From assembly GCF_019880225.1 (NCBI RefSeq), contig NZ_CP082284.1, forward strand, positions 2,666,001-2,730,000: DNA of 64,000 bases, written 5' to 3'. The translations under genes were made by a program, and so were the position numbers. Within the stretch, counting starts at the first letter, position 1; each line of letters begins with the position of its first letter. Positions 1 through 64,000 of the stretch are shown piece by piece. Origin of the DNA: Halobaculum rubrum. Lineage in GTDB: Archaea > Halobacteriota > Halobacteria > Halobacteriales > Haloferacaceae. A model generated the notes under the pieces. That model had not been told where the DNA came from. It ran no database searches and saw only the letters and a program-made list of their open reading frames with translations.

Positions 1-2139
1 GACGACGTCCAGGCAGGGAAGGTCGCCTTCCAGCAGGACGGGTTGATGAATCACGGGTCGATCCTCGGCAACGGGGCGTACTTCGGCCCCGACTACACCG
101 CCGACGCGCTCGATCTCAAGACCGAGGCGATGCGCGACTACTACGCCGAGGAGCGCTACGGCGACGCCTACGGCGACCTCCCCGCCGAGGAGCAAGCCGC
201 CGTCGACTCGCTCGTGAAGTCGGACCTCGACGACGGAACGCCCGGCGACGGGGTCATCGAGTACTCCGCCGCCGAGGCGTACGCCCACGAGCAGGTCAGA
301 GAGGAGTACGTCGAGCGGTACCACGAGGGCTCGGACGCCCGCGGCGTCCCCGTCGACATGATCGACTCCGAGGAGGACGCGCGGCGCTTCGCCGACTTCG
401 CGCTGTGGACCGCGTGGTTCTCACACACCGACCGCCCGGGCGCCGACCACAGCTACACGAACGACTGGCCGCCCGCGCCCGCCGCCGGCAACACCCCCGG
501 CGCGTCCGCGATGACCTGGAGCGTCATCGCGATGGTGCTGCTCGTCGCCGGCGCCGGCGTGGGGATCTGGCTGTACTCGTCGGTCGACCTCCCTGAGCCC
601 TCTGCGGAGGGGGTCGACGTGCCGCATCCGGACGACATCGACCTCCTCCCGAGCCAGTCGGCCGCGCTGTGGTTCGTTCCCGTCGCGGCGTTGCTGTTCC
701 TCGTACAGACACTGCTCGGGGGGCTGCTCGCACACTACTACATCGAACGACACGCGTTCTTCGGCCTGGAGACGATCCCCGGCTTGGGAATCGATGTCCT
801 CCAGCTGCTGCCGTTCGCAATGGCGAAGACGTGGCACATCGACCTGGGGATCCTCTGGATCGCCACGCTGTGGCTGGGCGCGGGACTGTTCCTCCCGCCG
901 CTGTTGACTGGGTACGAGCCCGACAACCAGGCGCGGTACGTGAAGGGCCTCCTCGTCGCGTTGGTCGTCGTCGTGGCGGGCGGGCTCACCGGCATCTGGC
1001 TCGGTGCCCACGGGTACTTCGACGGCGACCTGTGGTGGATCCTCGGCAACGAGGGCCTGGAGTACTTGGAGGTCGGAAAGCTTTGGCAGGCCGGCCTGCT
1101 CGTGGGCTTCCTCGCGTGGGCCGCCCTCGCCGCACGCGGGCTGAAACCGCTGTTGAAGCGCGAGCCGCCGTACGGGCTCGCGCACATGATCCTCTACGCC
1201 GGCGGCTCCATCGCGCTGCTGTTCACCGCGGGGTTCCTGTTCACCCCGAAGACGAACATCGCGGTGACCGAGTTCTGGCGCTGGTGGGTCGTCCACATGT
1301 GGGTCGAGGGCGCCTTCGAGTTCTTCATCGTCGCCGTCGTCGCGATGACCTTGGTGTCGATGAACCTCCTGCGGCGCCGCTCGGCCGAGAAGGCCGTCCT
1401 GCTGGAGGCGCTGCTCGTGATGGGCACCGGCGTCATCGGCGTCAGCCACCACTACTGGTGGATCGGGATGCCGGACGTCTGGGTCCCGCTCGGGAGCGTG
1501 TTCTCCACGCTGGAGCTGATCCCGCTGGTGTTCATCCTCTTCGAGGCGATCAACGAGTACCGCGCGCTCGCGAACAGCGGCGAGGCGTTCCCGTACACGC
1601 TGCCGTTCATGTTCATCATCGCCTCGGGAGTGTGGAACTTCGTCGGGGCCGGCGTGCTCGGCTTCTTCATCAATCTCCCGCTGATCAACTACTACGAGCA
1701 CGGCACCTACCTCACGGTCGGCCACGCCCACGCCGCCATGTTCGGCGCGTTCGGCTTCCTCGCTATCGGCATGGCGATCTACGTGCTCCGGTTCACCGTC
1801 TCGAACTGGAGCGGGCGGCGCCTCCGGTGGGCGTTCTGGCTGTGGAACGTCGGCCTCGCGCTGATGGTGTTCGTCAGCGTCCTCCCGGTCGGGTTCATCC
1901 AGCTTGAGGTGTCGTTCACGCAGGGGTACGACGCCGCGCGCTCGCTGGCGTTCTACAACCGGCCGCTGATCCAGTCGCTGTTCTGGGCGCGGCTCCCCGG
2001 CGACACGCTGATCATCCTCGGGACGGCGCTGTTCACCTACGACGTGGCCGCGAAGCTGACCGCCCGCCGCGTCGCCGACGACCCCGACCGCGTCCCCGCC
2101 GGCGGTGCGGTTCGGCCGTTCCTCGAGGACGACGACTGA
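1..2139 (+). CDS. norB: Quinol-dependent nitric oxide reductase (qNOR), 5' truncated
   Basis: Membrane enzyme reducing 2 NO to N2O with electrons from quinol. The frame is open from base 1 and reads DDVQAGKVAFQQDGLMNHGS, so the true start lies before the window and the TTG/ATG at 43-48 is internal. The first ~150 residues are the extracytoplasmic qNOR domain (GAYFGPDYTAD). About 13-14 membrane segments of heme-copper oxidase type follow, including VVHMWVEGAFEFF and VGHAHAAMFGAFGFL, which carry metal-ligand histidines. Having the N-terminal domain fused to the catalytic subunit is what separates qNOR from cNorB. nirK follows 205 bp downstream on the same strand, so the pair supplies two consecutive denitrification steps. 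Confidence 0.93.
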   Translation, partial: DDVQAGKVAFQQDGLMNHGSILGNGAYFGPDYTADALDLKTEAMRDYYAEERYGDAYGDLPAEEQAAVDSLVKSDLDDGTPGDGVIEYSAAEAYAHEQVREEYVERYHEGSDARGVPVDMIDSEEDARRFADFALWTAWFSHTDRPGADHSYTNDWPPAPAAGNTPGASAMTWSVIAMVLLVAGAGVGIWLYSSVDLPEPSAEGVDVPHPDDIDLLPSQSAALWFVPVAALLFLVQTLLGGLLAHYYIERHAFFGLETIPGLGIDVLQLLPFAMAKTWHIDLGILWIATLWLGAGLFLPPLLTGYEPDNQARYVKGLLVALVVVVAGGLTGIWLGAHGYFDGDLWWILGNEGLEYLEVGKLWQAGLLVGFLAWAALAARGLKPLLKREPPYGLAHMILYAGGSIALLFTAGFLFTPKTNIAVTEFWRWWVVHMWVEGAFEFFIVAVVAMTLVSMNLLRRRSAEKAVLLEALLVMGTGVIGVSHHYWWIGMPDVWVPLGSVFSTLELIPLVFILFEAINEYRALANSGEAFPYTLPFMFIIASGVWNFVGAGVLGFFINLPLINYYEHGTYLTVGHAHAAMFGAFGFLAIGMAIYVLRFTVSNWSGRRLRWAFWLWNVGLALMVFVSVLPVGFIQLEVSFTQGYDAARSLAFYNRPLIQSLFWARLPGDTLIILGTALFTYDVAAKLTARRVADDPDRVPAGGAVRPFLEDDD

Positions 2140-2252
2140 CCGGGAGCGGATCCCCCCGGGACGCCCGCCGTCGTCGTTCTTCCTGCTTTCTGGCCATCGG
2201 ATCTCGATCGATCGGTCCCCCGACGGCCACCGACTTCCGTTCACCCGGCACG

Positions 2253-2264
2253 CGAACTTGTTCG
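2253..2264. promoter_or_regulatory. Short inverted repeat upstream of nirK
   Basis: CGAAC-TT-GTTCG lies about 80 bp before the nirK start in the 205-bp gap after norB. TGTTCG/CGAACA half-sites are known from haloarchaeal denitrification promoters bound by NarO-type regulators, but there the half-sites are arranged the other way round. A TGTTCG half-site also occurs just upstream of the halocyanin gene (about 6227-6232). A regulatory role is inference only. Confidence 0.2.
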
Positions 2265-2344
2265 GCCGGGTCCCGCGCAGTCGGGAACCACGAACTCGGT
2301 TGATAGGGTGTCAGCCCATACGTGCAACTGCGAGGTACCCACTG

Positions 2345-3412
2345 ATGCCCACAACACGACGTACGACGCTGAAAGCGCTCGGAACCGGTGCGGGCGGGGC
2401 CGCCCTCGCCGGGTGTTCCGCGAACGCGCCGACCGACACCCAGACCGAGACCGCACGAAAGACCACCGAGAAGAAAAGCGGCAAGCCGACGAGGAAGCGC
2501 GTCGCCGCGGACCCGACTGACGTCCCGGACCCGATCGACCGTGACACGTCGGAGACCGTCGAAGTCGACATGGTCGCTCGCGAGGTGCGCGCGGAGATCG
2601 AGGACGGCGTGGTCTACGACTACATGACGTTCGACGGGCAGATCCCGGGCCCGATGGTCCGCGTCCGCCGCGGCGACACCGTCCGGGTGACCCTGACGAA
2701 CGCCGAGGAGAACGCGATGCCGCACAACGTCGACTTCCACGCCTGCTACGGGCCCGGCGGCGGCGCCGAGGACACGACAGTCGCGCCCGGCGAGTCGGCA
2801 ACGATCCAGTTCCGTGCGGAGTACCCCGGCGCCTTCATCTACCACTGTGCCGTCCCGAACCTGGACTACCACATCGCCTCGGGGATGTTCGGGATGATCC
2901 TCGTCGAGCCGGAGGACGGACTCCCTGAGGTCGACCGCGAGTTCTACGTCGGCCAACACGAGATCTACACGGACAAGCCCGCCGGCGAGAAGGGGCGTCA
3001 CAGCTTCGACCTGGAGTCGATGAAGGCGGAGGACCCGACGTACGTCGTGCTCAACGGGCAGAAGTACGGGCTCACGCCCGACCGCTTCGGCGCGTTGAGC
3101 GCCGAGACCGGCGAGACCGCCCGCATGTTCATGGTCGACGGTGGTCCGAACCTGAACAGCAACTTCCACCCCATCGGCAACGTCTGGACCGAGGCCTACC
3201 GCGACGGGGCGCTCGCGAGCAACCCCGAACGGTTCGTCCAGACGATGAACGTCCCGCCGGGAAGCTGCATGGTCGGAACCATGGACTTCCCCGTGCCGGA
3301 GGACATCAAACTCGTCGACCACGCGCTCTCGCGTGTCGCGCGCAAGGGGATGCTCGGAATCCTCTCGGTCGACGGCGAGGAGAACCCGGACGTGTTCGAT
3401 CCCTCGCCGTAG
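2345..3412 (+). CDS. nirK: Copper-containing nitrite reductase
   Basis: Reduces nitrite to NO at the outer face of the membrane. The 355-residue product starts MPTTRRTTLKALG, a Tat-type signal, with a lipobox-like LAGC ending at Cys24, so it may be a lipoprotein. Two cupredoxin domains follow. Type 1 copper ligands are His127, Cys168, His176 and Met181. Type 2 ligands are His132, His167 and probably His326. Catalytic Asp130 and His275 fit the PHNVDFH and NFHPIG motifs. The ATG at 2345 was chosen because the upstream extension lacks coding character and the twin-arginine signal begins here. It lies between norB and a convergent kinase. Halocyanin (5417-6220) is a likely electron donor. Confidence 0.95.
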   Translation: MPTTRRTTLKALGTGAGGAALAGCSANAPTDTQTETARKTTEKKSGKPTRKRVAADPTDVPDPIDRDTSETVEVDMVAREVRAEIEDGVVYDYMTFDGQIPGPMVRVRRGDTVRVTLTNAEENAMPHNVDFHACYGPGGGAEDTTVAPGESATIQFRAEYPGAFIYHCAVPNLDYHIASGMFGMILVEPEDGLPEVDREFYVGQHEIYTDKPAGEKGRHSFDLESMKAEDPTYVVLNGQKYGLTPDRFGALSAETGETARMFMVDGGPNLNSNFHPIGNVWTEAYRDGALASNPERFVQTMNVPPGSCMVGTMDFPVPEDIKLVDHALSRVARKGMLGILSVDGEENPDVFDPSP

Positions 3413-3430
3413 CGTCGGACGATCCGAGCG

Positions 3431-4537
3431 CTACGAACTCTTCGAGCCCGCAGCGACCGGCAGTCTCACCGTCGCCTCGCTGTCCCCGCGTTCGTTCGTC
3501 CCGATCGTCAACGACCCGCCGTAGAACTCGATCACCCACTTCGAGAGCCACAGCCCCATGCCGCTGCTGTGGCGCAGTTGCGTCTCGGCCTCGTCGTCGT
3601 TGATCAGCGCGCGCTCGTCGGCCGGGAACCCGTCGCCGTCGTCGACGACGCGGATCTCGACCTCGTCGCCGACCCGCCGTTCTCGGACCCGGACGTCCAC
3701 GGGGTCGCCGCCGTGCTCCAGCGCGTTCTCGACCAGCTCGACGACCGCGGTCACGACGTGGTCGCCGCCGCGGACCGCGGGGGTGCCGTCCGAGTCGATC
3801 CGAAGCGAGGCGTCGGGATGCCCGTCGGTCAGCGAACTGCGGCGCTCCTCGATCGAGTCGCTCACCACTACGGACGCGCGGGTGTCCGGATCGCCCTCGA
3901 GCAGTTCGTCGATGACTTTGACGCGCGATTGCGTCTCGTTCAACTGCCGGGCGATCGACACGATCTTCGCCGCGACGTCGGTGTTCGCGCCGTCGCCCCC
4001 GTCGGTAGCTTCCTCGGCGTCGTCGCCGCCCGACCCGTTCGGGATCCGGTCGCTGTAGCCGATCAGCATCTGTGCCGCGTGACGGAGATCGTGACGGACG
4101 AACCGATTCACCACGGCCGCCTTTCGCCGCTGGTCGGCGACCGTCCGAGCCCGGATCCGTCTGACGTCGTTGACACCGATCAGCACGTGTGCGAAGGCGC
4201 TGACGCCGACGATCACCGCTCCCGAGAGCAGGGGAGCGGCGACGCGCCCCCCATCGGCCGCCTGGAACGTTCCGACGAGCGCGAGGACCGCGACCGTCAC
4301 GACGACGCCGAGCGTGTTCCACCCGGCGACCCGAAGGAGGTGGTCGGACGTGACGGTACTCCGGTACAGCATCGGCCCCGCGATCGCGAACGCCCCGCCG
4401 AGCACGAGTACGGCGCCGACGATGATCCCACCCGGGAGGCCGGGAACGCCGCTCGACAGGGACGACACAGCGACACCGGCCAGTCCTAGGCCGGTGACGC
4501 TGACGATCGCTGTCGCCATCAACCGTCGTAGATCCAT
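3431..4537 (-). CDS. Membrane sensor histidine kinase
   Basis: Two-component kinase of about 368 residues. The N-terminal ~130 residues hold four hydrophobic segments with no recognisable extracellular sensor domain. A dimerisation/H-box follows (FVRHDLRHAAQMLIGYSD, His in RHD), then an N-box (VELVENALEHGG), and G-boxes (VVDDGDGFPADE and SSGMGLWLSKWVIEFYGG). This is the usual layout of haloarchaeal membrane kinases. The ATG at 4537 is preferred over the GTG at 4549 because a T-rich box (about 4559-4566) sits 25-30 bp upstream, as expected for a leaderless transcript. No response regulator lies next to it. It converges with nirK, so a role in denitrification control is possible but not shown. 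Confidence 0.85.
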   Translation of the reverse strand: MDLRRLMATAIVSVTGLGLAGVAVSSLSSGVPGLPGGIIVGAVLVLGGAFAIAGPMLYRSTVTSDHLLRVAGWNTLGVVVTVAVLALVGTFQAADGGRVAAPLLSGAVIVGVSAFAHVLIGVNDVRRIRARTVADQRRKAAVVNRFVRHDLRHAAQMLIGYSDRIPNGSGGDDAEEATDGGDGANTDVAAKIVSIARQLNETQSRVKVIDELLEGDPDTRASVVVSDSIEERRSSLTDGHPDASLRIDSDGTPAVRGGDHVVTAVVELVENALEHGGDPVDVRVRERRVGDEVEIRVVDDGDGFPADERALINDDEAETQLRHSSGMGLWLSKWVIEFYGGSLTIGTNERGDSEATVRLPVAAGSKSS

Positions 4538-4732
4538 TGGCGAGGCCACTCATCGAGAACAAAAAACGGCGTTGGTTCGGGTACCCTGGGCGTGGACGGA
4601 CGAACTCGACCGACGGAGATCGACCCGATCGACGTGGGGGTCACCGATCGGGAGCACCGACACGGAACCGAAGTGATCGCCGGGATGGATCGGTCCACCC
4701 CACACGGCCGACGCGCCAGTCGGGAGAGTGCG

Positions 4733-5410
4733 TCAGTCGTTCGTCGGCGCGAGCGGCGACCGGTCCGACTCGACGTCGAGCGCGTCGTCCGCGAACCGCT
4801 TGATCACCTTTCCCTCGGCGCGGTGGAGCCGTTCGCTCGCAGTCGACTTGGCGATCCCATGCTGGTCCGCGAGTTGGGTCAGCGTGGTCTCGCGCGGGGT
4901 GTCGTAGTAGCCGGTCCGTATCGCCGATGCGAGCAACTCCCGCTGCCCGTCGGTGAGGAGGTCCTCGGCGTCGATCGCGTCGTGAACGTAGTCGACGACG
5001 TAGTCCATCCCCATCGTCTCCAGCGCGGTCGCGAACGCCGAGAGCCGATCGCGCGAGCCGGCGACCGTGAGCTTGGCCGTCCCCCTCGCCACCTCGACCG
5101 GATACTCGACGGGAAGTCGCGAGTCGAGCAGCGGCAACAGCAGCCTGGCGTCCGTCGTCTCGACCCGAATGATCGCCTCGCGAACGTCCTCGGCCGCTCG
5201 CTGGAGTTCGACCTCGTCAACGCCGTCGGCGGCATCGATGTCGCGGACCACCGACGGCGCGTCGTCGCCACGCAGCGCGACGAGCGCAACCCCGCCGCGT
5301 TCGGTCGGCAGCACCGACAGCACCGACAGCGTCGCGTCCGGATGTGACCGGGTTACCTCCCCGACCCACACGTCCTCCGGGAGCGTCACCTCGAGTCGCG
5401 CGCGAGCCAC
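4733..5410 (-). CDS. HTH-10 (Bat-type) transcriptional regulator
   Basis: A 225-residue regulator. Residues 1-155 form the uncharacterised N-terminal domain seen in bacterio-opsin-activator-like proteins. Residues ~160-215 carry the HTH-10 motif (LTDGQRELLASAIRTGYYD, then TLTQLADQHGIAKSTASERLHRAEGKV). The start is GTG at 5410, only 6 bp after the halocyanin stop, so the two are cotranscribed. The relative NarO of Haloferax controls denitrification and uses a cysteine cluster. This protein has no cysteine, so if it senses anything here it does so differently. The partner gene and the nearby nirK/norB suggest control of electron-carrier or denitrification genes; this is inference. Confidence 0.85.
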   Translation of the reverse strand: MARARLEVTLPEDVWVGEVTRSHPDATLSVLSVLPTERGGVALVALRGDDAPSVVRDIDAADGVDEVELQRAAEDVREAIIRVETTDARLLLPLLDSRLPVEYPVEVARGTAKLTVAGSRDRLSAFATALETMGMDYVVDYVHDAIDAEDLLTDGQRELLASAIRTGYYDTPRETTLTQLADQHGIAKSTASERLHRAEGKVIKRFADDALDVESDRSPLAPTND

Positions 5411-5416
5411 GGCCGG

Positions 5417-6220
5417 TCACCTCGCCCCGTCGTCTGCGGCACCCGCCGACCGGCTCCCGCCGTCGGTTCTGTATCCGGGATCGGCGCCTCCCTGTCCATC
5501 GTCGTCGTCACCGAACAGGAGCATGAACAGCCCGAACACGAGCGGCGACAGTACCGCGCCGATGCCGCCGCCGAGCAACAGCAGCGCCGGGGCATCCCCG
5601 GCGCCACCGCCGTCGCCACCGGACCCGCCGTCCGCGCCGCCGCCGGCTGACTCGTTCGTCCCACCGGCGGGTTCGGTCGTAGACGACGTTTCAGTGCCGC
5701 TGCTGCTGGTTCCGTCGGATCCACCGCCGTCGCCCGACCCGCCGACCGCGGCGTCGCCGACGACGACGGCGCCTTTCATCCCGAGGGCCTTGTGCGGCGT
5801 GCAGGCGTACCGGTAGACGCCCGCCGCCTCGAACGTGTGCTCGAACGTGTGGCCGGCGTCGCCGACGAGCTCCGACTCGAAGGAGGCGTCACCCTCGGCG
5901 GCGACGTTGTGCGAGCCGCCGTTCCCCGTCCACTCCCACGTGACGGTCGCTCCGGGGTCGACGCGGACCGCCGCGGGCCCGAAGCCGTACCCACCGCCGT
6001 TCGCCTGCGTGCCGACCTCGACGGTCACCGAGTCCGCGCCGGTCTCGTCGACGACGCCGTCGTAGTTGCTCACGTCGGAGAACCACTCCTCGAGCCCGCC
6101 GGACGACTGTGCGGCCGCCGGCGCTGCGGCGGCCCCGCCGCCGGCCGCCGCGACGCCGCCCGCCAGCGCCGTTCGAAGCACGTCCCGCCGCGACACCGAT
6201 GATGTTCTCGGATCTCTCAT
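5417..6220 (-). CDS. Halocyanin, membrane-anchored blue copper protein
   Basis: Small electron carrier. The 267-residue product begins with a Tat signal (SRRDVLRTALAGG, cleavage near AAAQS). The plastocyanin-like domain spans ~45-155 with ligands His104, Cys140, His143 and Met148 (GGSHNV and YACTPHKALGM). A Gly/Ser/Thr-rich linker (about 160-210) leads to one C-terminal membrane helix (ALLLLGGGIGAVLSPLVFGL) and a short acidic tail. A tail anchor instead of a lipid anchor is unusual but known in haloarchaeal halocyanins. It is the first gene of a two-gene operon with the HTH-10 regulator. A TTTAGTA box near 6243-6249 fits a leaderless start. Likely donor to NirK. Confidence 0.92.
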   Translation of the reverse strand: MRDPRTSSVSRRDVLRTALAGGVAAAGGGAAAAPAAAQSSGGLEEWFSDVSNYDGVVDETGADSVTVEVGTQANGGGYGFGPAAVRVDPGATVTWEWTGNGGSHNVAAEGDASFESELVGDAGHTFEHTFEAAGVYRYACTPHKALGMKGAVVVGDAAVGGSGDGGGSDGTSSSGTETSSTTEPAGGTNESAGGGADGGSGGDGGGAGDAPALLLLGGGIGAVLSPLVFGLFMLLFGDDDDGQGGADPGYRTDGGSRSAGAADDGAR

Positions 6221-6400
6221 ACATGTTCGGCTTATGGACCGGTACTAAAGTGGGACCGCGGTGGATCCCAACGATTGGGAACGACCGGGACCGCGCGTTA
6301 CCTCACCGGTCGAGCCCCTCCCGGCATCCCGTCGTCGGGCGAACGTGCGGAGCCAGCGGTCGACACGCGAGTTTAAGCCCTTCGAGCCACCAAAATCGGT

Positions 6401-6490
6401 ATGCACGTATCTCGCTCCGAGCGACGGGGCCGAACGGCGGGGCGCACGGACGGTAGTAACGGATCCGGGGTTTCGGGGTGCCACCGGTGA
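6401..6490 (+). CDS. Possible 29-residue upstream ORF (leader peptide)
   Basis: An ATG at 6401 lies about 27 bp after a TTTAAG box (6372-6377), the spacing of a leaderless haloarchaeal start. The frame encodes a basic peptide beginning MHVSRSERRGR. It ends with TGA at 6488-6490, overlapping the GTG at 6487 of the repeat-protein gene in a GTGA arrangement. This would couple translation of the downstream gene. The peptide has no acidic haloarchaeal bias, so it may be untranslated or purely regulatory. Confidence 0.25.
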   Translation: MHVSRSERRGRTAGRTDGSNGSGVSGCHR

Positions 6491-7299
6491 ATCCGCAACG
6501 CGTCGACTCCATCGTCGACCTGACGTACGGCCTCCTGATCGCGTTGGCGGTCGGGCTGATACTCGTGCTCGGCACGTCGGTCGGGGTCGCGTTCGGGCTG
6601 GGTGTCATCGTCTCGTTCGTCATCCACATCGGCTGGAAGATGGCCCGGTTCGACCCCCAGTGGATGACCACAGAGGTCCAGCAGACGGTCGAGGAAACGG
6701 TCGAGGAAACGGTCGAGGAAACGGTCGCGGACACCGTCGACGAGTCCGTCGGTGAGACGGTGGAGAAGACGGTCGCGGACACGGTGGACAAGACCGTGGA
6801 GGAGACGGTGGGGGCGACGGTGGAGAAGACGGTCGACGAGACGGTGGGCGAGACGGTAGAGGAGAAGATGGAGAAGACGGTGGGCGAGACGGTAGAAGCG
6901 AAGGTAGGCGAGACGGTCGACGAGACGGTGGAGAAGACGGTCGACGAGACGGTGGGCGAGACGGTAGAAGCGAAGGTGGGCGAGACGGTCGACGAGACGG
7001 TGGAGAAGACGGTCGACGAGACGGTCGACAGGACGATGGAGGAGAAGGTGGGCGACACTGTGGAGAAGGCGGTGGAGGAGACGGTAGAGCAGACGGTCGG
7101 CGACACTGTGGAGAAGGCGGTGGAGGAGACGGTGGAGGAAAAGGTGGGCGCGGCGGTGAAACAGTCTATCGACGAAAAGCTCGGCGACGGTGACGACCCG
7201 GACAGCGACGCGAACGGGGACGCCGACGCCGGCGCCGACAGCGATCCGTCGGGCGAGGCTGACGACTCTTCCGACGCTGATCGATCGACTGACACGTGA
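6478..7299 (+). CDS. Membrane-anchored protein with strict four-residue repeat
   Basis: Function unknown. Residues ~14-53 form two hydrophobic segments. From Val67 to Leu235 a hydrophobic residue (Val, with a few Met/Ile/Leu) occurs at every fourth position without a break, mostly as T-V-[E/D/G/A]-[E/D/K]. That gives 43 consecutive tetrads. The tail (236-273) is Asp/Ser-rich. The N-terminus is likely a membrane anchor and the repeat a long extended or helical rod. The start may be GTG 6478 or GTG 6487; the latter overlaps the stop of a 29-codon upstream ORF. The DNA repeat makes copy-number change by slippage likely. A phosphate permease follows 48 bp later, but a functional link is not evident. 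Confidence 0.75.
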   Translation: MPPVNPQRVDSIVDLTYGLLIALAVGLILVLGTSVGVAFGLGVIVSFVIHIGWKMARFDPQWMTTEVQQTVEETVEETVEETVADTVDESVGETVEKTVADTVDKTVEETVGATVEKTVDETVGETVEEKMEKTVGETVEAKVGETVDETVEKTVDETVGETVEAKVGETVDETVEKTVDETVDRTMEEKVGDTVEKAVEETVEQTVGDTVEKAVEETVEEKVGAAVKQSIDEKLGDGDDPDSDANGDADAGADSDPSGEADDSSDADRSTDT

Positions 7300-7347
7300 T
7301 CCTGAGAAAGCAAGACCTTAGCGGATACGCCCAGAAATACCGGTAAT

Positions 7348-8478
7348 ATGGTTGAGCTACTCCTTCTCGTCGGCGTGCTCGTTTCGATGTTCGTCGGCTA
7401 CAACATCGGCGGATCGACGACCGGTCCCGCGTTCGGGCCCGCGGTGGGGGCCGGTGCAGTGTCGAAGTCGACCGCGGCGGCGTTGATGACGACGTTCTTC
7501 TTCGTCGGTGCGTGGACGATCGGCAGACGCGTCGTCGACACGCTCGGCTCGGAACTGGTTACGGCATCCGGCGTGTTCACCTTGGAGACGAGTATCGGGG
7601 TGTTGTTTTTCATCGGATTGGCGCTGTTCGTCGGCAACGTCTTCGGCGTGCCCGCCTCGACGTCGATGACCGCCGTCGGCGCCATCGCCGGGCTGGGCGT
7701 CGCGAACGACGCGCTCGACTGGGAGATCATGGGCGGGATCGTGATCTGGTGGGTTGTCGCCCCGGTCATCGGCTTTTGGGTGTCGCTCATCATCGGCCGC
7801 TACTTCTACGATCGACTCGACGGCCTGCTCGCGATGCAAGAGACCGACGGCGTGGTGTTCGACATCGATCGGTCCGACGGGATCGTGCCGAGCGTCTCGA
7901 TCCACGACGACGCGAGCGGGCGCGAGGCGATCGGCGTCGCCGCCGTGATCGCGATCGGCTGTCTGATGGCGTTCAGCTCCGGCACGTCCAACATCGCGAA
8001 CGCCATCGCGCCGCTGGTCGGCGCCGGTGCACTAGAAATGAATCCGGGTATCCTCATCGGCGGGCTCGCCGTCGGGATCGGCTCGTTCACCATCGCCCGT
8101 CGAACGCTGGAGACGATGGGGAGCGACATCACCGAACTCCCGCTGACGGCCGCGATCGTCGTCGCGTCGATCTCCGCGGCGCTCGTGGTGTTCCTCTCGT
8201 TCATCGGGATCCCCGCCAGCTTCGTCGTCATCGCCACGATGTCGATCGTCGGCCTCGGATGGGGGCGTGCTACCCGCCCGATCGCCGTCTCGGAGGCCGT
8301 CCGCGGCGAGACGGAGGAAACGCCGTCCGGTGACGCGGCGGAGGCCGCCGACATCCCGACGCCGGGCGAACTGTTCGACCCCGCGACGACCGCCCGCGTC
8401 GTCGTGATGCAGAACGTCGTCCCCCTCATCTCGACGGTCGGTGCCTTCCTCACCTTCCGGTACGCGCCGTTCTTCTGA
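7348..8478 (+). CDS. PiT-family inorganic phosphate permease
   Basis: Low-affinity phosphate transporter of the PHO4/PiT family, 376 residues with about ten membrane helices. The two inverted family signatures are visible: GYNIGGSTTGPAFGPAVGAG near the N-terminus and MAFSSGTSNIANAIAPLVGA near residue 215, both variants of the GxNDxxNxxG core. A hydrophilic loop separates the two halves (residues ~155-190). The start ATG is preceded by AT-rich sequence (AATACCGGTAATATGG). It stands alone between the repeat protein and a glycosyltransferase on the same strand. The related family member specificity could be sulfate, but phosphate is by far the commonest in haloarchaea. Confidence 0.88.
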   Translation: MVELLLLVGVLVSMFVGYNIGGSTTGPAFGPAVGAGAVSKSTAAALMTTFFFVGAWTIGRRVVDTLGSELVTASGVFTLETSIGVLFFIGLALFVGNVFGVPASTSMTAVGAIAGLGVANDALDWEIMGGIVIWWVVAPVIGFWVSLIIGRYFYDRLDGLLAMQETDGVVFDIDRSDGIVPSVSIHDDASGREAIGVAAVIAIGCLMAFSSGTSNIANAIAPLVGAGALEMNPGILIGGLAVGIGSFTIARRTLETMGSDITELPLTAAIVVASISAALVVFLSFIGIPASFVVIATMSIVGLGWGRATRPIAVSEAVRGETEETPSGDAAEAADIPTPGELFDPATTARVVVMQNVVPLISTVGAFLTFRYAPFF

Positions 8479-8531
8479 CCGGTATCGCCTACTTTCGGCA
8501 AGCCTAAAAACCTCCGACGAGAGCGACTGGT

Positions 8532-9230
8532 ATGGACCAACGGTCGTACGACCTCGACGACGTAAGCGTCGTCATGGGGGCGTACAACGAGGCGGAGGCG
8601 ATCGGACCGGTGCTCGACGACATCGAAGCGGCGACGGACGGCCGCGCCGAGGTCGTCGTGGTCGACAGCTCCGACGACGGCACGGCTGACATCGCTCGCG
8701 AGCGCGGTGCCCGGGTCGTGGACCAGCCGCCCAGCGGCTACGGCGCGGCGGTCCGCCGCGCGCTGTACGAGGCGAGCAACCCGGTCCGGATCACCACCGA
8801 CTGTGACGGCACTTATCCGATGGACCGAATTCCTGACTTCCTCTCGCTAGTCAACGACGGGTACGACGTGGTCAGCGGGGACCGGCTGTACCACGGCGCC
8901 GACACGATGCCGGCGATGAACCGGCTCGGGAACCGGGCGTTCGCGGCCGTCGCGAGCGTCCTCTGCGGCCACACCATTCACGACGTGACGACCGGGATGC
9001 GCGCGTACCACGTGGACGCGATCGAGTCGATCCGGTGGACCGAGAACACCGGCCTGTCCGCGGAACTGCTCGTTCGACCGGCGATGCGCGGCTATCGGAT
9101 CCGCCAGGAGCCGATCGAGTACGACGAACGACTCGGCGAGACGAAGCTCGACCCGTTCTCCGGCGGCGCGGAGATCGGCAAGTCGATCCTGAAGTGCTGC
9201 CTCGAGGAGCGAGTCCGGCAGCTTCGGTAG
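8532..9230 (+). CDS. Family 2 glycosyltransferase (dolichol-phosphate sugar synthase type)
   Basis: Cytosolic GT-A enzyme of 232 residues, probably moving a sugar from a nucleotide donor to dolichol phosphate or another polyprenyl carrier. It has the N-terminal VVMGAYNEAEAIGPVLDDI fold start, VVVDSSDDGT, and the metal-binding TTDCDGTYPMD in place of DxD. Later motifs are DVTTGMRAY and EYDERLGETKLDPFSGG, typical of DPM1-like enzymes. There is no C-terminal membrane anchor. A shared AGCCTAAAAACC stretch precedes the ATG. The convergent neighbour is a membrane glycosyltransferase that would use lipid-linked sugars, so the two could serve one pathway; this is inference. Confidence 0.87.
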   Translation: MDQRSYDLDDVSVVMGAYNEAEAIGPVLDDIEAATDGRAEVVVVDSSDDGTADIARERGARVVDQPPSGYGAAVRRALYEASNPVRITTDCDGTYPMDRIPDFLSLVNDGYDVVSGDRLYHGADTMPAMNRLGNRAFAAVASVLCGHTIHDVTTGMRAYHVDAIESIRWTENTGLSAELLVRPAMRGYRIRQEPIEYDERLGETKLDPFSGGAEIGKSILKCCLEERVRQLR

Positions 9231-9291
9231 CGCGGACGGACGGGAGCGGCTCGCGCCGTCGTGACATCGCCGTCGGCGCCGGACGGTCGAC

Positions 9292-11541
9292 TCACGTCGA
9301 CGCCGACAGCGTCACCTCGGCCCCGCGGTCGACCGGTCGCTCGCCGACGCCGACCGGGACGCAGCGGGTCGGGACCGGGCACCGCTCGACGGTCGCCGTC
9401 AGCGCTCGGGCCGTCCCGTCGATCCGCTCGTACGGGAACGACAGCCGGTAGCTGTACCCGCTCGCCGGTCCGGTGGAGACGAACACCTCCACGTCGATCT
9501 CGTCGCCGTCGTCGAGCGGGAGGACCGCACTCTCGCCGCCGCCCTCCCCGCCACCACTCACGACGAGGTCCTCCCCGGCTATCCGGAGTTCGCCGTCCTC
9601 GACGACCATCGACAACGACAGCGGGCCGCCGGCGTCGGTCGCCACGAGGTACGTCGACCCGCGGTCGCCGGTGACGCGGACGGTCGTTCCCTCCGCCGAC
9701 TCGGGACGCTCGAGCGTCGCGTTCAGATAGATCCGGTCGCCGGCGACGCGCTCGACCTCCCGGATCCCGCCGCGGACCGTGGAGTCGTCGGTCGGCACCC
9801 ACGAACCGGCGTACACGTAGCGGTAGAGGTCGCGGTCGGGGTACGCGCGGGCGACCGCCAGTTCCCGCGTGTCCGTCAGCGCGTACACTCGGGGACCGTC
9901 GTGGCCGGGATCGTTGCGCAGCGCCTGGAACGGGTGGTTGAGCCACGGGCCGTACGGCGCGGGGAGGAACACGACCGAGCCCTCGGGGATCGCCGCACCG
10001 GGATCGCCGCCGTCACTGAGCGGTCCGTATCCGGCGCGTAGCTCCTCGGTCACCCCCTCGTTGCGCTCGACCGTCTCGTCGACGGCGCCGACGGCGACGC
10101 CGCCCGCGGCTCCGCCGGCGACGAGGAGGACGACTGTCGCGACCACGCGGGCGTGACGCGGGTCGACATCGTCAGTGCGCTCCGCGAGGGACGGTGCGGC
10201 CGCGCGCAGGAAGTCCGCGGCGGCGACGCACGCGACCGCCGCGAACACCGCCGTCGGGACGATCAGGTCGTAGTGGTAGTACGGACCGAGGTAGTAGATC
10301 AGGCCGTCCGTGCGCACCTCCAGCGCGCCGAGGACGTTGTAGTTGCCCCAAAAGGCGACGTTGCCGGCGGCGACGGTGGCGAACGTGGCCGCGAGCAACC
10401 CACGACGGACACGCCCACCGGTCGCGCCACCGTCGCCACTGTCGCTGTCACCGCCGCCGTTACCGTCGCCCGGGATCCCTCGACCGGCGAGCGCGAGCAC
10501 GACGCCGGCCGCGGCGACGGCCGCGCCGAGCGACCCCGCGACGACCCAGTCGGCGAACAGCGCCTCCAGCACCAGCCGGTTCGCTTCGACCCCGAGTTCC
10601 GGCGTGTAATCCACCACGTGCCCGAGGATGGCACGCTCGCCGAACCCGATGCCGTCCTCGGGAGCGAACGCGAGGTACGGGAACACGAACGCGTCGCCGG
10701 TGACGACCACGTTGTAGCCGAGCGCGGCGACCACGCCCGCGCTGCCTAGCGTCGCGGTGACGGCACGGCGGACGAACAGGCCACGCTTGCGGTCCTCGTT
10801 GCTGCGGTCGTCGAACCCGTCGAGGTCGTCCCCGTCGCCGACTTCCTCACTGACGACTCCCGCGGCTGCGAGCGGGATCCGCCACGCCCCCGATCGGACG
10901 AGCGTCACGACCGCGTGGGCGACGAACGGGAGCGCGAACAGCACTGCCGTGTACGGCCGCGCGAAGAAGGCGAGGCCGACAGCGACGCCCGCCAGCGCCG
11001 CGTCGCGGCGGCTCGCCCGGCGCTCACCGCGGAGATACGAGACCGCGAACGCGACGTTCAGCGCCGTCGTCAGCGCGTACGGAAGGAACAGTCCGCCGTG
11101 GACGACGAACAGCGGCGTCGCGATCAGGAGCACGCCGGCGAGGGCGCCGACGCGCGCGTCGAACAGTTCCCGACCGAGCGCGACGGTGCCGGCGACGAGC
11201 CCGGCGGCGATCCCCGCGAGCGCGACAGTATAGCCGCCCAGCAGCTTCCCGAGCGCGAACACCGTCGCCGGAACCGGCGCGTACTTGGAGTACAGCCCGC
11301 GTTCGCTCTCGACGAAGAACCACGGACGAAACGCGTCTTCGACCGGGGGCCGGAGGAACAGCTGTCCGGACAGCAGCATGTCGGCTTGTTGGAGGTACAC
11401 GCCCTCGTCGTGGTTGAGCGAGCGGTACGGGAACACGTCGAGGGCGACCGCGACGGCGACGACAGCGCCGACCGCGGCGAGCACGAGAGCGGCGACGCGA
11501 CCGGCGTCGAGTCCGTCGCTGACGCCGGACGTGTCCGTCAT
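9292..11541 (-). CDS. Integral membrane glycosyltransferase (ArnT/PMT-like)
   Basis: A 749-residue protein with about 10-12 membrane helices in its first ~500 residues and a soluble C-terminal domain of ~200 residues. The first loop contains NHDEGVYLQQADMLL, resembling the acidic catalytic DE motif of GT-C enzymes that use polyprenyl-phosphate sugars. FFARPYTAVLFALPF and YYLGPYYHYDLIVPT are further membrane features. It is the last gene of a five-gene operon: its ATG (11539-11541) abuts the stop of the ABC ATPase gene. Being cotranscribed with an iron-type transporter and a GT75-like gene suggests a glycosylation role induced by iron limitation. Acceptor and donor are unknown. Confidence 0.75.
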   Translation of the reverse strand: MTDTSGVSDGLDAGRVAALVLAAVGAVVAVAVALDVFPYRSLNHDEGVYLQQADMLLSGQLFLRPPVEDAFRPWFFVESERGLYSKYAPVPATVFALGKLLGGYTVALAGIAAGLVAGTVALGRELFDARVGALAGVLLIATPLFVVHGGLFLPYALTTALNVAFAVSYLRGERRASRRDAALAGVAVGLAFFARPYTAVLFALPFVAHAVVTLVRSGAWRIPLAAAGVVSEEVGDGDDLDGFDDRSNEDRKRGLFVRRAVTATLGSAGVVAALGYNVVVTGDAFVFPYLAFAPEDGIGFGERAILGHVVDYTPELGVEANRLVLEALFADWVVAGSLGAAVAAAGVVLALAGRGIPGDGNGGGDSDSGDGGATGGRVRRGLLAATFATVAAGNVAFWGNYNVLGALEVRTDGLIYYLGPYYHYDLIVPTAVFAAVACVAAADFLRAAAPSLAERTDDVDPRHARVVATVVLLVAGGAAGGVAVGAVDETVERNEGVTEELRAGYGPLSDGGDPGAAIPEGSVVFLPAPYGPWLNHPFQALRNDPGHDGPRVYALTDTRELAVARAYPDRDLYRYVYAGSWVPTDDSTVRGGIREVERVAGDRIYLNATLERPESAEGTTVRVTGDRGSTYLVATDAGGPLSLSMVVEDGELRIAGEDLVVSGGGEGGGESAVLPLDDGDEIDVEVFVSTGPASGYSYRLSFPYERIDGTARALTATVERCPVPTRCVPVGVGERPVDRGAEVTLSAST

Positions 11542-12819
11542 CTACTGGGCGGGGTACCACGCGAGTTCGTGGTCCGCGACGAGCGTCACCGCGACCGGCT
11601 CGCCCACGTCGAACTCTTCGGTGTGGTTGTGGAGACATCGCAGGACGGTGCCATCGTCGAGTTGCACGTGGTACACGAACGATGGGCCGGTGTACTGCCG
11701 ACGGATCACCTCGCCGTCGGCGTCGCCCGCGGCGACCGGCGTGGCGCGGAGGTCGTCCGGGCGTACCAGCACGTCGACGTGGCTCCCGACGTAGCCGTCG
11801 CCCAGCCCCTTCAACAGCTTGCTGTCGTACGATCCGACGCTCGTTTCGATCTCGCGCTCGCCGACCCTCGCGGGAAGGAAGCTCGCCTGCCCGAGGAAGG
11901 AGGCGACGAACCGGGAGGTCGGGTGCTCGAACACGTCCCCGGGGTCGCCGACCTGCTCGACCGTGCCGTCGTTGACGACGGCCACGCGGTCGGAGATGGA
12001 CAGCGCCTCCTCCTGGTCGTGGGTGACCGAGACGGCCGTGACGCCCGCCTCGTCGAGGATGCGCTTCACCTCCTCGCGCATCCGCACGCGGAGGCTCACG
12101 TCGAGGTTCGAGAACGGCTCGTCGAGCAGGAGGACGTCGGGCTCGGGGGCCAGCGACCGCGCGAGCGCGACGCGTTGGCGCTGCCCGCCCGACAGGTCCG
12201 TCACCGAGCGGTCGCCGTAGTCGCCGAGGCCGACTAACTCCAACAGCTCGGACACACGGGCGGCCGCCGCCGCGGAGTCCGGGTCGTCGAGTCCGAAGGC
12301 GACGTTCTCGGCGACCGTGAGATGCGGAAACAGCGCGAACTCCTGGAACACCAGCCCGACATCGCGCTCCTCGGGCGGCGTCACCGCACCCTCGCCCGCG
12401 ACCACGTCGCCGCCGACGGAGATGCTGCCGTCGGAGGGCGTCTCGAGCCCCGCGATCAGCCGCAGCGTCGTCGTCTTCCCGCAGCCGGAGGGGCCGAGCA
12501 GGGTGACGAGTTCGCCCTCGTGAACGGTGAGGTCCAGCCCCGAGACGGCCGTCTCCGAGCCGTATCGCTTGACGACGTCCTCCAGTTGTAACACGGGATC
12601 GCCCGTCGGCCCGTCCGCGTCATCGATATCGACGACGACCGGCTCCGCCGAGTCCGCGTCGACGGACTCCGCCTCGGCCCGCTCCGCCGCCGGGTCGCCC
12701 GACGCGTTGACGGCGGTTCCACCGTCGGTTGCCGTCCCCGCGGCGGCCGACCCCTGGCCGTCGTCGGCGTCGGCTCGCTCGGGTCGGCTGGCGTCGGGGT
12801 GGGGTGTATCGTCACGCAT
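11542..12819 (-). CDS. ABC transporter ATPase, iron(III)-type
   Basis: Energises the adjacent permease. The 425-residue product opens with ~75 low-complexity acidic residues, unusual for the family. The nucleotide-binding domain follows: Walker A GPSGCGKTT, Q-loop VFQEF, signature LSGGQRQRVALA, Walker B VLLLDEP and the switch His in VTHDQEEAL. The C-terminal ~120 residues look like a TOBE-type regulatory domain. This matches FbpC/PotA-like ATPases. The start overlaps the permease stop by 8 bp, and its stop touches the start of the glycosyltransferase. Iron as substrate is inferred from the binding protein and the upstream iron-box-like site. Confidence 0.9.
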   Translation of the reverse strand: MRDDTPHPDASRPERADADDGQGSAAAGTATDGGTAVNASGDPAAERAEAESVDADSAEPVVVDIDDADGPTGDPVLQLEDVVKRYGSETAVSGLDLTVHEGELVTLLGPSGCGKTTTLRLIAGLETPSDGSISVGGDVVAGEGAVTPPEERDVGLVFQEFALFPHLTVAENVAFGLDDPDSAAAAARVSELLELVGLGDYGDRSVTDLSGGQRQRVALARSLAPEPDVLLLDEPFSNLDVSLRVRMREEVKRILDEAGVTAVSVTHDQEEALSISDRVAVVNDGTVEQVGDPGDVFEHPTSRFVASFLGQASFLPARVGEREIETSVGSYDSKLLKGLGDGYVGSHVDVLVRPDDLRATPVAAGDADGEVIRRQYTGPSFVYHVQLDDGTVLRCLHNHTEEFDVGEPVAVTLVADHELAWYPAQ

Positions 12820-14470
12820 CGTCGGATCCTTTGAGCAGCGGCACCATCGAGAGGCCGGAGACGGCCACTAACACGAGCGCCGGCAGGGCGGCGCGACCGT
12901 AGTACCCGGCCTCCTGAACACGCCAGATGTAGGTCACTATCGTTGTAAACCCTGTCGGATGCAGAATGAGCGTCGTGTCCAACTCCTTCATCGTCGTGAG
13001 GAACACGAGCGCCGCCCCCGCGAGCAGCCCCGGCGAGATGAGCGGCAGCGTCACGCGACGGAACGCCCCGGACGGCCTCTCCCCGAGCAGGCGGGCGGCG
13101 CCCACGAGGTCCCGGTCGACGCCGAGCACCGACGACCGGGTCGACCCGACCGCCTGCGGGAGGAACCGCACGACGTACGCGAACACGAGCAGCGGGAGCG
13201 ACTGATAGACGAGCTGGGCCGCCCCGGCGCCGAAGGATTCGAGGAGCCATTGGCTGGAGAAGTACACCAGCGCCAGCCCGAGCACGACCCCGGGCATCGC
13301 GTACCCCAGGTACGTCGCGCGGTCGACCGCCTTCGCGAGCAGCGAGTCCGACCGGCCCGCGTAGTAGGCGACCGGGAGCGCGAACAGCACGGTCGCGGCC
13401 GCGGTCACCACGGCGACGTACGCCGAGTTCGTCGCGAACTCCGGGCGGAAGGCGAGTCCGCCGCCGCTGTACCCCGGCCCCGAGCGCACCAGCCACATCG
13501 TGAGAATGCCGACCGGGAGCGCCAGCGTGAACACGCTGACGAACGCGGGGACCACGGCCGCCACCCACCGGAACGGTCCCAGCGACACCACCGTCTTCAC
13601 CGACGAGGGGGTCCCGTACCCGGCGGCGGTGTCGCCGCTGACGCGCGATTCGAGCGCGAGGATCACCGCGGTGACGGCGAGCAACTGGATCGACAGCAGC
13701 GTCGCGTTCGCCCGCCCGACGCCGAAGCTGTTCAACTCGACGTAGATGACCCGCGTGAACACGTCGAAGCGCATGATCGCGGGCGTCCCGAAGTCCGAGA
13801 GGGTGTACAGCGCGACCAGCAGCGCGCCCGCGGTGACGCCCGGCGCGATCTGCGGGAGGATCACCCGCCGGAACGCCTGCGGGTAGCTGTGATTCAGCGT
13901 CCGCGCCGCCTCCAACTGGGTCGTGTCGAACGACAGCAACGAGGCGCGGGTGGTGAGGAACACGTACGGGTAGGTGAACAGCGTCAACACGAGCGCGGTT
14001 CCGCCGAGCCCGTACACCGTCGGTATGTACGCGTTCACGAACTCGAGCCCGTAGTCGGCCAACAGATCCGGCAGCGCGCCGCTGGGCCCGAAGGCGGAAA
14101 CGTACGCGAACGCGCCGATGTAGCTGGGGACAACGAGCGGGAGCGCGGCGAGCACGGTCCACAGCCGCCGGAACGGGAGGTCCGTCTGGACGGTCAACAC
14201 CGCGAGCGGGACCCCGAGGGCGATCGACGCACCCGTGACGAGCGCGACGAGCAGGAGGCTGTTGACGAGCACCTCCGTCGTCGTTCCCGACGCCAACAGC
14301 CCGGCGGCATCGGCGACGGACAGCTCCGAGGCGCTGACGAGCAGCCACAGTAGCGGCGAGAGCACGGCGGCCGCGACGCCAGCAGCCAGCAGGACGATCG
14401 CCACGCTCGGCTGGTCGTCGTCGCTCGCGAGCAGTCCGCGGATCCGACCGAAGCCCTCTCGGGGCGCCAT
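12812..14470 (-). CDS. ABC transporter permease, iron(III)-type, two fused domains
   Basis: Membrane subunit of 552 residues with about 12 helices. Two EAA-type loops are present: ARTLNHSYPQAFRRVILPQIAPG in the first half and ARLLGERPSGAFRRVTLPLISPG in the second. This duplicated layout is that of FbpB-type iron permeases, where a single chain replaces two subunits. It sits between the binding-protein gene (18 bp upstream) and the ATPase gene (8-bp overlap), so it belongs to the same transcript. The substrate is inferred from the whole operon; other FbpB-like permeases can carry thiamine or phosphonates. Confidence 0.9.
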   Translation of the reverse strand: MAPREGFGRIRGLLASDDDQPSVAIVLLAAGVAAAVLSPLLWLLVSASELSVADAAGLLASGTTTEVLVNSLLLVALVTGASIALGVPLAVLTVQTDLPFRRLWTVLAALPLVVPSYIGAFAYVSAFGPSGALPDLLADYGLEFVNAYIPTVYGLGGTALVLTLFTYPYVFLTTRASLLSFDTTQLEAARTLNHSYPQAFRRVILPQIAPGVTAGALLVALYTLSDFGTPAIMRFDVFTRVIYVELNSFGVGRANATLLSIQLLAVTAVILALESRVSGDTAAGYGTPSSVKTVVSLGPFRWVAAVVPAFVSVFTLALPVGILTMWLVRSGPGYSGGGLAFRPEFATNSAYVAVVTAAATVLFALPVAYYAGRSDSLLAKAVDRATYLGYAMPGVVLGLALVYFSSQWLLESFGAGAAQLVYQSLPLLVFAYVVRFLPQAVGSTRSSVLGVDRDLVGAARLLGERPSGAFRRVTLPLISPGLLAGAALVFLTTMKELDTTLILHPTGFTTIVTYIWRVQEAGYYGRAALPALVLVAVSGLSMVPLLKGSDDA

Positions 14471-14488
14471 CTCAGACCGCCTCCCCCA

Positions 14489-15721
14489 TCACAGCACCCC
14501 GACGTCGCGCATCAACTGGAGCGTCGGCTGGATGTTGGACAGCTCGCGCAGGTCGATGCTCGGGGGATCCAGCTCCGACACCGGCGGCAGCCCGCCGACG
14601 GGCGGGATGTCGCCGACCATCGGGTAGCCGTACGTCCGAGTGGCGAAGAACTCCTGTGCCTCCGCCGACAGCAGGTGCCGGACGAAGTCGAACGCGAGCT
14701 CCTGGTTCTGACTCGCCGACAGCACCGACGCGCCGGCGACGTTGATGAGTCCGCCGGCGTCGCCGCTGGTGAACGCGAGGTCGATCGGCGCGTCCGGCCG
14801 GGCCGCCTGCACGCGCAGCGCGTAGTAGTGGTTCGCGAACCCGCCGTTGAGCGCGCCGTCGGCGACGGCGTTGGACACGAGGAACTCGTTGTTGTACTCG
14901 GTGACGCCCGCGTCGATCATCCCCTGGAGCCACTCCCGGGTGGCGTCCTCGCCCTCGAGCAGCCGCATCGCGGTGACGAACGACTGGAAGGCGCCGTAGG
15001 TGGGCGCCCAGCCGATCGCGTCCCGGAAGCCCTCGACCTCGGGGAACTCCATCACGCTGTCCGGGATGTCGTCGTCGGACAGTTCCTCGGTGTTGTACGG
15101 GACCGCGCGGGCACGCCCGGCGGTGCCGACCCACGTGTCGTCGGGATGGAACTCTTCTGGAACGGGGTCGACGACTTCCGAGGGAAGCTCTGCGGAGAGC
15201 CCCTCGGCGGAGACCGCCGCAAGCGACCCGGCGTCGACCGACCAGAACACGTCAGCCGGGGTCGCCGCGCCCTCGTTGATGATCGTGTTCGCGGCGTCGG
15301 ACGTCCCCGACTCGCGCGGCGTCGCGCTGAAGTCGGGGTAGATCCGCTCGAACTTCGCGAGCAGATCGCGATACAGGCCGCCCTCGCCGCCGCCGAGGTA
15401 GATGGTCAACTCGCCGCTGAGGTTCGGGAGCTCGGCGATGCGCGTACCGCCGATGTCGGACCGCCCCTGTGCCAGCGGGCCGGAGCCGCGGAAGTCGTCG
15501 AACGCGGCGCCGATCGCGTCGTCGCCCGATCCGCCGCCGCCGCCACCGACGCCGCCTCCGCCACCGCTACTTTCGCCGTCGTCGCCGCCGAGACCGCCAC
15601 AGCCGGCCAGGCCCGCGGCGCCGGCCGCGCCCAGTCCTGCCAGCACCTTCCGCCGCCGATACGTCCGCCGTCCGTTCGTGGTGTCGTCGGTCATGTCGTC
15701 GTGAGTCGTGTCGTCAGTCAT
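14489..15721 (-). CDS. Iron(III)-type ABC substrate-binding lipoprotein
   Basis: Extracellular solute-binding protein of 410 residues. The start at 15721 gives MTDDTTHDDMTDDTTNGRRT followed by RRRKVLAGLGAAGAAGLAGC, a Tat signal with a lipobox cysteine; the longer upstream frame reads noise. A Gly/Ser linker (GGGGGVGGGGGG) leads into a type 2 periplasmic-binding fold with ELTIYLGGGEGGLYRDLLAKF, ADVFWSVDAGSLAAVSAEGL, and a C-terminal HLLSAEAQEFFATRTYGYP. This resembles FbpA/FutA proteins. Its ATG overlaps the stop of the upstream GT75-like gene by 8 bp (ATGACTGA). Iron as ligand is inferred from similarity and from the operator-like palindrome ahead of the operon. Confidence 0.88.
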   Translation of the reverse strand: MTDDTTHDDMTDDTTNGRRTYRRRKVLAGLGAAGAAGLAGCGGLGGDDGESSGGGGGVGGGGGGSGDDAIGAAFDDFRGSGPLAQGRSDIGGTRIAELPNLSGELTIYLGGGEGGLYRDLLAKFERIYPDFSATPRESGTSDAANTIINEGAATPADVFWSVDAGSLAAVSAEGLSAELPSEVVDPVPEEFHPDDTWVGTAGRARAVPYNTEELSDDDIPDSVMEFPEVEGFRDAIGWAPTYGAFQSFVTAMRLLEGEDATREWLQGMIDAGVTEYNNEFLVSNAVADGALNGGFANHYYALRVQAARPDAPIDLAFTSGDAGGLINVAGASVLSASQNQELAFDFVRHLLSAEAQEFFATRTYGYPMVGDIPPVGGLPPVSELDPPSIDLRELSNIQPTLQLMRDVGVL

Positions 15722-16895
15722 CGGCAGGCACCCTCGCAGCGTCCGCAGCCGCCGCACGCGTTCCCGCGCCCTCGACGCGGTCGAGGCAGTCGAGCCAGTC
15801 GCGCATGTACTCTCCACAGTGGGTGAGGAACGCCCCGTTGTTCCATTCGTCGAAGTCACCCGCCGCGAGCGCGTCCGCCATCTCGGCGAACGCCGCCTCG
15901 AAGGAGTCGGCGTCGTCGGCGACGCCGTCGAGCACCTCCCAGACGTGTTCGTTCAGTTCGAGGCCGGCGACCTCGTTCGCGAGGTCGTCGAACGTCGAGC
16001 GCGGGGCCTTGTTGTGTTCACACAGCGGACCGCCGTTGTACACCTGCTTGCCGAGTTCGTCCGCGGCGCGCTTGAGGAACAGCCCCGACCAGATGTCGTC
16101 GAACCGGCCGACATCCCACTCGTTGTCGTCCATCGGGAGCTGATAGAACGCCGGGACGACCTCGCGGCGGAACGCGAGGTTCATCGAGCAGACGGTGAGG
16201 TACTGCCCCTCGGCGGCGACGAAGTCGCGCTCGAAGTCGCTCGCCTCGGTGAGCGTCTGTGCCTGTCCGTTCAGGTCGCCGTCCATGAGGATGCGGACGG
16301 CGTCGAGGTCGGGGACGTTCGTCCACAGTCCCTGCGAGGCGACGACCTCGTCGACGCGTTCGGTGTCGGTCTCGACTGATTCGTCCATCGCCGCGTAGGG
16401 GTACCCGCGCGGGTAGAGGTCGGTGTCCGACTGGTAGAGGACGTTCACCCACGACTCGTCGGAGCTGACGGACTCGATCTCGCCCTCGTACGCGAGGTTG
16501 CGCATGTGGGTGCCGAAGAAGTCCTCCTCGGGGTGGGGGAGCGTGTCGTCGTCGATGAAGACGCCGTACTCGAACCGCTCGTGGGCCCACAGGTACAACA
16601 GTCCGAAGGAGGTCTGTGCGTGACTCGCCGCGGGGATCAGGTGCGAGAACTCGCCGGCGTCGTGGTCGGCGAACCACGCCTCGCGGGCGGTGCCGTCGAA
16701 GACGGCGCCCTCGACGCCCTCCTCGTCGAGCATGGTCTCCATCGCGTCGGTGTCACAGAAGTCCTCGGTGACGAGGACGAAGAACAGCCGGTCGGTGTCG
16801 AAGCCGTGCTTCCGTGCGTTCGCGACGTACTCGCGAACGCACTCGTACTCCCGAATCGTCGGGATGACGACACAGATGTCCTGCGGTGTACTCAT
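15714..16895 (-). CDS. Alpha-1,4-glucan-protein synthase-like protein (GT75/RGP family)
   Basis: A soluble 393-residue protein with a GT-A-like fold: CVVIPTIREYECVREYVANA at the start, then RFEYGVFIDDDTLPHPEEDF with a DDD metal-binding motif, and a C-terminal region rich in acidic residues. The family includes plant reversibly glycosylated polypeptides and UDP-arabinopyranose mutases. The haloarchaeal members have no proven substrate. It is the first gene of the operon with the iron-type ABC transporter, which is a surprising place for such an enzyme. The palindrome TTAGGTTGGCCTAA lies 18-31 bp before its ATG, so the operon is probably regulated from there. Confidence 0.78.
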   Translation of the reverse strand: MSTPQDICVVIPTIREYECVREYVANARKHGFDTDRLFFVLVTEDFCDTDAMETMLDEEGVEGAVFDGTAREAWFADHDAGEFSHLIPAASHAQTSFGLLYLWAHERFEYGVFIDDDTLPHPEEDFFGTHMRNLAYEGEIESVSSDESWVNVLYQSDTDLYPRGYPYAAMDESVETDTERVDEVVASQGLWTNVPDLDAVRILMDGDLNGQAQTLTEASDFERDFVAAEGQYLTVCSMNLAFRREVVPAFYQLPMDDNEWDVGRFDDIWSGLFLKRAADELGKQVYNGGPLCEHNKAPRSTFDDLANEVAGLELNEHVWEVLDGVADDADSFEAAFAEMADALAAGDFDEWNNGAFLTHCGEYMRDWLDCLDRVEGAGTRAAAADAARVPADD

Positions 16896-16912
16896 TCGTT
16901 CTCGACTACTGA

Positions 16913-16926
16913 TTAGGTTGGCCTAA
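16913..16926. promoter_or_regulatory. Iron-box-like palindrome (putative DtxR-family operator), operon 16895-9292
   Basis: TTAGGTTGGCCTAA lies 18-31 bp upstream of the first gene of the GT75/iron-ABC operon, in position to block transcription initiation. Its reverse complement is identical to the 14-mer at 21790-21803, and both share the flanks GA and A on the plus strand. TTAGG...CCTAA half-sites are typical of DtxR/IdeR/SirR family regulators, which repress iron-uptake genes when iron is present. The regulator itself is not in the window. Confidence 0.6.
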
Positions 16927-17013
16927 AGAGTGTCGATTTTTTGGACGGCCGAAAATACCTGTTCGTGTCGCACCCACCGCACCGTCCTGAGAGTACTCAG
17001 GTCGTGTAGATCC

Positions 17014-19467
17014 TCACTGCGGCGGCTGAAGTGCGGCGTCGACGAGTCCCTCCAGTTCCGCGTGGCGACGCTGTAGGACCGCCTCACCCTCGGTCGTTGT
17101 GACGTATCTGTCACTGCGCCCGGCGCTGACCTTGTTGACCAGGCCGGCGTCCCGGAGCGTGTCGAGGTCGGGGTACAACTGGCCGTGGTTGAGTTCCGTG
17201 CCGATCTGTTCCTCGTACCGATCGGTCAGCGCCAGTCCGTGTGCCTCGTCGAGGGTGTCAACGAAGTACAGCAGCAGCAGTTGACGCTCGGTGAGGTCCA
17301 CAGCGGTGGGATCCGATCGGCCGTCGTCTAACGGATCTGTCGATTTCGACGGTGCGGCGGGCTGGGGCTCCGACGATTCGTCGGTGCTCGCTGACCCGCC
17401 GAATCCGATGCTTGCAAGTCCCAGCGTGACTCCGGCGAAGACGAGTACGGGACCGCCCAGCGCGACGCTGTACGGCACATACTGCAGGAGAAGCGTCGGA
17501 TCGACGACGAGTGTGACGACCAGCAGTCCGAGGTAGCCGGCGGTTGCGCCGACGCCGCCGGTGTGGGCGACCGCAGCGACCCGATCGAGGAACGTCGGCG
17601 CCGGCGACGGATCGGGGTCCGGAAGCCGGTCGGTGAACGCGTGGCCGTCCAACTCCGACGGCCTCGCGTCGAGCGTGTCGGCGATGAACGTCCGACGCTG
17701 TGACGACGCGTGTGACAGCCGAACGGACTCGTACGCGAGCCGACCGGCGACGCGGTCCGCCCAGAACGCGACCGCCGCCGCAACGACGACCACGCGCAGG
17801 AGGGGTGATCCGACCGCCGAGACGACCGCTACCGCTGCTAGGACCACGCCGACCGCCGGGGCGAGCAGCCCCGCACCGTTCGCAGCCGTCGCGATCCGCC
17901 GCGATGGACGCCTCCTTGAGGCGTACAGGACGCCGCCGACGACCGGCAGCGCGATGCCGATTGTGTCGGTGATCGACGATCCGAGTGGGAGCGCAGCGAG
18001 GAGGAAGCTTCCGACGACGGTGATCACTGCAGCGATGCCCGCGACGACGCCGACGGTCACGACGCTGCCCACGAACTGCCGAGGGCCAGCCTTGATCGTC
18101 TCGGCGAGCGTCCGGTCGTCGTCGTACTCGAAGAACCCGTCCTCGACGGCCGACTCGACCTGTTCACGCAGCGCCGCCGTGGGTTTGGGGGCGTCGTCGT
18201 ACCGGACGTCGCCGTCGATCTGGAACACGACGAACTCGTTTCCGCCGTGTCGGTACCGGACGCGTGTGACGGGTATCTCGTCCACGGTCGTCTCCTCGCG
18301 GTACAGTCCGCCATCGGTTTCGGGGTCACGTCGCTCTCGCTCCGCTTCCCACCCGTCGTGCCCGGTGACGTGATCCGTGGGGACTGCCGTCGCATTTAGG
18401 TTGACCACGGTGTCCGTCTTGAACGACAGCGTCCCTTCGTGCGCCTCGACCAGTTCGCCGTGGCCCTCGCACGTGTCACACGTGACGCGGCCGTCCTCGC
18501 ACACGTCACACTCGACGTTCCCGGACTCGTCGCAGACGGTGCACCTGATCTCTCCCGTCTCGTCGCAGGTAGTACAGCGAACCTCTTCCGAGCCGTGGCA
18601 CCTCGAACAGCGTATCTGCCCCTCGCCGCCACACGTGTCGCAGTCCCGTTCGGCGGTCCCGCCGCACGCCTCACAGTCGTTGGACCCGTCCCCGCTGCAC
18701 TCCGGGCAGTCGCGTTCGACGTCTTCGACCCCCTCGCCGTCACACCGTGGGCAGTCGACGACCACCTCGCCGTCGCAGCCGTCACACTCGTCGTCGTCGC
18801 CGTCGCAGTCGGGGCACTTGATCGCGCTCCGCCCGTCACAACGGGGGCACTGGTGTTCCGACGTGAGCGTCCCGGTCGAGTCGCAGTTCTGGCACTCCTC
18901 GGTCCCGGTCCCGTCACAGACGTCGCACCCGAGGGTGCCACTCGTGCACTCGGGACACTCCTCGATGGCGTCGCCGTCGCACTCGGGACACGTCTTCCTC
19001 GTCTCCCCGTCGCACTCCGGGCAGGTTCGCTCCTTGTCCCCGCCGCAGGTGCGACACGTGTGTTTCTCCGTTCCGTTGCACCGGTTGCAGGTCTCCCGCC
19101 CGCTCCCGGTACATCGTCCACACTCGCGTGCCGGCCGTCCGTGCTCGACGTACGGAACCTCGGCGTCCGTGAATCCGGTGGGTGCGTCGTCGTACCTGGA
19201 TTCGAACCCACGCCGAGAGGCGACGAGTCCCTCGTACTTCGGCGCCGGGAACGACGACCGATTCGCGGCGTCCGGGTCGTTCGCCGTCAGCGTCCGCCTC
19301 ACGCGCCGTTCGACGAGTTCGCTCTCGCTTTCGATCACCGTCGCCGCGGAGACGCCGGAGTCGACGTCGGGGTCGCTCGCCAGTTCCGTAAGCACCGACT
19401 GGGGCTCCGGGAAGCCGTCCCAGTCGCGCTCGTCGTCGAACAGGTCCTCACTCACGGCCCTGCGCAC
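17014..19467 (-). CDS. Cysteine-array (DnaJ-type zinc motifs) membrane protein with PadR-like domain
   Basis: No function is known to me. The 817-residue product has four parts. Residues 1-115 are acidic. Residues 116-333 hold 20 CxxC motifs (40 cysteines) spaced 8-15 residues apart, several in the DnaJ form CxxCxGxG (for example CGRCTGSG, CDVCDGTG, CPRCDGEG); they could bind up to ten zinc ions. After a soluble domain (~335-465), about six or seven hydrophobic segments fill 465-690. Residues 725-810 form a PadR-like winged helix (NHGQLYPDLDTLRDAGLVNK, RYVTTTEGEAVL). The start may be GTG 19467 or GTG 19455 (SEDLFDDERD). A monocistronic gene between two operons. The combination suggests a membrane-bound sensor or chaperone-linked regulator; this is inference. 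Confidence 0.85.
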   Translation of the reverse strand: MRRAVSEDLFDDERDWDGFPEPQSVLTELASDPDVDSGVSAATVIESESELVERRVRRTLTANDPDAANRSSFPAPKYEGLVASRRGFESRYDDAPTGFTDAEVPYVEHGRPARECGRCTGSGRETCNRCNGTEKHTCRTCGGDKERTCPECDGETRKTCPECDGDAIEECPECTSGTLGCDVCDGTGTEECQNCDSTGTLTSEHQCPRCDGRSAIKCPDCDGDDDECDGCDGEVVVDCPRCDGEGVEDVERDCPECSGDGSNDCEACGGTAERDCDTCGGEGQIRCSRCHGSEEVRCTTCDETGEIRCTVCDESGNVECDVCEDGRVTCDTCEGHGELVEAHEGTLSFKTDTVVNLNATAVPTDHVTGHDGWEAERERRDPETDGGLYREETTVDEIPVTRVRYRHGGNEFVVFQIDGDVRYDDAPKPTAALREQVESAVEDGFFEYDDDRTLAETIKAGPRQFVGSVVTVGVVAGIAAVITVVGSFLLAALPLGSSITDTIGIALPVVGGVLYASRRRPSRRIATAANGAGLLAPAVGVVLAAVAVVSAVGSPLLRVVVVAAAVAFWADRVAGRLAYESVRLSHASSQRRTFIADTLDARPSELDGHAFTDRLPDPDPSPAPTFLDRVAAVAHTGGVGATAGYLGLLVVTLVVDPTLLLQYVPYSVALGGPVLVFAGVTLGLASIGFGGSASTDESSEPQPAAPSKSTDPLDDGRSDPTAVDLTERQLLLLYFVDTLDEAHGLALTDRYEEQIGTELNHGQLYPDLDTLRDAGLVNKVSAGRSDRYVTTTEGEAVLQRRHAELEGLVDAALQPPQ

Positions 19468-19592
19468 CCCCGTCGAACGTCCCCGATCCTTTCATCTTGT
19501 ATACCACCGATCGGTCAACCGACTTAAACTAACCCTCTGCGTTCAGGTCCGGAGCATCACTGTACGGGACGGCCCCTCGACGCCGCACGCGG

Positions 19593-21209
19593 TTACAACC
19601 GCTCGGCGACGTGGTCGGCCGCCTTCAGCGACAGCGCCGCGATGGTGAGCGTCGGGTTCATCGCGCCGCCCGTCACGAACACCGAACTCCCGGCGAGCGT
19701 GAGGTTCGCGAGGTCGTGCGTCCGCAACTGCGGATTCACGACGCTCTCGGCGGGGTCGGTGCCCATCCGTGTCGTCCCCATGTGATGGTAGGCGGGTCCT
19801 GTGTTCTCGGGACCGACCGTCCACCCGATGTCGACGCCCAACTGCACCAGCACCGCACGCTGGATCTCGTTGGCGCGCTCGATGGTCCGCCTGGTCGTCC
19901 CGTCGACTCCCCACACCACGTCCGGAACCGGGTTCCCGTGATCGTCCGTCCGCGAGCGGTCCAGCCGGATCCGGTTCTCCCGCCGGGGAAGCTGCTCGAC
20001 GAGCGCGCCCATCGCGACGTGGGTTCCGTACCCCTCGCGGATCTCCGCGAGCAACTCGTCGCCGAAGCTGTCCGCGGTGAGGGCGATGTCCGCCGGGGCC
20101 GGCCCCGCGTAGTTGAGGAACTCCAGCTTGATCGCGGTGCGGGAGTCGTCCGGCCGGTCGTAGAACTGGTGGCTCTCGGTGGTGTTGAAGCCGACGTGCT
20201 TCTGGCGCGTGGGCTCCTCGAGGGTGCCGCCCATCCCCGCGAACAGGTGGTCCATGAAGTACCGGCCGACCAGCCCCGAGGAGTTCGCGAGGCCGTTCGG
20301 GTACGCCTCGCTCTCGGAGAGCAAGAGCAGTCGCGGCGTCTCCACGCCGCCGGCGGCGACGACGAACTCGCGGGCCTCCTGTCGGTGTTCCTCGCCGTCG
20401 GGCGTCGCGTACACCGCTGCGGTGACGTGGTCGCCGTCGTGGTCGAGTCGCTGGACGGGGACCCGGTCGAGGACGCGCGCCCCGTTCGCCTCCGCGATGT
20501 CGATGTGGCGGGTCGCGTCGTACTTCGCGCCGGAGGGGCAGACCGGCTTACAGGTGCCGTAGCCGACGCACGCACTCGCCTCGCCGGTCGGCTCGGAGTT
20601 GCGCGCGTTCGGCACCGAGTGGGTGGCGAGGCCGACGGCCTCGCACGCCTCCGCGAACAGCGAGTCCGAGTACGACGGCGGGAACGCCGGCAACGGGTGT
20701 GGTTCCTCCCTGGGCGGCGCGAACGGATCGTCCGAGGCGCCCGAGACTGACAGTTCGTCCTCGGCGGCGGCGTAGTACGGCCTGAGGTCGTCGTAGTCGA
20801 TGGGCCAGTCGTCGCCCAGTCCGACCGACGAGCGGAGCTCGAAGTCCTGCTCGTGCATTCGCATCACCATCCCCTGCCAGTGGAGCGTGGTCCCGCCGAT
20901 CCCTTTCACGCGGGCGGCGTTGAGGGGATACTCCCGGTCGCCGGTGCTGCTGTAGGCGTCGCGCTCGGGGTCGGTGTCCCACACCGGCGCGTCGGTGCCC
21001 GGCCGAAGGTGTCGCTCCATGCGATCGATCCGGTCGTCGGGGTCGAACCGCGGCCCCGCGTCCAACACGACGACCTCGTGGCCCGCCGCGGACAGTTCGG
21101 CGGCGACGAGCGCGCCCGCCGGCCCCGCGCCGACGACGCAGACGTCCGCCCGCGGCGACGGCGTCCGATCGACACCCTCGTCGTCGCTGTCGGCTTCGTC
21201 GGCACTCAT
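19593..21209 (-). CDS. GMC-family FAD oxidoreductase (sugar/alcohol dehydrogenase type)
   Basis: A 538-residue flavoenzyme. The FAD-binding start is VCVVGAGPAGALVAAELSAAG at ~23-43, followed by VLDAGPRFDPD, the GMC signature region RVKGIGGTTLHWQG, and a C-terminal YHHMGTTRMGTD...GGAMNPTLTIAALSLKAAD. A short cysteine motif (CVGYGTCKPVCPSG) is typical of gluconate/sorbitol-dehydrogenase-type large subunits. The start overlaps the stop of the 190-residue Tat protein by 4 bp (ATGA), giving a two-gene unit like the large and small subunits of gluconate 2-dehydrogenase. The cytochrome subunit of that enzyme is absent. Electron acceptor and substrate are unknown. Confidence 0.87.
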   Translation of the reverse strand: MSADEADSDDEGVDRTPSPRADVCVVGAGPAGALVAAELSAAGHEVVVLDAGPRFDPDDRIDRMERHLRPGTDAPVWDTDPERDAYSSTGDREYPLNAARVKGIGGTTLHWQGMVMRMHEQDFELRSSVGLGDDWPIDYDDLRPYYAAAEDELSVSGASDDPFAPPREEPHPLPAFPPSYSDSLFAEACEAVGLATHSVPNARNSEPTGEASACVGYGTCKPVCPSGAKYDATRHIDIAEANGARVLDRVPVQRLDHDGDHVTAAVYATPDGEEHRQEAREFVVAAGGVETPRLLLLSESEAYPNGLANSSGLVGRYFMDHLFAGMGGTLEEPTRQKHVGFNTTESHQFYDRPDDSRTAIKLEFLNYAGPAPADIALTADSFGDELLAEIREGYGTHVAMGALVEQLPRRENRIRLDRSRTDDHGNPVPDVVWGVDGTTRRTIERANEIQRAVLVQLGVDIGWTVGPENTGPAYHHMGTTRMGTDPAESVVNPQLRTHDLANLTLAGSSVFVTGGAMNPTLTIAALSLKAADHVAERL

Positions 21210-21778
21210 CGCTCGGGTCCCTCCCGGTAGGATCGGGTTCCGCCGGGATGGCCCGGCGGGTTCTCCAGCCCCGCCAGCGACGCGCCGGTCGGCGAAGCGT
21301 ACAGCGCGAACAGCAGTTCGTTCACGAGGTAGTGGCGAACTCGCTGCGGCTCGGTTCCGTCGGGATCGGGGTCGACGTCGTCGACGCTCATCACGTCTAG
21401 CGCCTCCGCGCGGTCCTCGCTCGACAGGTCGACGTACTGCGTCCCGTATAACCCCACAGCGTAGTCGTCGAGCGTCGCCACCGCCTCGGAGACCTCGCGG
21501 GCGTATGCGGTATCGCCGTCGATCCGGCCGCCGGTGTAGGTGCGGACGAATTCGTCGACGCCGCCGACGGCCGACGGATACACCGCGCGTGCGACCGCGA
21601 CCAGCGTCGCACGCTCGTGATCTCCCACCGCACCGTTACCTCGAGTCTCACGCTCGGGGTCGTCGGTAGCCCCGCTGTCGGTAGCGTCGCCGCCCGCGAC
21701 CGGCGCACCACAGCCGGCGAGGGAGCCGACGCCCGCTGTCGACAGCGCGACCAACGCGTCGCGACGGGATAGCTCCAT
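21206..21778 (-). CDS. Gluconate 2-dehydrogenase subunit 3-like Tat lipoprotein
   Basis: The 190-residue product starts MELSRRDALVALSTAGVGSLAGC, a Tat signal with lipobox Cys. Residues ~50-180 resemble the small subunit 3 family of membrane GMC dehydrogenases (ERATLVAVARAVYPSAVGGV, VRHYLVNELLFALYASPTGAS). Such subunits help export the FAD subunit, which lacks its own signal, by hitchhiking on the Tat pathway. It is the first gene of the pair with the GMC oxidoreductase. An iron-box-like palindrome sits 12-25 bp ahead of its ATG. Confidence 0.8.
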   Translation of the reverse strand: MELSRRDALVALSTAGVGSLAGCGAPVAGGDATDSGATDDPERETRGNGAVGDHERATLVAVARAVYPSAVGGVDEFVRTYTGGRIDGDTAYAREVSEAVATLDDYAVGLYGTQYVDLSSEDRAEALDVMSVDDVDPDPDGTEPQRVRHYLVNELLFALYASPTGASLAGLENPPGHPGGTRSYREGPER

Positions 21779-21789
21779 TCGGCCGCTGA

Positions 21790-21803
21790 TTAGGCCAACC
21801 TAA
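21790..21803. promoter_or_regulatory. Iron-box-like palindrome (putative DtxR-family operator), GMC operon
   Basis: TTAGGCCAACCTAA lies 12-25 bp upstream of the Tat subunit start. It is the exact reverse complement of the site at 16913-16926. A second perfect 14-mer copy in front of a different transcription unit makes chance unlikely and points to joint control by an iron-responsive repressor. Confidence 0.6.
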
Positions 21804-21866
21804 ACAAGAGGGTTGCGCTCTCCCGACGGGGCGCCAGTCGGAACCCACTCGGCGGACGTTCGAGTC

Positions 21867-22352
21867 TCACTCGTCGACGAGTGCGTCGACGAGCGATCCC
21901 TCCGAATACGACGACAGCGCGCGCGCGTCGTCGTACAGCGTTTCGATCACGTACGTGGAGTTCGTCCGCTCGACGGCCGGGATCCGCTCGAACTCCCGAA
22001 GCAGTCGGCCGACCGCCTCGTCGTCGGGCAGGTGTGCGATCGCGACGAAGTCAGTCTCGCCCATCGTCGACAACAGCGTCGTCACGCCCTCGATCTCGGT
22101 GATCGTCGACGCGACGTCCGCGTGTTCGCCGGCGTAGTCGGCGAGCACCTCGACGAGCACCGTCACGCCCAGTCCGAGCGCGTCGAGGTCGATATCGTAC
22201 AGGTCGTTCGTGATCACGCCGGCATCCCGGAGGTTGTTCAGCCGGTAGTGCACCGTCGAGACGGGGACCCCGGTCCGCTCGCTGATCCGCTCCGGGCTGC
22301 CGGTCTCCAGGTCGGCGATCGCCTTCAGGATGCGAACGTCGCGCTCGTCCAT
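21867..22352 (-). CDS. Lrp/AsnC-family transcriptional regulator
   Basis: A 161-residue regulator. The N-terminal helix-turn-helix covers ~1-60 (MDERDVRILKAIADLETGSP, then ERISERTGVPVSTVHYRLNN). The C-terminal RAM-like domain covers ~70-150 (VLVEVLADYAGEHADVASTI). The ATG at 22352 was chosen because the 78-residue upstream extension reads as non-coding and contains the promoter. It is divergent from an EamA transporter across a 167-bp AT-rich gap, so it may control that transporter as well as itself. The ligand, perhaps an amino acid, is unknown. Confidence 0.88.
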   Translation of the reverse strand: MDERDVRILKAIADLETGSPERISERTGVPVSTVHYRLNNLRDAGVITNDLYDIDLDALGLGVTVLVEVLADYAGEHADVASTITEIEGVTTLLSTMGETDFVAIAHLPDDEAVGRLLREFERIPAVERTNSTYVIETLYDDARALSSYSEGSLVDALVDE

Positions 22353-22519
22353 ACCGTCTCCCCCGCCGGCAAGCCTGATAGTTCCATCCGCTCCCCACGG
22401 CCGGGGCCGAGTCGATTCTCGTTCGACGACGACGATCATTTCTGAGAGATAACTCCGACAAGTGTCGGAACGAGTAGTAGCGCTTATCAACACAAACTCA
22501 TCTAATTGGATTAGAAACA

Positions 22520-23461
22520 ATGAATTTGCGATCAGCTTGGAGCCAAGTGCCGATGACTGGAATGATATTCGTTCTCCTTGCGACACTGTGGGGCGGATCG
22601 TTCGTCGCTATCGAGGCTGGGGTGAAAGAGTGGCCGCCGTTGCTGTTCGCGGCGATCAGGTACGACCTCGCCGGAGCGGTCGTGCTGGCGGTCGCCGTCG
22701 TCCGCCGCGGTCGTGTGCTCCCACGGACACGTGGGGACCTCGCGGCGGTCGCGAGCGTCGCGGTGTTCGTCATCTTCGCCCACCACGCGCTGTTGTACGT
22801 CGGACAGGGGACGGTTCCCGGTCCCGTCGCATCGGCGGTCGTCGCGCTGTCACCGGTGGTGACGGCGCTGCTCGCGCCGGCTCTGCTCGACGCCGGTCGA
22901 CTCGCCCCGATCCAGTACGTGGGTGTCGCCGTCGGGTTCCTCGGTGTCGTCGCGGTGACCGATCCCGGGTCCGCGGGCGGCATCCCGGCGACCGGGACAC
23001 TGCTGGTGTTCGGCGCGACCGTCGCGTTCGCCCTCGGAACGATCCTGCTGCGCCGTGTCCGGCCGACGATCTCCGCGGCCGGCCTGCAGGGATGGGGGAT
23101 GGTGACGGGCGCGGTCCTGCTCCACGGCGGGAGCCTCGCGCTCGGCGAGTCACAGACGGTCGCCGTCTCGCCGATCGGGCTGGCGACGCTCGGGTTTCTG
23201 GTCGTCGGCCCCGGCGTGATCGCGTTCGTCCTGTACTTCCGACTGCTCGACTCGGTCGGGGCGACCCGGACGATGCTCGTCGGCTACCTCGAACCGATCG
23301 CGGCCGCCGGCCTCTCGTTTGCGCTGTTCGGCTACGTACCGACGGACGGCGCCGTGGTCGGCTTCCTTCTCGTGCTCGGCGGCTTCGCGCTCGTCGAGGG
23401 GCACGCCCTCCGCGCTGCCGCCGGCGGTGCAGTCGGGCAACTCCGTGCGGCACTCCCGTGA
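22520..23461 (+). CDS. EamA/DMT-superfamily transporter
   Basis: A 313-residue inner-membrane protein with ten helices in two EamA repeats. The first begins MIFVLLATLWGGSFVAIEAG and the second near residue 150 (TLLVFGATVAFALGTILLRR). The motif YLEPIAAAGLSFALFGYVPT near the end is typical of drug/metabolite exporters. The ATG at 22520 follows an AT-rich leader (ATTGGATTAGAAACAATG). The divergent Lrp-type regulator suggests an amino acid or related metabolite as cargo; this is inference. Confidence 0.85.
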   Translation: MNLRSAWSQVPMTGMIFVLLATLWGGSFVAIEAGVKEWPPLLFAAIRYDLAGAVVLAVAVVRRGRVLPRTRGDLAAVASVAVFVIFAHHALLYVGQGTVPGPVASAVVALSPVVTALLAPALLDAGRLAPIQYVGVAVGFLGVVAVTDPGSAGGIPATGTLLVFGATVAFALGTILLRRVRPTISAAGLQGWGMVTGAVLLHGGSLALGESQTVAVSPIGLATLGFLVVGPGVIAFVLYFRLLDSVGATRTMLVGYLEPIAAAGLSFALFGYVPTDGAVVGFLLVLGGFALVEGHALRAAAGGAVGQLRAALP

Positions 23462-23480
23462 GTGGCCGAGACCAGACTGA

Positions 23481-23850
23481 GTTCGGACCTTCTTGATCGG
23501 GATCGACAGGGCCTCGTGGTCCGTGCTCGACCCGTTGCGTGCGGATGGAGTACTGCCGACGCTCGGCTCACTGTTCGACCGCTTTGCAGTCGGCGATCTG
23601 GAGTCACAGCTTCCCCCGTGGTCACCCAGCGCGTGGCCGTCGCTGTACACCGGTGTTAACCCCGGCAATCACGGGGTATTCGACCTCATCAGCTTCGACG
23701 GCTACGACTGGGACCTCGTCGACCGCGGCGACGTGCACGAGCACGCGATATGGGAACTGCTGGACCAGCGCGGGCTTCGAAGCGTCGAGGTGAACGTCCA
23801 GGTGACCGATCCTCCACGGCCGATCGACGGCGCGCTCGTCCCCGGCTGGA
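23481..23850 (+). pseudogene. 5' fragment of an alkaline-phosphatase-superfamily gene
   Basis: The reading frame TFLIGIDRASWSVLDPLRAD, then WSPSAWPSLYTGVNPGNHGVFDL and RSVEVNVQVTDPPRPIDGALVPG, is the N-terminal ~120 residues of a type I phosphodiesterase/nucleotide pyrophosphatase-like protein. The expected start codon position reads GTT (23481), although a TTG lies at 23493, and the metal-site motif has Arg in IGIDRAS where the family usually has Gly. The homology stops near 23850. Beyond that the same frame is only the antisense of a minus-strand gene remnant. The rest of the phosphatase (normally ~400 or more residues) is missing, so this is a decayed fragment. Confidence 0.7.
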
Positions 23851-24580
23851 CTGTCACGTTCTCCCTCACGACGGTCTCGTTGAACAGCGGCACCCCGACC
23901 GTCGTCGACCCTGCCGCACGCCTGTCATTATGCACCACCGCGGTGAACGTGATCACCTCGCGGGCGTCGACCACGGTTGCGCTCGCATCCAACCCGGTGA
24001 CCGAGACGTTCGGCCGCGGCGGCGTCACGTTCACCAGGAACCGCTCGGTGCGGTCGACCTCGACCGAGTGCACGCCGGAGTCGTCGAACGTCCAGGTGAA
24101 TCTGACCGTTCGGCTCTGATTCGGTTCGAGGGTGAACTGGCGGGAATCCACCCGTTCGCCGTCGATCTCGAACTCGATCGTCTTCGTCCCGGAGCCGTTT
24201 CCGACGTTTCGGACCGACGCCGTCGTGACGAGGGTGTCGCCGGTCACGAGGTCCGTGTCGCTGACGGTCACCGTCACGTTCGTGTACTCCGGCTCGGGGT
24301 CCGTCGGGGGCACATCCTCCGCGTCGTCATCGGAGGTATCGCCGGTGGTCTCACCCGACGCACCGCCCGGGCTCCCGCCGGTGGCACCACCGGCAGTCCC
24401 TCCCGAGGGCCCACCGGACGAGCCGCCGGTGTTCCCACCCGAGGAGACGACCCGCGTCAGCGAGGGCGGCCACCACGCCAGCGAGTACTCGCGACCGGTC
24501 GAAACGCTGGTCGTCAGCTTCGGGACGGAGCCGACGATGCACGGCGTCGACGCGCCGGTGCTCGAGTTGACGCTCTGACG
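23845..24580 (-). pseudogene. Remnant of a CARDB-domain surface protein gene
   Basis: The minus frame encodes a Gly/Ser/Thr-rich linker (GGNTGGSSGGPSGGTAGG) then two CARDB-like beta repeats: YTNVTVTVSDTDLVTGDTLV with VRNVGNGSGTKTIEFEIDGE, and NVSVTGLDASATVVDAREVI with NVTVQPGTSAPS. The frame runs straight into the antisense of the phosphatase fragment near 23845-23850, so the C-terminus is gone. No start or signal peptide is visible upstream; the 5' side abuts the ferredoxin gene. Two unrelated truncated genes therefore face each other at one junction. Linkers and CARDB repeats are typical of haloarchaeal cell-surface proteins. Confidence 0.6.
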
Positions 24581-24600
24581 CGGCCGTCCGCGCCGCTCCG

Positions 24601-25338
24601 TCAGTCGTCGGCCCGCGCCCGTTCGAACCGGTCGGCCGGGAGACGAAGGTCGTCGAGCCCCGGGAGGTGCTTGACGTTGAAGATCACCCGGAGCGTCTCG
24701 GAGATCGGACGACCGATACACGAGAGGCGAAAGCCCCGCTCCACCAGGTCATCGGTGAGCACGTTGTCGACGGTGCTGTCGAGTTCCCCCTCGACGACCG
24801 CGACGGCGCAGTTCGCACAGGCGCCGCCGCGGCAGGCGAACGGCCACGCGAACCCGCGTTGTTCGGCCGCTTCCAGCAGCGTCTCCCCCGGTTCCGCGAG
24901 GAACAGTCCGTAGTCGTCCGGATCGAGGTCGGCACTCGACGCCGCCTCGAAGAGATCGGGATCGTCGATGTCCCACCCGTGGTCGGCGACGACATCGTAG
25001 TTCAGATACTCGACGCGGGTGGTCGTCAGCGGTCGGTCACCCGTTTCCCCGCCACGCTCCCCGTCGGTCTGCCCGGTCGGGTCCGACTGTGCGTCGGCAC
25101 CCGGGCTTGCCGGCGGTGATTCTCCCTGTGGGTCGGCTGCCCCATCGGCTCCCACGTCATCCGGCGCGATAGCGGCCCCCGAGATCACCGCCTCGTACGC
25201 TTCCCGAACGCGCTGAAACTCCTCGGCGGATCCGCCTCGGTCCGGGTGGGCCTCCTTCACGCTCCGCCGGTAGGCCCGTTCGATCTCCGTATCGTCGGCG
25301 TCGGCGTCGAGCCCCAGTACGTCGTACGGAGAATCCAC
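24601..25338 (-). CDS. J-domain / 2Fe-2S ferredoxin fusion protein
   Basis: A 245-residue protein. Residues 1-55 are a J domain (YDVLGLDADADDTEIERAYR, HPD at 31-33), the part that stimulates Hsp70. A low-complexity linker (56-103) follows. Residues 108-235 form a halophilic plant-type ferredoxin with cluster cysteines Cys169, Cys174, Cys177 and Cys207 (CRGGACANCAV and LSCIG) and the acidic insert YLNYDVVADHGWDIDDPDLF. The fusion may place an Fe-S carrier at a chaperone for cluster assembly or repair; this is inference. A solitary gene flanked by two pseudogenes. Its domain order is complete and all four ligands are present, so it is likely functional. Confidence 0.88.
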   Translation of the reverse strand: MDSPYDVLGLDADADDTEIERAYRRSVKEAHPDRGGSAEEFQRVREAYEAVISGAAIAPDDVGADGAADPQGESPPASPGADAQSDPTGQTDGERGGETGDRPLTTTRVEYLNYDVVADHGWDIDDPDLFEAASSADLDPDDYGLFLAEPGETLLEAAEQRGFAWPFACRGGACANCAVAVVEGELDSTVDNVLTDDLVERGFRLSCIGRPISETLRVIFNVKHLPGLDDLRLPADRFERARADD

Positions 25339-25363
25339 GAACAGCCGTACGGTCGTGCGGGTT

Positions 25364-25640
25364 ATGGCCCTTTCGTCGGCGACAACTCGGACCCGGCCGC
25401 CGACACGGAACCCGAGGTCGACCGCATACCCGTCGACAGCGGGACACTGTGGCTCGGCGACACCGACGACGACGTCGGGTTACTGCTCGACTGGTTCGTC
25501 GCCGAGGGGAGCCAGGCGTCGGAGGGCGATCGGATCGCCGAGTTCCAAGTCGAGAGGGTCGACGTGGACGTGCCTGCGCCCGCGACGGGGACGCTCGCGG
25601 GCGCGACCGAGGAGCCGGACGACTTGTTCGGGGGTGACCG
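25364..25640 (+). pseudogene. Decayed lipoyl-domain protein
   Basis: An acidic frame reads GPFVGDNSDPAADTEPEVDR, then VGLLLDWFVAEGSQASEGDR and EFQVERVDVDVPAPATGTLA. This matches a small haloarchaeal biotinyl/lipoyl-domain protein. Three defects suggest decay. No ATG, GTG or TTG start exists in this frame downstream of the divergent ferredoxin gene. The lipoyl-lysine position (E-K-V in the family pattern) reads Arg in QVERVDVDV. The C-terminal end of the domain is lost before the NMN adenylyltransferase stop region. An ATG at 25364 is in a different frame, so a frameshift near there is possible. Confidence 0.5.
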
Positions 25641-25655
25641 GTCGGCACGAACCGA

Positions 25656-26279
25656 TCACTCCTCGTACAGCGTTCCGACGCGGTCGACGCCATCGATTTC
25701 GTCCAGCACGGCGACGACGGCGGACGGCACCGACGACCGCCACTCGGCCCCTTCGCGGTCGGCGGACCGACCGGCCTCGCCCCCGGGTCCCGGCGGCTCG
25801 CGATCCACCGCCCCGGCCTCCGCGGCCATCGCCTCGCGGATCCCGGTCCCGCTCACCGTCCGCTCGGCCTCGATCGTGGTCACCGCCCGACCGTGTTCGC
25901 GGAGCCGGTCGGCCTTCACCTCGTGCCAGGGCTCGAGTACCCGCAGGAGGTGCAGCGCGTCCGCCGGCGCGTAGTGTTCCCACAGCTCCGGACGGTTGAT
26001 CGGGAACGGGAGCACACGGACGGGAACACCCGGATCCGCGGCCGACAGCGCCGCCGTGATCATTCGGTGGCGCTCGTGATAGCGGAAGGGGTTGTTCCGC
26101 GGGTCGTCGCGATCGGGGTCGGCGGTCTCGGCGGCGACGTGCCCGGGGTCGGCGTTCGTGATCCCGACGATCAGCTCGTCGCACTCGCCGGCGGCCCACT
26201 CGCAGTACGCGAGGTGACCGTCGTGAAACGGCTGAAACCGGCCGTGAACGTGGCCGACTACGGTGTCACGGTCGGTCAC
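25656..26279 (-). CDS. Nicotinamide-nucleotide adenylyltransferase-like enzyme
   Basis: Joins NMN and ATP to make NAD. The 207-residue protein has the nucleotidyltransferase N-terminus VVGHVHGRFQPFHDGHL with the HxGH motif at 19-22 and the C-terminal VSGTGIREAM (ISTTxxR-type) motif. About 40 extra residues at the C-terminus include an acidic insert (GPGGEAGRSADREGAEW). The GTG at 26279 overlaps the stop of the SelD-like gene (GTGA), so translation is coupled. It is the last gene of a four-gene operon with acyl-CoA dehydrogenase, PGAM and SelD-like protein. Substrate specificity for NMN is inferred from the archaeal family. Confidence 0.85.
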   Translation of the reverse strand: MTDRDTVVGHVHGRFQPFHDGHLAYCEWAAGECDELIVGITNADPGHVAAETADPDRDDPRNNPFRYHERHRMITAALSAADPGVPVRVLPFPINRPELWEHYAPADALHLLRVLEPWHEVKADRLREHGRAVTTIEAERTVSGTGIREAMAAEAGAVDREPPGPGGEAGRSADREGAEWRSSVPSAVVAVLDEIDGVDRVGTLYEE

Positions 26280-27703
26280 CTCGAACCACCGGCCGGCGGC
26301 CACCGCGCCGCGGCCTCCACGAGCCGTGCGGACTCGCCGTCGGTCGCGTCGACGATCGGTGCGTCGCCACGGTCCAGTCGCCCGACTCGAACCGGATCGG
26401 CGCCCGAAACGTCGCGGAGCAGATCGGCCACCCGCCCGAGCGCGCTCGGGGTCGCGACAGCCGCGAACGGTCCGTTCGTCTCGACGGTCGCGTCGGGGAT
26501 CGTCCACCCGTCGGCGGCCGCCTCCGCGACGGCGTCGTACACCGGGAGTCGTTCGAGTCGGAGCGATCGACCCTCGCGAGCGGCGAGCCGGCCGATCCCC
26601 GCGATCCCCTCCCCCGACACGTCTGTAACGCGGGCGACGTGACGGGCCGGGTCGAACGACTCGCCCGGCTTCGGACGACACGCCGCCAGCGCCTCGGCAA
26701 CGGGGCGAGTGTCGCGAACGAGTCGGTCGCGCCCCAACTCGCGGAGTCCACGGTCACCGTCGAGCGTGCCGAGAGCGAACGCCGCCAGTCCGCCGAGCGG
26801 CCGCGTCACGAGCACCGCACAGTCGTCCGGGAGCGGCGGTTCCTGGGGTTCGACGCATCCGGCGGCGGTGACGCTCGCGCCGAGGAGCCATCCGTCCCCG
26901 CCGTGCGTCAGCACCGATGCCCGCAACACCGTCGCATCGGCGGGAAGCCCCGCGCGATACCAGTCGGTCACCTGTGGCGCCGGTGGGTCGACACCCGCGG
27001 GCGTAGCGATGACGGGCCGAACGACGCGGTCTGCAGTCGCGCCCGCCGCGGTCACGTCGTTGCAGGCGTTCAGCGCGGCGACCCGTGCCTGTTCGGGCGG
27101 TTCGAGGCCTGGAAACGCGTGGACGGCGTCGACGTTGGCTGCGAGGACGCCGTCGGTCGACTGACCCGCCGTCCGTTCGGTCGAGTCGCCGGCGTCGGTC
27201 GGTCGGAGGTGTTCCAGCCAGAGGAGCCCGCCCCGCAGTCCGGGGATCTGCACTGCGTGGCCCTTTCCGATGGTCACCGCCGGCCCGTCGAGGCCGGCGT
27301 ACGCTGTCGCGAGGGCGTCGCCGAACCGCTCGGGGTCCGCGAAGTCGTCGCCGACGAACGCGCACGCGAGCGTCACCACTGGCCCGCTGTCTCCGTCGCC
27401 GTCGAACGGGACCGCCGGCCGGTCCTCGCCGAGCGCGACAACGTCGACCGTCCGCTCGACCGCGTCGGAGCCGGTCGCATCCTCGAGGATCGCCGCGTCG
27501 GTGGCGGGACCCAGTCGGACGCTCGTCCCGTCGAGTGCGTCGCGGACGCGATCGCGAGCGGGGAACACCACCCTGTCGAGCGGCGTCTTCCCGGCGCAGC
27601 CGCACCGCCGCGCGTCGGCTCCGGCGCCGGGTGCGACGGCGGGCCCCCCTGTCGACCGATCGCTGTCGCAGCCGCCGTCGGCGACGACGCGCTCGTGACT
27701 CAC
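26276..27703 (-). CDS. SelD-like (selenophosphate synthetase / AIR synthase fold) protein
   Basis: A 475-residue protein resembling selenide, water dikinase. CGCAGKTPLDR near residue 35 keeps the CxxK spacing of the catalytic Cys/Lys pair. Further matches are ATDAAIL, ALNACNDVTAAGATADRVVR, TRPLGGLAAFALG and ARVTDVSGEGIAGIGRLA. The family motif DPQTSGG is replaced by a diverged VETNGPF, so substrate or activity may differ. The GTG at 27703 overlaps the PGAM stop, and its own stop overlaps the next start. No selenocysteine or selenouridine genes are in the window. Haloarchaeal SelD without selenocysteine machinery has been linked to selenium-dependent molybdenum hydroxylases; that link is established elsewhere, not seen here. 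Confidence 0.65.
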   Translation of the reverse strand: MSHERVVADGGCDSDRSTGGPAVAPGAGADARRCGCAGKTPLDRVVFPARDRVRDALDGTSVRLGPATDAAILEDATGSDAVERTVDVVALGEDRPAVPFDGDGDSGPVVTLACAFVGDDFADPERFGDALATAYAGLDGPAVTIGKGHAVQIPGLRGGLLWLEHLRPTDAGDSTERTAGQSTDGVLAANVDAVHAFPGLEPPEQARVAALNACNDVTAAGATADRVVRPVIATPAGVDPPAPQVTDWYRAGLPADATVLRASVLTHGGDGWLLGASVTAAGCVEPQEPPLPDDCAVLVTRPLGGLAAFALGTLDGDRGLRELGRDRLVRDTRPVAEALAACRPKPGESFDPARHVARVTDVSGEGIAGIGRLAAREGRSLRLERLPVYDAVAEAAADGWTIPDATVETNGPFAAVATPSALGRVADLLRDVSGADPVRVGRLDRGDAPIVDATDGESARLVEAAARWPPAGGSR

Positions 27704-28995
27704 TCCTCGCGCGGCCACAGGGGCCTCACCTCGCTCGTCGGGTAGTCGCGGACCGCGGGGGTCCGACGCAGTCCGTCGAGCATGACCCGGTCGGCCACCG
27801 CGCGAGCAGTCTTCAGCAGCTCCCGGCCCCGAACGTCGCCGAACCCGCCGCGTGCGGCCGGCCGTTCGCCGACCGCGTCGACGTCGTCGGTGCGGACGGG
27901 CTCGGCGACCATCGTGACCGGCACCGGCTCGCCCGAGTGCACCACGTCCTCCGTGCTCGGGGTCGTGTGGTCCGCGGTAACTAGTGTAACTAGCTCGGGG
28001 TCCTCCAACGCGCGCTCGACCACCGGCGCGAGCGACGCGTCGATCGCCGCCAGCTCGTCGCGCTTCTCCGCGGGACCGGCCGCGTGTGACACCTCGTCGG
28101 GCTCCGGGTAGTGGACGTGCACGAACTCGTGATCCGCGAGCGTCTCGAGCGCCCGATCCGCCCGGGCGTCGTACCCGTCCGGCGGCTCGACGTGCGTCAT
28201 CCCGAGGGTACGCGCGAGTCCGGTCAACACTGGCTTGGGCGTCACACTCGCCGCGTCCAGCCCGTGTCGGTTGCCGAACGACTGGACCCGCGTCGGGGTC
28301 GCGGCCCACTTCGAGAGCACCACGTCGGCCGGCCCCGGATCGTCCGCCAGCGCCGACCGGGTCGACCGCGTGTACCTCCGGAGCGCGTCCGCAGTTCGAC
28401 GGGCTGCCGCCCGATCGGTCGCGTCGTGGGTCGGCTCGCTCGCGACGACCGGCAGCCCGGACTCGAACGGATCCACGTCCGTGACCGCCGCCGACACCAC
28501 CGTGTCCGCAGTAATCGTCACCCTCCCCCGGTTCTTCCACGTGTATTCGAACTCGACGGAACAGCCGTCGACGACCGGGACGTCGACCTCGGCGACGCCG
28601 GGGCGCTCGGCGAGCGCGGGGAACTCGACGGCGTCGCTCGCGAGGTGCCGGTTCGCGACGCGGGTCCCGGTCTCGGGATCGAGCGACGCGAACGACGCCG
28701 AGCAGACCACGCTTCCCGCCGGCGGCTCGTGGCCGAACCCCCGCGCCTCGAGCACGCCCCGCCCCGGAACCTCATCGGGGTCGTAGCCGAACAGGCGGGT
28801 GTGCGCGAGATCGCTCGACAGCGGGACGCCCGGGTCGGCGACGTGCATCGTGCCGTTGATCCCCGCGGTCGCGAGTCGATCCAGGTTCGGGGTCTCGGCC
28901 GCCTCCAGCGGCGTCCGACCGTCCAACTCCGGCGCCGGTCGGTCGGCCGCGCCGTCGAGCAGCAACAGGAGGATCGAGCGGTCCGTCCCGCGCAT
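27700..28995 (-). CDS. apgM: Archaeal cofactor-independent phosphoglycerate mutase
   Basis: Interconverts 3- and 2-phosphoglycerate in glycolysis/gluconeogenesis. The 431-residue protein belongs to the alkaline phosphatase superfamily archaeal PGAM: RSILLLLLDGAADRPAPELD (metal Asp), TPNLDRLATAGINGTMH, VPLSSDLAHTRLFGYDP (nucleophile Ser region), and C-terminal EPDEVSHAAGP and LVTADHTTPSTEDVVHSG. Its ATG shares one base with the stop of the acyl-CoA dehydrogenase gene (TGATG), and its stop overlaps the SelD-like start. The context with SelD-like and NMN adenylyltransferase genes is not one of shared chemistry, so the operon may simply group housekeeping genes. Confidence 0.87.
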   Translation of the reverse strand: MRGTDRSILLLLLDGAADRPAPELDGRTPLEAAETPNLDRLATAGINGTMHVADPGVPLSSDLAHTRLFGYDPDEVPGRGVLEARGFGHEPPAGSVVCSASFASLDPETGTRVANRHLASDAVEFPALAERPGVAEVDVPVVDGCSVEFEYTWKNRGRVTITADTVVSAAVTDVDPFESGLPVVASEPTHDATDRAAARRTADALRRYTRSTRSALADDPGPADVVLSKWAATPTRVQSFGNRHGLDAASVTPKPVLTGLARTLGMTHVEPPDGYDARADRALETLADHEFVHVHYPEPDEVSHAAGPAEKRDELAAIDASLAPVVERALEDPELVTLVTADHTTPSTEDVVHSGEPVPVTMVAEPVRTDDVDAVGERPAARGGFGDVRGRELLKTARAVADRVMLDGLRRTPAVRDYPTSEVRPLWPREE

Positions 28996-30263
28996 CAGTC
29001 CAGTCCGAGCGTCTTCGCGATGGTGCGTTTCTGCACCTCGGTCGTCCCCGCGGGGATGCGGAGGTTCCGGGCGACCCGGAACACGCGCTCGACGCCGCCG
29101 GCGCGCATCAGCCCGTAGCCGCCCAGCACCTGTATCGCGCGGTCGGCCCAGTCGAACAGCCGGTCCTCGGGGTAGTACTTCAGCATCGAGAGCTTCCGGC
29201 GCGCGGTCGCCGGCTGGCTGAGGTCGTGGAGGTTCGCCTCCGCGTCGTACGCGCCAAGCAGGGAGGTTCCCATCTCGCGGACGGCGTGGATCTCGGTCGC
29301 GGTCTCGACGATCGGCCACTGTACCGCCTGGTTGCTGCCGATGGGTTCGCCGAACGACTCCCGGTCCTTCGCGTAGGTGAGCATCCGATCGAGGAGGTAC
29401 CGCCCCATCCCGGCACACATTCCGGCCCGGCCGGCCCGCCGCCAGTTCACCCACGACAGCGCCAGCGGGAGGCCGTCGCCGACCTCGCCGACCAACTGGT
29501 CGCCGTCGATCCGGCAGTCGCGGAGGTGCACGTCGGAGGTTATGCCGTCCATCATGATGTTCAGGTTCGGCTCGCCGACTTCGAACCCCGGGTTGTCGGT
29601 GTCGACGAGGAACATCCCCATCGTCTCGTGGGCCGGCCCCTCGGCGCCGTCGACCTTCGCGAGGATCTGTGCCGTGTCCGCGAACGGGCCGTTCGTGATG
29701 TAGCGCTTGTCGCCGTCGAGGACCCAGCCGTCGCCGTCGCGCTCGGCGGTCGTCGAGATGGCCGTCACGTCCGAGCCGGCGCCCGGCTCGGTGATGCCGA
29801 TGCAGGCCGTCTTTCGCCCCTCGACGAGCGGTCGGAGCCACTCCTCGCGCTGGTCCTCGTCGAGGTGCACCAGGGCGGGCGAGGGGCCCTCGGTCCACGC
29901 CATCATCGCGCGGGCGACGCTCGACCCGTGACCCGTTCCGTAGCGGAACACCGCCTCCTGCACGTAGAAGTGCTCGCGGTTCGAGAGGCCGCCACCGCCG
30001 ACCTCCTCCGGTAGATGGAGCGCGTACAGCCCCTCGTCGGCGCTTCGCTTCCGGATCTCCTCTTGCATCGCCCGCGTCTCGGGCTTCATGAGGCCGTCCT
30101 CGTCGAGGTAGTCCAGCGGCCCGCCGACGTGCTCGGCGTGTTCCTCCTCGTACGGGAGGACCTCCTCCTCGATGAACTCGATCACTCGGTCGACGACCGG
30201 CTGCACGTCGTCGGGAACGGTGAACTCGCCGGCGAGCGCGTCGTCCTCGGGAAACGTCGTCAT
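28995..30263 (-). CDS. Acyl-CoA dehydrogenase
   Basis: A 422-residue FAD enzyme oxidising acyl-CoA to enoyl-CoA. Family motifs seen are CIGITEPGAGSDVTAISTTA (FAD/substrate binding), KRYITNGPFADTAQILAKVD, and GGYGLMRAGGVERVFRVARNLRI with the Gly-Gly-x-Gly near the C-terminus. The position usually held by the catalytic Glu (IYEGT in short-chain enzymes) reads IPAGTTEVQ, so the base may lie elsewhere, as in isovaleryl/long-chain types. First gene of the four-gene operon. The neighbouring liv operon imports branched-chain amino acids, whose breakdown needs such enzymes; a link is possible but unproven. Confidence 0.88.
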   Translation of the reverse strand: MTTFPEDDALAGEFTVPDDVQPVVDRVIEFIEEEVLPYEEEHAEHVGGPLDYLDEDGLMKPETRAMQEEIRKRSADEGLYALHLPEEVGGGGLSNREHFYVQEAVFRYGTGHGSSVARAMMAWTEGPSPALVHLDEDQREEWLRPLVEGRKTACIGITEPGAGSDVTAISTTAERDGDGWVLDGDKRYITNGPFADTAQILAKVDGAEGPAHETMGMFLVDTDNPGFEVGEPNLNIMMDGITSDVHLRDCRIDGDQLVGEVGDGLPLALSWVNWRRAGRAGMCAGMGRYLLDRMLTYAKDRESFGEPIGSNQAVQWPIVETATEIHAVREMGTSLLGAYDAEANLHDLSQPATARRKLSMLKYYPEDRLFDWADRAIQVLGGYGLMRAGGVERVFRVARNLRIPAGTTEVQKRTIAKTLGLD

Positions 30264-30450
30264 ACGCTACCGATTCACGGACCGACGAATAAGTGTTGGC
30301 TCGACTGGAACCGTTCGCCGGTTCATCGTCCGACAGGCGGCTTTCTCCGCGTCCGATACATCGCGAGCTGCTCCGATGATATCTGCAGAGGAATCGAAGA
30401 TCGAGGAGTCGGCCTGTCAAATACGGGGGGAACGTACGAACCGCGCCGGA

Positions 30451-31644
30451 TCACTCCAGCGCGAGGATCCGCTGATCGTCGTCACCGACGGCCGCGAAGA
30501 CGGCACCGTCCGCGACACTCACGCCCGAGACGGATCCGCCATCGTGCGTGTACTGCCACCGCCGCGGGTCGATCCGCGCTCCGCCGACGCCGGTCCCGCC
30601 ATCGAGTTTGTACGCGAGGATACTGTCCTCCCCGCCGATGTACAGCGTGTCACCGGCGGCCGCGGGAACGCTGCTCGCGGCGTCGCCGAACGTCCAGCGT
30701 TCGCGTCCGTCATCGGTACTCAGCGTCGTGAGGCCACCGCCGTCGGCACCATGGACCCCACCCGCGGCACGAACGAGTAGCCCCTGTGCGACCGGTCCCT
30801 CCTCCGCGTGCCAGCTCACACGGCCGGCGTGAGCGGCGGTTCGTAGTTTCAGGACTCCCCCGCCGAAGGTCGCGACGTACAGCGAGTTGCCCCGTTCGGC
30901 CGTCATCGCGGTGACGCCGCCGGGGACTTTCGTGCGCCAGAGTCCCCGGCCGTCGTACACCATAAACACCTCCCCACCACTCGTCCCTGCGGTTACACCG
31001 GCAACGTTCGGAGCGACGAGCCGGGAGATCTCCCCGTACACGGATTTCGTCCACTGGACCGTCCCCGGCGGATCGGAACCCCCTCCCTCGAGTGCCACGT
31101 CGAGGAGTGTTCCTTCGATGGTCCCGACGTAGAGTTGGTTCCAGTCGTACCCCGCTACCGGCGGTGCCGAGACCCGACTGTCCGTTTCCACGCGCCATCG
31201 AACCTCGCCCGATCCCGCATCGAGCGCGACGAGACCCGATTCCGTTCCCACGTATGCAACCCCGTCGTGAACGGCCGGCGGCTGGTACTGGACGGCCGTG
31301 TCTTCCGGCTCCTCGTCCCGGAACCGCCACAGCGACTCGCCGCTGGCCGCATCGAACGCCTCGATACCGTACCACGTCGACTGGAGGACGGTTCCGCCGG
31401 CAACGATGGGTTGGCCGATGGGCGTTCCCTTGAGCGAGGCAGTAAAGCGCTCACCGGGCGCTGACCGTGGGACGGCGGCCGAGGGAACGTATCCCGACCG
31501 CATGCGATCCGCGCCGAACATCGGCCAGTCCGTGTTCGAGTCCGTCCCCGGCTTCACCGAGGATCCGGCGGTGCTCACGCACCCTGTGAGGGCGCCGACG
31601 GTTCCGCCGGCAACTCCGGCGAGTACCGCGCGTCTGGAGGGCAT
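30451..31644 (-). CDS. PQQ-like beta-propeller lipoprotein
   Basis: A 397-residue exported protein. The ATG at 31644 gives MPSRRAVLAGVAGGTVGALT followed by GC, a Tat signal with lipobox; the GTG at 31653 adds only three residues. The mature part contains repeated blades with the PQQ/WD-like W motif (GESLWRFRDEEPED, GEVRWRVETDSRVS, GRVSWHAEEGPV, GRERWTFGDAASS). These build an eight-bladed type propeller like that in BamB and quinoprotein dehydrogenases. No catalytic calcium or PQQ ligands were recognised, so a scaffold or binding role is more likely than enzymatic activity. A solitary gene. Confidence 0.82.
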   Translation of the reverse strand: MPSRRAVLAGVAGGTVGALTGCVSTAGSSVKPGTDSNTDWPMFGADRMRSGYVPSAAVPRSAPGERFTASLKGTPIGQPIVAGGTVLQSTWYGIEAFDAASGESLWRFRDEEPEDTAVQYQPPAVHDGVAYVGTESGLVALDAGSGEVRWRVETDSRVSAPPVAGYDWNQLYVGTIEGTLLDVALEGGGSDPPGTVQWTKSVYGEISRLVAPNVAGVTAGTSGGEVFMVYDGRGLWRTKVPGGVTAMTAERGNSLYVATFGGGVLKLRTAAHAGRVSWHAEEGPVAQGLLVRAAGGVHGADGGGLTTLSTDDGRERWTFGDAASSVPAAAGDTLYIGGEDSILAYKLDGGTGVGGARIDPRRWQYTHDGGSVSGVSVADGAVFAAVGDDDQRILALE

Positions 31645-31768
31645 CGTTCCCACGTCCGTACGTGGAACAAGATCTCTTCTGCACCGTACTCCGGTCGGCG
31701 TCCACGGCAGACAGTAGAACGCGTTGCCCCCCGATCGTCACTCCGGAAGGTTCGACGGGGCCGACGAA

Positions 31769-32797
31769 TCAGCGACCGGTCCACTCCAGCACGGTCGCCG
31801 CCCAGGTGTAGCCGGTGCCGGCCGCGAGACAGAGGACCACGTCGCCGTCGGCGACGCGGCCGCGGTCGAGCCCCTCCGCGAGCGCGAGCGCCTGATCCGC
31901 GCTCTGGACGTGACCGTAGTCGTCGAGGTAGTACTGCTCGGCGTCGTCGACCCCGAGTTCGCCGCACAGGTACTCGTGGAACGACCGCTTCATGTGGGTG
32001 AGCGCGAGGAAGTCCACGTCGTCGCGCTCGTATCCCGAGTCGGCGAGCGCCTCGTCGGCGACCGAGAGGAACGCCGGCGCGGACACGTCCGCGAGTCGTT
32101 CCTTCATGTCCTCCGGGTCCGGGACCGTCAGCGTGTGCTCGCCCGCCTCGATCGTCTCGCGGCTCGGCGGGATCGCCGATCCGCCCGCGGGCATCACTAC
32201 GTCCCGCGAGAAACTGCCGTCGGTCGTCGCCGCCGACTCGCGGACGACCGCGCGGGTTCGATCGTCTGCCGGGTCGGCCTCCAGCACCGTCGCGGCCGCG
32301 CCCGAGCCGAAGTTGAACATGAAGCTCGCGTCCTCGTTGCCGTAGTCGACGAGGTCCTCCTCGCGGCTCGCGGTGACCAACAGCGCGCGGTCGACGTCGC
32401 CGACGCGGAGTTGGGCGGCCGTGTGGCGGATCGCGATCGGCGCGCCCGCACACAGGGCGTACGACTCGTGGGCGTAGGCGTCGTCGGCGCCGATGCGCTC
32501 GGCCACGTCGGCGGCGGCCGACCAGACGACGTGGTCCTTGTACTCGCTGCCGTGGTACAGGAGGAGGTCGAGGTCGGCGGCGTCGACGCCGGCATCAGCC
32601 AGCGCCTCGCGTCCGGCCGCGACGCACATGTCCGAGACGTGGTCGTCGTCGGGCGGGCAGACGCGCTTCTCGCGCATGCCCATCTTCTCGACGACGACCT
32701 CCTCGGGGATCTCACTGATCTCGGCGATCTCCTCGCCGGTGAGCACCTCGTCGGGGACGTACGTTCCGAGACCGGTGAGGGCGACGGTCCTACTCAC
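31769..32797 (-). CDS. KAS III-like thiolase-fold enzyme
   Basis: A 342-residue member of the 3-oxoacyl-ACP synthase III family. The catalytic Cys116 is in ESYALCAGAPIA and His268 in FLALTHMKRSFHEYL. The third residue of the Cys-His-Asn triad is replaced by His296 (LDDYGHVQSADQA), where the family has NYGNTS. This suggests a changed reaction, perhaps acyltransfer or beta-ketoacyl formation with another partner. The start overlaps the livM stop by 8 bp, making it the last gene of the liv operon. Archaea lack the standard ACP-dependent fatty acid pathway, so the acyl carrier is probably CoA. A HMG-CoA synthase-like role is less likely by sequence. Confidence 0.8.
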   Translation of the reverse strand: MSRTVALTGLGTYVPDEVLTGEEIAEISEIPEEVVVEKMGMREKRVCPPDDDHVSDMCVAAGREALADAGVDAADLDLLLYHGSEYKDHVVWSAAADVAERIGADDAYAHESYALCAGAPIAIRHTAAQLRVGDVDRALLVTASREEDLVDYGNEDASFMFNFGSGAAATVLEADPADDRTRAVVRESAATTDGSFSRDVVMPAGGSAIPPSRETIEAGEHTLTVPDPEDMKERLADVSAPAFLSVADEALADSGYERDDVDFLALTHMKRSFHEYLCGELGVDDAEQYYLDDYGHVQSADQALALAEGLDRGRVADGDVVLCLAAGTGYTWAATVLEWTGR

Positions 32798-33995
32798 CGA
32801 GCCACCTCCGAACCCGCCGCGGGACGGCCGTCGCCAGCGTTCCGCCCATCCGGTCGCGGACGGTACCGAGGAGCCCGTTCGGAACGTACAGCACGAACAG
32901 CACGAACAGCAGGCCGACGTACAGCGCGGCGTGCCCGTTCAGGAACGTCTCGATTGCCTCCGCGACCGTGAGCCCGTTGTACAGTTCGGTCGTGAGCGTC
33001 GCGTCGCCGACGTTCGCGCGGAGGTACGGCAGCAGTCCGCCGCCGCCGCCCTCCTTCGAGAGGAACTCCCGGACGCCCGCGTTGAACAGCTCGCCGTACA
33101 GCGGCCCGGCGAGCGTGCCGAAGCCGCCGATGATCGACACCAGGAGCGCGTCGCCGGCGACGAGGAAGTAGAAGCCGTTCTCGGGCGTCACGGAGCGTCG
33201 GAAGCCGACGAACAGCGCGCCAGCTATCCCGGCGAAGAAGCCGGAGGCGACGAACGCCCCGAGCTTGTACGCGTAGGTGTTGTAGCCGATCGCTCGGGCC
33301 CGCTCCTCGTTCTCGCGGATCGCGATCAGCGTCCGTCCGAACGGCGAGTGGACGAGCCGCTGCATCGCGAGATAACAGACGAGCACGACCGCGCCGACCG
33401 CGTAGAAGGACACCTCGGTCGGCGAGAGGTTGATGAAGCCGAACAGCCCCTCGATCGAGTCGCCGGTCAGTTGCCCGATGGCGACGTTCCACCCGTCGAC
33501 GCCCGGGACACCGATCCGGAACCCCTCCAGCGTCCCCGTCACCGCAACGCCGTCGCGGGGCGCCGAGGAGACGAAGTCCCAGTTGCGGACGAACACGTAC
33601 AGCACCTGCGAGAAGCCGAGCGTGATCATCGCGAAGTAGACGCCCGACAGCCGGAACGACACGCTTCCGATGGCCAGCGCCAGCACCGCGGCGGCGACCC
33701 CCGCGAACACGAGCAGCAGCATGAACGGCGTCTCCGGGCCGAGGAGGGGCAGTTTCCCGTTTGCCGCGAGCGCGACGACGTACGCGCCGGTCCCGTAGAA
33801 CGCCGCGTGGCCAAAGGAGAGGTAGCCCGTGTAGCCGCTGATGAAGTCGAACGACATCGCGAACAGTCCGAAGAACAGTACGACGACGAGCGTCTCGATC
33901 CGCGGCAACAGCGCCACGGCCTCCGTCGACAGGCCGGAGTTCACGAGCAGCGCGTACACGCCGGGGTACAGCGCGAACGCGAGCACCACGACCAA
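32790..33995 (-). CDS. livM: Branched-chain amino acid ABC permease LivM
   Basis: Membrane subunit with about nine helices. The EAA-like region is IRENEERARAIGYNTYAYKL with GAFVASGFFAGIAGALFVGF, diagnostic of LivM. The start is uncertain. TTG at 33995 is the first canonical codon, but it lies just before the first helix. The same frame continues upstream with an acidic stretch ending YRQYAEDHLVHL that looks coding, reaching an ATT at 34166 which overlaps the livH stop (ATTAG). No ATG or GTG exists between. The protein may therefore be 57 residues longer with a rare start. Works with LivH, LivF, LivG and the binding protein. Confidence 0.88.
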   Translation of the reverse strand: MVVVLAFALYPGVYALLVNSGLSTEAVALLPRIETLVVVLFFGLFAMSFDFISGYTGYLSFGHAAFYGTGAYVVALAANGKLPLLGPETPFMLLLVFAGVAAAVLALAIGSVSFRLSGVYFAMITLGFSQVLYVFVRNWDFVSSAPRDGVAVTGTLEGFRIGVPGVDGWNVAIGQLTGDSIEGLFGFINLSPTEVSFYAVGAVVLVCYLAMQRLVHSPFGRTLIAIRENEERARAIGYNTYAYKLGAFVASGFFAGIAGALFVGFRRSVTPENGFYFLVAGDALLVSIIGGFGTLAGPLYGELFNAGVREFLSKEGGGGGLLPYLRANVGDATLTTELYNGLTVAEAIETFLNGHAALYVGLLFVLFVLYVPNGLLGTVRDRMGGTLATAVPRRVRRWLGE

Positions 33996-34161
33996 GTGAA
34001 CGAGGTGGTCCTCGGCGTACTGCCGGTACCAGACGGTCCCGGTGTCGCCGCCGTACCGCTCGAACGCGGTCGCGGCGTCGCCGCCGACGCTTTCTCCGCC
34101 TTCACTGTCGCCGGCGTTCGTCTCGGCCGCGGCTCCGTCGACCGAGCCGTCGTCGGGAGGG

Positions 34162-35226
34162 CTAATGACCCCCCACCTCCGAGACGCCGTACAGCCCCTG
34201 TGGCTTCACGATCAGCGTGATCACGAGCACGAGGAACACGACCATCTCCGGCAGGCCGGTGAAGTCGACGAAGTTCTGGAACCACCACGTCATCGACGAG
34301 TCGACGAGGCCGACGATCAGCGCCGCCACGACGGTGCCGCGGAACGTCCCGAGCCCGCCGACGATCACGACGACGAACGCCGGCAGCAGCGTCTCGGCCG
34401 CCAGCGGCACCGACGCGCCCCACGCGGGGTCCCACGCCAGCAGCACGCCGGCGGCGCCGGCGATACCGGTACCGAGCGCGAACACGACGGTGAACACGCG
34501 GTTCACGTCGACACCCAGCGCCGACAGCATCTCGCTGTCCTCGCTGCCGGCACGCACGAACAGCCCGTAGCGCGTCCGGGTGAGAAACAGGTGGACGCCG
34601 ACCACGGTCGCGACGCCGAACAGGATCTGGAACAGCTCCAACCCGCTCGCCGAGACGCCGGTGACGCCGATCGAGTCGGCGAGGAACGTCGGCTTCGTTC
34701 CGAGCACGTCCTGCCACACGGTCGTCGGCTGCAACCCGTAGAACAGCACGACGATGCGCGCCAGTTCGTCGAGCACCAACGTCACGCCGAAGGTGAGCAG
34801 GATCTGATACAGCGGCGGTCGGTCGTAGATCGGCCTGACGAGGCCGACCTCTATCCCACCACCCAGCGCGGCAAGCGCGCCGAAGGCGACGACGACGGCG
34901 ACGCCGAACGCGAGCAGCCGCCCGACGCCGCCGGTCGACTGCGCGACCGCGGCTACAAGCACCAGCCCGCCGAGATACGCGCCCAGCATGGTCAGCGAGC
35001 CGTGGGCGAAGTTGAGCACGCCCATCAGGCCGAACACGAGCGTCAGCCCGGCGGCGATCATGACGTACAGGCTCGCCTTGGCGATCCCGCGGACGATCAC
35101 GTCCGCGAGCGTCGACGGCGAGAGGAACTCGATCAACGCGTCCGCGAACTGCAGCGGGAGCGCCGGTCCCGCGGGAGCGAGCGACGCCATCGACGCCGGT
35201 ACCGCGAGGGCGAGACTCGCGCTCAT
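34162..35226 (-). CDS. livH: Branched-chain amino acid ABC permease LivH
   Basis: A 354-residue membrane subunit with about eight or nine helices. LivH signs are LMGVLNFAHGSLTMLGAYLG early and GVDVNRVFTVVFALGTGIAG with GGLGTFRGTVVAALIVGLVD late. The N-terminus (MSASLALAVPASMASLAPAG) is a short hydrophobic extension. The start overlaps the livF stop by 4 bp (ATGA). With LivM it forms the transmembrane channel for leucine, isoleucine, valine or a related solute such as urea or short amides; the exact cargo is unknown. Confidence 0.9.
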   Translation of the reverse strand: MSASLALAVPASMASLAPAGPALPLQFADALIEFLSPSTLADVIVRGIAKASLYVMIAAGLTLVFGLMGVLNFAHGSLTMLGAYLGGLVLVAAVAQSTGGVGRLLAFGVAVVVAFGALAALGGGIEVGLVRPIYDRPPLYQILLTFGVTLVLDELARIVVLFYGLQPTTVWQDVLGTKPTFLADSIGVTGVSASGLELFQILFGVATVVGVHLFLTRTRYGLFVRAGSEDSEMLSALGVDVNRVFTVVFALGTGIAGAAGVLLAWDPAWGASVPLAAETLLPAFVVVIVGGLGTFRGTVVAALIVGLVDSSMTWWFQNFVDFTGLPEMVVFLVLVITLIVKPQGLYGVSEVGGH

Positions 35227-36044
35227 GCCGACAGATACCTCCGGAGTCGCTCGCCGTCGGCGCTGACGGCGTCGGTGTCGCCCTCGTCGACGACGGTGCC
35301 GTGATCGAGCACGTAGAACCGGTCGGCGACGTCGAGCGCGAGCGGGAGGTTCTGTTCGACCAGTAGCATCGTCGTGTCGCTTGCCGCCTCGGTCAGCGCC
35401 TCCGCGACCGCCTCGACGATGAGCGGCGCCAGCCCCTCGCTGGGCTCGTCGACGAGCAGCAGGTCGTTGTCGCCGACGAGCCCGCGGGCGATCGAGAGCA
35501 TCTGCTGTTGGCCGCCCGAGAGGTCGCCCGCCTTCGCGTCGCGTCGCTCCCGGAGGTCCGGGAACGTCTCGAAGGCGAGATCCAGCGCCGCGTCGCCGTC
35601 GTCGGCGTCGGGGACGGCCACGCGGACGTTCTCCTCGACGGTGAGCTGCCCGAACATCCGCCTGTCCTCCGGGATCCAGCCGAGGCCGCGGTCGGCGACC
35701 TCGTGCGTCTCGCGACCGACCAACTCCTCGCCGCGGTATCGGATCGACCCCTCGCGGGGCGGCGTGAGCTGCAACACGGAGCGCAGCGTCGTCGTCTTGC
35801 CGACGCCGTTTCGCCCCATTAGCGCGACGACTTCCCCCTCGTACACGTCGAGGTCGACGCCCTCGAGGACGTGGCTGTCGCCGTAGTACGTCTCGACGCC
35901 CGACAGCGACAGGAGCGGGTCGCCGCGCTCATCGCTCGACGGCCCGTCGTCGACGCGGTCGTCGGTCCCGGCGTTCGGGTTCGGATCGGCGTCCGGTTCG
36001 GCGCTCGCGTCGGCATTCGAGTTCGGACTCGCATCCGCGCTCAC
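35223..36044 (-). CDS. livF: Branched-chain amino acid ABC ATPase LivF
   Basis: A 273-residue ATPase. The first ~45 residues are a Asn/Asp/Pro-rich acidic tail (NSNADASAEPDADPNPNAG), added to the usual ~235-residue LivF. Then Walker A GRNGVGKTTT, LivF-type LTVEENVRVAVPDADD, signature LSGGQQQMLSIARGL and Walker B LLLVDEPSEGLAPLIVEAVA. Overlaps by 4 bp with both neighbours. It pairs with LivG to power the permease. Confidence 0.92.
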   Translation of the reverse strand: MSADASPNSNADASAEPDADPNPNAGTDDRVDDGPSSDERGDPLLSLSGVETYYGDSHVLEGVDLDVYEGEVVALMGRNGVGKTTTLRSVLQLTPPREGSIRYRGEELVGRETHEVADRGLGWIPEDRRMFGQLTVEENVRVAVPDADDGDAALDLAFETFPDLRERRDAKAGDLSGGQQQMLSIARGLVGDNDLLLVDEPSEGLAPLIVEAVAEALTEAASDTTMLLVEQNLPLALDVADRFYVLDHGTVVDEGDTDAVSADGERLRRYLSA

Positions 36045-36910
36045 GCCGGTTCACCTCCGTCGTTCGATCCCGTGGAGCCATCGGAAGACGCGTTCTCGTC
36101 CGTGCTCCCGGGCTCGTAGCCGCCGAGGTACGCCCGCTGGACCGCGGGGTCGTCCCTGACGGCCGCGGGCTCGTCGTCCGCGATGACCGCGCCCTGATTG
36201 AGCACGACGACCCGGTCGGACACCTCCATCACGATGTCCATGTTGTGCTCGACCAGTAGCACCGCGTGGTCGGTGGCGACGTCCTCGATCAGGTCGACGA
36301 CGCGGTCGACGCTCTCCGAGGAGACGCCGGCGTTGGGTTCATCCAGCAGGAGGACGTCCGGGTCGCCCGCGAGCGCCACGCCGACTTCCAGCTGACGCTT
36401 CGCCCCGTGCGACAGCGCGCTGGCGGGCTCGTCTGCGCGATCGGCGAGCTCGACGCGGTCGAGGATGGCGTACGCCTCCTCGAGATACCCCTCGAGCTGA
36501 CCGGCGTTGCGCCAGAAGTTCGCGCCGTCGCCGCCGGCGGCCTGCGCGGCGACGCGCACGTTCTCCAGCACCGTCGAGTTCGGGAACACGTTCGTCACCT
36601 GGTACGACCGGTGGACGCCCAGCGAGGCGATCTCGTGTGGCGCCGCGCCGGTGATGTCGCGCCAGCCGTCGGTGTCGTCCGCGGTGTCCGTGTCTTCTCT
36701 CGATCTGTCGGCGTCGCCGTCTCCCGTCCGGAGCTCGACGGCTCCCTCGGTGGGGTCGAGCACGCCCGTCAGGAGGTTGAAGAACGTCGTCTTCCCGGCG
36801 CCGTTGGGACCGATCAGCGAGCACAGCTCGTCGTCGTCGAGCGCGAAGTCCACGTCGTCGACGGCGGTGAGCCCGCCGAACCGCTTCGTGAGGCCGGTCG
36901 TACGGAGCAT
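36041..36910 (-). CDS. livG: Branched-chain amino acid ABC ATPase LivG
   Basis: A 289-residue ATPase with Walker A GPNGAGKTTFFNLLTG, the LivG-type HRSYQVTNVFPNSTVLENVR stretch, signature LSHGAKRQLEVGVAL and Walker B VLLLDEPNAGVSSESVDRVV, ending in the switch His of LLVEHNMDIVMEVSDRVVVL. It contains a Gly/Asp-rich insertion (DGDADRSREDTDTADDTDGW) between Walker A and the Q-loop region. The ATG is adjacent to the stop of the binding protein, and its stop overlaps the livF start. Second gene of the operon. Confidence 0.92.
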   Translation of the reverse strand: MLRTTGLTKRFGGLTAVDDVDFALDDDELCSLIGPNGAGKTTFFNLLTGVLDPTEGAVELRTGDGDADRSREDTDTADDTDGWRDITGAAPHEIASLGVHRSYQVTNVFPNSTVLENVRVAAQAAGGDGANFWRNAGQLEGYLEEAYAILDRVELADRADEPASALSHGAKRQLEVGVALAGDPDVLLLDEPNAGVSSESVDRVVDLIEDVATDHAVLLVEHNMDIVMEVSDRVVVLNQGAVIADDEPAAVRDDPAVQRAYLGGYEPGSTDENASSDGSTGSNDGGEPA

Positions 36911-38344
36911 CTACAGCGAGCAGCCCATGTCGTCGCTGTCGGCCGGGATCGTCGTCTCCTCGGCCGAGATGCGCGCGACCGGCTCGCTCGGCTGAACGGC
37001 CGCGCCCCAGGCGTCGCTCCACTCGTCGGCCGTCGGGACGACGTCCGCGACGGTCATCTCCGACCGGGCCTGGTTGTTGTACTCCTGGAAGGTGTACGCG
37101 TCCGTCCCCTTCGGGGAGTCCGCGACGGTCATTCCGCGCAGGGCCTCGGCGATGTCGGCGCCCTCGGTGGAGCCGCTCTCCTCGACGCCCTGCACGATCG
37201 CCGAAGCGGCCGTGAACGTCCCGGAGGTGAACAGGTCCGGAACGCGGCCGTACGCGTTCACGTAGCCGTCGACGAACGCCGAGTTGATCTCGTTGTCGTA
37301 CTGGTTCCAGTGGTAGCGGGTGGTGAACGGGCCGATGCCGGCACCGTCGAGTTTCTCCTGGGTGAGCGGCTTGCCCAGTTGGTTCTGGAGGAGGCCGCCG
37401 ACGACGTTGTTCGTGATCGCGGTCGCGAAGCCGCCGAACACCGTGAAGTCGTAATCCCCCTGGAGGTACGTCGTAAACAGTGACGGAAGCGTCGCGACGG
37501 TAAACCCACCGACGATGCCCTCGGCGCCCGCCTCGACGGCGTTGTCGAGCAGCCCCTCCCATTCGCTGTACCCCTGGGGAACGAAGCGCTTGCCGACGAT
37601 CTCGACGCCCTCCGCTTCCAACACCGTTTCGTAGTTGTTGACGACCGCTCGGCCGAACGAGTAGTCGGCGCCGAAGAGGAACACCCGCGAGACGTCCGAC
37701 TCCTGGGCGACGTACTTCCCGCCCGAGCGCGCGTCCATCGCCGTGTTCTCGGAGGCACGGAACACCATGTCACTGCACGACTCCGAGTCCGCGGTGAGCG
37801 ACGCCGACGCCGCGGGCCCGGCCATGTACGGGACGCCGGCCTGCTGGGCGACGGTCGTGCTCACGCGGGTAGCGGCCCCCGATGAGGCACACCCGAACAG
37901 CATATCGACTTCTTGGTCGGTCACGAGGTTCGTCGCGAGCGTCTGGGCGGTGTCCGCGGAGAACTGGCTGTCGCGGATATACAGCTCGTAGTCCACATCG
38001 CCCACGGTGACCGTCTGACTCCCCGTCTCCGCCGTCACCGACGGTTCTCCCCCGGCTTTGTACCCGAGTCCCGAGGAAAAGCCCCACAGCGCCTGCTGTC
38101 CGTAGTACTGGAGGTCCCCGGAGATGGGCTGGAGCACGCCGATCTTCACCGTTCCGGACGCCCCGCCCGTGCCGCCGGTCGTTGTTCCGTCCATGTCGCT
38201 GCTCGTCTCCGTATCTGCCGCCATGGTATCCTCGTCGGTTTCGGTTCCGTCGCCGCCGTTCCCGCCCGAACAGCCGGCCAGCCCGGTGATGCCTGCCGCA
38301 CCCAGCGCGGCCAGCGTTCGACGTCGTGTGATACGCTCACTCAT
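36911..38344 (-). CDS. Branched-chain amino acid ABC substrate-binding lipoprotein
   Basis: A 477-residue LivK-like protein. It begins MSERITRRRTLAALGAAGIT followed by GLAGC, a Tat signal with lipobox Cys, and a Asp/Thr-rich linker. The type 1 periplasmic binding fold follows: VKIGVLQPISGDLQYYGQQA, TNLVTDQEVDMLFGCASSGA, DARSGGKYVAQESDVSRVFL and GADYSFGRAVVNNYETVLEA. It is the first gene of the operon, and the longer intergenic region upstream holds its promoter. Relatives bind amino acids, urea or amides, so the cargo is not certain. Confidence 0.9.
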   Translation of the reverse strand: MSERITRRRTLAALGAAGITGLAGCSGGNGGDGTETDEDTMAADTETSSDMDGTTTGGTGGASGTVKIGVLQPISGDLQYYGQQALWGFSSGLGYKAGGEPSVTAETGSQTVTVGDVDYELYIRDSQFSADTAQTLATNLVTDQEVDMLFGCASSGAATRVSTTVAQQAGVPYMAGPAASASLTADSESCSDMVFRASENTAMDARSGGKYVAQESDVSRVFLFGADYSFGRAVVNNYETVLEAEGVEIVGKRFVPQGYSEWEGLLDNAVEAGAEGIVGGFTVATLPSLFTTYLQGDYDFTVFGGFATAITNNVVGGLLQNQLGKPLTQEKLDGAGIGPFTTRYHWNQYDNEINSAFVDGYVNAYGRVPDLFTSGTFTAASAIVQGVEESGSTEGADIAEALRGMTVADSPKGTDAYTFQEYNNQARSEMTVADVVPTADEWSDAWGAAVQPSEPVARISAEETTIPADSDDMGCSL

Positions 38345-38964
38345 ACAAAGCGATACTGTGCGGTATCCGGCAAGAACTGCGTGGTTAACATGTGAACGAG
38401 GCGGCGGTTGTCGGGAGCGGCCCCCGTCGATCTCAGTAGATCTCCGCCCTCAACACCGCGGTTACGGAAGTACGAGGAGAAAGCCCCGTGCTTTAGCGGG
38501 GGGATGAATCCGACATCTCTCCCCAAATACCGACCGAACTACCCAAACCGATGGTTTAACTAGCTCATCACCCTACAAACAGCCAACCGAGGCGGCCTGC
38601 CCGCCCGCTTAATCGGACAGTATCGGGATTCCCTGATTCCACGCAGAAGGCACCTCCTTCTGCCCGGAACACGGGGTGCAGTCAGCAAACGTATCTCCGA
38701 ATCCCACGCCGGGATAGGAGTACCGGCTGGGTGGCACAGCCAGTAGCTGTCCGTCGGGGTGGCTACAAACCGTAACCATCCCAACCCAGCGGTGCGGTAC
38801 CGTGGGAATCCTCGCCCTTTCAGCGCGGGGAGGATGTCAAGCGGGGTCACACTGGCTGTCTTCGTTCGTCTGCTACCGCCTCACGCGCAACGAGGGTGAG
38901 ATCGGAGTCCCGCAGTGAGCGGGCCCGAGCGCACGCGACGAGGGTCCGGTGAGCTACAGAGGCG
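38345..38964. other. 620-bp gene-free region with structured repeats
   Basis: Between the liv binding protein and the rhodanese gene. It holds the livK promoter side (38345-38460), two hairpins characteristic of IS200/IS605-type ends (38484-38501 and 38808-38835) with ~300 bp between them, and ~100 bp of simple sequence before the rhodanese stop. The one long frame inside (38560-38850, minus) is not convincing as a protein. Confidence 0.6.
38464..38858. mobile_element. Possible transposase-less IS200/IS605 (IS1341-type) remnant
   Basis: One boundary is the hairpin CCCCG-TGCTTTAG-CGGGG at 38484-38501, set in AAAGCCCCGTGCTTTAGCGG and followed by GGATGAATCCGAC. The other is an imperfect hairpin at 38808-38835 (AATCCTCGCCC ... 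GGGGAGGATGTCAA). Both look like the structured ends of haloarchaeal tnpB-type elements, as far as I recall such sequences. The ~330 bp between contain no tnpA or tnpB, so this would be a non-autonomous or deletion derivative. Which end is left or right is not decided. Confidence 0.4.
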
Positions 38965-39342
38965 CTACAGTGCCGATTTGAGGTCCCAGATCAGCGACCG
39001 GATCGTGTACCCGATCGATCCCTTCCGGTAGCCGTTCCAGCCGCTGATGCCGCCCGCGAGCGTTACGGCATCGTACCCCGCGGCGTCGAGTACGCCCGTC
39101 GCGCGTTTGGCGACGACGCCCATCTTGCAGACGACCACCACGTCCTCGCCGCGCGGGATCTCGTCGAGGTGTGCACGGAGCGCGGCGTCGTCCCCGCTCC
39201 GGAGATCGTCGTAGACGGGCACGTTGTGGCTGCCGTCGATCGCGGTCCGCTGGAAGGCCGCTTGCGGGCGGATATCCAGCACGAACGGGGCGTTGCCGCC
39301 GTCGAGTCGGTCGTCCAACTCCTCGGGACGGATGCTACTCAT
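38965..39342 (-). CDS. Rhodanese-like domain protein
   Basis: A 125-residue single-domain sulfurtransferase-like protein. APFVLDIRPQAAFQRTAIDG is the CH2A-like start, and the active-site loop is VVVVCKMGVVAKRATG with Cys as nucleophile. LAGGISGWNGY near the end is the family motif. The ATG at 39342 (MSSIRPEELDDRL) is preferred over TTG at 39369. A single gene in a gene-poor stretch next to mobile debris. It may transfer sulfur or sense thiols; the partner is unknown. Confidence 0.87.
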   Translation of the reverse strand: MSSIRPEELDDRLDGGNAPFVLDIRPQAAFQRTAIDGSHNVPVYDDLRSGDDAALRAHLDEIPRGEDVVVVCKMGVVAKRATGVLDAAGYDAVTLAGGISGWNGYRKGSIGYTIRSLIWDLKSAL

Positions 39343-39409
39343 TGGTACGGTCTTGTCTTCCAAATTCAAATCCGTGGCGCTTTCGTGGGCGTGTCGGGTG
39401 GTCCGCGTC

Positions 39410-39450
39410 GGCTATCGACGCCCTCTTTGTTCGACCTCGTTCAGTTCGAT
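39410..39450 (-). repeat. Partial copy A of the chorismate mutase 3' end
   Basis: 41 bp aligned without gaps to 40534-40574, 34 identical. Read on the minus strand it encodes IELNEVEQRGRR then stop, against IELNKVEQRESR then stop in the real gene. Most differences are synonymous, so it looks like a related gene end brought in from elsewhere and not a random match. Confidence 0.65.
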
Positions 39451-39580
39451 ACGATCCACCATATATTCAGAGAATATAAGATTCGGTGACAAACACATCC
39501 CGTTGAAAAACGGTGAACGGCGTCTTTCACTAGACAACTCATATGAGCAGAACTGCCGTCGGTAAGACGCTTCTTGAGCC

Positions 39581-39619
39581 TCACCGACCCTCTCTTTGCT
39601 CCACTTTGTTCAGCTCGCT
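39581..39619 (-). repeat. Partial copy B of the chorismate mutase 3' end
   Basis: On the minus strand this encodes SELNKVEQREGR then TGA, matching the end of the chorismate mutase gene at 40536-40574. Changes are again mostly at third codon positions. Upstream of the shared peptide, copies A and B also share a GTGGAT start-like hexamer that the real gene lacks. Confidence 0.65.
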
Positions 39620-39715
39620 AAAATCCACTATACATACTATTGAACCGATTTCGTGAGAACCATCAATTGCGTTCTGATGGTAAGAATCTTTGTCTATGGT
39701 AACTTAGTCTTCTCT

Positions 39716-39961
39716 ATGTCAGCAGAGACGGATGCACAGGGACGGCTGTACATCCCGAAAGAGGTGCGCGAGAAGTACGGCCAGAAGTATCACATCGTCA
39801 TGTACGAGGACAGAATCGAACTGATCCCGGTTGCGGACGACCCACTCGCCGCTGTCCGCGAAGCGGCGGGCGGGCTTCACGAAGCGTCCGTCGAGGAAAT
39901 CAGGGAGGACATCGAGGCGGAGGCGAAAGACGAAGCTGCGGAAGCCGGTAGCGACAGATGA
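39716..39961 (+). CDS. vapB: AbrB/MazE-type antitoxin (VapB-like)
   Basis: An 81-residue DNA-binding protein with a swapped-hairpin AbrB domain: ETDAQGRLYIPKEVREKYGQ at ~4-23, followed by YHIVMYEDRIELIPVADDP. The C-terminal half is acidic and helical, the part that usually neutralises the toxin. The ATG at 39716 was chosen over an earlier ATG because the upstream residues (VRIFVYGNLVF) are not family-like. The stop overlaps the PIN gene by 4 bp (ATGA). Probably represses its own operon. Confidence 0.85.
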   Translation: MSAETDAQGRLYIPKEVREKYGQKYHIVMYEDRIELIPVADDPLAAVREAAGGLHEASVEEIREDIEAEAKDEAAEAGSDR

Positions 39962-40344
39962 CGGTGTACGTCGAGACAGATTTCCTGCTCGCACTCGCCA
40001 AAGATACCGATTGGTTACAAAACTCGGCAGAGGACGCCCTCGATGAGTACGACGTCGAAACGTCGCCGTTCTCGTACCTCGAACTCCTCCTCGCCCGGGA
40101 ACGGTACGAGTTCGACTACGTTCCGCTGGTAGCAAACCTGCTCGAACTCGTCCCCGTGGGAAACGAGGAAGAGAAACAGGTGGTTCTGAAAGCGGTTAAC
40201 TACTACGACGAGGGGATGACGTCGTTCGACGCGTTCCACGCAGCGACTGCGGAAACGCGTGGGATGAACGTGCTCTCGTCTGAGAAAGACTACGAAGAGA
40301 TCGAGGTCGAACGACTCCCACTTGAACCAACTGACGAGAAATAA
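39958..40344 (+). CDS. vapC: PIN-domain toxin (VapC-like RNase)
   Basis: A 128-residue PIN nuclease, likely cleaving tRNA or rRNA when free of its antitoxin. Acidic active-site residues are Asp8 (VYVETDFLLALAK), Glu42 (SYLELLLARE), Asp91 (TSFDAFHAATAE) and Asp111 (SSEKDYEE). It overlaps the AbrB-type antitoxin gene, the standard type II module layout. Its codon use is less GC-rich than the neighbours, in line with transfer. The whole pair sits between partial copies of the chorismate mutase 3' end. Confidence 0.87.
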   Translation: MTVYVETDFLLALAKDTDWLQNSAEDALDEYDVETSPFSYLELLLARERYEFDYVPLVANLLELVPVGNEEEKQVVLKAVNYYDEGMTSFDAFHAATAETRGMNVLSSEKDYEEIEVERLPLEPTDEK

Positions 40345-40533
40345 CTTCGGACTGAAGAGAGGTACCAACTGAACGAAGCGACGTATTCGTAGCGGGTTTC
40401 GTGACCGCAAGCGCGACAGATCTGATCGAATCTTCCGGCTGCTCATCGAGTCCAAAAATCCGGGCGGTGGCACGAGATTCGACATCTCCTTCCACTAATG
40501 TGTGGACAGAAGCCCCGTAACAGCCGTTCTCCC

Positions 40534-40574
40534 GGCTACCGACTCTCTCTTTGTTCTACCTTGTTCAACTCGAT
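40534..40574 (-). repeat. Chorismate mutase 3' end: putative insertion (att-like) site
   Basis: The intact gene end corresponding to copies A and B. The interval between copy A and this site (39451-40533) holds the AbrB/PIN module and no integrase. Integrative elements often carry a copy of the 3' end of the gene they enter, restoring it while displacing the old end; the three tandem-oriented copies fit two such events. Confidence 0.5.
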
Positions 40575-40847
40575 CAGCAGTCGGAAGATCGCCTTCACGA
40601 GGTTCGCGTCCACGTCGAAGCGCTCGGCGTTCTCGCCGGCCCGGTCCATCACGGCCTGCTCTTGCGTCTCGTCGGTCGTCGGCAGGTCGCGACGCTCCTT
40701 CACGCCGGCGATGGTGTCGGCGACGTACGTACGCCGGGCGATCAGTTCGACCAACTCGCGGTCGATGTCCGCGATCTCCTCTCGCAGTTCGTCCAGGCTC
40801 ATTGCCTCCAGTTCCTCGGGGGATTGAGTCGTATCGTCGTAGCTCAT
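40536..40847 (-). CDS. aroQ: Chorismate mutase (AroQ type)
   Basis: Converts chorismate to prephenate for Phe/Tyr synthesis. The 103-residue helical protein reads MSLDELREEIADIDRELVEL, IARRTYVADTIAGVKERRDL and LVKAIFRLLIELNKVEQRES, with the Arg, Lys and Gln/Glu residues of the AroQ active site. The start ATG at 40847 follows the shikimate kinase stop by 28 bp, so the two form an operon. The last 13 codons are the sequence duplicated at 39410-39450 and 39581-39619. Confidence 0.9.
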   Translation of the reverse strand: MSYDDTTQSPEELEAMSLDELREEIADIDRELVELIARRTYVADTIAGVKERRDLPTTDETQEQAVMDRAGENAERFDVDANLVKAIFRLLIELNKVEQRESR

Positions 40848-40875
40848 TGTCTGATCTCGTGTGTTCGTCGTCCGG

Positions 40876-41751
40876 TCACAGCGCCCGCACACCGGTCTCG
40901 CGCGTCCGAATCAGTCGCGTCTCGCCGTCGCGGGCCGCCCATCGCTCGCGCACCGTCGCCAGCGCCTCGCGGTCGCCGACGGCGACGACGCTCGGGCCGG
41001 TGCCCGACAGCGAGACGCCGTCGCAGTCGGCCATCGCCTCAACGGCGGGGTCGGTCGGGAACCCCAACGCCGCCGAGAAGGCGAGCCCGTTCACCGTCAT
41101 CGCCCGCACGTAGTCGCCCTCGAGCGCCATTTCCGTCGCCAACTCCGCCATCGGCGCGACGCGCTCGCACGCTGAGACGTCCGTGTCCGCGGAGTACGCC
41201 CGCTCGGGCGGCGTCCACACGAGCGCGTGCTCGGCGAACGGGTCGTCGCTGACGAGGAGTTCGTCCGCCGTGTTGTCGGTGACGGTGACGCCGCCGAGCA
41301 TCGACGCCGAGGCGTCGTCGAACGCGCCGGTGACGGTGACGCCGGCGTCGCGAGCGGCGCGGACGCCGACGCGACACGCTTCGGTCTTCGTCACGTCGGC
41401 GTCGGGGTCGTTCGCCACCTCCAGCCCGAGCGCCGACAGCGTCGCCACCACGGTCGCGTTCGCGGCCGCGCTCGAACTCTTCAGCCCCGCCGCGGTCGGC
41501 ACCTCGCTTTCGGTCTCGACGGCCCCGCCCTCGCCGGTGCCGTAGCGGTCGACGACCCGCTCGACGCACCGCTCGATCAGCGTCGTGTCCCCGTCGGGCG
41601 CGCCGGCGATGGTGCCGGTGACGCCCTCGGCGTTCGGGTCGAGCGCGACCGTCGCGCTCGTCTCCAGATCCAGCGCGAACGCGGCGCCGCGGCCCGTCGC
41701 GAGCGCGTTGACGACGGTCCCGGCGCCCGGCGCGGCGGCGCGTCCTTCCAT
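40876..41751 (-). CDS. aroK: Archaeal shikimate kinase (GHMP family)
   Basis: Phosphorylates shikimate in the aromatic amino acid pathway; archaeal enzymes belong to the GHMP kinases, unrelated to bacterial AroK. The 291-residue protein has the ATP-binding loop VPTAAGLKSSSAAANATVVA, an N-terminal GAGTVVNALATGRGAAFALD and a C-terminal SLSGTGPSVVAVGDREAL. The ATG at 41751 gives the usual short N-terminus. First gene of a two-gene operon with chorismate mutase. Confidence 0.92.
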   Translation of the reverse strand: MEGRAAAPGAGTVVNALATGRGAAFALDLETSATVALDPNAEGVTGTIAGAPDGDTTLIERCVERVVDRYGTGEGGAVETESEVPTAAGLKSSSAAANATVVATLSALGLEVANDPDADVTKTEACRVGVRAARDAGVTVTGAFDDASASMLGGVTVTDNTADELLVSDDPFAEHALVWTPPERAYSADTDVSACERVAPMAELATEMALEGDYVRAMTVNGLAFSAALGFPTDPAVEAMADCDGVSLSGTGPSVVAVGDREALATVRERWAARDGETRLIRTRETGVRAL

Positions 41752-42196
41752 GCGTCGACGCGCGCGTTCGCCGGGGTAAAGCGTGGCGGTCGTGTCAACA
41801 TCGCGGTCGCGAGTGGGGGACGGAGACGAGCGGATCCGTCCCGCCGGGTGATGACCGGAGTCAGTGATATCCGGTCCACTCCGTGCACACGGCAATATGC
41901 TGGTCGCGCTTCGCCTACGAACGACGAACAGGCGCCGGTTGGGCGGACCGTTCTCGGGTCCGACACAGGACAACCCGAGCGGATGGATGGACGGCTCGTC
42001 TACTCTGTACACTCTCGGCGTCGCGAGAGACCCAGGAACCCGTGCACGTACGCACAGAACGCACATATCAACATAAATAACAAACTGACGATCGTAACAG
42101 GAACGATGTGTGAGACCGAACTCGTGTTCAGTAGAGCAGTGAATCCGACCTGAACAGAGTTTAATAGCGGTCCGAGTGTACGGTGTTGGGAGACGA
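41752..42196. other. 445-bp gene-free region
   Basis: No gene seen. Its right half is AT-richer and includes CTCGTGTTCAGTAG (42121-42134), which resembles ends of some haloarchaeal IS elements, and a TTTAATA promoter-like box (42160-42166) ahead of the DAC-like gene. No matching second end was found. Confidence 0.5.
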
Positions 42197-42754
42197 ATGG
42201 AAGAACTCGACCAGGTTTTGAAAAAGTACGCCTCCAGCCAGGATCTGATGGACCGGATCCGATACGTTGCCGAGACGTTGAGTGTGGAGTTCGATAAGTG
42301 GGACGACCAGTACGTGAGTGGTCCCAGCTTGTACTTTCTGGTCGTTGCCGAAACCGATTTCGAGGAGTACACCGACCCACTCGGCGAGAACATCTGGCCG
42401 ACCGATCGGTGTAAGATCGTCCTCGACTCGCTCGAGGGGTTTCGGCGGGTCGCCGAGGACGTCGCGTTCAGCCGGGACGGCGCGATCATCGTAACTGGAG
42501 ACGGAACGATTCAACGACAGATGGTGCGAGTTCGGAGCCCCAATCACGCGGAAGTGTCCGCAGTCGCGGACCTCGAGTACCCCGACTGGATGGGGACCAA
42601 ACACATGAGTGCCCTCGAAACATCGCTCCGAAAGAACGTCCTGTGGGCGATCACGCTCAGTGAAGAGAACGGTCGTGTCACCACGTATCTCGACGGCACA
42701 TATCAGGACTATCCCCGCGAGGAGATCGGCGGCCGGTGGCGACCGGACCAGTAG
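42197..42754 (+). CDS. DAC-like (DisA_N) domain protein, possible nucleotide cyclase relative
   Basis: A 185-residue protein with an N-terminal helical part (MEELDQVLKKYASSQDLMDR) and a domain resembling diadenylate cyclases: LYFLVVAETDFEEY, SRDGAIIVTGDGTIQRQMVR with the DGA motif, then MGTKHMSALETSLRKNVLWA and ITLSEENGRVTTYLDG. The second catalytic motif, RHR in active enzymes, reads KHM here, so it may be an inactive binder or have another substrate. Active enzymes make cyclic di-AMP. A TTTAATA box 31-37 bp upstream fits a short-leader transcript. Monocistronic, next to gene-free regions. Confidence 0.6.
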   Translation: MEELDQVLKKYASSQDLMDRIRYVAETLSVEFDKWDDQYVSGPSLYFLVVAETDFEEYTDPLGENIWPTDRCKIVLDSLEGFRRVAEDVAFSRDGAIIVTGDGTIQRQMVRVRSPNHAEVSAVADLEYPDWMGTKHMSALETSLRKNVLWAITLSEENGRVTTYLDGTYQDYPREEIGGRWRPDQ

Positions 42755-43075
42755 TGCCGTCCTCACGGTTCCGTTGAACCGGGAGACTGCTGGGCGGCGA
42801 ATACGCTATGGCGTTTCCCGGTTGGTTCGCTGGCTCGCTGTGCTCTGCTCACGGCTCACTCCGTTCGCCGTTCGCGTATTCGAGGCCTCCCTTCGTGAGA
42901 CTCGCTCTCTTTGTGGGCGGCTCGCCCGCAAGGTCGCCGCCGATTCCCGCGGGGTTCGCTTCGCTCACGCCGCGCTCTGCTCACGAGGACTCCGGTCGGC
43001 CTCGCTCCGCTCACGAGGACTCCGGTCGGCCTCGCTCTCGCCGCGCTTATTCGCGTCCACCACCCATTCGGAGGC
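42755..43075. repeat. 321-bp gene-free region with CTCGCT-type low-complexity repeats
   Basis: Composed largely of CTCGCT/GCTCAC-like words. A 30-bp unit occurs twice in tandem at 42981-43010 and 43011-43040, the copies differing only near their ends. No protein-coding signal. The same style of sequence occurs before purM (52536-52775) and inside the acyl-CoA synthetase gene (56650-56737). Confidence 0.7.
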
Positions 43076-43564
43076 ATGAGCGCCCCGCACCGCAACGACA
43101 TCGCGCCCGCGAGCGTCTCGGTCGCCCTCCGCGAGGAGGGCGTCGAGGTGGAGTACCTCGACGGCCGGGTCACCTTCTACCACGGCGTCCCGCAGGTCGT
43201 CGAGGAGACTCTCACCACCTCGCCGGGCAAGGAGACGCACGTGCTCGTCACCGACCCCACCGAGACGGAGGGTGTCCTGCTGTACGTGAACGACCTGCGG
43301 ACGCACGACGATATCCTCGAACAGACCGGCGTCGGTCGCGTCATCCTCGGCGAGGATGAGGATGAGGAGCTGTTTCCCGGCGTCACCGCCCGCCGGCCGG
43401 GGGGTCAACGCACCGAGATCGAGGCGGATCCCGAGGTCGCCGGCGGGCGCGTGTTCGCCTTCGTCGAAGACGACTGGGGCGAGGAGAGCTACGAGTTCGT
43501 CGCGGGCGACGACGCCGGCGACGTGGACGCCGACGCGGCCGCGGAGGGGAACGGGGGCGAGTGA
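43076..43564 (+). CDS. Haloarchaeal conserved protein (probably DUF5796)
   Basis: A 162-residue acidic protein of unknown function. It has an N-terminal VSVALREEGVEVEYLDGRVT, FYHGVPQVVEETLTTSPGKE, and a central VLLYVNDLRTHDDILEQTGV. The C-terminal stretch is rich in Asp, Gly and Glu. Assignment to DUF5796 is from memory of the family pattern. Cotranscription with the next gene (1-bp gap, TGAGATG) is likely. Confidence 0.8.
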   Translation: MSAPHRNDIAPASVSVALREEGVEVEYLDGRVTFYHGVPQVVEETLTTSPGKETHVLVTDPTETEGVLLYVNDLRTHDDILEQTGVGRVILGEDEDEELFPGVTARRPGGQRTEIEADPEVAGGRVFAFVEDDWGEESYEFVAGDDAGDVDADAAAEGNGGE

Positions 43565-43565
43565 G

Positions 43566-43799
43566 ATGAGCCTCCGGAAGCCGTGGCGAGACCTGGACCG
43601 ATCGGCGGCCGCCGCCGCGCCCGTCCGGCACGGCGTCTACGAGTTGGCCGACGCCGACGGGGAGCCGGTCGGACACGGAGTCGGCGTCCTCCGCGACGAG
43701 GTGAAGGAGGCGCTCGCCTACGGCGACGCTGCGAAGGTCCGGTGGCTCGTCGCGGAGTCGCGCGAGCACGCGGAACGCCTCGCGGACGACCGCTTCTGA
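43566..43799 (+). CDS. Small haloarchaeal protein, function unknown
   Basis: A 77-residue protein (MSLRKPWRDLDRSAAAAAPV, GVYELADADGEPVGHGVGVL). No catalytic or metal motif is seen. It begins one base after the upstream stop and so shares its transcript. The internal ELADADGEPVGHGVGVLRDE hints at a GIY-YIG-like or excinuclease-like beta hairpin, but this is too weak to name. Confidence 0.7.
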   Translation: MSLRKPWRDLDRSAAAAAPVRHGVYELADADGEPVGHGVGVLRDEVKEALAYGDAAKVRWLVAESREHAERLADDRF

Positions 43800-43842
43800 T
43801 CGGCGGTCGGACCGTCCGCGGCCCGAATTCCGGGGAACGGTC

Positions 43843-43977
43843 CTACTGGAGGTAGGAGGGGTCTTCCGCGTCGCAGTGCTCCTCGTGCTGTTCGGCGTCG
43901 TCGGGGTCGTCGAACAGCAGGCCGCAGGCGTCACACTGGTACCAGGTCATCTCGTCACGCTCCGTTGCCGTGACCAT
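43843..43977 (-). CDS. 44-residue zinc-finger small protein
   Basis: A complete small gene: ATG at 43977, stop TAG at 43843. The product reads MVTATERDEMTWYQCDACGL, then LFDDPDDAEQHEEHCDAEDP. Two cysteines (CDAC) plus His-x3-His (QHEEHC) give a C2H2-like zinc site. Such one-domain small zinc-finger proteins are common in haloarchaea, where some control biofilm formation or metabolism. Convergent with the 77-residue gene. Confidence 0.8.
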   Translation of the reverse strand: MVTATERDEMTWYQCDACGLLFDDPDDAEQHEEHCDAEDPSYLQ

Positions 43978-44057
43978 AGGTAGCATTCGGCGGGCCGAGG
44001 GTAAATCGCTACCGGCGCCGCGCGGCCGTCCCCGTCGCCGGCGGCGCGGTCGCCGAG

Positions 44058-44510
44058 TCAGAAGTCCGGGAGATCGTCAGGCGCCTCGAACTCGCTTTCC
44101 CAGTCGACGTACTCCGCCTTCAGCACCTCGCAGACGACCTGCCCGAACTCGGTCAACGCGGCGTTGATCGCCGACACCTGCTCCCAGCTCCGGAGGTCCG
44201 GGTGGAGGTCCCGCTCCTTCCAGTCTTCGGGGATCCCGGGGGCGTGGTAGCCGACGCGGTCGGCGAAGTCGTCCCAGAAGAAGTCGAACCGTCCGAACAG
44301 CTCCAGTTCGCCGGCGATGCGCCACGTGTCGGCGTCGATATCGGCGTCCGCGGCCCACCGGTCGAACGCTCCCTCCCACGCGCCCTCCCGGAGGAACGCT
44401 TCCAGCTCCTCGCGATGGTACTCGTCGCCGGCGACCTCCGTGTCGTCGTACTGGCTCGGGTCGACCGTCGAGAGGGTCGGCGTCGGGGGGATGTCGGCGT
44501 CGAGGCTCAT
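44058..44510 (-). CDS. Haloarchaeal conserved acidic protein, function unknown
   Basis: A 150-residue soluble protein. It has aromatic-rich helical stretches (RIAGELELFGRFDFFWDDFA, EDWKERDLHPDLRSWEQVSA) and a C-terminus VLKAEYVDWESEFEAPDDLP. No known motif. The ATG at 44510 (MSLDADIPPTP) was preferred to GTG 44537. Divergent from the HtrA-type gene across 131 bp. Confidence 0.75.
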   Translation of the reverse strand: MSLDADIPPTPTLSTVDPSQYDDTEVAGDEYHREELEAFLREGAWEGAFDRWAADADIDADTWRIAGELELFGRFDFFWDDFADRVGYHAPGIPEDWKERDLHPDLRSWEQVSAINAALTEFGQVVCEVLKAEYVDWESEFEAPDDLPDF

Positions 44511-44641
44511 GTCCGTTCGTACCCACGGACGCGGCAAATGCCTGCCGGACCGGGCGGTCCAGCGCGGCTCCCCCGAACCGCCCGACCACGTGGGACACCG
44601 AGAGCGCCGGAGTTATTCGGACCAGGACCCTACCGTGGTTC

Positions 44642-45748
44642 ATGCCAACACGACGCGACGTTCTGGCGGGGCTCGCGAGCGCGGGCGCCGTCGGCGCCGC
44701 CGGCTGCGTGCAGGTGGGCTCTTCCGACGCCGCCCCGCAGGCGGCCGACTCGAACGAAAGCGCGGGCACCGACGCCGGAGGACACGAGGCCGCGTCGTCG
44801 GCGACCGAGACCGACGTGTACCGGTCGACGATCCAGTCGGTCGTCGGCGTCCTCAACTACGGCCGGAACGGTCCCCAGGGAAGCGGGTCCGGCTTCGTCG
44901 CGGGCGACGGCTACGTCGTCACGAACCAGCACGTCGTCGCCGGCGCGACCGAGGTGAAGCTCCGGTTTCAGGGCAACACGTGGCGCGACGCCGAGATCGT
45001 CGGCACCGACGCCTACTCGGATCTCGCGGTGTTGCGCGCCGAGAACCGCCCCGAGTTCGCGACGCCGCTGTCGTGGGTCGACACCGACCCCGAGCCGCCG
45101 GTCGGGACCCCGGTGATGGCGATCGGCTCGCCGTACGGCTTCAGCGGCTCGGCCTCCACCGGCGTCATCTCCGGTGTCGACCGAGTGCTGTCGGCGCCGA
45201 ACAACTTCACCGTCGCCGACTCGGTGCAGACCGACGCCGCGCTCAACCCCGGGAACTCGGGCGGCCCCGTCGTCACCTTCGGCGGGGACGTCGCGGCGGT
45301 CGCCGCCCGCGGCGGCGGCGACAACCTCGGCTTCGGCGTCTCGGCCGAGCTGTCGAAGCAGGTCGTCCCCGCGCTCGCGACTGACGGCGAGTACGACCAC
45401 TCCTTCATGGGCGTTCGCCTCCTCGAGGTGACTCCCCTCATCGCGGAGGCGTACGACCTTGACGACGTGGGCGGCGTGCTCATCGTCGAGGTGCTCGATG
45501 ACGGACCCGCCGCCGGCACCCTCCGGGGAACCGACGACGAGCGGATCGTCGACGGCGTCAGCGTCCCCACCGGCGGCGACGTGGTCGTCGGGATCGGCGG
45601 CACCGACGTGGAGGTGCAGGCCGACCTCTCGAACTACCTCGCTTTGGAGACCGATCCCGGCGACGCCGTGGAGTTTATAGTGCTCCGTGACGGGTCCGAG
45701 ACGACTGTCTCGTTCGAACTCGGGGAGCGACCCGACCCCGGAATCTGA
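44642..45748 (+). CDS. HtrA/DegP-type trypsin-like serine protease, Tat lipoprotein
   Basis: A 368-residue extracytoplasmic protease. MPTRRDVLAGLASAGAVGAA followed by GC is a Tat signal with lipobox Cys22. The catalytic triad is His97 (VVTNQHVVA), Asp127 (AYSDLAVL) and Ser206 (LNPGNSGGPVV). A C-terminal PDZ-like domain covers ~245-350 (GVRLLEVTPLIAEAYDLDDV, GDVVVGIGGTDVEVQADLSN). One PDZ is typical of DegS/HtrA-like quality-control proteases. Solitary gene. Confidence 0.9.
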   Translation: MPTRRDVLAGLASAGAVGAAGCVQVGSSDAAPQAADSNESAGTDAGGHEAASSATETDVYRSTIQSVVGVLNYGRNGPQGSGSGFVAGDGYVVTNQHVVAGATEVKLRFQGNTWRDAEIVGTDAYSDLAVLRAENRPEFATPLSWVDTDPEPPVGTPVMAIGSPYGFSGSASTGVISGVDRVLSAPNNFTVADSVQTDAALNPGNSGGPVVTFGGDVAAVAARGGGDNLGFGVSAELSKQVVPALATDGEYDHSFMGVRLLEVTPLIAEAYDLDDVGGVLIVEVLDDGPAAGTLRGTDDERIVDGVSVPTGGDVVVGIGGTDVEVQADLSNYLALETDPGDAVEFIVLRDGSETTVSFELGERPDPGI

Positions 45749-45815
45749 GTCTCGGTCGATCCTCGGCGTCGCAGTCCGTTTTCCTCCCCTCCCGATCCGT
45801 CTCGGTCCGTTCCGT

Positions 45816-48266
45816 TCAGTTCCCGCGGCTCTCGGTCCCGTTCGCGTCGCGGTCCGTCACGCCTGGCTCTCCGCCGTCGGCGACCGCCCCGTCGTCGCCG
45901 AACTCGAAGTCGCCGCGGTCGTCGACTCCGCGGTCGCTCGGACGGGCCTCGACGCCGCCCTCGGCTGCCGCATCCTCCCCCGTCTCGAAGCTCCCCGCCA
46001 GCTCCCGCAGGTCGGCCGCCCGCCCCGCGAGTCGCTCGACCTCGCCGCTCACCTGGTTCAGCGACGCGGACTGTTCGGCGGCCGCCGCCGACACGCTGTC
46101 GGCCTCCGCGGCGGCCTCCTCGCTCACGCTCGCGACCTCGTCGGCCATGGCGACGACCTCCTCGGCGCTCGCGGCCTGATCGTCGGCCGCGGTGGAGATG
46201 GACTGGACGCCGTCGTTGGCCTCCTCGACGGCCTCGACCACGTCGCCGAGCGCGTCCAGTCCCGTCTCGATCGTCTCGGCGCCATCCTCGACGCGCTCGC
46301 TGGTCTCCTCGATGTCCTCGACGGCGTCGGCGGTCGACGACTGCACCGCCTCGATCCGGTCGGCGATCCGGCCGGTCGCCTCGCGGGTCTCCGTCGCCAG
46401 AGTCTTGACCTCCTCGGCGACGACGGCGAAGCCGTCGCCCTCGGCGCCCGCATGGGCGGCCTCGATGGAGGCGTTGAGCGCCAGCGTGTTCGTCTGCTCG
46501 GCGATGTCGTCGATCAGGTCGACGATGTCGCCGATCGCCGTCACCTCGGACTCGAGGCCGCGAACGACCTCGGCGGTCGACTGCGTGTGTTCCTCGATGG
46601 CGGCCATCTCCTCGACGGCCTCGTCCGCCAGATCGGCGCCGCGGTCGCCGCGCTCGGCGGCCTCCTCGCTCATGTTCGCGACCTGATCGGCGGTCGCAGC
46701 GACCTCCTCGACGGCCGCCGACAGGTCGGACATCTCGGCGGTCACCTCCTGGAGGTGGCTCACCTGCTTGTCGACGCCCGCGGCGATCTCGTCGGTCGAG
46801 TCGGCCACCTCGCCGGCGGCGCGCTCGGCCTCGGCGACGCCGGCGTCCGCCTCCTCGCTGGCGGCCGCGACCGCGGCGGCGGCGCGGTCGACCTCCCCGA
46901 CGGTCGCCGCCAGCTCGTCCATCATCTCGTTGAACTCCGCGGCGATCCGCGCCATCGACTCGTCGTCCACGTCGGCGTCCATCCGGGCGGTGAGGTCGCC
47001 CTCGGCCGCCCGCTCCATGGTCTCGCCGTACGACTCGGCGGCGGTCGCGAGCGCCTCGTTGGTCGCGCGCATCTCCTCGATCAGCGACTCGAGTTCGTCG
47101 CGCATCTCCGTGAGGGCCTCGCCGAGTTCGCCGGGGACGGTCCGATCGAGCACCGGCGCGTCGAACTCGCCGTCGGCGACGGCCGTCGCTTGCGCGGTCG
47201 CGGTCGCGAGGTAGCGTCGGACCTCCCCGAACGACTCCTGGACTGCGCCGACCTCGTCGATCCGATCGTCGGGCTCGGCGGCGGCCGAGTCGGTGTCACC
47301 GGCCGCGAGCGCCTCGGCGCGGGTCGCGAGGTCCCGCAGCGTCCGCGAGGTCGACCGACCCAGAGTCACACCGATGACGAGAAAGCCCAGCGCGGCGATA
47401 CCGATGACGGCACCCAGGGCGAGCCGAACCTGCGTCACCAGCGCGTACGCGGCCGACTGCGGCATCGACCGGATGACGACCCAGTCGGTTCCGTCGACCG
47501 GCGCGTACGCCATCACGGTGTTCGTCCCCGCCATGTCGTGGGCGCCAGCCGTCTCTTGGCCGTGGGTGAGCGCGTGGGAGTCGAGGCCGCCGGCGAACTG
47601 TTGGCCCAGCACCTCGGCGTCCGAGCTGAACAGGACCGTGGCGCTCCCGGCGTCGACGACCCGGGTATCGCCCTCAGATCCTGTCGTCGCGTCACCCGCA
47701 ACGGCGGCGGCGTCGACGGTCATCACGAGCGCGCGATCGGTTCCGGGAACGCCGCTCGCGAACGCCATCCAGTGGGCGCCGTTGCGCTCGTACGTCGACG
47801 AGACGACCGCTTCGGTCGGCTTGACCGCCGAGAGGTCCGTCGCCCCGGACTCCCAGTCGATCCCGGTCAGCGTCGTGCCGACGGCGTTGTCGGTCGTGCT
47901 GCGCTCGACCGCCATCGAGTTCACGTCGACGTAGTGGAGGGCGATGACACGGCCCGACAGCCGCTCGAACTCGTGTTCGATCGTCGTCTGCACCGCCCCG
48001 CCGTCGCCTGCGTCTCTCTCCAGCTGTTGAGAGACGAGCCTGACCGACTGTTCGTTGTTGTCGACCCAGCTCGACACCTCGCTGGCGGTCGTCTCCGCGT
48101 TCGAGCTGAGATCGTCGTGCGTCTGGTCGGTCAGCGTCGCGGCGACCTGCCCTTGCAGCGCGAACCCGGCGGCCGTGACGACCAGCAGCGTCGCCAGCGT
48201 GAGCGCCGTGAACTTCCTGAGGTACGTTCTCCTCAGGGCGTCTGGAATGCGACTCATGCTCCCCAT
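45816..48266 (-). CDS. Methyl-accepting chemotaxis transducer (Htr type)
   Basis: An 816-residue receptor. TM1 is [20 protein letters not shown] near residue 20, followed by an extracellular Cache-like sensor (~45-275), TM2 ([20 protein letters not shown]) and two HAMP domains (to ~440). A long cytoplasmic coiled coil has the hairpin [20 protein letters not shown], the CheA/CheW contact tip. Glutamate/glutamine pairs for methylation are present ([11 protein letters not shown]). The start is ATG at 48266 or ATG at 48257. No che genes are nearby. The ligand is unknown. Confidence 0.92.
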
Positions 48267-48402
48267 TTCGGCGAGAGATACTTACGACCAATCCTCCAGA
48301 TATCAGCCCGGAGAACTACCTCGTTCGGCGCGCGCTACCGCAACCGCCGAAATCGACGGGGTGCGTCGGCGCGGAACCGGCACCGAACGCCGGCCGCGGA
48401 CC

Positions 48403-48933
48403 TCATCCCAGCCGTTCGCTCACGTCGGTCAACTGCGCCCGCCGTTCCTCGGTCGCCTCCTCGCGCAACGCCGCTTCCTCCGGGGTCGGACACTCGAGGT
48501 CCGGCACGGGCGTCGGCGTACCGTCCTCGTCGAGCGCGACGAACGTGAGAAACGAGGTGGTCGTCCGCCGCTCCTCGCCGGTTCTGGGGTTCTCGGCGCG
48601 AACGTCGACCTTCACGTCGACGCTTGTGCGGCCGGTGTTGAACACGTACGCTTCGATCACGGCCACCTCGCCCAAGTCGATGGGTGCGATGAAGTCGACG
48701 TGGTCCATCGACGCCGTGACGCACTGGCGCCGCGAGAAGCGCATCGCCGCGATGGCGCCGCAGATGTCCATCCAGTGGAGGACCGCGCCACCCAACGCCC
48801 GCCCGAGGTTGTTCGTGTCGTTGGGAAGCAACAATTCCGTCATCTCCGTGTACGAGGCGGCGAGCGTTCCCTCCTCGTCGTCGCGGGCGTCTCCGTCGGC
48901 TGCTCCGTCGACGGCGTCGTTGTCGTCGGTCAT
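48403..48933 (-). CDS. Acyl-CoA thioesterase (hotdog fold)
   Basis: A 176-residue enzyme hydrolysing acyl-CoA. Hotdog-fold features are MTELLLPNDTNNLGRALGGA with catalytic Asn/Asp region, VTASMDHVDFIAPIDLGEVA and TFVALDEDGTPTPVPDL, typical of YciA/BACH-type thioesterases. A low-complexity acidic N-terminus (~25 residues) precedes it. The ATG at 48933 replaces a longer non-coding extension. Solitary gene. Confidence 0.87.
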   Translation of the reverse strand: MTDDNDAVDGAADGDARDDEEGTLAASYTEMTELLLPNDTNNLGRALGGAVLHWMDICGAIAAMRFSRRQCVTASMDHVDFIAPIDLGEVAVIEAYVFNTGRTSVDVKVDVRAENPRTGEERRTTTSFLTFVALDEDGTPTPVPDLECPTPEEAALREEATEERRAQLTDVSERLG

Positions 48934-49053
48934 AGCGGGTCCTTCCGGTGGCGTGGGTCTCAACTCCTGCGGTGTCGCTCCCGACAGTTTCGAGGAACGA
49001 GACGCGCGGTCGCCGTCCGAACCGTTATGCGGGGATCGACCGAACGGTGGCAC

Positions 49054-49233
49054 GTGATAACGAACCGTGATATCACGTCGCGGGAACTCCTCGACGAGGC
49101 CCTCGACGAGTTGGTCGACTCCGCCCGCGCGAACGGTGTCTCCGACGACGAGACCGCGGAGGCGCTACGTGTTCGGGCGGCCGGAATCGCGGGCGGAGCG
49201 GACGGAGAGACCGAAACGGGGTCCGAAGCCTGA
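49054..49233 (+). CDS. Small haloarchaeal protein, function unknown
   Basis: 59 residues from GTG 49054 (ITNRDITSRELLDEALDELV, ARANGVSDDETAEALRVRAA); ATG 49027 in the same frame would add nine residues. The sequence is acidic and helical with strong haloarchaeal coding bias, so it is likely translated. It lies between the thioesterase (divergent) and the DUF151 gene (convergent). No motif recognised. Confidence 0.6.
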   Translation: MITNRDITSRELLDEALDELVDSARANGVSDDETAEALRVRAAGIAGGADGETETGSEA

Positions 49234-49245
49234 CCGCGACGCCGC

Positions 49246-49776
49246 TCAGCGGGAGCGGAACTCGTCGTCCGGGTCCGACTCCGAGCGGCTGCTCTCTCGA
49301 TCTCGGGGACCGGAACCCCGGGGTCCTGGGTCGTCGCTGTCGGCGTCCACGTCGAACGACTTCGGCGGCTGCCCGGCGGTGTCGATCACCTCGTCGCTCA
49401 CGCGGATCGGACACTCGAGCCGGGCGGCGATGGCGATAGCGTCGCTGGGGCGGGCGTCGAAGACGAACCGGTCCGGCTCGCCGTCGACGTAGCGCTCGGC
49501 GGTGAGTTTGCCGTAGAAGGTGCCGTCGACGATGTCGTCGATCCGGACGGAGTCGACCGCGCCGCCGAACTCCGTCACCATCTCGACGAGCAGGTCGTGG
49601 GTGAGCGGTCGATCGAACGGCTCGCCCGCGAGCGCGTCGCGGATCGAGCGCGCCTGATCCGGGGTCACGAAGATCGGGAGATACTCCCCGCGGGTGCGGA
49701 GCACGACCGCGGGAACCTCCTCGCCGTCCGGCCCCGCCCCCACGCCGATGCCGGCGACCTCGGCCTCGTGGTCCAT
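49246..49776 (-). CDS. Bifunctional nuclease (BFN/DUF151) family protein
   Basis: A 176-residue protein. The BFN domain covers ~1-140: VPAVVLRTRGEYLPIFVTPD, PLTHDLLVEMVTEFGGAVDS, TFYGKLTAERYVDGEPDRFV and DARPSDAIAIAARLECPIRV, the last being the family's most conserved motif. The C-terminal ~35 residues are disordered. Members were reported with nuclease activity in plants and bacteria; the archaeal role is unknown. The ATG at 49776 avoids an upstream non-coding extension. Confidence 0.87.
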   Translation of the reverse strand: MDHEAEVAGIGVGAGPDGEEVPAVVLRTRGEYLPIFVTPDQARSIRDALAGEPFDRPLTHDLLVEMVTEFGGAVDSVRIDDIVDGTFYGKLTAERYVDGEPDRFVFDARPSDAIAIAARLECPIRVSDEVIDTAGQPPKSFDVDADSDDPGPRGSGPRDRESSRSESDPDDEFRSR

Positions 49777-49950
49777 ACGCACACCATGCGGGCCGGGCAT
49801 GAATACCTACCGTGCCGTCCCGAGCCGAGCACCCGTCGGTCCGGAACCCGTCCGCGACGCGAGACGTGAGACTCCGACAGGCGTATACGGACCGGACGGA
49901 AAAACCCGGCCAATGAGTACCGGAACCGGATCGCGCGCGGGGTCGCGACC

Positions 49951-51771
49951 GTGAGCCGCGATCCCGACGCCGCGGATACGCCCACCTCTGACGTGGTCGG
50001 CGACCGCACTGCCGACACAGGTGAGGCCCCTGCGTCCGCCTCGTCGGCCGCCGACGGCCCAGCCTCCGCCACCGGACCGCAACCCTCCAACGAGCGTGGC
50101 GAGGGGAGCGTCCGCGTCGTCGGCACGGCCCACGTCTCGGAGGCGTCCGTCCGCGAGGTCGAGGAGACGGTCGCCGAGGAGCGTCCCGACGTCGTCGCCG
50201 TCGAACTCGACGAGGGGCGCTACCGGCAGATGAAGGGAGAGACGCCCGACGACCTCGACCCCGGCGACCTGCTTCGGGGCAACACCGTCTTCCAGTTCCT
50301 CGCGTACTGGATGCTCTCGTACGTCCAGACGCGGATGGGCGACCGGTTCGACATCGACCCCGGGGCGGAGCTGCTGGCGGCGGTCGAGACCGCCGAGGAC
50401 CTCGAGATCTCGGTGGCGCTCGTCGACCGCGACATCCAGACGACGATCCAGCGCTTCTGGGCGCGGCTCTCGCTGATCGAGAAGCTGCGCATGGTCGGCG
50501 CGCTCGCGTTCGGCGTCACCGATCCCCGCGTCGCGGGGGTCACGTTCGGCCTGCTCGTGGGCGTCCTGCTCGGCCCGGCGATCGGGCTGTTCGGCGGCGC
50601 AGTCGGGATCACCGACGCCGTGCTTACGCGCGTCGGCGTCGGCGCGCTCGTCGGCGCCGTCGCGGGGTATCTCGGCTACCGCGCCGCGTCGCCGACGCTG
50701 GGCGGCGACGACGCGGATGGGTCCGGAGGCGTGACCGCGCTCGGCGTCGGTGCGATCGTCGCGGTCGCGGTCGCCGCCGCGGTGACGGTCACCGGCGCCG
50801 GTGTCGACGCGGTCGCCGGGCTGCTCTCGGGCACCCTCGTGCGCGCGGCCGGGAGCCTGGCGCTTGGACTCGTCGCGGGGGTGTTCGTCGGCGCGCTCGC
50901 GGCCGTGGCCATCGACGCGCTCGACCTCGCGCCCGCCGCCGACGGCGACGACCTCGAGGGGTTCGACCCGGACGATCTGACCGACACCGACGTGGTGACG
51001 GCGATGATGGAGGAGTTCCGGGAGTTCTCCCCCGGCGGCGCCGAGGCGCTCATCGACGAGCGCGACGCGTACATCGCCCACCAGCTCGTGGGACTCCGGA
51101 ACGAGGGGTACGACGTGGTCGCGGTCGTCGGCGCGGGTCACCGCGCCGGCATCGAGTCGTACCTCGCGAACCCCGAGTCGTTGCCACCGATGGACTCGCT
51201 CGTCGGCTCCGCATCGAAGGGGGGGATCCCGTGGGGGAAGATCGCCGCGTTCGGCATCTCGGCGGCGTTCATCGGCTTCTTCGTCCTGCTGGCGATGGCC
51301 GGCGTGCGCAACGAGCAGCTACTTACGCTGTTCGCCGCGTGGTTCGTGATCAACGGCGTGTTCGCGGCCGGGCTGGCGAAGCTCGCGGGCGCCCGCTGGC
51401 GCTCGGCGGGCGTCGGCGGCGCCGTCGCGTGGATGACCTCCGTCAATCCGCTGCTTGCGCCGGGGTGGTTCACGGGGTACATGGAGCTGCGCCACCTCAC
51501 CGTGAACGTCTCCGACATCGGCACGCTGAACGAGCTGCTGTCGGACGAGTCGCGGCCGATCCGCGCCATCGCCTCGGACATGCTCGACGTGCCGCTGTTC
51601 CGGCTGATCGTCGTTGTCGCGGCGACGAACATCGGGAGTCTCGTCGCCTCGCTGCTGTTCGCGGCGTACGTCGTCCCGGTGTTCGCCGGGTCGCTCGACG
51701 CGAGCATCACCGACCTGATGGTTCAGGGCGCTCGCGAATCCGCACGGGTCATCTGGGGGGCCGTCGCGTGA
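49951..51771 (+). CDS. TraB/PrgY-family membrane protein
   Basis: A 606-residue protein. After ~50 low-complexity residues the TraB domain begins (VRVVGTAHVSEASVREVEET, VVAVELDEGRYRQM) with the GTAHxS and ELD motifs of the Tiki/EreA-like metal-dependent fold. VVAVVGAGHRAGIESYL closes the domain around residue 400. Two membrane blocks (six or more helices) lie at ~190-330 and ~430-600. Bacterial PrgY inhibits a peptide pheromone, so members are thought to be peptide-handling membrane proteins. It overlaps the S2P-like gene by 4 bp (GTGA), suggesting joint action in membrane proteolysis; this is inference. Confidence 0.87.
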   Translation: MSRDPDAADTPTSDVVGDRTADTGEAPASASSAADGPASATGPQPSNERGEGSVRVVGTAHVSEASVREVEETVAEERPDVVAVELDEGRYRQMKGETPDDLDPGDLLRGNTVFQFLAYWMLSYVQTRMGDRFDIDPGAELLAAVETAEDLEISVALVDRDIQTTIQRFWARLSLIEKLRMVGALAFGVTDPRVAGVTFGLLVGVLLGPAIGLFGGAVGITDAVLTRVGVGALVGAVAGYLGYRAASPTLGGDDADGSGGVTALGVGAIVAVAVAAAVTVTGAGVDAVAGLLSGTLVRAAGSLALGLVAGVFVGALAAVAIDALDLAPAADGDDLEGFDPDDLTDTDVVTAMMEEFREFSPGGAEALIDERDAYIAHQLVGLRNEGYDVVAVVGAGHRAGIESYLANPESLPPMDSLVGSASKGGIPWGKIAAFGISAAFIGFFVLLAMAGVRNEQLLTLFAAWFVINGVFAAGLAKLAGARWRSAGVGGAVAWMTSVNPLLAPGWFTGYMELRHLTVNVSDIGTLNELLSDESRPIRAIASDMLDVPLFRLIVVVAATNIGSLVASLLFAAYVVPVFAGSLDASITDLMVQGARESARVIWGAVA

Positions 51772-52472
51772 CCCGCGCCGGCGACGGGGGGAGGAGGAGC
51801 GGGGCGTCGAGTTCGTCCGGCGGTGTCGCCGCGTCGATCGCGGGGCTCTCGTTTTCGAGTCGGGAACTCCGGGATCTCTCGCTGGCGTGGGTCGCGCTGT
51901 CGGTCGCGTTCGCGGTGTTCTTCGCCGGCGGCGGCACCGCCGTGATCAACACGCTCGCGGCGGGCGCCGTCGGATCGCTTGGCGGACTGCTCATCGTGAG
52001 TCTCGTCACCGCCGGCATCGCGTTCCTGTTGCACGAACTGGGACACAAGGTCGTCGCGGTGCGGTACGGCCAGCGGGCGGCCTTTCGCGCGGACTACGGC
52101 ATGCTGTTTCTCGCGGTTGTCGCCGCCACCGCGGGCTTTCTGTTCGCCGCTCCCGGCGCGGTCCACCACGTCGGTCGGATCACCAAGCGCCAGAACGGCC
52201 TCATCGCGCTCGCGGGACCCGTCGTGAACCTCGTGCTCGCGGCCCTGTTCGCGCCGCTGCTGCTGGTCGGGGTTGCGGGGGTCTCGTCGCTGGCGCTGAC
52301 AGTCGGGACCTACGGCGTCGCGGTGAACCTCCTGCTCGCGGCGTTCAACCTGATCCCGTTCGGGCCGCTCGACGGCGCGACGGTGCGCGCGTGGTCGACG
52401 CCGGTGTGGCTCGCGGCGTTCCTCCCGAGCGCGGCGCTGGCGGTCGGGTTCGCCCTGTTCGTCCTGTTCTGA
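51768..52472 (+). CDS. Site-2 protease-like M50 metalloprotease
   Basis: A 234-residue intramembrane protease with five or six helices. The zinc motif is FLLHELGHKVVAVRYG (His89, Glu90, His93), and the second metal motif is FNLIPFGPLDGATV with the Asp. This matches the minimal S2P core without a PDZ domain. The GTG start at 51768 overlaps the TraB stop. It could cut membrane proteins or signal-peptide remnants; the substrate is unknown. Confidence 0.88.
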   Translation: MTRAGDGGRRSGASSSSGGVAASIAGLSFSSRELRDLSLAWVALSVAFAVFFAGGGTAVINTLAAGAVGSLGGLLIVSLVTAGIAFLLHELGHKVVAVRYGQRAAFRADYGMLFLAVVAATAGFLFAAPGAVHHVGRITKRQNGLIALAGPVVNLVLAALFAPLLLVGVAGVSSLALTVGTYGVAVNLLLAAFNLIPFGPLDGATVRAWSTPVWLAAFLPSAALAVGFALFVLF

Positions 52473-52812
52473 CGCGCCACAGTCGGAGCAGTCTCGCGGT
52501 CCCGCCTCGATCGCGGGCGAGACGTTCGCCGCGTTCCGCGGCCTCGCTCCGCTCGGCCGCGCTGTGTTCGGGGACGGCTCGGCACGATGACCTCGCCGCC
52601 GCGTGCCGCGGCCTCGCTCCGCTCGGCCGCGCTGTATTCGGGGACGGCTCGGCACGATGACCTCGCCGCCGCGTGCCGCGGCCTCGCTCCGCTCGGCCGC
52701 GCTGTGTTCGGGGACGGCTCGGCACGATGACCTCGCCGCCGCGTGCCGCGGCCTCGCTCCGCTCGGCCGCGCTGTCGGTGCGCTTTTGCTCCCACCCGAA
52801 CCCCTCACGAGC
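52473..52812. repeat. 340-bp gene-free region with 70-bp tandem repeat
   Basis: A 70-bp unit is repeated 3.4 times head to tail, starting at 52536, 52606, 52676 and 52746 (the last copy cut after about 30 bp, ending 52775). The copies are almost identical; I see one base difference (the second copy has GCTGTATTCG where the others have GCTGTGTTCG). The unit is made of CTCGCT/CGGCCGC words and holds no gene. It sits right before purM, with the purM promoter between 52776 and 52812. Confidence 0.85.
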
Positions 52813-53811
52813 ATGACCGACGACACGGACGCCGCCGACACCGACGAGGAACTCACCTATGCCGACGCGGGGGTCGACATCGACGCCAGCGAGGCCGCGA
52901 CCGCCGCGCTCGTGTCCGCAGTCGGCGACGCCGGCGCCGAAGGGAGCGACTACGCCGGCCTGCTCGACATCGGCGATCGGTACCTCGCGCTGGCCACCGA
53001 CGGCGTCGGGACGAAGCTCATCGTCGCCGAGGCGCTGGGGGACTACTCGACGGTCGGCATCGACTGCATCGCGATGAACGCCAACGACCTCGTCGCCGCC
53101 GGCGTCGACCCGGTCGCGTTCGTCGACTACCTCGCGGTCGACGAGCCCGACGAGACGTTCTCCGAGCAGGTGGGCGCGGGCCTCCGCGAGGGCGCCGAGC
53201 GCGCCGGCGTCGCGCTCGTCGGCGGCGAGACCGCGGTGATGCCCGAGGTGATCAAGGGACTGGATCTGGCGGGAACCTGCGCCGGCCTCGTCGCCAAGGA
53301 CGCCGTCTTCGACGGCCACGCCGAACCGGGCGACGCGCTCGTCGGCTGGGAATCGTCGGGCATCCACTCGAACGGCCTCACGCTCGCCCGTGAGGCCGCT
53401 ACTCGAGAACACGAGTACGCCGACCCGTGCCCGTTCGAGGGGTACGACACCGTCGGCGAGGCGCTGCTGGAGCCGACGCGTATCTACGCGGGCCTCCTGG
53501 AGCCGATGCGCGAGCACGGTGTCCGCGGTGCCGCGCACGTCACCGGCGGCGGCTGGACCAACCTGGAGCGACTGGGTGAGAACCGCTACGAGATCACCGA
53601 CCCGTGGCCCGCCCCGCCCGTCTTCGAGTTCGTGCAGGAGGCCGGCAACGTCGCCGACGAGGAGATGCACCGCACGTTCAACATGGGCACCGGCTTCGTC
53701 GCCGCGGTCGACTCCGAACGGGCCGAGTCGCTGGCGGCCGAGACCGACGGCCGCGTGATCGGCACGGTCGAGGCGGGCGAGGGAGTCGCCATCCGCGGCT
53801 TGGTGCTGTAA
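52813..53811 (+). CDS. purM: Phosphoribosylformylglycinamidine cyclo-ligase
   Basis: Makes AIR from FGAM in purine synthesis. The 332-residue protein has LTYADAGVDIDASEAATAAL, LALATDGVGTKLIVAEALGD, CIAMNANDLVAAGVDPVAFV, GGETAVMPEVI and GVRGAAHVTGGGWTNLERLG, all classic PurM motifs. The ATG at 52813 is right behind a tandem-repeat region. Shares its fold with the SelD-like protein of 26276-27703. Confidence 0.94.
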   Translation: MTDDTDAADTDEELTYADAGVDIDASEAATAALVSAVGDAGAEGSDYAGLLDIGDRYLALATDGVGTKLIVAEALGDYSTVGIDCIAMNANDLVAAGVDPVAFVDYLAVDEPDETFSEQVGAGLREGAERAGVALVGGETAVMPEVIKGLDLAGTCAGLVAKDAVFDGHAEPGDALVGWESSGIHSNGLTLAREAATREHEYADPCPFEGYDTVGEALLEPTRIYAGLLEPMREHGVRGAAHVTGGGWTNLERLGENRYEITDPWPAPPVFEFVQEAGNVADEEMHRTFNMGTGFVAAVDSERAESLAAETDGRVIGTVEAGEGVAIRGLVL

Positions 53812-53812
53812 C

Positions 53813-54166
53813 CTACAGCCAGGCGTCCAACTTCTCCATCACGAACTGGTCTCGGTCCCTGTAGGACTCGATGATGTCGAGAACGGCGTTCGAAACGTCG
53901 TAAGCCGAGGTGCGCTGCATGTCGAGCAGCATCACTCCACAGTGTTCTGACGGGCGCAGCGGCGCGAAGTCCTTCACGTCCGCCGTGATAACGATCCGAT
54001 CGTTGGCGACAGCGTACGGAAGAACATCGGGTTCGTCCTTCACACCTTTTCCGAGCACGTTCTGCACGTGTTCAGCGTCGTATCCCTCCGTTTCGAGTAT
54101 CGCCGCGATCTTCGGCTCCTGGTTCTCATCGACAAGAAACGCCCACTCACGCCCCGACACGCTCAC
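53813..54166 (-). CDS. DUF5615 PIN-like toxin candidate
   Basis: A 117-residue protein with the DUF5615 (Mut7-C-like PIN) pattern: WAFLVDENQEPKIAAILETE with the N-terminal acidic residues, GYDAEHVQNVLGKG, and VITADVKDFAPL with a conserved Asp-x-Asp-like pair. Cotranscribed with and overlapping (4 bp) the DUF433 gene, which precedes it. DUF433/DUF5615 pairs are regarded as toxin-antitoxin modules. GC is lower than surrounding genes. Confidence 0.8.
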   Translation of the reverse strand: MSVSGREWAFLVDENQEPKIAAILETEGYDAEHVQNVLGKGVKDEPDVLPYAVANDRIVITADVKDFAPLRPSEHCGVMLLDMQRTSAYDVSNAVLDIIESYRDRDQFVMEKLDAWL

Positions 54167-54477
54167 TCGGGGTTGACACTTTCGGGACGGTCGATCCGCG
54201 TCTCGACCTCCTCCATCGCCTCCGAGCGCTCGCGACGGACCTCCTCCATCTGGCGGGGATGCTCGTGGTAGTACGCGAGCGCCCGATACACGTCGGCCAC
54301 GTCCAGATTAAGCCGGTCCGCAACGGTCTGCGGTTCGAGACCACGTCCCTCGACTCGCTCGTAGATCGTCAGCACACCGACCCTCGTTCCGTCTATTCGA
54401 GGCTCTCCCCCCAGTACGTCTCTAGTCTCCACGATTCGAGCGGAGGTTCCCCCGTTCGACGACGTGGTCTCACTCAT
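54163..54477 (-). CDS. DUF433 antitoxin candidate
   Basis: A 104-residue protein. ETRDVLGGEPRIDGTRVGVL with VADRLNLDVADVYRALAYYH forms the DUF433 helix-turn-helix. The C-terminus is charged and helical (EEVRRERSEAMEEVETRIDR), likely the toxin-binding part. The ATG at 54477 was chosen because the longer frame upstream is non-coding. First gene of the module with DUF5615. Confidence 0.8.
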   Translation of the reverse strand: MSETTSSNGGTSARIVETRDVLGGEPRIDGTRVGVLTIYERVEGRGLEPQTVADRLNLDVADVYRALAYYHEHPRQMEEVRRERSEAMEEVETRIDRPESVNPE

Positions 54478-54631
54478 ACGACGTGATACGTGCAGTATCA
54501 TAGAAAGAGCTTCGCCCCGTGTGCTCTCGACCCGGCTACACCCCGAGTCGGTACGATCAGCCGATCGTTCCGGCCGCGATCGCACGGCGCTCGCCGGACC
54601 CCTCTTGGTCGCCCCGCTCTAACGCCCTCGC

Positions 54632-55396
54632 ATGACCGAGGAGTTCACGCTCGTCGGCGACCTCGTCGCCCGCGACCGACGCAGCGAGCGGCCCGCACTC
54701 CACGCCGCGGAACTCGACCGCACGTACAGCTACTTCGATCTGTGCAACACCGCCTACAAGGCCGGCAACGTCCTCAGCCACATCGGCGTCCGCGAGGGCG
54801 ACCGCGTCGTCATCGACGCCGACCCACACCCGCAGGCGGTGTTCACGTTCCTCGGCGCCGCCCTTCTCGGCGCGGTGACGGAGTTCGCGTCGGATATCGA
54901 CCCCGAGTCCGACGCCCGCGCGGTGGTCGTCCCGGCCCAGCGCGAACACGAGTTCGACCTCCCGGGCGGCTCGAAGCTCGTCGCCTTCGGCGGCGACCCC
55001 GAGCGGCCGGACACGACCCATTGGGAGGAGGAGGTGTGGAGCGAGAACCCCGCGTTCCCGCCGACGTTCCACGACACCGAAGATCTCGTGCTTCGGGACG
55101 CCGACACCGACCGCACGTACTCACACGCCGACCTCCTCGATGCGGCGCGAGAGACCGCGGACGAACTCGCGCTCGATGCGGAGTCACGGGTCGCGGTGCG
55201 CGCGCCGCTGTCGGACCCGCGGACGGTCGCCGCCGGCGTCGTCGCGCCGCTCGCCGCGGGCGGGGCGGTCGCGCTCCCGGATGGCGACGCCTCTCTCGAC
55301 GCGACGACCGCCGTCGTCGCGGACGGTCGCGCGGCGCCGGAGGACCTGACGCTCGGGCTCGACGCGGTGTCGCTCTCGTCGCCCACCCCGCGTTAG
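54632..55396 (+). CDS. N-terminal-only AMP-binding (ANL) protein
   Basis: A 254-residue protein resembling only the first part of acyl-CoA synthetases (DLVARDRRSERPALHAAELD, TYSYFDLCNTAYKAGNVLSH, IGVREGDRVVIDADPHPQAV). It lacks the ATP-binding P-loop (SGTTGxPK) and the C-terminal swivel domain, so it cannot be a working ligase alone. Convergent with the full-length synthetase at 55393-57468, sharing its 4-bp stop region. It is intact and acidic, so it may be a regulatory or truncated paralogue, not a fresh pseudogene. Confidence 0.7.
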   Translation: MTEEFTLVGDLVARDRRSERPALHAAELDRTYSYFDLCNTAYKAGNVLSHIGVREGDRVVIDADPHPQAVFTFLGAALLGAVTEFASDIDPESDARAVVVPAQREHEFDLPGGSKLVAFGGDPERPDTTHWEEEVWSENPAFPPTFHDTEDLVLRDADTDRTYSHADLLDAARETADELALDAESRVAVRAPLSDPRTVAAGVVAPLAAGGAVALPDGDASLDATTAVVADGRAAPEDLTLGLDAVSLSSPTPR

Positions 55397-57468
55397 CTCG
55401 CCTCCCGAAGCGCCTCCAGCGCCTCGGGGTTCTCCATCGAGGAGAGGTCGCCGGGGTCCTCGTCCTGATGGACGGCCGAGATCGCCCGCCGGATGATCTT
55501 CCCCGACTGCGTCTTCGGGAACTCCCCGACGAACAGGATCTCGCGGGGGCGGAACGGCTTCCCGTGCTCCTCGCCGACGAGCGCCCGAAGCTCCTCCCGG
55601 AGGTCGTCGCTCGACTCAGCACCCGGTTCGAGGACCACGTACGCGGCGACCGCGGTGCCGGTGGTCTCGTCGTCGACGCCGACGGCCGCCGCCTGGTTGA
55701 CGGCCTCGTGGTCGATCAGAACCCCCTCGATCTCGGCGGGGCCGACCTTCCGGCCGGCGACGTTGAGCGCGTCGTCGGCGCGGCCGTGGAGGTACCAGAA
55801 GCCGTCTTCGTCCTTCTGGGCCCAGTCGCCGTGGTTCCACATGGGGGGGTCCGTGAACCGTGACCAGTACTCCGCGAGGTAGCGCTCGTCGCCCGACCAG
55901 AGGCTCTTGGTCATCGACGGACAGGAGTCGCGCGCGACCAGGTACCCCCGCTCGTTGGAGTCTGCGACGCTCTCGCCGTCCTCGTCGACGATGTCGATGT
56001 CCATTCCCAGTCCGGGACCGCCGAGCGTGCACGGCTTGAGGGGCTGATCCGGCATCGGCATGAGGAAGCAGCCGCAGATCTCCGTGCCGCCGGAGATGTT
56101 GATTATCGGCACCTCGCCGCCGCCGACGTGTTCGTGAAACCACAGCCACGACTCGGGGTCCCACGGTTCGCCGGTCGACCCGAGGATCCGCAGGCTGGAG
56201 AGGTCGTGGCCCTCGATGTGCTCGTCGCCGTGCTTGCGCAGCGCGCGGATCGCCGTCGGCGAGATCCCGAACTGGGTCACGTCGTGTCGGTCGATGGTCT
56301 CCCAGAAACGGTCCGGACCGGGGTGGTCCGGCGCGCCCTCGTACATCAGGATCGTCCCGCCGAAGGTGTGATTCCCGATCAGCATCCACGGCCCCATCAT
56401 CCAGCCGATGTCCGATACCCACCAGAACACGTCGTCGGGCTTCTGATCGAAGCCGAAGTGGATCTCCTTGGCGCACTGCATCTGCACACCGGCGTGGGTG
56501 TGAACGATCCCCTTCGGTGTCCCCGTCGTCCCGGAGGAGTACAGCAGCATCGACTCCTGACCGCTGGGCAGCGACTTCGTCTCGTACTCCGGGGACGCCT
56601 CGGCGACCGAGTCGCTCCACCACTCGTCGCGGTCGTCGTTCCAGGGGATCTCGGTGTCGCTCCCGTCGTCGCTCCGCTCGCGGGTCGCTTCGCTCCCCCC
56701 TCGCGTGTTCGAGGCGCTTCGCGCCTCGCTACCCAGCCGGTCGTACACCACTACCTCCTCGACGTGACCGGCCTCCTCGATCGCCTCGTCGGCGGTGTCC
56801 TTCAGCAGCACCTCGCTGCCGCGGCGGTAGAAGCCGTCGCCGGTGAACAGCACCGAACACTCGGAGTCGTCGATCCGGGTCGCGGTCGCGTCGACGCCGA
56901 AGCCGGAGAAGATCGGCACCGCGATCGCGCCGATCTTGAAACAGCCGTAGAGGATGCTCATCACCTCGGGAACCATCGCCATGTAGAGGCCGACGGTGTC
57001 GCCCGTCTCGACGCCCCGCGATTCGAGGTAGTTGGCGACGCGGTTCGACTGATCGTGGAGGTCGCCGAACGTCACCTCGCGCACGTCGCCGGGTTCGCCC
57101 TCCCACACGCAGGCCACGTCGTCGCGGGCGTCGCCTTCGGCGTGGCGGTCGAGGACGTTGTGCGCGAGGTTGATCTCGCCGCCGGGATACCAGTCGGTGA
57201 ACTGCGGCCCGTCCGTGTCGTCACGGACCTCGTCGTACGCCTCGGAGAAGTCGATCCCGAGGTAGTCGACGAGTTCGTCCCAGAACCAGTCGACGCCGGA
57301 GTCCGGTTCCCCCGGCAGGTCGGTCGTGGTGCGCTCGATGAGGTCCTCGTACCCGTCGATGCCGTACTCGCGCATGAACGCGCGGACGTTCGTCGCCTCG
57401 GCGAACGCCTCCTCGGGTTCGTGGACGATCTCGTCTGTGTCGACGGCGGCGTCCGGGTCGTTGCTCAT
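55393..57468 (-). CDS. Acyl/acetyl-CoA synthetase (AMP-forming)
   Basis: Activates a carboxylic acid to its CoA thioester with ATP. The 691-residue protein has YSSGTTGTPKGIVHTHAGVQ (P-loop), DIGWMMGPWMLIGNH, NISGGTEICGCFLMP, DALNVAGRKVGPAEIEGVLI and the KTQSGKIIRR motif with catalytic Lys. A ~27-residue insertion (SEARSASNTRGGSEATRERS and following) lies between VYDRLG and IPWNDDRDEWW; it is coded by a CTCGCT/CGCTTCG-type low-complexity block (56650-56737). The first ATG, 57468, gives the family N-terminus. Substrate probably acetate or propionate. Confidence 0.87.
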   Translation of the reverse strand: MSNDPDAAVDTDEIVHEPEEAFAEATNVRAFMREYGIDGYEDLIERTTTDLPGEPDSGVDWFWDELVDYLGIDFSEAYDEVRDDTDGPQFTDWYPGGEINLAHNVLDRHAEGDARDDVACVWEGEPGDVREVTFGDLHDQSNRVANYLESRGVETGDTVGLYMAMVPEVMSILYGCFKIGAIAVPIFSGFGVDATATRIDDSECSVLFTGDGFYRRGSEVLLKDTADEAIEEAGHVEEVVVYDRLGSEARSASNTRGGSEATRERSDDGSDTEIPWNDDRDEWWSDSVAEASPEYETKSLPSGQESMLLYSSGTTGTPKGIVHTHAGVQMQCAKEIHFGFDQKPDDVFWWVSDIGWMMGPWMLIGNHTFGGTILMYEGAPDHPGPDRFWETIDRHDVTQFGISPTAIRALRKHGDEHIEGHDLSSLRILGSTGEPWDPESWLWFHEHVGGGEVPIINISGGTEICGCFLMPMPDQPLKPCTLGGPGLGMDIDIVDEDGESVADSNERGYLVARDSCPSMTKSLWSGDERYLAEYWSRFTDPPMWNHGDWAQKDEDGFWYLHGRADDALNVAGRKVGPAEIEGVLIDHEAVNQAAAVGVDDETTGTAVAAYVVLEPGAESSDDLREELRALVGEEHGKPFRPREILFVGEFPKTQSGKIIRRAISAVHQDEDPGDLSSMENPEALEALREAS
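56650..56737 (-). repeat. In-frame low-complexity insertion inside the acyl-CoA synthetase gene
   Basis: About 88 bp of CGCTCCGCTCG/CGCTTCGCTC words, rich in small inverted repeats (GAGGCGCTTCGCGCCTC at 56711-56727). It translates to a Ser/Arg/Glu-rich peptide with no counterpart in typical synthetases. The style matches the intergenic blocks at 42755-43075 and 52536-52775. Confidence 0.6.
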
Positions 57469-57572
57469 GAGCGGCCGTTTTTGCGGAGACGGCAAGTAAT
57501 TTTACACGATGGACAGCCCCGCCCGGGGCACACGAGCCAAGAGCGAAGTGCCATCGGGGAGTGGTCGGGCTC

Positions 57573-58370
57573 ATGACCGACGACTCCGCGGGCGAGTTCG
57601 ATCCGACGACCGCCCTCGACCTCTCCGACCGCGTCGCCGTCGTCACCGGCGGCACTCGGGGGATCGGTCGCGCGATCGCGCTCGGCCTGGCGAACGCGGG
57701 CGCCGACGTGGTGCCGACGAGCCGCACCGCCGCGGACGTCAAGGAGGCGGTCGCCGCGGTCGAGTCCCGCGGCATCGACTCGCTAGCGTGTCCGACCGAC
57801 GTGACCGATACGGACGACGTGACCGCGTTGATGGCGACCGTTCGCGAGGAGCTCGGCGGCCCGGACATCGTCGTCAACAACGCCGGCGTCAACCCCGACG
57901 GCGCGCTCGGACCGCCGGAGGCGACGACCGAGGACGCCGAGGAGTTCGTGCTCGACGTGAACCTCCGCGGCGCGCTCCGCTGTGCCCGCGCGGCCGCGGA
58001 GGCGCTGCACGCGAGCGACGGCGGGAGTCTGATCAACGTCGCCTCGGTGGGCGGGCTGGTCGGACTCCCCCGACAGCACCCGTACGTCGCCTCGAAGCAC
58101 GGACTCGTCGGCGTAACGAAGTCGATGGCGCTCGACTGGGCGCCCGAGGTGCGCGTGAACGCGGTCGCGCCCGGCTACGTCCTCACCGACCTCACGGCCG
58201 ACATCGAGGGGAACGAGCGCCTGATGGACTCGATCCGCGACCGCACGCCGCTGGATCGATTCGCCGACCCCGCGGAGGTCGCCGGCCCCGTCGTGTTCCT
58301 CGCGAGTGACGCCGCAGGCTACGTGACGGGCGCGTGCCTCTCGGTCGACGGCGGGTGGACCGCGCGGTGA
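57573..58370 (+). CDS. Short-chain dehydrogenase/reductase (FabG-like)
   Basis: A 265-residue NAD(P)-dependent oxidoreductase. The nucleotide motif is VAVVTGGTRGIGRAIALGLA (TGGTRGIG at 25-32); then VVNNAGVNPDGALG, the catalytic Ser/Tyr/Lys (INVASVGGLVGL, HPYVASKHGLVGVTKSMA) and C-terminal YVTGACLSVDGGWTAR. The start is ATG 57573. Substrate unknown; such enzymes handle 3-oxoacyl, sugar or polyol substrates. Confidence 0.88.
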   Translation: MTDDSAGEFDPTTALDLSDRVAVVTGGTRGIGRAIALGLANAGADVVPTSRTAADVKEAVAAVESRGIDSLACPTDVTDTDDVTALMATVREELGGPDIVVNNAGVNPDGALGPPEATTEDAEEFVLDVNLRGALRCARAAAEALHASDGGSLINVASVGGLVGLPRQHPYVASKHGLVGVTKSMALDWAPEVRVNAVAPGYVLTDLTADIEGNERLMDSIRDRTPLDRFADPAEVAGPVVFLASDAAGYVTGACLSVDGGWTAR

Positions 58371-58451
58371 GGCGGCCGTCCTCCCCCGGACCGCGTCGCC
58401 GGCGGCGGATCCTCCACAACTGGTAACACACCGGCCCGCGTACTGTCGCTC

Positions 58452-59039
58452 ATGTACGTCCGCGACGCCAAGAACCGGGACGAGGCGTGGCTGCTCGAGC
58501 ACATCGAGGAGATGGGGCTCGATGAGCGAGCGTTCCGGTCGCGCGACTACGTAGTCGCGGTCGAGGAGGGGTCGAACGCCCGCGCCGGGTTCGGCCGCCT
58601 GCGGGTCCACAAAACCGACGACGGCGAGTTCGTCGAACTGACCGGGATCGGGGTGCTGGAGTCGTGGCGCGGGCAGGGGATCGGCGCGCACGTCGTCGAG
58701 CGGTTGGTCGAGAAGGCCGGCGACCAGGAGTTCGACGAGGTGTACTGCTTCACGCCGACGGCGACGTACCTCGAACAGTTCGGCTTCGAGATGCTCGACG
58801 ACGACGGAGTTCCCGACCCGCTCGCCGACCGGCTCGAACAGGTCCGCGCCGACGAGGGCGAGAACGCGACGCCGCTGCGGCTCGACCGCGAGGAGTTCAT
58901 GTTACCCGAGCGGTTCCGCGAGCGGTTCAAGGCCGCCCCCGCCGACGGGGACGACGCCGAACCGGAGGTTCAGGAGACCGCCGAGGACTTCGGTATCGAC
59001 CCCGACGAGGCGACCTACAAGTACGACACCGGGAGGTGA
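58452..59039 (+). CDS. GNAT-family N-acetyltransferase
   Basis: A 195-residue acyl-CoA-dependent acetyltransferase. GFGRLRVHKTDDGEFVELTG, IGVLESWRGQGIGAHVVERL with the Q/RxxGxG/A motif, and VYCFTPTATYLEQFGFEMLD are characteristic. A C-terminal ~60 residues (PERFRERFKAAPADG...) is a haloarchaeal extension. Substrate unknown. It follows the SDR by 81 bp on the same strand. Confidence 0.85.
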   Translation: MYVRDAKNRDEAWLLEHIEEMGLDERAFRSRDYVVAVEEGSNARAGFGRLRVHKTDDGEFVELTGIGVLESWRGQGIGAHVVERLVEKAGDQEFDEVYCFTPTATYLEQFGFEMLDDDGVPDPLADRLEQVRADEGENATPLRLDREEFMLPERFRERFKAAPADGDDAEPEVQETAEDFGIDPDEATYKYDTGR

Positions 59040-59071
59040 TGGCGGCCCGCCGAGCGGACTGCTGCCGGCGA

Positions 59072-59332
59072 TCAGGTCCGACCTTCGAGGAAGTCCGTGG
59101 AGAACACGAGGTACGCGAGCATCGAACAGAACAGGATCGGCGGGAGGATCGCGAAGCCCCACAGCGGATCGATTCCCCAGATCAACAGCAACACCACGTC
59201 TCCGAGCCCGATCGCGAGGAACGGCAACACCGCGAGTGCGGCCCAGAGCCGTCCGCGACCCGCCTTCTCATCCGGCGCGTCGTCGGGATCCGAACCGGGC
59301 ACGTCGGCCGATTCTGTCGCGCTCGTCGCCAT
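59072..59332 (-). CDS. Small two-helix membrane protein
   Basis: An 86-residue protein. An acidic N-terminus (~25 residues) is followed by two hydrophobic segments (LWAALAVLPFLAIGLGDVVL and PLWGFAILPPILFCSMLAYL) and a short C-terminus. No motif or known family recognised. It lies just upstream (on the minus strand) of another small membrane gene and may be expressed separately. Confidence 0.7.
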   Translation of the reverse strand: MATSATESADVPGSDPDDAPDEKAGRGRLWAALAVLPFLAIGLGDVVLLLIWGIDPLWGFAILPPILFCSMLAYLVFSTDFLEGRT

Positions 59333-59414
59333 ACCTCTGCTGGTCGCCGCTGGCACAAAAGCACCCCGCTCGCCGCACGGTCAGAGCCGGCTCCGGAGCA
59401 TCCGATAGGTCGGG

Positions 59415-59768
59415 TCAGTTGATCGCGTCCTCGTCGAACCGCGAGGCGACCGTGACGAGTCCGAACAGGACACCGAGCACGAGCGCCGACAGCACCGCCC
59501 CGTACGCCGCCATCGTCGCCGGAGACCCCGAGAGCGTGACGAGGCCGAACACAGTCACGGCGTCCACGACGTTGTTCGCGGCGACGACGTAGCCCGCGGC
59601 GGCCGCGAACAGCGTCACGACTACGGCCGCCCCGAGCAGGTACGGTCGACCGGACACCTCGACGGCGCTCGCCTCCCCTTCGATCGCGTTCTCCCGGTCC
59701 CCGACTCGGTCGTCACCAGGTCTGTCGTCCTCGTCGTCGACGCCGTCGGCGCCCGCTCGGTCGCTCAC
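59415..59768 (-). CDS. Small membrane protein, function unknown
   Basis: A 117-residue protein with an acidic N-terminal ~40 residues and two hydrophobic segments (PYLLGAAVVVTLFAAAAGYV and MAAYGAVLSALVLGVLFGLV). Haloarchaeal in composition. Divergent from the cytidine deaminase gene; function unknown. Confidence 0.7.
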   Translation of the reverse strand: MSDRAGADGVDDEDDRPGDDRVGDRENAIEGEASAVEVSGRPYLLGAAVVVTLFAAAAGYVVAANNVVDAVTVFGLVTLSGSPATMAAYGAVLSALVLGVLFGLVTVASRFDEDAIN

Positions 59769-59881
59769 GGCCCCGCTTGGGTCGCCGGCGGCAAGGCGCT
59801 GTCGGGTCCGGTACGCCGGATTCCCGGAAGCCGCCCACGCGACGACACATCGTTAAGTGCGAGCGGCCGGTCGGCTGGGAC

Positions 59882-60313
59882 ATGACAGCAGACCCCGCCG
59901 ACGACCCGCTGGTCGCGGCCGCCCGCGACGCCTTCGCCGACGCGTACGTTCCCTACTCGGAGTACCCGGTCGGCGCGGCGCTCCGAACCGCGGACGGCAC
60001 CGTCTACGTCGGCTGTAACATCGAGAACGCCAACTACTCCAACTCCCTGCACGCCGAGGAGGTCGCGATCGCGGAGGCGGTGAAGCACGGCCACGCCGAG
60101 TTCGACCGCCTCGCGGTCGCCTCCGACGCCGCCGACGGCGTCACTCCCTGCGGGATGTGCCGCCAGACGCTCGCGGAGTTCTGTGATTCCGACCTGGAGG
60201 TCGTCTGCGACGAGGGCGACGGCGTCACGACCTACACGCTCGGGGAACTGCTGCCGGACACCATCAGCCTCGAGACACTCACCGACGCCGCGGAACGCCG
60301 CCGGCAACGATAG
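59882..60313 (+). CDS. cdd: Cytidine deaminase
   Basis: Deaminates cytidine/deoxycytidine in pyrimidine salvage. The 143-residue protein has YVPYSEYPVGAALRTADGTV, CNIENANYSNSLHAEEVAIA and TPCGMCRQTLAEF. Zinc ligands are His57, Cys90 and Cys93, with catalytic Glu59. His as the first ligand is the E. coli-type variant in a short tetrameric-length protein. ATG 59882 removes an upstream non-coding extension. Confidence 0.93.
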   Translation: MTADPADDPLVAAARDAFADAYVPYSEYPVGAALRTADGTVYVGCNIENANYSNSLHAEEVAIAEAVKHGHAEFDRLAVASDAADGVTPCGMCRQTLAEFCDSDLEVVCDEGDGVTTYTLGELLPDTISLETLTDAAERRRQR

Positions 60314-60494
60314 CTGCTCGGCGCTCCGCCGGCAGGTCGGATCGCCGCGATCGATCGGGGCCAGGTTCGCAAAGATCGAGGAGTTCGTCGTCCGTACCGC
60401 CCCCGGCGACGACGGCCGTGCCCACGGTCGCGTCGTCTGTTCGCCGGGTACGAGTCGGTCCGGTCGGCGGCGCTGCTGCCGCTCGAAGGCGGAC

Positions 60495-61094
60495 CTACTC
60501 GAAGAGCTGGACGGCCTGCTGGTAGCGGGTGGCGGGCTCGTCCCAGTCGACGACCTCGAAGAACGCGGAGACGAAGTCGCCGCGGGCGGGGCCGTAGTCG
60601 TAGTAGTAGGAGTGTTCCCACACGTCCAGCGCGAGGATCGGGTGGCCGCCCCAGATCGCGCCCTGGTCGTGTTTGTCGACCACGACGTTGCGGAGCTGGT
60701 TCGAGAACGTGTCGTACACGAGCAGGGCCCAGCCCGAGGCGTTGCCCGCCGCGGCCTCGAACTCGCCCTTCCAGGCCTCATACGAGCCGAAGTCCTCGGC
60801 GATGCGGTCGGCGAGCGCGCCCTCAGGCTCGTCGCCGCCCTCGGGACTCATGTTCTGCCAGAACAGGTCGTGCAGAATGTGGCCCGACGAGTTGTGCGTC
60901 ACGTCGCGAATGGCACCGGCCGAGGACGAGAAGTCGCCCTCCTCGCGATTCGCTTCGAGCGTCTCCTCCGCAGAGTTCCAGCCGTTGACATACCCCTGGT
61001 GATGGGTGTCGTGATGCCACGTCAGCACCTGCTCGGAAATGTGCGGTTCCAGTGCGTCGTAGTCGTACGGCAGCGGATCGAGTTCGTAGCTCAT
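60495..61094 (-). CDS. sod: Superoxide dismutase, Fe/Mn type
   Basis: Converts superoxide to H2O2 and O2 in the cytoplasm. The 199-residue protein has metal ligands in TWHHDTHHQGYVNGW (His27), SSGHILHDLFWQN (His) and LDVWEHSYYYDYG (Asp and His of DxWEH). Mn is likely in haloarchaea, but sequence cannot separate it from Fe with certainty. Its promoter is divergent from the MFS gene across 53 bp. Confidence 0.94.
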   Translation of the reverse strand: MSYELDPLPYDYDALEPHISEQVLTWHHDTHHQGYVNGWNSAEETLEANREEGDFSSSAGAIRDVTHNSSGHILHDLFWQNMSPEGGDEPEGALADRIAEDFGSYEAWKGEFEAAAGNASGWALLVYDTFSNQLRNVVVDKHDQGAIWGGHPILALDVWEHSYYYDYGPARGDFVSAFFEVVDWDEPATRYQQAVQLFE

Positions 61095-61147
61095 AATTGA
61101 ATCCTCCGGCTACTACAACGGCGTAATAGCTGTTAAAGATTGAGAAG

Positions 61148-62401
61148 GTGACTGGTACCACGTGGCAGGGATCGCGCCCCGGAGTCGCGGTCCACCTCGC
61201 CGGTACCGACGGAGGAAGGCCCCCGGGACGACGACGAAACGGCGTGCGCGAGTGGCGCGGCGTCGGGCTGGTCGGCGGCTGGCAGGTGTCGGCGAGCGTC
61301 TGCTTTTATGCGGTGTTCGCGACGACGGCGTTCCTCCGCGCGGACTTCGACCTCACACGCTTCCGGACGGGACTCGCCGTGACGGCGGTGATCGCGGGCT
61401 ACACGCTGTCGCTGTTCGCGGCGGGGGCGGTCGTCGACGCCTACGGCGAACGGCTCCCGATGGTCGGCGGCCTCCTCGCGATGGGTGTCGCCTGCGTTGC
61501 CGTCGCGGTTGCGCCCTCCTACCCGCTCGTGCTCGCGTCGCTCGTGCTGCTCGGGGTTGCGTACGCGACGGCGATGCCGGCGACCAACCGTGCGGTGCTG
61601 GTCGTCGCCCCGGAGGGTCGTCGCAACCTCGCGATGAACGTGAAACAGGTCGGCGTGACCGTCGGCTCCGGACTCTCGGCGGGGCTGATCACCGTCGCCG
61701 GCGCCGGCGGCGACTGGGAGATGGGCTTCCTCGTCGCCGCCGCGGTCGCGGTCGCCGTCGCGCTGGCGTTCGCCCGCGACTACGAGGGCCGCGCGGGGTC
61801 TGGCACCCTCTCGACGCCCGACGTGCGGGGCCTGCTCTCGGGTCGGGGGTACCGCGGCCTGCTCGTCGCGGGGTTCTTCCTCGGCGCGGCGGTGTTCACC
61901 ACCACCGGCTACGTCGTGCTCCACATGACCGACGCCGTGCTCGCCTCCGCCGCCGTCGCCGGGGGGACGCTCGCCGCCGTGCAGGTGACGGGGAGCCTCG
62001 GACGCCTCGGCGGGGGCGCCGTCGCCGACCGCCTCCCGCTGTCCGCCTCGGTCGCGAACGCACGCGTGCTGGTCGTGCAGGCGGTCGTCAGCGTCGGGGG
62101 GTTCGTCGGCGTCACGCTCGTCGGCGGACCGCTCGTCGCCGCCGCGGCGTTCGCGCTGTTGGGCTTCTTCGTGCTCGGGTTCCCCGGGATGTACTACGGC
62201 TGTCTCACCGCGCTCGTCGACGACGACGAGGTGGGCGCGGCCACCGCGGGGGGCCAGACGGCGATCAACCTCGGCGGGCTCGTCGCGCCTCCCGCCTTCG
62301 GCTATCTCGCCGACACCGCGGGCTACGCGCTCGGCTGGTACGCGTTGGCGGGCTGTGCGGCGCTGGCGGCGGTCGCGCTCGTGCCGCTCGTCCGAGAGTA
62401 G
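61148..62401 (+). CDS. MFS transporter
   Basis: A 417-residue major facilitator protein with 12 helices. LSLFAAGAVVDAYGERLPMV (loop 2-3 motif), ATNRAVLVVAPEGRRNLAMN and GRLGGGAVADRLPLSASVAN show the two six-helix halves. The start may be GTG 61148 or a later GTG near 61242 (VREWRGVGLVGGW); the first ~30 residues are basic and Gly-rich, so the later start is plausible. Cargo unknown. Divergent from sod. Confidence 0.82.
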   Translation: MTGTTWQGSRPGVAVHLAGTDGGRPPGRRRNGVREWRGVGLVGGWQVSASVCFYAVFATTAFLRADFDLTRFRTGLAVTAVIAGYTLSLFAAGAVVDAYGERLPMVGGLLAMGVACVAVAVAPSYPLVLASLVLLGVAYATAMPATNRAVLVVAPEGRRNLAMNVKQVGVTVGSGLSAGLITVAGAGGDWEMGFLVAAAVAVAVALAFARDYEGRAGSGTLSTPDVRGLLSGRGYRGLLVAGFFLGAAVFTTTGYVVLHMTDAVLASAAVAGGTLAAVQVTGSLGRLGGGAVADRLPLSASVANARVLVVQAVVSVGGFVGVTLVGGPLVAAAAFALLGFFVLGFPGMYYGCLTALVDDDEVGAATAGGQTAINLGGLVAPPAFGYLADTAGYALGWYALAGCAALAAVALVPLVRE

Positions 62402-62429
62402 GGCGCGGGACTGCGAATCGTAACCGGCC

Positions 62430-63053
62430 CTACTCCACGCCGGCGATCGCGCCCGGCTCGTAGGCGTCGTGCTGTCTGGTGTACTCCATCGTGGTCGCGA
62501 CCGACTCGGCGATCTCCGCGCCGGCCTCCCGCTCGACGATGTGCAACGCGAGGTCGATCCCCGAGGTGACGCCACCCGCCGAAAGCACGTCGCCGTCGTC
62601 GACGACGCGCTCGTCGCGGACCTCCGCGGCTGTGTCCCGGAGGTCGTCCAGCGCGCCGGCGTGAGTAACGGCGGGTCGGCCGTCGAAGAGGCCGGCCTTC
62701 GAGAGGAGCATCCCTCCGGTGCAGACGGACGCGACCGTCGTTCCGGCGTCGTGGTGGGCCGCGACCGCGTCGGGGATCGCGCCGCGGTCGTACTCGGCGT
62801 GCGCGCCCGCCTCGCTGCGATCGTTCCAGCCGCCGCCCGGAACCACGAGCAGGTCCACCCCGCCCGGTTCGGGCAGTTCCGCCTCGGCCTCGACACGCAT
62901 TCCGTGGCTCGCGGTGACGAGCCCGGGCCCGTCGAGCGCCACGAGTTCGGTGTCGAAGTCGGCGCCGGCGCCCTCGGCGTTCTCGAACACCTCGAACGGA
63001 CCGACCGCGTCCAGTTCGTCGAACCCCTCGTACAGCAGCACGGCGATGTCCAT
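62430..63053 (-). CDS. DJ-1/PfpI-family protein
   Basis: A 207-residue protein with the class I glutamine amidotransferase-like fold. MDIAVLLYEGFDELDAVGPF, VDLLVVPGGGWNDRS and TTVASVCTGGMLLSKAGLFD; Cys111 is the nucleophile at the sharp turn, and SAGGVTSGIDLALHIVEREA is the DJ-1 subtype seen in isonitrile hydratase-like proteins. Role could be a hydratase, a deglycase or a chaperone. ATG 63053. Confidence 0.86.
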   Translation of the reverse strand: MDIAVLLYEGFDELDAVGPFEVFENAEGAGADFDTELVALDGPGLVTASHGMRVEAEAELPEPGGVDLLVVPGGGWNDRSEAGAHAEYDRGAIPDAVAAHHDAGTTVASVCTGGMLLSKAGLFDGRPAVTHAGALDDLRDTAAEVRDERVVDDGDVLSAGGVTSGIDLALHIVEREAGAEIAESVATTMEYTRQHDAYEPGAIAGVE

Positions 63054-63130
63054 ACCCGACACTGGAGCGCCGGGGGCAAAGTCGTATCGCGGGCGGCAAG
63101 GTCGTCGGCCACGGCGGCGACGGCGCCGTC

Positions 63131-64000
63131 TCAGTCCGCGCTCGCCTCCTCCTCGTCATCGCCGCGGGCGCGCTTGTACATCGAGAGGGCCCGCTCGCGC
63201 ATCTCGGAGTGGTCGATCACCGGATCGGGATACGTCGGCGCGAGCTGTCGCCGTCGGCCGACGGACAGCTCGTGCCACGAGTGGACGTTGTCGGCCGAGA
63301 CGCTCGCGAGTTCGGGTACGTACTCCGAGATGTACTCCGCGTCGGGGTCGTATCGCTCTCCCTGCGTCATGGGGTTGAAGATCCGGAAGTACGGCTGGGC
63401 GTCCGTCCCGGTCGAGGCGGCCCACTGCCACCCGCCGGTGTCGTTGGCGGTGTCGTGGTCCGCGAGGTGCTCCCGGAAGTGCTCGTAGCCGTGGCGCCAG
63501 TCGATCAGGAGGTCCTTCGTGAGGAACGACGCGACGATCATCCGCACGCGGTTGTGCATGTACGCCTCCTCCCGGAGCTGGCGCATGCCAGCGTCGACGA
63601 TCGGATACCCGGTCTCGCCGTCCTTCCACGCCCGGAGGTCGGCCATCGCTTCCTCGTCCTCGCGCCACTCGATGTCGCGCTCGTACTCCTTGTAGTTGCG
63701 CGTCACCACCTCGGGGTTCGCCCACAGCACCTGCGTGTAGAACTCCCGCCACGCGAGTTGGGACCGGAACTCCTCGACGGACGCGACGGCGTCGTGTTCC
63801 TCCGCGGCGACGCCGTCGTCGTCGGCCATCGCCTCCGCCTCGGCCATCGCTTCCTCGGTGGCGGCGTACACTTCCCGTACGCCGATCGTCCCCCACTTGA
63901 GATCCGTCGAGAGCCGGGAGGTCGCCTCCTTCGCCGGATAGTCGCGGTCGTCGTCGTAGCGGAGGACGGCGTCCTCACAGAACGCCGTGAGCCGGTCGCG
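63131..64000 (-). CDS. phr: Deoxyribodipyrimidine photolyase, N-terminus beyond the window
   Basis: Repairs cyclobutane pyrimidine dimers in blue light. The frame is open to the window edge (DRLTAFCEDAVLRYDDDRDY, then PAKEATSRLSTDLKWGTIGV), so only the C-terminal ~289 residues are seen. FAD-binding motifs are YPIVDAGMRQLREEAYMHNR, VASFLTKDLLIDWRHGYEHF and NDTGGWQWAASTGTDAQPYF, with the NDxGGWQWxxxTG loop that identifies CPD photolyases. A haloarchaeal acidic insert (EAMADDDGVAAEEHDAVASV) separates helices. ATP and antenna-cofactor domains lie outside the window. Confidence 0.93.
   Translation of the reverse strand, partial: RDRLTAFCEDAVLRYDDDRDYPAKEATSRLSTDLKWGTIGVREVYAATEEAMAEAEAMADDDGVAAEEHDAVASVEEFRSQLAWREFYTQVLWANPEVVTRNYKEYERDIEWREDEEAMADLRAWKDGETGYPIVDAGMRQLREEAYMHNRVRMIVASFLTKDLLIDWRHGYEHFREHLADHDTANDTGGWQWAASTGTDAQPYFRIFNPMTQGERYDPDAEYISEYVPELASVSADNVHSWHELSVGRRRQLAPTYPDPVIDHSEMRERALSMYKRARGDDEEEASAD

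Follow-up and report, generated by a model that had tools for sequence, protein, structure and literature searches.

A Halobaculum membrane protein with a mirror-symmetric array of 20 CxxC motifs, a candidate membrane-anchored zinc chaperone

Introduction

The cysteine-rich domain of DnaJ (1exk; PF00684) carries an even number of CxxCxGxG motifs with a central loop, and in the DnaJ structure motif 1 pairs with motif 4 and motif 2 with motif 3. Zinc domains of this type are also found in proteins that have no J-domain. LQY1, anchored in the thylakoid membrane, has four CXXCXGXG repeats, two zinc ions and disulfide-isomerase activity (PMC6805722). ZnJ2 has a J-less DnaJ-type zinc finger and holds unfolded protein; loss of its cysteines leaves the holdase activity intact, no disulfide formation is induced, and J-less proteins of this kind, ZnJ2 among them, work without DnaK (PMC5818400). 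On the side of transcription control, the haloarchaeal PadR-type regulator RosR contains no cysteines, and the mechanism by which it senses oxidants is unexplained (PMC4287449).

Here we describe a gene of Halobaculum rubrum, located in a window of 64 kb (the whole stretch of DNA analysed), whose product is called the zinc-ladder protein below. It shares with DnaJ the CxxCxGxG motifs, their even number and a central loop, but has 20 motifs at an 11-residue period, whereas haloarchaeal DnaJ has 4 with spacings of 17, 26 and 14. Like LQY1, it joins a membrane anchor to a CXXCXGXG zinc domain without a J-domain (PMC6805722); LQY1 differs in being plant-specific, with only four motifs, a single N-terminal transmembrane (TM) segment and no winged helix. 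The chloroplast holdases ZnJ2 and BSD2 resemble it in their J-less DnaJ-type zinc finger, but they are soluble, with four motifs and no membrane block, and no cooperation of ZnJ2 with Hsp70 has been found. The C-terminal domain has the winged-helix fold of RosR and other haloarchaeal PadR regulators and partly keeps their NHG-LYP recognition motif; RosR, in contrast, is free-standing, soluble and cysteine-free, whereas this winged helix ends a membrane protein and is changed at several near-invariant positions. For the zinc-ladder protein we favour, with a probability of about one half, the role of an Hsp40-type zinc/thiol chaperone (holdase) that lacks a J-domain and is anchored in the membrane.

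Domain layout and sequence comparison

The gene is a single open frame that runs along the minus strand from a GTG and encodes 817 aa (window 17014-19467). The alignment of promoter and start with four orthologues makes a second GTG at 19453-19455 the likelier start, giving 813 aa; residue numbers throughout follow the 817-aa version. The TTTAAG element upstream of the gene is a putative promoter element (Table 1). Reading from the N-terminus, an N-domain is followed by the CxxC array, a beta-domain and one helix; about six TM segments come next, and a linker leads to the C-terminal winged helix. Neither the N-domain nor the beta-domain is covered by a Pfam family. A full-length AF2 model, built with one homologue, had a pLDDT of 32 and was left out of the claims on fold.

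Table 1. Positions of the features discussed; coordinates refer to the window unless a locus label precedes them
Feature	Position	Strand	Basis or remark
Zinc-ladder membrane protein gene	17014..19455	minus	813 aa; open frame, start from orthologue alignment
N-domain, residues 24-112	19132..19398	minus	kept across the haloarchaeal family; alignment of 17 family members
CxxC array, residues 116-333	18469..19122	minus	20 motifs, arms 8-4-8, mirror-symmetric spacing
Beta-domain, residues 339-431	18175..18453	minus	family-wide; beta-domain profile retrieves members; strands in low-confidence model
Membrane block, residues 462-688	17404..18084	minus	about six TM helices; hydropathy, loop charges, low-confidence model
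PadR-type winged helix, residues 722-813	17029..17304	minus	Pfam PF03551, AF2, Foldseek
TATA-like element TTTAAG	19523..19528	minus	5' of the zinc-ladder gene; promoter alignment, position common to orthologues
GMC oxidoreductase	19593..21209	minus	neighbour, upstream slot border
Alpha-1,4-glucan-protein synthase	15714..16895	minus	neighbour, downstream slot border
TTAGG-N4-CCTAA palindrome	16913..16926	.	just before glucan-protein synthase / downstream operon
TTAGG-N4-CCTAA palindrome	21790..21803	.	before upstream gluconate-dehydrogenase-subunit-3/GMC unit
Divergent Hsp70-ATPase-like genes	L100:5365-6510, L101:5160-6296, L102:5975-7114, L130:5956-7185		operons with array genes
Short extra Hsp70s, about 520 aa	L031:12005-13579, L106:2108-3667, L130:2261-3829		beside array genes, additional to canonical DnaK

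The initial annotation had counted 20 CxxC motifs (40 cysteines) and called this number exceptional, and both statements were borne out. All 40 cysteines of the protein sit inside the 20 motifs, cysteine content is 4.9% compared to a median of 0.54% for 56 open reading frames of the window, and shuffles that preserved composition gave a mean of 1.9 CxxC motifs and a maximum of 7. Its description of several motifs as being in the DnaJ form CxxCxGxG applies exactly to 6 of the 20, and to 15 only when the pattern is relaxed to CxxCxG. The six or seven hydrophobic segments that it listed were narrowed to six helices. Basic loops at residues 519-531 and 576-599 suggest an N-in/C-in topology for the membrane block, and the even number of TM segments would place the array and the winged helix on one side of the membrane.

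Domain searches tied the array to DnaJ weakly. Searched against the PDB, the array of a relative matched the DnaJ cysteine-rich domain 1exk best, though weakly (E 6e-4), PF00684 scored 17.6 bits on the zinc-ladder protein against a cut-off of 32.7, with relatives below the cut-off too, and the BSD2_CRD Pfam matches were likewise weak and below cut-off. There was no match of the J-domain PF00226 in the zinc-ladder protein, while one distant relative has it fused, and no Pfam match of the DnaJ C-terminal domain (beta-sandwich). By these tests of J-domain, PF00684 and C-terminal domain, all at the level of sequence, the protein is placed outside the DnaJ family. A DnaJ origin of the flanking domains was considered as well and rejected, as hhalign of these domains against DnaJ gave no match.

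Mirror symmetry of the cysteine array

CxxC motifs recur every 10-11 residues, interrupted by a few longer loops. Across the family the motif number is 4, 6, 8, 10, 14, 16, 18 or 20, with rare degenerate exceptions, and the arms are laid out as 2-2, 3-3, 4-4, 5-5, 5-4-5, 8-8 or 7-4-7, the window protein being 8-4-8. Spacings are mirror-symmetric in nearly every member; by lineage, the longer loops are placed symmetrically about the middle in 9 of 10. When spacings were permuted within each of the ten lineages, the observed total symmetry was never reached in 200000 trials (P<1/200000), and it was equally unreached with loops scored simply as present or absent. The window protein differs from its 7-4-7 orthologues by one extra motif per arm, that is, by a whole rung. 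Between the five Halobaculum orthologues, all 36 common cysteine columns are invariant, compared to 45 of 168 other columns of the array.

Even counts and mirror-symmetric spacing are therefore most simply read as a nested arrangement like that of DnaJ, with motif N+1-i as the probable partner of motif i; the array is predicted to bind zinc, probably about 10 ions in the window protein. Tandem duplication would yield a translational order, not a mirror order. Pairing of adjacent motifs was rejected in favour of mirror pairing, since loops would split the pairs in the g3, g20 and g27 types. The array would thus be an extended form of the DnaJ zinc finger, an antiparallel hairpin with one zinc per i/N+1-i pair. 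Of the results presented here, this rule of mirror order is the most general and testable. If it holds, it offers a predictive code for long CxxC arrays (motif count, loop positions and zinc number) that spans archaea and viruses, and the four-motif DnaJ finger would be extendable by whole rungs.

Mirror-symmetric arrays were also seen on viral contigs from IMG/VR, with arms of 7-7 (L051), 4-4 (L056), 3-3 (L061) and 2-2 (L070). These viral proteins (L051-L070) have arrays of 4-14 CxxC motifs at an 11-residue period, and their flanking domains are unrelated to the haloarchaeal family. Another viral-contig protein (L071) has 33 CxxC motifs with a period of 8-9 residues and no mirror symmetry, and represents a different type of array.

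Relatives and their gene neighbourhood

The family core consists of an N-domain, a CxxC array of 4-20 motifs, a beta-domain and a TM anchor. A beta-domain profile detected the family in 18 of 391 haloarchaeal genomes; it was found in 15 of 170 genomes of the window's taxonomic family and in 6 of 146 of another, and in a phylum-wide draw of 393 genomes the matches were confined to haloarchaea of the same order. TM layouts are mostly one C-terminal TM segment, a block of 4-6, or N-terminal segments plus a C-terminal one, and in two members (L042 and L048) no TM segment was seen. Scans of contigs and viral sequences with the first alignments gave mostly no match, or matches to the array only. The gene is present in 5 of 11 Halobaculum genomes, always in a single syntenic slot, and all five carriers have the array, the membrane block and the C-terminal winged helix. 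The initial annotation had asked whether this fused order recurs in other haloarchaea: it does within the genus, but a winged helix was found in no family homologue outside Halobaculum. Homologues without the winged helix had been named there as a refuting condition for the fusion, and by that criterion the winged helix is a genus-specific addition and not part of the family architecture. The order of array, membrane block and PadR domain had been said to match no described family, and we likewise found it in none of Pfam, NCBIfam, PADLOC and PHROGs. A literature search of incomplete coverage returned nothing relevant on long archaeal CxxC arrays or tandem DnaJ fingers. A defence system was also considered, and no PADLOC match was obtained. 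On H. salinarum pNRC200, a frame with array and beta-domain (L072:4854-5882) begins at the end of an ISH6 transposase; it lacks both the N-domain and TM segments and appears to be a truncated remnant.

In two genera (L031 and L106), the array gene lies beside genes for a J-domain protein (PF00226, 7e-21) and a 520-aa Hsp70 (PF00012, 2e-155). It abuts a J-domain protein gene in L108, and in L103 a J-domain is fused to the N-terminus of the array protein itself. In L100-L102 it overlaps the stop of a gene for a 380-aa Hsp70-like ATPase, the profile of which is collinear with the Hsp70 ATPase domain (3kvg, E 0.004) and which had no Pfam match where examined (L102). The same pair is found in L127, where the ATPase reads in two pieces, and in L130 an Hsp70-like ATPase and an Hsp70 form one cluster with the array gene on the same strand. 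Altogether, an Hsp70, Hsp70-like or J-domain gene is adjacent to the array gene, in one operon with it or fused to it in five of about 11 lineages by our own count, while six lineages including Halobaculum have no such neighbour. A genome holds only about 5.6 J genes and 1-3 Hsp70 matches, from which we estimate a chance neighbourhood of about 1% per locus, so that five of about 11 lineages is far above chance.

Because relatives adjoin Hsp70 and DnaJ-type genes, a role in membrane-bound protein quality control is probable. The hairpin would rise from a base of N-domain and beta-domain and face the cytoplasm, where the array would retain, at the membrane, clients that are unfolded or mis-oxidised and hand them over to Hsp70 and a J-protein in trans. 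The Halobaculum version additionally carries the membrane block of six helices and a PadR/RosR-type winged helix predicted to lie in the cytoplasm. For the zinc-ladder protein itself, we infer client binding and a partnership with Hsp70 from its relatives. Capture of unfolded or oxidised proteins by the array was one of the two roles proposed at the outset, and for unfolded proteins the linkage to Hsp70 and J-domain genes in relatives lends it independent support. Against the chaperone reading stands the observation that the Halobaculum genes are not beside Hsp70 or J genes and lie instead in an exchangeable slot, with the nearest J-domain gene outside the orthologues' syntenic block. The missing homology of the flanking domains to the DnaJ C-terminal domain and the DnaK-independent action of ZnJ2 (PMC5818400) also count against it. 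If the chaperone reading is correct, archaea would have a so far undescribed membrane branch of protein quality control, with the zinc/client module separate from the J-domain and Hsp70.

The isomerase activity of the membrane-anchored LQY1 raises a further alternative, that the CxxC pairs exchange disulfides of membrane proteins beyond binding zinc and clients, and most relatives do consist of an array plus a TM anchor. The invariance of the array cysteines and their mirror order fit structural zinc instead, and the ZnJ2 results speak against it too, so that we hold an isomerase to be improbable.

The C-terminal winged helix

That the C-terminal part adopts a PadR fold, as first suggested from its signature, was confirmed: PF03551 matches residues 733-799 with 32.9 bits (curated cut-off 27), an AF2 model with 19 homologues has a pLDDT of 86.7 and the order H-H-H-E-E-H with a long C-terminal dimerisation helix, and RosR is its best Foldseek match (Z 14.3 over 95 residues; 33-35% identity), with RosR and PadR structures heading the match list at Z 12-14. 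Only the window copy passes the PF03551 cut-off, orthologues scoring 18.6 bits (L026) or giving no match (L025), and the winged helix is the most divergent folded part between Halobaculum orthologues (25-30% identity). Near-invariant PadR/RosR positions are changed in the window copy (F17R, K37T, R52Q, N56D and N75D in A12 numbering, with H50, G51, L53, Y54, P55 and R73 kept), and the H. saliterrae orthologue (L050) has lost more, including most conserved recognition and wing residues. The changed positions lie at or near the predicted DNA-contact surface. We therefore accept the modelled fold as shown and regard DNA binding only as putative; dimerisation is the most likely role, possibly with signalling.

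These data bear on a second explanation of the whole protein, a membrane-tethered one-component regulator whose array would act as a sensor of oxidants, metal or unfolded protein and set whether the winged helix binds DNA. The well-supported fold and the common side of array and winged helix agree with it, and a thiol array fused to a RosR-type domain would supply the sensor for which cysteine-free RosR offers no explanation. The absence of the winged helix outside the genus and the changed positions speak against it. Furthermore, no inverted repeat was found in promoters of the zinc-ladder gene, and a search for a RosR operator gave no usable signal, the 100 near-matches to the RosR motif in 64 kb being uninformative because they reflect codon bias. 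The coupling of array and transcription proposed in the initial annotation was thus not supported as a trait of the family, and we consider such a regulator unlikely. A broader version is a new kind of zinc protein, a hairpin with mirror-order pairing of any even number of CxxC motifs, present in haloarchaea and independently in viruses; in Halobaculum it would be part of a membrane-tethered protein whose PadR winged helix relays the client or oxidation state of the array to transcription. We consider this version distinctly unlikely. Whether a RosR-type fold is joined to a thiol array is now a testable question. Two other genera have, some 1.3 kb upstream of the array gene, a PadR gene that resembles RosR (L029:4951-5373 and L105:5060-5416), which the regulator reading can claim in its favour; the array proteins there have no winged helix.

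The Halobaculum locus

The gene lies in a variable slot (window 16896-19592) between the GMC oxidoreductase and glucan-protein synthase (RGP) genes. In five Halobaculum loci without it (L091-L095), the slot is empty in two (about 100 bp) and holds a Gfo/Idh-like gene in one and a PQQ-propeller-like gene in two, as assigned from our reading of the translations. An operon partnership with the GMC and glucan-protein synthase genes was rejected on this basis. The neighbours are 74-97% identical to the window copies (89-96% for GMC, RGP, the solute-binding protein and the permease), compared to about 41% for the zinc-ladder protein. Since dS to the window copy is about 0.97 for the array gene and 0.3-0.5 for neighbours, it is likelier that divergent alleles replaced one another at the slot than that the gene evolved faster, and dN/dS of about 0.2 among close orthologues indicates constraint.

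A TTAGG-N4-CCTAA palindrome, which we take to be probably a DtxR-type iron operator, is found in all ten Halobaculum loci read (L025-L028, L091-L095 and the window) before the downstream operon, which encodes RGP, a solute-binding protein and an iron ABC permease, and in most of them before the upstream unit. Because these sites flank the block in most genomes, the slot region is probably iron-regulated. A metal buffer or metallochaperone, storing zinc or iron in connection with the surrounding iron-regulated genes, would fit these palindromes, but is very unlikely, as the iron cluster does without the zinc-ladder gene in the five loci where the slot holds other genes or nothing, and the array genes of relatives have different surroundings, in several cases with Hsp70/J genes. 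The J-domain gene nearest to the zinc-ladder gene (window 24604-25338) encodes a J-domain fused to a 2Fe-2S ferredoxin domain and lies outside the syntenic block of the orthologues; in H. magnesiiphilum, a J-domain gene of similar size is about 51 kb from the array gene.
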